Shown here in pieces: positions 1 through 11,424 of a stretch of DNA of 11,424 bases; positions within the stretch are counted from its first letter, which is position 1; every line of letters starts with the position of its first letter. The translations under genes were made by a program, and so were the position numbers. Below the pieces are notes generated by a model, which searched no databases, was not told where the DNA came from, and saw nothing but the letters and a program-made list of their open reading frames with translations. Source of the stretch: an uncultured bacterium. GTDB taxonomy: Bacteria; Actinomycetota; Coriobacteriia; Coriobacteriales; Eggerthellaceae. The stretch is from NCBI GenBank assembly GCA_947649215.1, contig CANSQW010000023.1:1-11424 (forward strand). Reading direction: 5' to 3'.

Positions 1-199
1 CTGCCTGCGCTGGGCTGTGACCGACGCCGCCGTCCCGCGCGAGCTGGCCCTGCAGGATCCGCCCGCCGCCGCGGCTGACCTGGCGCTCGTCGCAAACGCG
101 ACGCTCGCCGACGATCCGGAGCGGGCCCTACCCGCGGCGACCCCCGCGCTCGCGGCCGCCGCGGCGCACTACGAGAGAGAAGGAACGATCGCGCCATGA
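1..199 (+). CDS. 3' end of an unidentified gene (partial)
   Basis: A reading frame open from the left edge (first full codon at base 2) runs to a TGA at 197-199. The visible tail of about 65 residues is rich in alanine and contains no motif I recognise. Its TGA overlaps the ATG of the following GntR gene in an ATGA arrangement, which is typical of translationally coupled genes in one operon. It is therefore probably the upstream member of the GntR/SPFH operon. The sequence is alanine-rich and GC-rich, so a chance open frame cannot be excluded. No function is proposed. Confidence 0.5.
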   Translation, partial: CLRWAVTDAAVPRELALQDPPAAAADLALVANATLADDPERALPAATPALAAAAAHYEREGTIAP

Positions 200-732
200 T
201 CAAGTTGGGAAAGACCATCCCCGCCGGGGACCTCTTCGAGCTGGACGAGAAGAGCAGCCTGCCCATCTGGCTGCAGCTCAAGAACCGCTTCATCTACCTC
301 ATCACGTCGGGTTACTACCTGCCGGGCGACCAGCTGCCCACCGTGCGCGGGCTCGCGGCCGAGGTGGAGATCAACTACAACACCGTCAGCAAGGTGTACC
401 AGAGCCTCGAGGAGGACGGCTACATCCGGTCGAAGCGCCGCCAGGGCGCCTTCGTGTGCGACGTGAGCGATAAGCCGGGCGTGTCCATCGCCGTCACGGC
501 CGAGATCGTCACGGCGGAGTACCTGCAGCGCTGCCAGGAGCTGGGCATGTCGCTGGAAGACATAGACGCGCAGTTCACGGCCAGCCTGGTGGAGGCCAAG
601 GCCAAGCGCGACCGAGACCAAGGAGCAAGCGATGAGGCGAAAGACCAGGGCGGCCGAGGGCGAGTCGTCGTATTCCCCCGCACCGCGGACGATGCAGGCC
701 AGCGCCAGCGTGCGGCCGGAGACGGGGCGTAG
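196..732 (+). CDS. GntR-family transcriptional regulator, YtrA-like
   Basis: This is a short one-domain regulator of 178 residues. A winged helix-turn-helix covers about residues 22-90, with the classic GntR signature PGDQLPTVRGLAAE (43-56), a recognition-helix segment NYNTVSKVYQSLEEDGYI and a basic wing (KRRQGAFV). Only a short helical tail (about 100-135) follows, with no large effector domain, as in the YtrA subfamily. Such proteins usually repress their own operon and adjacent membrane-protein or transporter genes. The start overlaps the preceding gene in an ATGA, with GAAGGA about ten bases upstream. From about residue 140 the frame runs through the start of the next gene for 101 nt, and its third-position GC drops. 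The last 35-40 residues are therefore probably unconstrained, or the result of a lost stop. Ligand and targets are unknown. Confidence 0.88.
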   Translation: MIKLGKTIPAGDLFELDEKSSLPIWLQLKNRFIYLITSGYYLPGDQLPTVRGLAAEVEINYNTVSKVYQSLEEDGYIRSKRRQGAFVCDVSDKPGVSIAVTAEIVTAEYLQRCQELGMSLEDIDAQFTASLVEAKAKRDRDQGASDEAKDQGGRGRVVVFPRTADDAGQRQRAAGDGA

Positions 733-1600
733 GCGCACCTCGCGCAACGGGGCGGTTGCCTTCACCGTCATCGTGTTCGCCCTGGCGGCTGCCGTCGTGT
801 GCGCCGTGGCCCAGGCGACGGTCGGCGTGGGGGCGGGAGCGCTTGTGGCGGCGGTGATCGTCGGCTGCCTGGCGGCGTCGTCGGTGCACGTCGTGATGGA
901 GTGGGAGAAGGCCGTCGTCATGCGCTTCGGCAAGTTCAACCGCGTGGCCGGGCCGGGCATCGTGTTCACCTGGCCCATCGTCGAGTTCTACACGCTGCGC
1001 GTGGACCAGCGCGTCATCGCCACCTACTTCGGCGCCGAGGAGACGCTCACGAGCGACCTCGTGCCCGTGAACGTGGACGCCGTCGTGTTCTGGATGGTGT
1101 TCTCGGCGAAGAAGGCGGCCATCGAGGTGGAGGACTACGCGAGCGCCGTGTCGTGGATGTCCCAGGCCATGCTGCGCAAGGCCATCGGCCGCGCGACGCT
1201 TGCCGAGGTGGCCGCGCGCCGCGACCAGCTGGACGCCGAGCTCAAGGATGTGCTGGAGGAGAAGCTGGCCGACTGGGGCATCGCCGTCATGGACGTGGAG
1301 GTACGCGACATCGTGGTGCCCAAGGAGCTCCAGGCGTCCATGGCTGCCGAGGCCGTGGCCACGCGCGAGCGCAACGCCCGCATGATCATGGCCGAGGCCG
1401 AGCGCGACATCTCCGAGATGCTCCGCGACGCCTCCGAGGTGTACGACGGCGACGCCGAGGCCCTGCGCCTGCGCACCATGCACCTGGCCTTCGAGTCGGT
1501 CAAGCAGTCCGGCGGCACCCTCGTCATCCCGAGTGCCTTCAGCGAGGGCTTCGCCCCCGACCCCGAAGCTGCCAAGGCCACCCAGAACCCCGCAAGCTAG
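632..1600 (+). CDS. SPFH/band-7 (slipin/stomatin-like) membrane protein
   Basis: This 322-residue protein has a basic, disordered N-terminus (1-40), two closely spaced hydrophobic segments (about 41-60 and 66-83) and then an SPFH/band-7 domain (about 84-260). Slipin hallmarks are visible: WEKAVVMRFGKFNRVAGPGI, the FTWPIVE turn, the DLVPVNVDAVVFW strand, and a helical stretch with REVRD-like VEVRDIVVPKELQASMAAEAVATRERNA-type sequence (split here at about 233-260). Family members oligomerise at membranes, organise microdomains and often act with proteases or stress regulators. The specific role here is unknown. The start at 632 has AGGAG six bases upstream. The ATG at 692 is a possible shorter start but has no better site. 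The gene overlaps the GntR gene and probably shares its transcript, so GntR control is likely. It ends before a strong terminator. Confidence 0.88.
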   Translation: MRRKTRAAEGESSYSPAPRTMQASASVRPETGRRRTSRNGAVAFTVIVFALAAAVVCAVAQATVGVGAGALVAAVIVGCLAASSVHVVMEWEKAVVMRFGKFNRVAGPGIVFTWPIVEFYTLRVDQRVIATYFGAEETLTSDLVPVNVDAVVFWMVFSAKKAAIEVEDYASAVSWMSQAMLRKAIGRATLAEVAARRDQLDAELKDVLEEKLADWGIAVMDVEVRDIVVPKELQASMAAEAVATRERNARMIMAEAERDISEMLRDASEVYDGDAEALRLRTMHLAFESVKQSGGTLVIPSAFSEGFAPDPEAAKATQNPAS

Positions 1601-1659
1601 CTGGCCCATCCGCCCGCGCCGCCTCGAGGCTCACCGGGGTGCACCTGGCACCCGGCTCC

Positions 1660-1694
1660 AAGGGCCCGGCGACACCCCGTCGCCGGGCCCTTTT
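1660..1694. terminator. Intrinsic terminator between convergent genes
   Basis: A perfect 14-bp inverted repeat has arms at 1660-1673 and 1679-1692, a five-base loop (ACCCC), and a short TTTT at 1691-1694 that partly overlaps the stem. It lies 60 nt after the SPFH stop and just beyond the end of the minus-strand toxin gene. It should mainly terminate the plus-strand operon. On the minus strand only a weak T run follows, so two-way function is uncertain. Confidence 0.8.
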
Positions 1695-1705
1695 CGCGTG
1701 CCGGG

Positions 1706-2179
1706 CTACTCCCACGCGACGGTCTCGTAGGCGATGCCCCGTTCGCTCTCCAGGTAATCGAAGAACGCCTGCGGCGAGAGCGCCCGCACGCGGCTCGCGT
1801 CGAAGCCGCGTGCATCGCGGGTGATCAGGAAGCTCGCGCCCACCTTCTCCGCCGCGATGGACACCAGGCAGTCCTCGAAGTCCTCCCATGCGCGCTCGCA
1901 GGCCGTCGCTATGTCCGCGCCGTCAATCGAGCAGATGCTCAGCCAGCCCAGGCTCTCGCGGAAGGCGGCCTGCACGTCCGCGCTCGGGTGCCTTCGCGAT
2001 AAGACGTGGAACACGTCGGTGAACGACTTGGCCGACGCCCATAGCTCCACGTCGCCGAACGAGCTGGCGAGCATGAGCTGGCGGGCGCAGTCGAAGTGCG
2101 GATCGCGCTCCTGGAAGAAGTCGATGAGGATGTTGGTGTCAACCAAGATGCGCGGCGTAGCGCTCGGCGCGTGCGTCAT
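1706..2179 (-). CDS. PIN-domain toxin (PIN_3-type ribonuclease)
   Basis: This 157-residue protein is essentially one PIN domain, a Mg-dependent RNase fold used by VapC-like toxins. It opens with ILVDTNILIDFF (catalytic Asp14). The central EDFEDCL segment supplies Asp103 and neighbouring acids, and LITRDARGFD supplies Asp122 and Asp127. The ending ALSPQAFFDYL matches the usual VLTPEEFL-like tail of the PIN_3 subgroup. The start at 2179 was chosen because AAGGAG lies about seven bases upstream. An ATG at 2209 in the same frame would add ten residues but has no ribosome-binding site. The gene begins inside the antitoxin gene (41-nt overlap), so translation is probably coupled. It is expected to cleave a cellular RNA when free of the antitoxin; the target is unknown. 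Confidence 0.85.
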   Translation of the reverse strand: MTHAPSATPRILVDTNILIDFFQERDPHFDCARQLMLASSFGDVELWASAKSFTDVFHVLSRRHPSADVQAAFRESLGWLSICSIDGADIATACERAWEDFEDCLVSIAAEKVGASFLITRDARGFDASRVRALSPQAFFDYLESERGIAYETVAWE

Positions 2180-2459
2180 TGAGCTGCTCCTTGAAGGTTC
2201 GGCGGTCATCGGGCTCGGTTGCGCCCATCCGCATGACGGCTAGGGACGACCGCAGCCGATCCCTCTGCTCCGCGGTGGGGACGCGCCGGCCGGGGGAGGG
2301 CCCCTCGGCCGCGCCGTTGCGCGGCAGGCTCCGCTCGGCCAGCAGGTACGCGTAGGCGGCGTTCACCAGCTGGGTGGGCGTCGCCCCTATCTCGCGGAGC
2401 ACCGCCGCCCCCTGCTCCTTGATCTCCGCAGGAACCCGCGCCGTGACGATGGCGTCCAT
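2139..2459 (-). CDS. RelB/DinJ-like ribbon-helix-helix antitoxin
   Basis: This 106-residue protein has an N-terminal ribbon-helix-helix region (about 4-45). VTARVPAEIKEQGAAVLREI followed by GATPTQLVNAAYAYLLAERSLP matches the RelB/DinJ pattern of a DNA-binding strand, helix, turn and helix ending in LP. The remaining 60 residues are polar and charged, and this tail probably wraps and neutralises the PIN toxin. The start at 2459 has a very strong GAAGGAGGG six bases upstream. A longer in-frame start at 2600 would read through the promoter and is rejected. The gene is first in a two-gene operon with the toxin overlapping its 3' end. Antitoxins of this kind normally repress their own promoter, and repeated sites over the -10 region support that here. 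A RelB-type partner for a PIN toxin is a mixed pairing. Confidence 0.82.
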   Translation of the reverse strand: MDAIVTARVPAEIKEQGAAVLREIGATPTQLVNAAYAYLLAERSLPRNGAAEGPSPGRRVPTAEQRDRLRSSLAVMRMGATEPDDRRTFKEQLNDARAERYAAHLG

Positions 2460-2473
2460 GGCTACCCTCCTTC

Positions 2474-2519
2474 GTAATACGGTAATACCGAGTATACCCC
2501 TTTCGGCCAAGGGAGGAAA
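2474..2519 (-). promoter_or_regulatory. Toxin-antitoxin promoter with probable autorepressor sites
   Basis: On the minus strand a good -10 box TATACT (2496-2491) lies about 30 bases before the antitoxin ATG; the -35 region near 2514-2519 is weak. On the plus strand, GTAATAC occurs at 2474-2480 and 2482-2488 (eight-base spacing), and the related GTATAC is at 2492-2497. Repeats spaced in this way over the -10 and start site suit a ribbon-helix-helix repressor, probably the antitoxin itself. The assignment is inferred from sequence only. Confidence 0.55.
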
Positions 2520-2566
2520 CCACCCGAGGAAACTCCCTGCAAGGCCGCGTCTGCCCCTTTTTTGAC

Positions 2567-2580
2567 CTGCGGTAACGCAG
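2567..2580. repeat. Small palindrome of unknown role
   Basis: CTGCG-GTAA-CGCAG is a perfect five-base-pair inverted repeat with a four-base loop. It sits between the toxin-antitoxin promoter and the first operator, just after a run of six T. It is too weak for a terminator in either direction (no T run downstream) and could be a protein site or chance. Apart from this and the toxin-antitoxin promoter, I see nothing in 2460-2592. Confidence 0.3.
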
Positions 2581-2592
2581 TTATCGACACAG

Positions 2593-2655
2593 TTTGTCAT
2601 AGATTGTCATACAAAACTTGTTGACGGGGGGGGGCTCTATGACAGACTAGGGCAA
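2593..2655 (+). promoter_or_regulatory. Operator/promoter of oxidoreductase operon 1
   Basis: The left arm TTGTCATAGATTGTCATA (2594-2611) is two tandem TTGTCATA-like half-sites. The right arm at 2638-2655 (TATGACAGACTAGGGCAA) is its inverted counterpart, degraded in the outer half-site. The 26-base spacer holds a -35-like TTGACG (2621-2626) followed by a run of nine G (2626-2634). The same layout recurs at 7922-7985 before the second operon, which argues for a real binding site for a dimeric or tetrameric regulator. No clear -10 box at normal spacing is visible, so transcription may depend on an activator. The regulator is not in this window. Confidence 0.72.
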
Positions 2656-2657
2656 GA

Positions 2658-2674
2658 AGAATCCGGCCGATTCT
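2658..2674 (+). promoter_or_regulatory. Conserved palindrome AGAATC-CGGCC-GATTCT, copy 1
   Basis: A six-base-pair inverted repeat with a five-base centre lies directly after the operator. The 22 bases at 2653-2674 are identical to 7983-8004. It could be a second protein site near the transcription start or a hairpin at the 5' end of the mRNA. The exact conservation, in contrast to unrelated sequence downstream, points to function. Confidence 0.6.
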
Positions 2675-2916
2675 ACGTGCAGAGGACATGACAGCCGCGC
2701 AGCCCGGGGAGCGGCGAGGGGAGGCATCCCGTCGCACAGGCGCGCTGTCTGAGGAGGGAAGCACCGCAGGAGACGCGGCGGCGCCGAGCGCGTCGGCGTC
2801 AGCGTGGCGGCCAGCTCCTTTCCGTCCAGCCAGAGGAGGGACCATGGACTTCCCCCGCGGCGCGGTCCGACGAGGGCCAGCCGGGAAGTCATGGCTGTTC
2901 AAAGGAGAGGAAGACT
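2675..2916 (+). other. Long 5' leader of operon 1
   Basis: About 240 nt separate the conserved palindrome from the first oxidoreductase ATG. The stretch is GC-rich and contains a hairpin with arms near 2780-2787 and 2793-2800 (loop GCGCG, one G-U pair) and a smaller one (ACAG/CTGT, 2736-2748). It also holds the candidate leader peptide that starts at 2844. No riboswitch class that I know is recognisable. It does not resemble the leader of operon 2 in sequence. Confidence 0.4.
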
Positions 2917-2927
2917 ATGAGTGGTAA
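2844..2927 (+). CDS. Candidate 27-residue leader peptide
   Basis: A short frame begins at ATG 2844 with a strong GAGGAGGG three to four bases upstream. It encodes a small charged peptide (starting MDFPRG, ending EEDYEW) and stops with TAA at 2925-2927, overlapping the first eleven bases of the catalytic-subunit gene in another frame. Its translation would carry ribosomes onto the real start at 2917 and could couple or tune expression. The peptide resembles nothing I know, and the purine-rich site could be chance in such DNA. Confidence 0.25.
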   Translation: MDFPRGAVRRGPAGKSWLFKGEEDYEW

Positions 2928-5448
2928 CACCCTTACCCGCCGCTCGTTCCTGAAGACGACCGGAGTAGCCGCCGGGGCCACGTGCCTAGGCGCCGGGTCG
3001 CTCGGAGTGCTGCGGGCCTACGCCGACGACCAGGACGAGAAGCCTGGCGCTGGCGAGCAGCTGTTCAACTGCAACTGCCGATCCAACTGCATGGGCTCGT
3101 GCCGCCTGCTCGCCCACGTGCGGGACGGCAAGCTCGTGAAGCTGTCCCCCGGCGGCTACGAGGAGCCCGGCTACACCGGCTGCTGCCTGAAGGGGCTGTC
3201 CTATGTGGAGCGCATCTACAGCCCCACTCGCATCCAGTACCCCATGCGCCGCGTGGACGGCACCGAGCGCGGCGCCGGCCAGTGGGAGCGCGTGACCTGG
3301 GACGAGGCCATCGCTGAGATCGCCCAGAAGATCCAGGAGACCGTCGACCAGTACGGCCCCAAGGCCGTCGCCTTCGACGCGGCCTCGGGCAACTACGGCT
3401 ACATCAACGGCGTCTACGGCCTGTTCCCGCGCCTTGCCGCGTGCCTCGGCGCCATCAAGACGGCGGCGTGCTATGACTACGCGGCCGGCCACGGCATCGA
3501 CCGCGTGCTCGGCACCGGCGACTGGCAGTACTGCAACGAGCCCAACAGCGTGCTCGACTCGTCCATGGTGGTGGTGTGGGGCACCAACCCCGTGTTCACC
3601 CACCCGCACAGCTGGCGCTGGATCCAGTGGGCGAAGGAGAAGGGCACGAAGGTGGTCACCATCGACCCCATCAAGTCCGCCACCGCCCATCGCTCCGACG
3701 AGTACATTCGCGTGAACCCGGGCCACGACGGCTACCTGGCGCTGGCCATGGCGAACTACGTCATCGAGAACGACCTGGTGGATGACGCGTTCATCGCCGA
3801 TCGCTCCAACGCCGCCTTCCTCGTGCGTCAGGACACCAAGCGCCACCTCTCCACGGCCAACTGGCCCGCGGAGTCGGCCCAGGCCTACGCCGATGCCGTG
3901 GCCGCTGCCAAGGAGAAGTACGCGGCCCAGGGGCCCACGGCCGTGGCTGCTGCCGTGGCCGCCATCCCCATCGACTACTACGTGTGGGATAACGCCACTG
4001 GCTCCATCGTCCTGCTGGACGACGCGGCCGATCCGGCCATGGAGGGCTCGTTCGCCACGCCTGATGGCATCGCGCTCGACACGTCCTACTCGCTGCTCAA
4101 GGATCAGCTGGCGCAGTACTCCGTCGCCGAGGCCGCGCGCCTGACCGGCCTCACGGAGGACTTCATCGTCGAGTTCACCGAGCGCTTCGCCGCCGAGGAC
4201 GCCGTGTCGGTCAACATCACCTACGGCCTCGACCACTACCTCAACGGCTACCACAACACCTGGGCCATCGCCATCCTCATGGCGCTCACGGGCAACCTGG
4301 CCAAGCCGGGCGCGGGCTTCACCGGCGTGTTCACCACCCGTTGGTCTCCCGAGACGCTGGGGCTGTGGGTCACCAAGGAGTACAAGGGCCTCAACGCCAC
4401 CATCCCGTTCGGCCTCATGCCCGAGATCGTGGCCACCCAGTCGCTCAACGGCAAGCCCTTCCCCATGAAGACCATGATCTCCTACTGCGCCAACCCCGCC
4501 AGCAACCTGGGCGGGCAGCGCGAGTTCCTCGACCGCCTGCTGCCGAACCTCGACTACTACGTGGTCATCGACATGGAGATGACCGACTCGGCCCAGCACG
4601 CCGACATGGTGCTGCCGGCCACGTCCTGGTACGAGGTGGAGGACATCCGCGCCGGCTACAACAACCCCTACACCATCTTCCAGGAGAAGGCCATCGAGCC
4701 CCTCTACGAGAGCAAGCCGGACTCCGAGATCGCCTACCTGCTCGGCCGCGCGCTCGGGTTCGAGGCGTCGTTCCCCGAGGGCGATGACATCAACACCTGG
4801 GGCGCCATCCTGTTCAGCAACGCGGCCTCCAAGGCCAAGGGCCTCACGCTCGAGCGCTTCCGCCAGGAGAAGGTCATTCAGACCACGGGCACGCCGGGCG
4901 AGTCGTTCATCACGGGCATGACCTCGCCCTTCACCACCGAGAAGGGCCGCGTGCGCCTGTACACCGACAACCCCAAGCCGCGCCTGGACTACGGCCAGGA
5001 CCTCTCCGACCGCGTGGACGGCGAGCATCTGGTGTACTACCGCGACCCGGAGGAGTGCGGCGTCGACAGCCCGCTGGCCGAGAAGTACCCGCTCGTGTAC
5101 CTGCAGGAGCACTCCCGCTTCCGCGTGCACACCCAGTGGGGTCGCGTGCCGCTGCTGCGCGAGCTCGATCCCGAGCCGCTGGCCAAGGTCAACGGCAAGG
5201 ACGCGGCTGCCCGCGGCGTGACCACGGGTGATCTGGTGGAGGTCTATAACGACCGCGGTCACTGCGTGGTGAAGTGCCTCGTCGACGAGTCCATCGCGCC
5301 GGGCGTCGTCTCCATCCCCAAGGGCTGGCAGCGTGACCAGTTCATCGAGGGCGGCTACCAGGAGATGTCCCAGCCGGGCATGGATCCGTACCCCTCTGCC
5401 GCGTCGTTCTACGACGCTCGCGTCAACTTCAGGAAATGGGAGGCTTAA
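2917..5448 (+). CDS. Tat-exported molybdopterin oxidoreductase, catalytic subunit 1 (DMSO-reductase superfamily)
   Basis: This 843-residue catalytic subunit begins with a twin-arginine signal (TRRSFLKTT at 7-15, hydrophobic core, likely cleavage after AYA at 36), so it works outside the membrane. A [4Fe-4S] site follows: Cys54-x3-Cys58-x3-Cys62-x27-Cys90. The molybdopterin domain spans about 100-600 and includes VVVWGTNPVFTH, VVTIDPIKSATAHRSDEYIRV and DMVLPATSWYEVED. The dinucleotide-binding C-terminal domain (about 715-840) includes VEVYNDRGH and SIPKGWQRDQ. The segment CYDYAAGHGID (185-195) probably lies at the metal; Asp187 is a possible ligand, but this is not certain. The start has AAAGGAGAGGAAG just upstream. 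It is first in a three-gene operon with its Fe-S and membrane partners. The superfamily reduces or oxidises many small molecules, and the substrate here is unknown. Confidence 0.93.
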   Translation: MSGNTLTRRSFLKTTGVAAGATCLGAGSLGVLRAYADDQDEKPGAGEQLFNCNCRSNCMGSCRLLAHVRDGKLVKLSPGGYEEPGYTGCCLKGLSYVERIYSPTRIQYPMRRVDGTERGAGQWERVTWDEAIAEIAQKIQETVDQYGPKAVAFDAASGNYGYINGVYGLFPRLAACLGAIKTAACYDYAAGHGIDRVLGTGDWQYCNEPNSVLDSSMVVVWGTNPVFTHPHSWRWIQWAKEKGTKVVTIDPIKSATAHRSDEYIRVNPGHDGYLALAMANYVIENDLVDDAFIADRSNAAFLVRQDTKRHLSTANWPAESAQAYADAVAAAKEKYAAQGPTAVAAAVAAIPIDYYVWDNATGSIVLLDDAADPAMEGSFATPDGIALDTSYSLLKDQLAQYSVAEAARLTGLTEDFIVEFTERFAAEDAVSVNITYGLDHYLNGYHNTWAIAILMALTGNLAKPGAGFTGVFTTRWSPETLGLWVTKEYKGLNATIPFGLMPEIVATQSLNGKPFPMKTMISYCANPASNLGGQREFLDRLLPNLDYYVVIDMEMTDSAQHADMVLPATSWYEVEDIRAGYNNPYTIFQEKAIEPLYESKPDSEIAYLLGRALGFEASFPEGDDINTWGAILFSNAASKAKGLTLERFRQEKVIQTTGTPGESFITGMTSPFTTEKGRVRLYTDNPKPRLDYGQDLSDRVDGEHLVYYRDPEECGVDSPLAEKYPLVYLQEHSRFRVHTQWGRVPLLRELDPEPLAKVNGKDAAARGVTTGDLVEVYNDRGHCVVKCLVDESIAPGVVSIPKGWQRDQFIEGGYQEMSQPGMDPYPSAASFYDARVNFRKWEA

Positions 5449-5451
5449 ATC

Positions 5452-6072
5452 ATGCGCTACGGTTTTGCGATTGACACGAAGCGGTGCATCGGCTGCCACA
5501 CCTGCTCGACGGCCTGCCGCATCGAGAACAACCTGCCCAACGGCGTGTGGTGGAACCGCGCGCTCACCGAGGGCGGCCCTGAGATGGACACGCCGGCGGG
5601 CGAGTTCCCCGACGTGACGATGACCTACCTGACGGTGGCCTGCCAGCACTGCGATAACCCGGCCTGCGTCAAGGTGTGCCCCGTGGGCGCCACCTACAAA
5701 GACCCCGAGACCGGCGTGGTGCGCCAGGACTACGACAAGTGCATCGGCTGCCGCATGTGCATGGCGGCCTGCCCCTACACGGGTGTGCGCTCCTTCAACT
5801 GGGAGGAGCCGCAGCACACGATCGACTTCGCCGTGGGCGACGCCGACGCCGCGCCGCACCAGAAGCACGTGGTGGAGAAGTGCACGATGTGCTGGCATCG
5901 CCTGGCGAAGGGCGAGGAGCCCATGTGCGTGAAGACGTGCCTGGCCCGTGCTCGCTTCTGGGGCGATCTGGACGATCCTGAGTCCGAGGTGGCCACGCTC
6001 GTGCGCGAGCGCTCCTACAAGCAGCTGCTCGCCGACGAGGGCACCAAGCCGTCCGTGTACTACCTGGTGTAG
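5452..6072 (+). CDS. Four-cluster ferredoxin subunit 1 (DmsB/PsrB-like)
   Basis: This 206-residue electron-transfer subunit has sixteen cysteines in four sets: 12/15/18/22, 64/67/72/76, 97/100/103/107 and 144/147/159/163. These are enough for four [4Fe-4S] clusters arranged as in DmsB, PsrB and NrfC. It passes electrons between the membrane subunit and the molybdenum subunit. It has no signal peptide and is expected to be co-exported with the Tat-bearing partner, as is known for DmsAB. GGGAGG lies eight bases before the ATG, and only three bases separate it from the upstream gene. Residues 64-120 and 164-206 are almost identical to the second copy at 10747-11367, while the first 63 residues are only a little over half identical. 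Confidence 0.94.
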   Translation: MRYGFAIDTKRCIGCHTCSTACRIENNLPNGVWWNRALTEGGPEMDTPAGEFPDVTMTYLTVACQHCDNPACVKVCPVGATYKDPETGVVRQDYDKCIGCRMCMAACPYTGVRSFNWEEPQHTIDFAVGDADAAPHQKHVVEKCTMCWHRLAKGEEPMCVKTCLARARFWGDLDDPESEVATLVRERSYKQLLADEGTKPSVYYLV

Positions 6073-6126
6073 TTCCTGATGCGGCGCGTCGTATGCCTGG
6101 CGCGCCGCCTTCTGAAGGAGATACTT

Positions 6127-7389
6127 ATGACTGAACTCAACAACGTCGCCGTCGCCGACGACGACTTCAACCCGGCCGCGGCGCCGAAGGCGCGCGAAGC
6201 CGCGGGCGCGAAGGCCGCCGCGTGGGGCGGCAAGGGGCTGACCGCCGCCATCGCCGTATCGGGCGCCATCGCCGTGATCGGCATCGCGCTGTGGGTCGTG
6301 CAGCTCTCGGGCGGTATGGTGCAGACCGCCATGCGCAACCTCGACAGCTGGGGCCTCTACATCACTAACTTCATGTTCTTCGTAGGGCTCTCGGCCGGCG
6401 GCCTCATCATCTCGTCGGTGCCCAAGGCCTTCGGCATCAAGGGCTTCGGCGGCATCTCCAAGGTGGCCGTGTGGTCGTCCATCGCCGCCACCGTGTGCGC
6501 CATCGCGTTCGTGGTGGTCGACCTGGGCCAGCCGCTGCGCCTGTGGGAGCTGTTCGCCTACTCCAACCTGGGCTCGCCGCTCATGTGGGACATCATCGTG
6601 CTGGGCACCTACCTGATCCTGTCCTGCGTGTACCTGTGGGCCACCCTGCAGAACGAGCGCGGCAAGGTGTCGAACACGGCGCTGCGCGTGATCTCGGTCG
6701 TCGCGCTCGTGTGCGCCGTGCTCGTGCACTCGGTGACCGCCTGGATCTTCGGCCTGCAGCAGGGCCGCGAGATGTGGCACACCGCCCTGCTCGCCCCGTG
6801 GTTCGTGAGCTCGGCGCTCGTGTGCGGCACCGCGCTCGTCGCCATCGTCGTGGTGGCGCTGCGCAAGGCCGGCTATCTGGAGCTGGACCAGGCCTACGTG
6901 GTCAAGCTCGCCAAGCTGCTGGGCGCGTTCGTCGTGGTCGACCTGTACTTCTTCGGGTGCGACCTGCTCACCGAGGCCTTCCCGGCTGCCGGTGGCATGG
7001 CCGTGGTGGACATGCTCGTCTCCGGCCCGCTCGCGCCGTTCTTCTGGGTTGAGATCATCGGCTGCGTCGCGTGCGCCGTGGTGTGCTTCACGCCGTCGCT
7101 GCGCCGCCCGGGCCTGATCGTGGCCGCCTCGGCGCTCGCCATCGCCGCCATCTTCTGCAAGCGCGTGCAGCTCTTGGTGGGCGGCTTCCAGCTGCCGACC
7201 CTCGACCTGCCCGGCCCCGTGACCTCCATGACCGTCACCGGCTGGGAGGCCGGCGTGGCCGGCGCCTACGAGGGCATGGTGTACTGGCCGACCATGATCG
7301 AGTGGGGCATCACCCTGGGCGTCATCGGCCTTGGCGCGTTCATCCTGCTGGCCGGCCTGAAGTTCCTGCCCCTGCGTCCGCAGGACTAG
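6127..7389 (+). CDS. NrfD/PsrC-family membrane anchor and quinone-site subunit
   Basis: This 420-residue integral membrane protein has about nine or ten hydrophobic helices (near 38-60, 76-96, 112-131, 153-173, 186-208, 220-243, 262-280, 305-321, 328-345 and 391-412). NrfD-family features are present: SWGLYITNFMFFVGLSAGG, VVDLGQPLRLWELF, SPLMWDI and LVHSVTAWIFG. Such subunits anchor the Fe-S/molybdenum pair and exchange electrons with the quinone pool. The hydrophilic N-terminal 35 residues are alanine-rich. The start at 6127 is preceded by GAAGGAG with good spacing. An in-frame ATG at 6079 would add sixteen basic residues without a ribosome site and was not chosen. It is the last gene of operon 1, 54 nt after the Fe-S gene, and a terminator follows about 230 nt later. 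Confidence 0.92.
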   Translation: MTELNNVAVADDDFNPAAAPKAREAAGAKAAAWGGKGLTAAIAVSGAIAVIGIALWVVQLSGGMVQTAMRNLDSWGLYITNFMFFVGLSAGGLIISSVPKAFGIKGFGGISKVAVWSSIAATVCAIAFVVVDLGQPLRLWELFAYSNLGSPLMWDIIVLGTYLILSCVYLWATLQNERGKVSNTALRVISVVALVCAVLVHSVTAWIFGLQQGREMWHTALLAPWFVSSALVCGTALVAIVVVALRKAGYLELDQAYVVKLAKLLGAFVVVDLYFFGCDLLTEAFPAAGGMAVVDMLVSGPLAPFFWVEIIGCVACAVVCFTPSLRRPGLIVAASALAIAAIFCKRVQLLVGGFQLPTLDLPGPVTSMTVTGWEAGVAGAYEGMVYWPTMIEWGITLGVIGLGAFILLAGLKFLPLRPQD

Positions 7390-7619
7390 CTTATCCGTCG
7401 CGGCGTCTCGTCCCGCGGGCTCGGCACCCCTCCCGCCGGGCCTGCGGGGAGCCCCGCGTTTTCGCCCCGCGAACCGGCCCTTCGCCGGATGCGCGGAACC
7501 CCGCGGCTGCTCCTTTTCTTCTGGGGCCGCCTGCGGATGACCGATAGTCGGGATCAGCGCCGCCCACCCTTTGCGGCGCCCCCGACCGGCTGGGGTCCGT
7601 CTTCAACCGCCCCGGTCGC
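7390..7619 (+). other. Untranslated 3' region of operon 1 with small hairpins
   Basis: No supportable gene is seen here. Several short GC inverted repeats occur: GCGGGGAGCCCCGC (7444-7457), which is followed by GTTTT and could act as a weak first terminator; CCGGC/GCCGG (7474-7488); and GCGCCGC/GCGGCGC (7557-7563 with 7573-7579). The stretch probably belongs to the end of the operon 1 transcript, because the strong terminator lies just beyond it. Confidence 0.4.
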
Positions 7620-7665
7620 GCGCCGCCCCGCGCCTACCCAGCGCGAGGGCGGCGCTTCTGTTTTT
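7620..7665 (+). terminator. Strong intrinsic terminator of operon 1
   Basis: A nine-base-pair stem (GCGCCGCCC at 7620-7628 with GGGCGGCGC at 7647-7655) continues inward as CGCGC/GCGCG around a CTACCCA loop, with a single bulged A at 7646. It is followed at once by TTCTGTTTTT (7656-7665). This fits a rho-independent terminator for the upstream operon and insulates it from operon 2. Confidence 0.85.
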
Positions 7666-7715
7666 GGGGCTGCAGGGGGAGGAGCGGCGCCAAGGCTCGA
7701 GAAATCGCGCTCCCG

Positions 7716-7867
7716 GCGCAAATCCGGACGGTTTTGCACTCGCCGGCCGCCCTTCGGTCGGGCGGCTGTCCCCCTGGCTTTTCGACGACCTGGGGTTTTG
7801 CCGCGCAGGCTCATCCGGGGCGTCGGGATTATCGCGTCGGGGAGTGCAAAACCGTCCGGATTTGCGC
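7716..7867. repeat. 152-bp element with perfect 26-bp inverted ends
   Basis: The arms at 7716-7741 and 7842-7867 are perfect reverse complements over 26 bases, starting GCGCAAATCCGG at the left outer edge. The 100-base interior holds a perfect 7-bp hairpin (GCCGCCC/GGGCGGC, 7746-7752 with 7760-7766) and a direct repeat of GCGTCGGG (7820-7827 and 7834-7841). No open frame of note lies inside. It could be a MITE-like mobile repeat, a folded intergenic repeat or a protein-binding element. No clear target-site duplication is visible. Confidence 0.65.
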
Positions 7868-7921
7868 GGAGGCCCTGGTTTTCGCGGGCTCTTTTCCTTA
7901 TGCCGATCCCGGCGCTTATCC

Positions 7922-7985
7922 TTTGTCATAGATTGTCATACATTTTTCTTGACAACGCCATTTAGCGTATGACAGACTATGACAA
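7922..7985 (+). promoter_or_regulatory. Operator/promoter of oxidoreductase operon 2
   Basis: The left arm TTGTCATAGATTGTCATA (7923-7940) is identical to the operon 1 copy. The right arm TATGACAGACTATGACAA (7968-7985) is its inverse with only two mismatches in eighteen bases, so the four half-sites are more intact here. The 27-base spacer includes a good -35-like TTGACA (7949-7954) and an AT-rich stretch instead of the G run of copy 1. A canonical -10 at standard spacing is not obvious. Sequence upstream of 7921 does not match that upstream of copy 1, so the conserved block begins here. Confidence 0.75.
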
Positions 7986-7987
7986 GA

Positions 7988-8004
7988 AGAATCCGGCCGA
8001 TTCT
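7988..8004 (+). promoter_or_regulatory. Conserved palindrome AGAATC-CGGCC-GATTCT, copy 2
   Basis: This is identical to 2658-2674 in sequence and in position relative to the operator's right arm. It is a six-base-pair inverted repeat around a five-base centre and may be an extra regulator site or a 5' mRNA hairpin. Confidence 0.6.
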
Positions 8005-8267
8005 GAGAAGTAAAGGGGGAGCGCGACGGCGAGCGCGCAGCCGCAAGAAGACGGCGGCCTGCGGGCAAAGGGAAGCCGGGACGTTCCAAAAGGGTATCTC
8101 AGGCATCGACGCCGAGGCGCGGGGGCGCGCCGAGGCATGCAGGCGCCCGCAGGCGCCGTAGATCCGTCACCGGGCGCAGGGGTGTGCCCGAGGCTGCCGG
8201 GCGCTTGCGCGCGCCCAGGCCGACGCGTCGCTGCAGGGGGATATCCTGACTATCTCAAGGAGGAGAG
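8005..8267 (+). other. Long 5' leader of operon 2 with GC hairpins
   Basis: About 260 nt lie between the palindrome and the ATG of the second catalytic subunit. Three perfect six-base-pair hairpins occur in a row: 8116-8131 (loop GGGG), 8142-8157 (loop CGCA) and 8199-8216 (loop TTGCGC). None is followed by a T run, so they do not look like classical attenuators. A short frame from 7979 has no ribosome site and is not called. Confidence 0.4.
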
Positions 8268-10736
8268 ATGTCAGGAACCACTAGCCCGGGATCCGGGCTC
8301 ACGCGCCGCGGCTTCCTCAAGGCCACCGGCGCCTTGGCGGGAGCTGCCGCCTTGTCCGCCACCGCACCTGCTACCCTCGCCGCCCTCGCGGACACGCCGC
8401 ATGGGGCCGACGGCGAGCAGGTCTTCGCCGGCGTCTGCCGCGGAAACTGCATGGGAGGCTGCCCCGTCAACATCATCGTGCGCGATGGAAAGGTGGTGCG
8501 GGTTCGCGCGGCCAAGTGCCCGGATAGTCGCTATGACCGCATCTGCCAGAAGGGCATGACGCACCCGCAGCGCATCTACGCAGCTGATCGCCTGCTGTAC
8601 CCCCTCAAGCGCGTGGGCGAACGCGGCGGCGGCCAATGGGAGCGCATCAGCTGGGACGAGGCCATCGGAACCATCACCTCTACCTGGAAGGAGCTGCGAG
8701 CCCAGTACGGGCCCGACAGCATCGGATGGTGGTGCCAGTCTGGCAGCTTCGGCCTCTTGAACGGCTGCCACTACTTCGGCGCCTACACGCGCCTGACCGG
8801 CGCGCTCAAGATGGTCACCATCTCTGGCGCCATCGACATGAACTACTACACGGCCAACTCGGCTATGTACGGAGGCGGCCTGGCAGGAACGGCCAACGAG
8901 GCAACGGACTACGCCAACGCCCGCACCATCATCTCGTGGGGCTCCAACCTGACCGAGGCGCAGACGCACGTGTGGCACTTCATCGCCGATGCGGTAGACG
9001 ACGGCGCCAAGCTGATCGTCATCGACCCGTCGTTCACCACCATCGCGGCGAAGGCCGACCTGTTCGTGCCGCTTCGTCCCGGCAGCGATGCCGCGCTCGC
9101 CCTGGCAATGGCGAACATCATGATCGAGGAGGACCTCGTCGATTGGGACTTCGTCAAGAAGTCGACGGTCGGCCCGCTCCTGGTGAAGGAGGACGGAGCC
9201 TACCTGCGCCAGAGCGACCTCGGGCAGGCCGAGGCGGGCTCTAAGACCGACCAGATCATGGTGTGGGATGAGGCCGTGGGCGCAGCGGTCCCGGCGGCAG
9301 AGGCGGTCGACCCGGCGCTCGAGGGGGCCTTCGAGGTGGAGGGCACGGCCGTCACCCCCGCCTACGCGCTGCTCTTCGAGCGCATCTCCGAGTGGACGCC
9401 CGAGCGAGCCACGGAGGTGTGCGAGGTCCCCGTGGACACCATGCGGGAGATCGTGAGGCTCTACACGCAGAACAAGCCTTCGAGCATCTTCCTCGGCTTC
9501 GGCCCGGATCGCTACTACAACGGCCACAGCAGCTACACCTCCATCGGGGCCTTCGCCATGCTCTCGGGGAACTTCGGCCGCCCCGGCGCGGCGGCAGGCG
9601 TATGTCAGTACAACGGGATGCCCCTCGACGGCAAGTACTGCACGAGCCCCATCCAGGCCGACCAGGTGGACAACGTGGGCAGCGGACAGGCGGCCTACAC
9701 CACCGGCGTCTTGGCGCTGGTCATGCCGGAGGCGCTTGAGAGCGGCACCTACAACGGGCAGCCCTTCAACCTGAGGAGCATCTTCATTAACAACTGCAAC
9801 CCGTTGAACTACGTGGCCGACCGCCAGGCGCTCATCAAGGTGCTCGACCAGATGGACCTCATCGTGGCAACGGACATCCGCGTGACCGACACCACCCGCT
9901 ACGCCGACATCGTGCTGCCGGCCGCCCACTGGTTCGAGGTGCAGGACTTCACCTGCGGCACGGCGTTCCTCACCCCCTTCGTTGCGCTGCAGGAGAAGGC
10001 GATTGAGCCGCTGGGGGAGTGCAAGCCCGATTACGAGATCTTCAAGATGATCGCCGAGGGCATGGGCCTGCCGGGCGTCTACGCCGGATTCTCCGCCGAG
10101 GAGGCCATGCGCTACGTGCTCGACACCGATACGGCTGCCAAGTGGGGCGTCAGCTATGATCGCCTGATGAAGGAGAAGATCATTCGCTGGTTCCCCGAGG
10201 AGGACTACATCTACGCAGCGGACGGCACGTTTGCCACGGCGACGGGCCGCGCCCAGTTCTACTTCGAGAAGCTGGCGCCCTCCATGCAGTGGGGGCAGAC
10301 CTACGACAAGGACCTCGAGCGGCTGCCGTTCTTCGTCGAGCCGCAGGAGGCGTGGCCGACGAATGCGCTGATGGAGAGCTATCCGCTCACCTGCTATCAA
10401 GAGCACACCCGCTATCGCGTGCACTCCAACTTCAGCGAGGTGCCATGGCTGCGCGAGTTCGATCCCGAGCCGACGGTCAAGATGAACCCCGTCGACGCTA
10501 AGGAGCGGGGCATCGTCTCGGGAGACCGGGTGAAGGTCTACAACGACCGTGGTCACGTGGTGGTGAGGGCCGTGGTCTCCGAGGGGATTCGGCCGGGGAC
10601 GTGCAACATCCCCAAGGGCTGGCAGGCTGACCAGTACGAAAGCGGCCACTACCAGGATCTTACGAGCAGGGGGACGAACCCCTACGTGGCCAACTCCCAG
10701 TTCTCGGACCTTCTGGTCGAGATAGCGAAGGCGTAA
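8268..10736 (+). CDS. Tat-exported molybdopterin oxidoreductase, catalytic subunit 2 (DMSO-reductase superfamily)
   Basis: This 822-residue paralogue of the subunit at 2917-5448 has a Tat signal (TRRGFLKAT at 12-20, alanine-rich core, likely cleavage after ALA at 41) and a [4Fe-4S] set Cys57-x3-Cys61-x3-Cys65-x27-Cys93. The molybdopterin domain (about 100-600) has IISWGSNLTEAQTH, LIVIDPSFTTIAAKADLFV and ADIVLPAAHWFEVQD. The C-terminal domain (about 700-815) has VKVYNDRGH and NIPKGWQADQ. The two paralogues are about half identical near the C-terminus. They differ sharply around the presumed metal site: here it reads SGAIDMNYYTAN (186-197), with Asp190 the possible counterpart of Asp187 in copy 1. 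A different substrate is therefore likely. AAGGAGGAG lies directly upstream of the ATG. Its Fe-S partner follows after ten bases. Confidence 0.93.
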   Translation: MSGTTSPGSGLTRRGFLKATGALAGAAALSATAPATLAALADTPHGADGEQVFAGVCRGNCMGGCPVNIIVRDGKVVRVRAAKCPDSRYDRICQKGMTHPQRIYAADRLLYPLKRVGERGGGQWERISWDEAIGTITSTWKELRAQYGPDSIGWWCQSGSFGLLNGCHYFGAYTRLTGALKMVTISGAIDMNYYTANSAMYGGGLAGTANEATDYANARTIISWGSNLTEAQTHVWHFIADAVDDGAKLIVIDPSFTTIAAKADLFVPLRPGSDAALALAMANIMIEEDLVDWDFVKKSTVGPLLVKEDGAYLRQSDLGQAEAGSKTDQIMVWDEAVGAAVPAAEAVDPALEGAFEVEGTAVTPAYALLFERISEWTPERATEVCEVPVDTMREIVRLYTQNKPSSIFLGFGPDRYYNGHSSYTSIGAFAMLSGNFGRPGAAAGVCQYNGMPLDGKYCTSPIQADQVDNVGSGQAAYTTGVLALVMPEALESGTYNGQPFNLRSIFINNCNPLNYVADRQALIKVLDQMDLIVATDIRVTDTTRYADIVLPAAHWFEVQDFTCGTAFLTPFVALQEKAIEPLGECKPDYEIFKMIAEGMGLPGVYAGFSAEEAMRYVLDTDTAAKWGVSYDRLMKEKIIRWFPEEDYIYAADGTFATATGRAQFYFEKLAPSMQWGQTYDKDLERLPFFVEPQEAWPTNALMESYPLTCYQEHTRYRVHSNFSEVPWLREFDPEPTVKMNPVDAKERGIVSGDRVKVYNDRGHVVVRAVVSEGIRPGTCNIPKGWQADQYESGHYQDLTSRGTNPYVANSQFSDLLVEIAKA

Positions 10737-10746
10737 GGAGGCTGAC

Positions 10747-11367
10747 ATGAAATACGGAATGGTCATCGACCTCAAGCGCTGCATCGGCTGCAACACCTGC
10801 GCCATGGCCTGCAAGATCGCGAACTACACGCCGGAAGGCGTCATGTGGAACCGGATTCTGACCGAGGGGGGAGCCGAGCAGGATACTCCGGAAGGCGTCT
10901 ACCCGACCCTGCGCATGGGCCACGTGCCCGTGAGCTGCCAGCACTGCGAGAACCCGGCCTGCGTGAAGGTGTGCCCCGTGGGCGCCACCTACAAGGACCC
11001 GGAGACCGGAGTGGTGCGCCAGGACTACGACAAGTGCATCGGCTGCCGCATGTGCATGGCAGCGTGCCCCTACACGGGCGTGCGGTCGTTCAACTGGGAG
11101 GAGCCGAGCTACGCCGTTGACGTCATCTTCGGCGACGCCGACGCCGCGCCGCACCAGAAGCACGTGGTTGAGAAGTGCACGTTCTGCTACCAGCGTCTTT
11201 CCCGAGGGGAGACGCCGGCTTGCATGGAGCTCTGTCCCGGCCGCGCCCGCTTCTGGGGCGATCTGGACGACCCAGAAAGCGAGGTGGCCACGCTCGTGCG
11301 CGAGCGCCCGCATAGGCAGCTGCTCGCTGACGAGGGCACCAAGCCCTCCGTGTACTACCTGGTGTAA
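10747..11367 (+). CDS. Four-cluster ferredoxin subunit 2 (DmsB/PsrB-like)
   Basis: This 206-residue protein is the same length as the copy in operon 1 and has all sixteen cluster cysteines at the same positions (12/15/18/22, 64/67/72/76, 97/100/103/107, 144/147/159/163). It should carry four [4Fe-4S] clusters and connect the second catalytic subunit to a membrane partner. AAGGAGG sits six bases before the ATG, and ten bases separate it from the upstream gene, so the two are co-transcribed. From residue 64 to 120 only one residue differs from copy 1, and the C-terminal 43 residues differ at only a few positions. The N-terminal part has diverged, probably where it meets its own catalytic subunit. 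Confidence 0.94.
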   Translation: MKYGMVIDLKRCIGCNTCAMACKIANYTPEGVMWNRILTEGGAEQDTPEGVYPTLRMGHVPVSCQHCENPACVKVCPVGATYKDPETGVVRQDYDKCIGCRMCMAACPYTGVRSFNWEEPSYAVDVIFGDADAAPHQKHVVEKCTFCYQRLSRGETPACMELCPGRARFWGDLDDPESEVATLVRERPHRQLLADEGTKPSVYYLV

Positions 11368-11373
11368 CCGCGC

Positions 11374-11401
11374 GGCGCGCCCGCGGCCGGGGCGGCGCGC
11401 C
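11374..11401 (+). repeat. GC-rich hairpin after the second Fe-S gene
   Basis: GGCGCGCC at 11374-11381 pairs with GGCGCGCC at 11394-11401 around a twelve-base GC centre, seven bases after the Fe-S stop codon. A run of eight C and five G follows rather than T, so it is not a typical intrinsic terminator. It may be an mRNA-stabilising or attenuating hairpin between genes of operon 2. The last 23 bases of the window hold no start codon. Confidence 0.4.
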
Positions 11402-11424
11402 ACCCCCCCCGGGGGCCAACCAAA

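Follow-up and report, generated by a model that had tools for sequence, protein, structure and literature searches.

Two copies of a promoter/operator module upstream of paralogous molybdopterin oxidoreductase operons in an Eggerthellaceae bacterium and a YtrA-type GntR protein as their probable regulator

Described regulators with comparable operators or gene neighborhoods

Most members of the YtrA subfamily of GntR regulators are encoded in an operon with ABC transporter genes, as stated in the parts of the source considered (PMC4494728). The best solved relative of the GntR protein analyzed in this study is YtrASa of Sulfolobus acidocaldarius (GntR/YtrA; structure 6sbs), which, according to the parts of the publication considered, represses its own operon, including a membrane protein, and one further locus, and whose site covers the transcription start and consists of a 14-bp core flanked by half-sites, each a direct repeat of the half next to it (PMC6746942). 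Arg42 and Asn51 of YtrASa are proposed DNA contacts. In contrast to the protein studied here, YtrASa is archaeal and targets membrane proteins, not molybdoenzymes, and an SPFH or NrfD-like partner is not described in the parts considered (PMC6746942). Tandem repeated half-sites are also used by the GntR regulators NanR, FarR, and NagQ, which, however, belong to the FadR and HutC subfamilies and have other half-sites (PMC4494728, in part); the (GGTATA)3 operator holds three NanR dimers (PMC4494728 and PMC8012715, both in part).

Within the same bacterial family, the LuxR regulators DadR, CadR, and HcdR of Eggerthella lenta, with 12 transmembrane segments, are encoded near molybdenum enzyme genes, but belong to a protein family other than GntR (PMC9734109, in part). 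With respect to gene order, the E. lenta steroid 21-dehydroxylation cluster Elen_2451-2454 with SPFH, MopB, 4Fe-4S, and FdhD genes is similar (PMC11835702, in part). A locus of another genome (L235 of G129) with the order NrfD-like membrane protein (C5), GntR, SPFH, MopB, and FeS protein, next to an FdhD gene, was likened to this cluster by gene order, not by locus tags. Its GntR is, however, a paralog with 40-42% identity, and its SPFH-MopB stretch contains a single TGTCATA and no tandem arms.

Two copies of one promoter/operator and their distribution

The window, i.e. the whole stretch of 11,424 nucleotides analyzed, comes from a gut bacterium and contains two adjacent and paralogous operons, A and B, preceded by modules A and B, respectively. 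The following features were assigned.

2..199, + strand: NrfD-like membrane protein (C5), C-terminal 65 residues; the contig starts inside the gene (frame reading)
196..732, + strand: YtrA-type GntR, proposed regulator of both modules (PF00392, 46.7 bits, cut-off 27; best solved relative 6sbs, YtrASa)
632..1600, + strand: SPFH/Band 7 membrane protein (PF01145, 128 bits, cut-off 23.6)
2594..2611, + strand: left arm of module A, a tandem pair of half-sites TTGTCATA (sequence reading, alignment, genome search)
2621..2626, + strand: module A predicted -35, TTGACG (41 of 42 related promoters have a -35 within the same range of offsets)
2626-2634, + strand: module A run of nine G (sequence reading)
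2638..2654, + strand: module A right arm, inverted half-sites, the outer one decayed to TAGGGCA (arm comparison, related promoters)
2643..2648, + strand: predicted -10 of module A, CAGACT, with a 16-nt spacing to the -35 (conservation in related promoters)
2659..2673, + strand: dyad GAATCCGGCCGATTC in the tail of module A, which may form a hairpin at the 5' end of the mRNA (sequence comparison)
2917..5448, + strand: MopB molybdopterin oxidoreductase, operon A (domain/family profile matches)
5452..6072, + strand: 4Fe-4S electron-transfer subunit A (Pfam match)
6127..7389, + strand: NrfD membrane subunit A (Pfam match)
7923..7940, + strand: module B left arm (arm comparison, genome search, alignment)
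7949..7954, + strand: module B predicted -35, TTGACA (related promoters)
7968..7984, + strand: module B right arm (arm comparison, genome search, related promoters)
7973..7978, + strand: predicted -10 of module B, CAGACT, with an 18-nt spacing to the -35 (conservation in related promoters)
7989..8003, + strand: module B tail dyad (sequence comparison)
8268..10736, + strand: MopB molybdopterin oxidoreductase, operon B, 34% identical to MopB A (profile matches)
10747..11367, + strand: 4Fe-4S subunit B, 76% identical to subunit A; the contig ends soon after (Pfam match, pairwise comparison)

The same promoter/operator is present twice, as blocks at 2593-2674 and 7922-8004, each located 5' of a MopB operon. 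The original prediction had claimed 18 identical bases for the left arms, and direct reading and alignment revealed identity over 21 bases in the left part of the blocks. Its further statements on the blocks also held: the arms are inverted (complementarity of 78% in A and 89% in B), a -35-like hexamer is present inside each spacer, and all 22 bases of the tail CAAGAAGAATCCGGCCGATTCT are the same in both copies. A BLASTN comparison of 580 bases around one block with 630 bases around the other (E < 0.05) gave only two identical stretches, the left part and the tail, besides the inverted arms, and flanks and leaders are therefore non-matching, as claimed. The half-site TGTCATA/TATGACA occurs in seven copies in the window, all of them within the two blocks.

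For comparison, 42 related promoters with a left arm of ≤2 mismatches were used, after removal of three duplicates shifted by an offset and of two rows belonging to class II; the -35 is present in 41, the -10 in 39, and the tail in 39 of these. Thereby, a rigid promoter became apparent, with a predicted TTGA-type -35 and a predicted CAGACT-type -10 spaced by 16-18 nt. Tandem TGTCATA half-sites, in opposite orientation on its two sides, flank this promoter and overlap it, with the right arm covering the predicted -10. The -10 assignment rests on this conservation because CAGACT fits TATAAT at three of six positions, below the threshold of the promoter scan, and a consensus promoter scan of 7380-8300 found no promoter. 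The tandem layout fits a cooperative dimer or tetramer, as proposed before.

The tail dyad was considered as a further GntR site and rejected, because class II promoters (see below) and one MopB promoter without half-sites (L072:17207) retain it; the tail-dyad count is limited to tails of one form (32 loci). No Rfam match was obtained anywhere in the window, and the two tail hairpins were no stabler than shuffles (z of -0.5 and -1.1).

In the genome of the window (1.74 Mb, completeness 56.6%), a search with the 18-mer allowing ≤3 mismatches gave four matches compared to one for the reversed control, namely modules A and B, additionally the right arm of the latter, and a site on another contig (C63), which consists of a left arm alone and precedes a cytochrome b-like/TorD operon. 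The arm-gap-arm pattern gave 26 matches in 23 of 138 family genomes (25 sites, as B was counted once per strand) and none for the reversed control, and the module recurs 5' of MopB operons in other genera of the family. The third own-genome site and this recurrence support, at the sequence level, the suggested wider set of sites. In 100 genomes including the own one, the motif with ≤2 mismatches was found 27 times (control, 3), 20 of these in nine genomes with a close GntR (split tallied by hand). Judged from the fetched loci, all 20 are at modules or at the TorD-operon promoter, contrary to the refuting outcome named in the original prediction, in which most copies would fall within genes or at sites of no relation; the other seven are single matches in seven genomes, six without a close GntR and one (G065) outside the GntR search. 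The loci fetched for inspection were chosen for holding the pattern or GntR, and some MopB operons on them carry no TGTCATA-type half-sites; the counts of the pattern, of GntR, and of the palindrome TATGACAnnnTGTCATA, and part of the evidence on the tail dyad, come from searches of whole genomes not so chosen.

The GntR protein, its cassette, and its paralogs

According to its sequence, the protein encoded at 196-732 is a member of the GntR family, YtrA subfamily. Besides the winged helix-turn-helix domain (PF00392), its 178 residues comprise a C-terminal part that is short and lacks any large ligand domain; no second Pfam family and no NCBIfam model scored above cut-off. The best PDB matches were short GntR proteins of 113-134 residues with YtrASa first, and R51 and N60, which align with Arg42 and Asn51 of YtrASa, are invariant in eight aligned orthologs. 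The usual, but non-obligatory ABC transporter neighbors are absent; instead, the gene is flanked by NrfD-like and SPFH genes. The C5 fragment of the window has a short match (18 residues, 83%) to C5 of a sister locus (L055), and two intact C5 proteins match PF03916 NrfD.

Close GntR relatives were found in all 23 genomes with the arm-gap-arm pattern, and since the gene usually lies within an NrfD-like/GntR/SPFH cassette adjoining the module, this co-occurrence is partly linkage. The best GntR match was at least 64% identical to the window GntR in 40 of 137 genomes, including all 23 pattern genomes, while none of the other 97 (best match <64%) has the pattern (Fisher p ~1e-15; hand-set table, uncorrected for kinship or linkage). 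Among the 37 genomes with a GntR of at least 69% identity, 14 lack a strict pattern match: G018 has the module when ≤2 mismatches are allowed; of the other 13, the MopB promoter was readable in 12, each with a diverged module (weakly in L124), and G105 has no MopB on the fetched stretch. Three genomes have a GntR of 64-67% identity; the module is present in G148 and G116, and G155 has no readable MopB. In G133, module and GntR gene are located on separate contigs, and GntR may possibly act in trans there.

The palindrome TATGACAnnnTGTCATA, built from TGTCATA-type half-sites, occurs once each in 22 of 137 genomes and always (22/22) 1.0-1.6 kb upstream of the close GntR gene (distances determined by hand). 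Its half-sites form an inverted pair, whereas those in the module arms are direct repeats, and their spacing is unlike that of the long YtrA motif in the parts of the source considered (PMC6746942). The C5 promoter of the window itself falls beyond the contig end, and the palindrome evidence comes from relatives. The fetched loci contain 67 GntR genes, of which 60 were kept for comparison of cassettes; six cassettes without C5 alongside (one also without SPFH) and L135 with a masked stretch were dropped. Own-site I (≤3 mismatches) is located 5' of 23 of 35 class I cassettes, to which L067 and L068, 'other' by residue pattern, were counted by identity (78% and 76%), and of none of 25 paralogous cassettes. 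In the remaining 12 class I cassettes, mostly of Adlercreutzia group g5, the palindrome is absent, as in L126 and L128, or half kept (≥4 mismatches). Own-site II is present 5' of six of eight class II cassettes and none of the 52 others; also, class II MopB promoters bear related palindromes, and these operators overlap the -35 and spacer of near-consensus promoters. By sequence comparison, operator specificity follows the GntR protein, with paralogous cassettes having different operators at both promoters.

Proposed regulation, alternatives, and implications

The regulator reading both modules is probably the YtrA-type GntR at 196-732. Points against this reading are the linkage behind part of the co-occurrence, the unlike arrangement of half-sites in modules and palindrome, the class I cassettes with a lost or half-kept palindrome, the C63 site with its single arm, and the MopB operons that lack half-sites. 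GntR would bind the left and right arms of modules A and B; as the predicted -10 falls within the right arm, repression by blocking RNA polymerase is the likelier mode of action if GntR is the regulator. GntR would likewise repress its own operon via the TATGACAnnnTGTCATA-type site. The co-encoded NrfD-like (C5) and SPFH membrane proteins might report an electron-acceptor or quinone-pool signal leading to release of GntR, a sensor role that we propose only tentatively, given GntR as regulator. Upon release, the two reductase operons would be switched on together with the split-off cytochrome b-like/TorD operon.

As to the sign of regulation, GntR could also activate from the left arm, whose start precedes the -35 by about 26 bases, while the right arm would serve as a brake. 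This alternative shares GntR with the preferred explanation and differs in the sign of regulation. Sites upstream of the -35 are common among activators, and in L120-L123 the left arm is kept while the outer right half-site is lost; nevertheless, we consider activation unlikely in view of the overlap of the right arm with the predicted -10, the position of the class II operators on the -35 and spacer, and repression by YtrASa, the closest solved relative (PMC6746942, in part). The other alternatives dispense with GntR. One regulator for both operons, as originally predicted, is supported at the sequence level, but its suggested type, a membrane-bound LuxR protein encoded beside the operons, is not. 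Regulators of this type are known for E. lenta catechol dehydroxylases. Their occurrence close to metabolic enzymes of E. lenta has been published (PMC9734109, in part), and 9 to 114 LuxR domains per genome were matched in 24 module genomes. However, a LuxR-HTH consensus search (uncalibrated sensitivity, flanks of unequal length) detected only three ORFs in two of 46 loci around modules or cassettes and none in the window, which encodes the candidate GntR, and LuxR regulation, now very improbable, was therefore set aside.

Hardly more probable is binding of an OmpR/PhoB-type response regulator to the 10-bp tandem repeats. These resemble Pho-box-like direct repeats, and a spacing of one turn suits this class; an OmpR-type ORF is located just upstream of C5 in five of 46 loci, all from the genus of the window or Adlercreutzia group g5, but the search detected none in the remaining 41 loci, although the module is present in many of these. 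The least probable explanation is that the likeness of the modules stems from operon duplication alone, without a common regulator. Operons A and B are indeed paralogous neighbors, but their MopB proteins are only 34% identical, in contrast to the complete identity of left arm and tail between non-matching leaders and flanks, for which reason this was set aside; also, the geometry of the module is conserved across genera, and half-sites are present both at the C63 promoter and, in relatives, 5' of the operon encoding GntR.

We found no published description of an NrfD-like/GntR/SPFH cassette. As a speculative possibility, such triads might be lineage-specific, membrane-coupled redox sensors of the quinone pool or of an acceptor at the membrane, each controlling its neighboring molybdoenzyme operon via a private operator; several insulated one-enzyme switches would then operate in a single genome, one of them at the steroid 21-dehydroxylation-like cluster. 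Eggerthellaceae possess many molybdenum reductases acting on drugs, steroids, and plant compounds, and for many of these we know of no inducer. If the GntR reading is true, the membrane LuxR proteins already published would be joined by a second class of regulators. With a readable operator, the targets of each switch could be listed from sequence, and a reporter for inducer screening would become available.

Two matched promoter blocks

The source genome of this uncultured Eggerthellaceae bacterium is fragmented (1.74 Mb, 56.6% complete), the window being one entire contig of 11,424 bases, and its nearest relatives are genomes G001 (taken as Adlercreutzia faecimuris) and G002 (taken as Enterorhabdus sp. 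P55). The window contains the following features:

2–199: NrfD-like membrane protein, end of the gene only
196–732: GntR regulator (YtrA-type)
632–1600: SPFH protein
1706–2459, minus strand, separating SPFH from module A: PIN/RelB-like pair, possible toxin–antitoxin pair
2593–2674: promoter/operator block A, before operon A (molybdopterin oxidoreductase MopB, FeS, NrfD)
7922–8004: promoter/operator block B, before operon B (MopB, FeS; truncated by the contig end)

The PIN-domain gene scored 63.4 bits against a cut-off of 27 and the RelB-like gene 21.8 bits, slightly below its cut-off of 22.4.

Direct reading and alignment bore out the original prediction that A and B are matched modules in unmatched surroundings: they share identical stretches of 21 bases on the left and 22 bases on the right, and besides the inverted arms no further similarity was found nearby at E < 0.05. 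All seven copies of the half-site TGTCATA/TATGACA in the window lie within the two blocks. The identity of the operator letters stands out because identity is 34% between the MopB proteins of A and B and 76% between their FeS subunits.

The module A spacer contains a run of nine G between −35 and −10 (2626–2634). At the equivalent promoter, the run has nine G in G003 and 10 in G001 and is interrupted in G002; one Parvibacter caecicola promoter has a run of 10 G. Since run length alters the −35/−10 spacing, this promoter is possibly slippage-tuned (phase-variable). Separately, a 30-base inverted repeat at 7716–7867, with 92 bases between its arms, is a small repeated hairpin element: its arm occurs in 40 copies in the same genome (≤3 mismatches; control, 0), 34 of them in facing pairs 113–135 bases apart, also close to MopB promoters on contigs C125 and C229.

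Module class, gene neighbourhood and the adjacent GntR

The arm-gap-arm pattern matched 26 times, at 25 sites, in 23 of 138 family genomes, while its reversed form matched nowhere; the module of G018 was picked up by a looser 18-mer search. Counted from the first TGTCATA, 41 of 42 promoters of this class have a TTG-type −35 at offset 24–26, 39 a −10 of the form CARA(C/A)T at 47–50 (spacing 16–18), and 39 a dyad, the tail, at 64–68. In some genomes the outer right half-site is lost, in others the right arm is displaced by one turn (34–35 vs 42–45); CAGACT or CAGAAT is retained in both cases, so that the −10 can be distinguished from the operator. An A+T-rich dyad like ATTATCnnaAAATAGAATAAT lies just upstream of the left arm in many loci with class I promoters (close relatives of the window GntR) or class II promoters (one group of paralogous cassettes), namely L061, L063, L064, L066–L072, L074–L080, L120–L123 and others; it is absent from this position in the window, L055, L056, L058 and L112–L119.

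Neighbourhoods were worked out by clustering the called genes and by searching with proteins. The usual order is NrfD-like, GntR, SPFH, module, MopB, FeS and NrfD, often followed by genes for radical SAM, small Cys-rich (no Pfam match), DUF4405/cytochrome b-like and TorD-type (PF02613) proteins. Other genes can intervene, as the PIN/RelB-like pair does here and an AAA ATPase gene in L063, L067 and L080. Among 67 GntR genes of fetched loci, which were chosen by GntR or module matches, 66 adjoin an SPFH gene and 61 an NrfD-like gene. In the bacterium's own genus the Cys-rich/DUF4405/TorD operon stands apart (contig C63; likewise G002 and G003) and carries its own TGTCATA tandem.

A radical SAM gene, assigned with a Pfam check on one locus, sits within or next to the MopB operon in L066–L069, L071, L072, L075, L076, L078–L080 and L120–L122. 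Directly upstream of the NrfD-like gene, an OmpR-type response regulator ORF occurs in 5 of 46 loci (L055, L114–L117), all from Adlercreutzia groups. Further GntR triads whose fetched stretch holds no MopB gene (L132, L133, L136–L138, L140, L145) share a CCCTATCATGGAC-like sequence before the NrfD-like gene.

GntR relatives at least 64% identical to that of the window occur in 40 of 137 genomes (at least 69% in 37), the next-best matches having about 55% identity or lower. Each of the 23 genomes that have the strict module is among these 40, and the other 97 include none of them. The palindrome TATGACAnnnTGTCATA was found once each in 22 of 137 genomes (control: three genomes, all of one genus); by hand comparison all 22 sites lie 1.0–1.6 kb upstream of GntR, in fetched loci directly before the NrfD-like gene. 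Some MopB operons are preceded by paralogous cassettes (GntR 40–55% identical), and there the operators differ: class II MopB promoters have TTATCCTATGACAAT..TTGATTGTCATAGGATAA or TTGTCATATGA..TTGTCATATGACAA, while TATCCTAGGATA stands in two copies in G002's second cassette and also at contig C185 of the source genome. Of eight class II own promoters, six have TTGTCTTATGATAA across a likely −10. Judged from sequence, operator and GntR vary together, because paralogous cassettes have different operators at both target and own promoter. The case that each GntR would read its adjacent operator draws most of its strength from this co-variation.

The tail dyad

The tail, GAAT(C/T)..GGCC..ATTC, lies directly downstream of the predicted start (GAATCCGGCCGATTC at 2659–2673 and 7989–8003). 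Its pattern is family-wide (71 of 137 genomes; control, 4), and MopB promoters belonging to more than one GntR class carry it. In the two genomes fully placed, tails mark MopB promoters at five of five places in the source genome (A, B, C125, C185, C229) and two of three in G129, where the remaining tail (L274) lies away from any cassette gene. Pairing was counted in 32 loci with tails of one form, which fixes the first three pairs and leaves only the fourth and fifth informative; other forms, e.g. from Gordonibacter, lay outside this count. Non-Watson-Crick combinations there were 10 U-G and no C-A (6 and 0 by distinct sequence, kinship uncorrected). This hints at a 5′ hairpin, since in a dyad that works as DNA neither side should be favoured; the hairpins of A and B are not unusually stable.

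Predicted mode of action and reach

Given control by GntR, repression is fairly probable. It is preferred because the operators cover promoter elements (in class I the right arm lies over the predicted −10; in class II the −35 and spacer of near-consensus promoters such as TTGATT-N17-TATAGT are covered) and because the nearest solved relative, YtrASa of Sulfolobus acidocaldarius, represses its own operon; activation may instead occur via the left arm. The constant presence of NrfD-like and SPFH proteins beside GntR suggests that these two may take part in sensing. An influence of a bacterial SPFH complex on respiration has been reported (PMC12005517).

The original prediction also envisaged a possible wider regulon. 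More MopB promoters do carry the tail, but among the five tail sites of the source genome, a set from which sites may be missing at 56.6% completeness, only A and B have tandem TGTCATA arms; C125, C185 and C229 have class II-like operators or TATCCTAGGATA. The wider set therefore appears to consist of switches in parallel, not of a single regulon, and the GntR at 196–732 most likely has A, B and the C63 operon as its targets.

Titles and abstract openings, with few subscription journals covered, yielded no published report of the NrfD-like/GntR/SPFH cassette or operator. According to a commentary (PMC11835702), Eggerthella lenta Elen_2451–2454, reportedly involved in steroid 21-dehydroxylation, encode FdhD, 4Fe-4S, MopB and SPFH proteins. 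Locus L235 of G129 has this gene order plus GntR and NrfD-like genes upstream; its promoter is unlike A and B. Thus it is the kind of cassette, rather than the GntR of the window, that touches a studied reaction.
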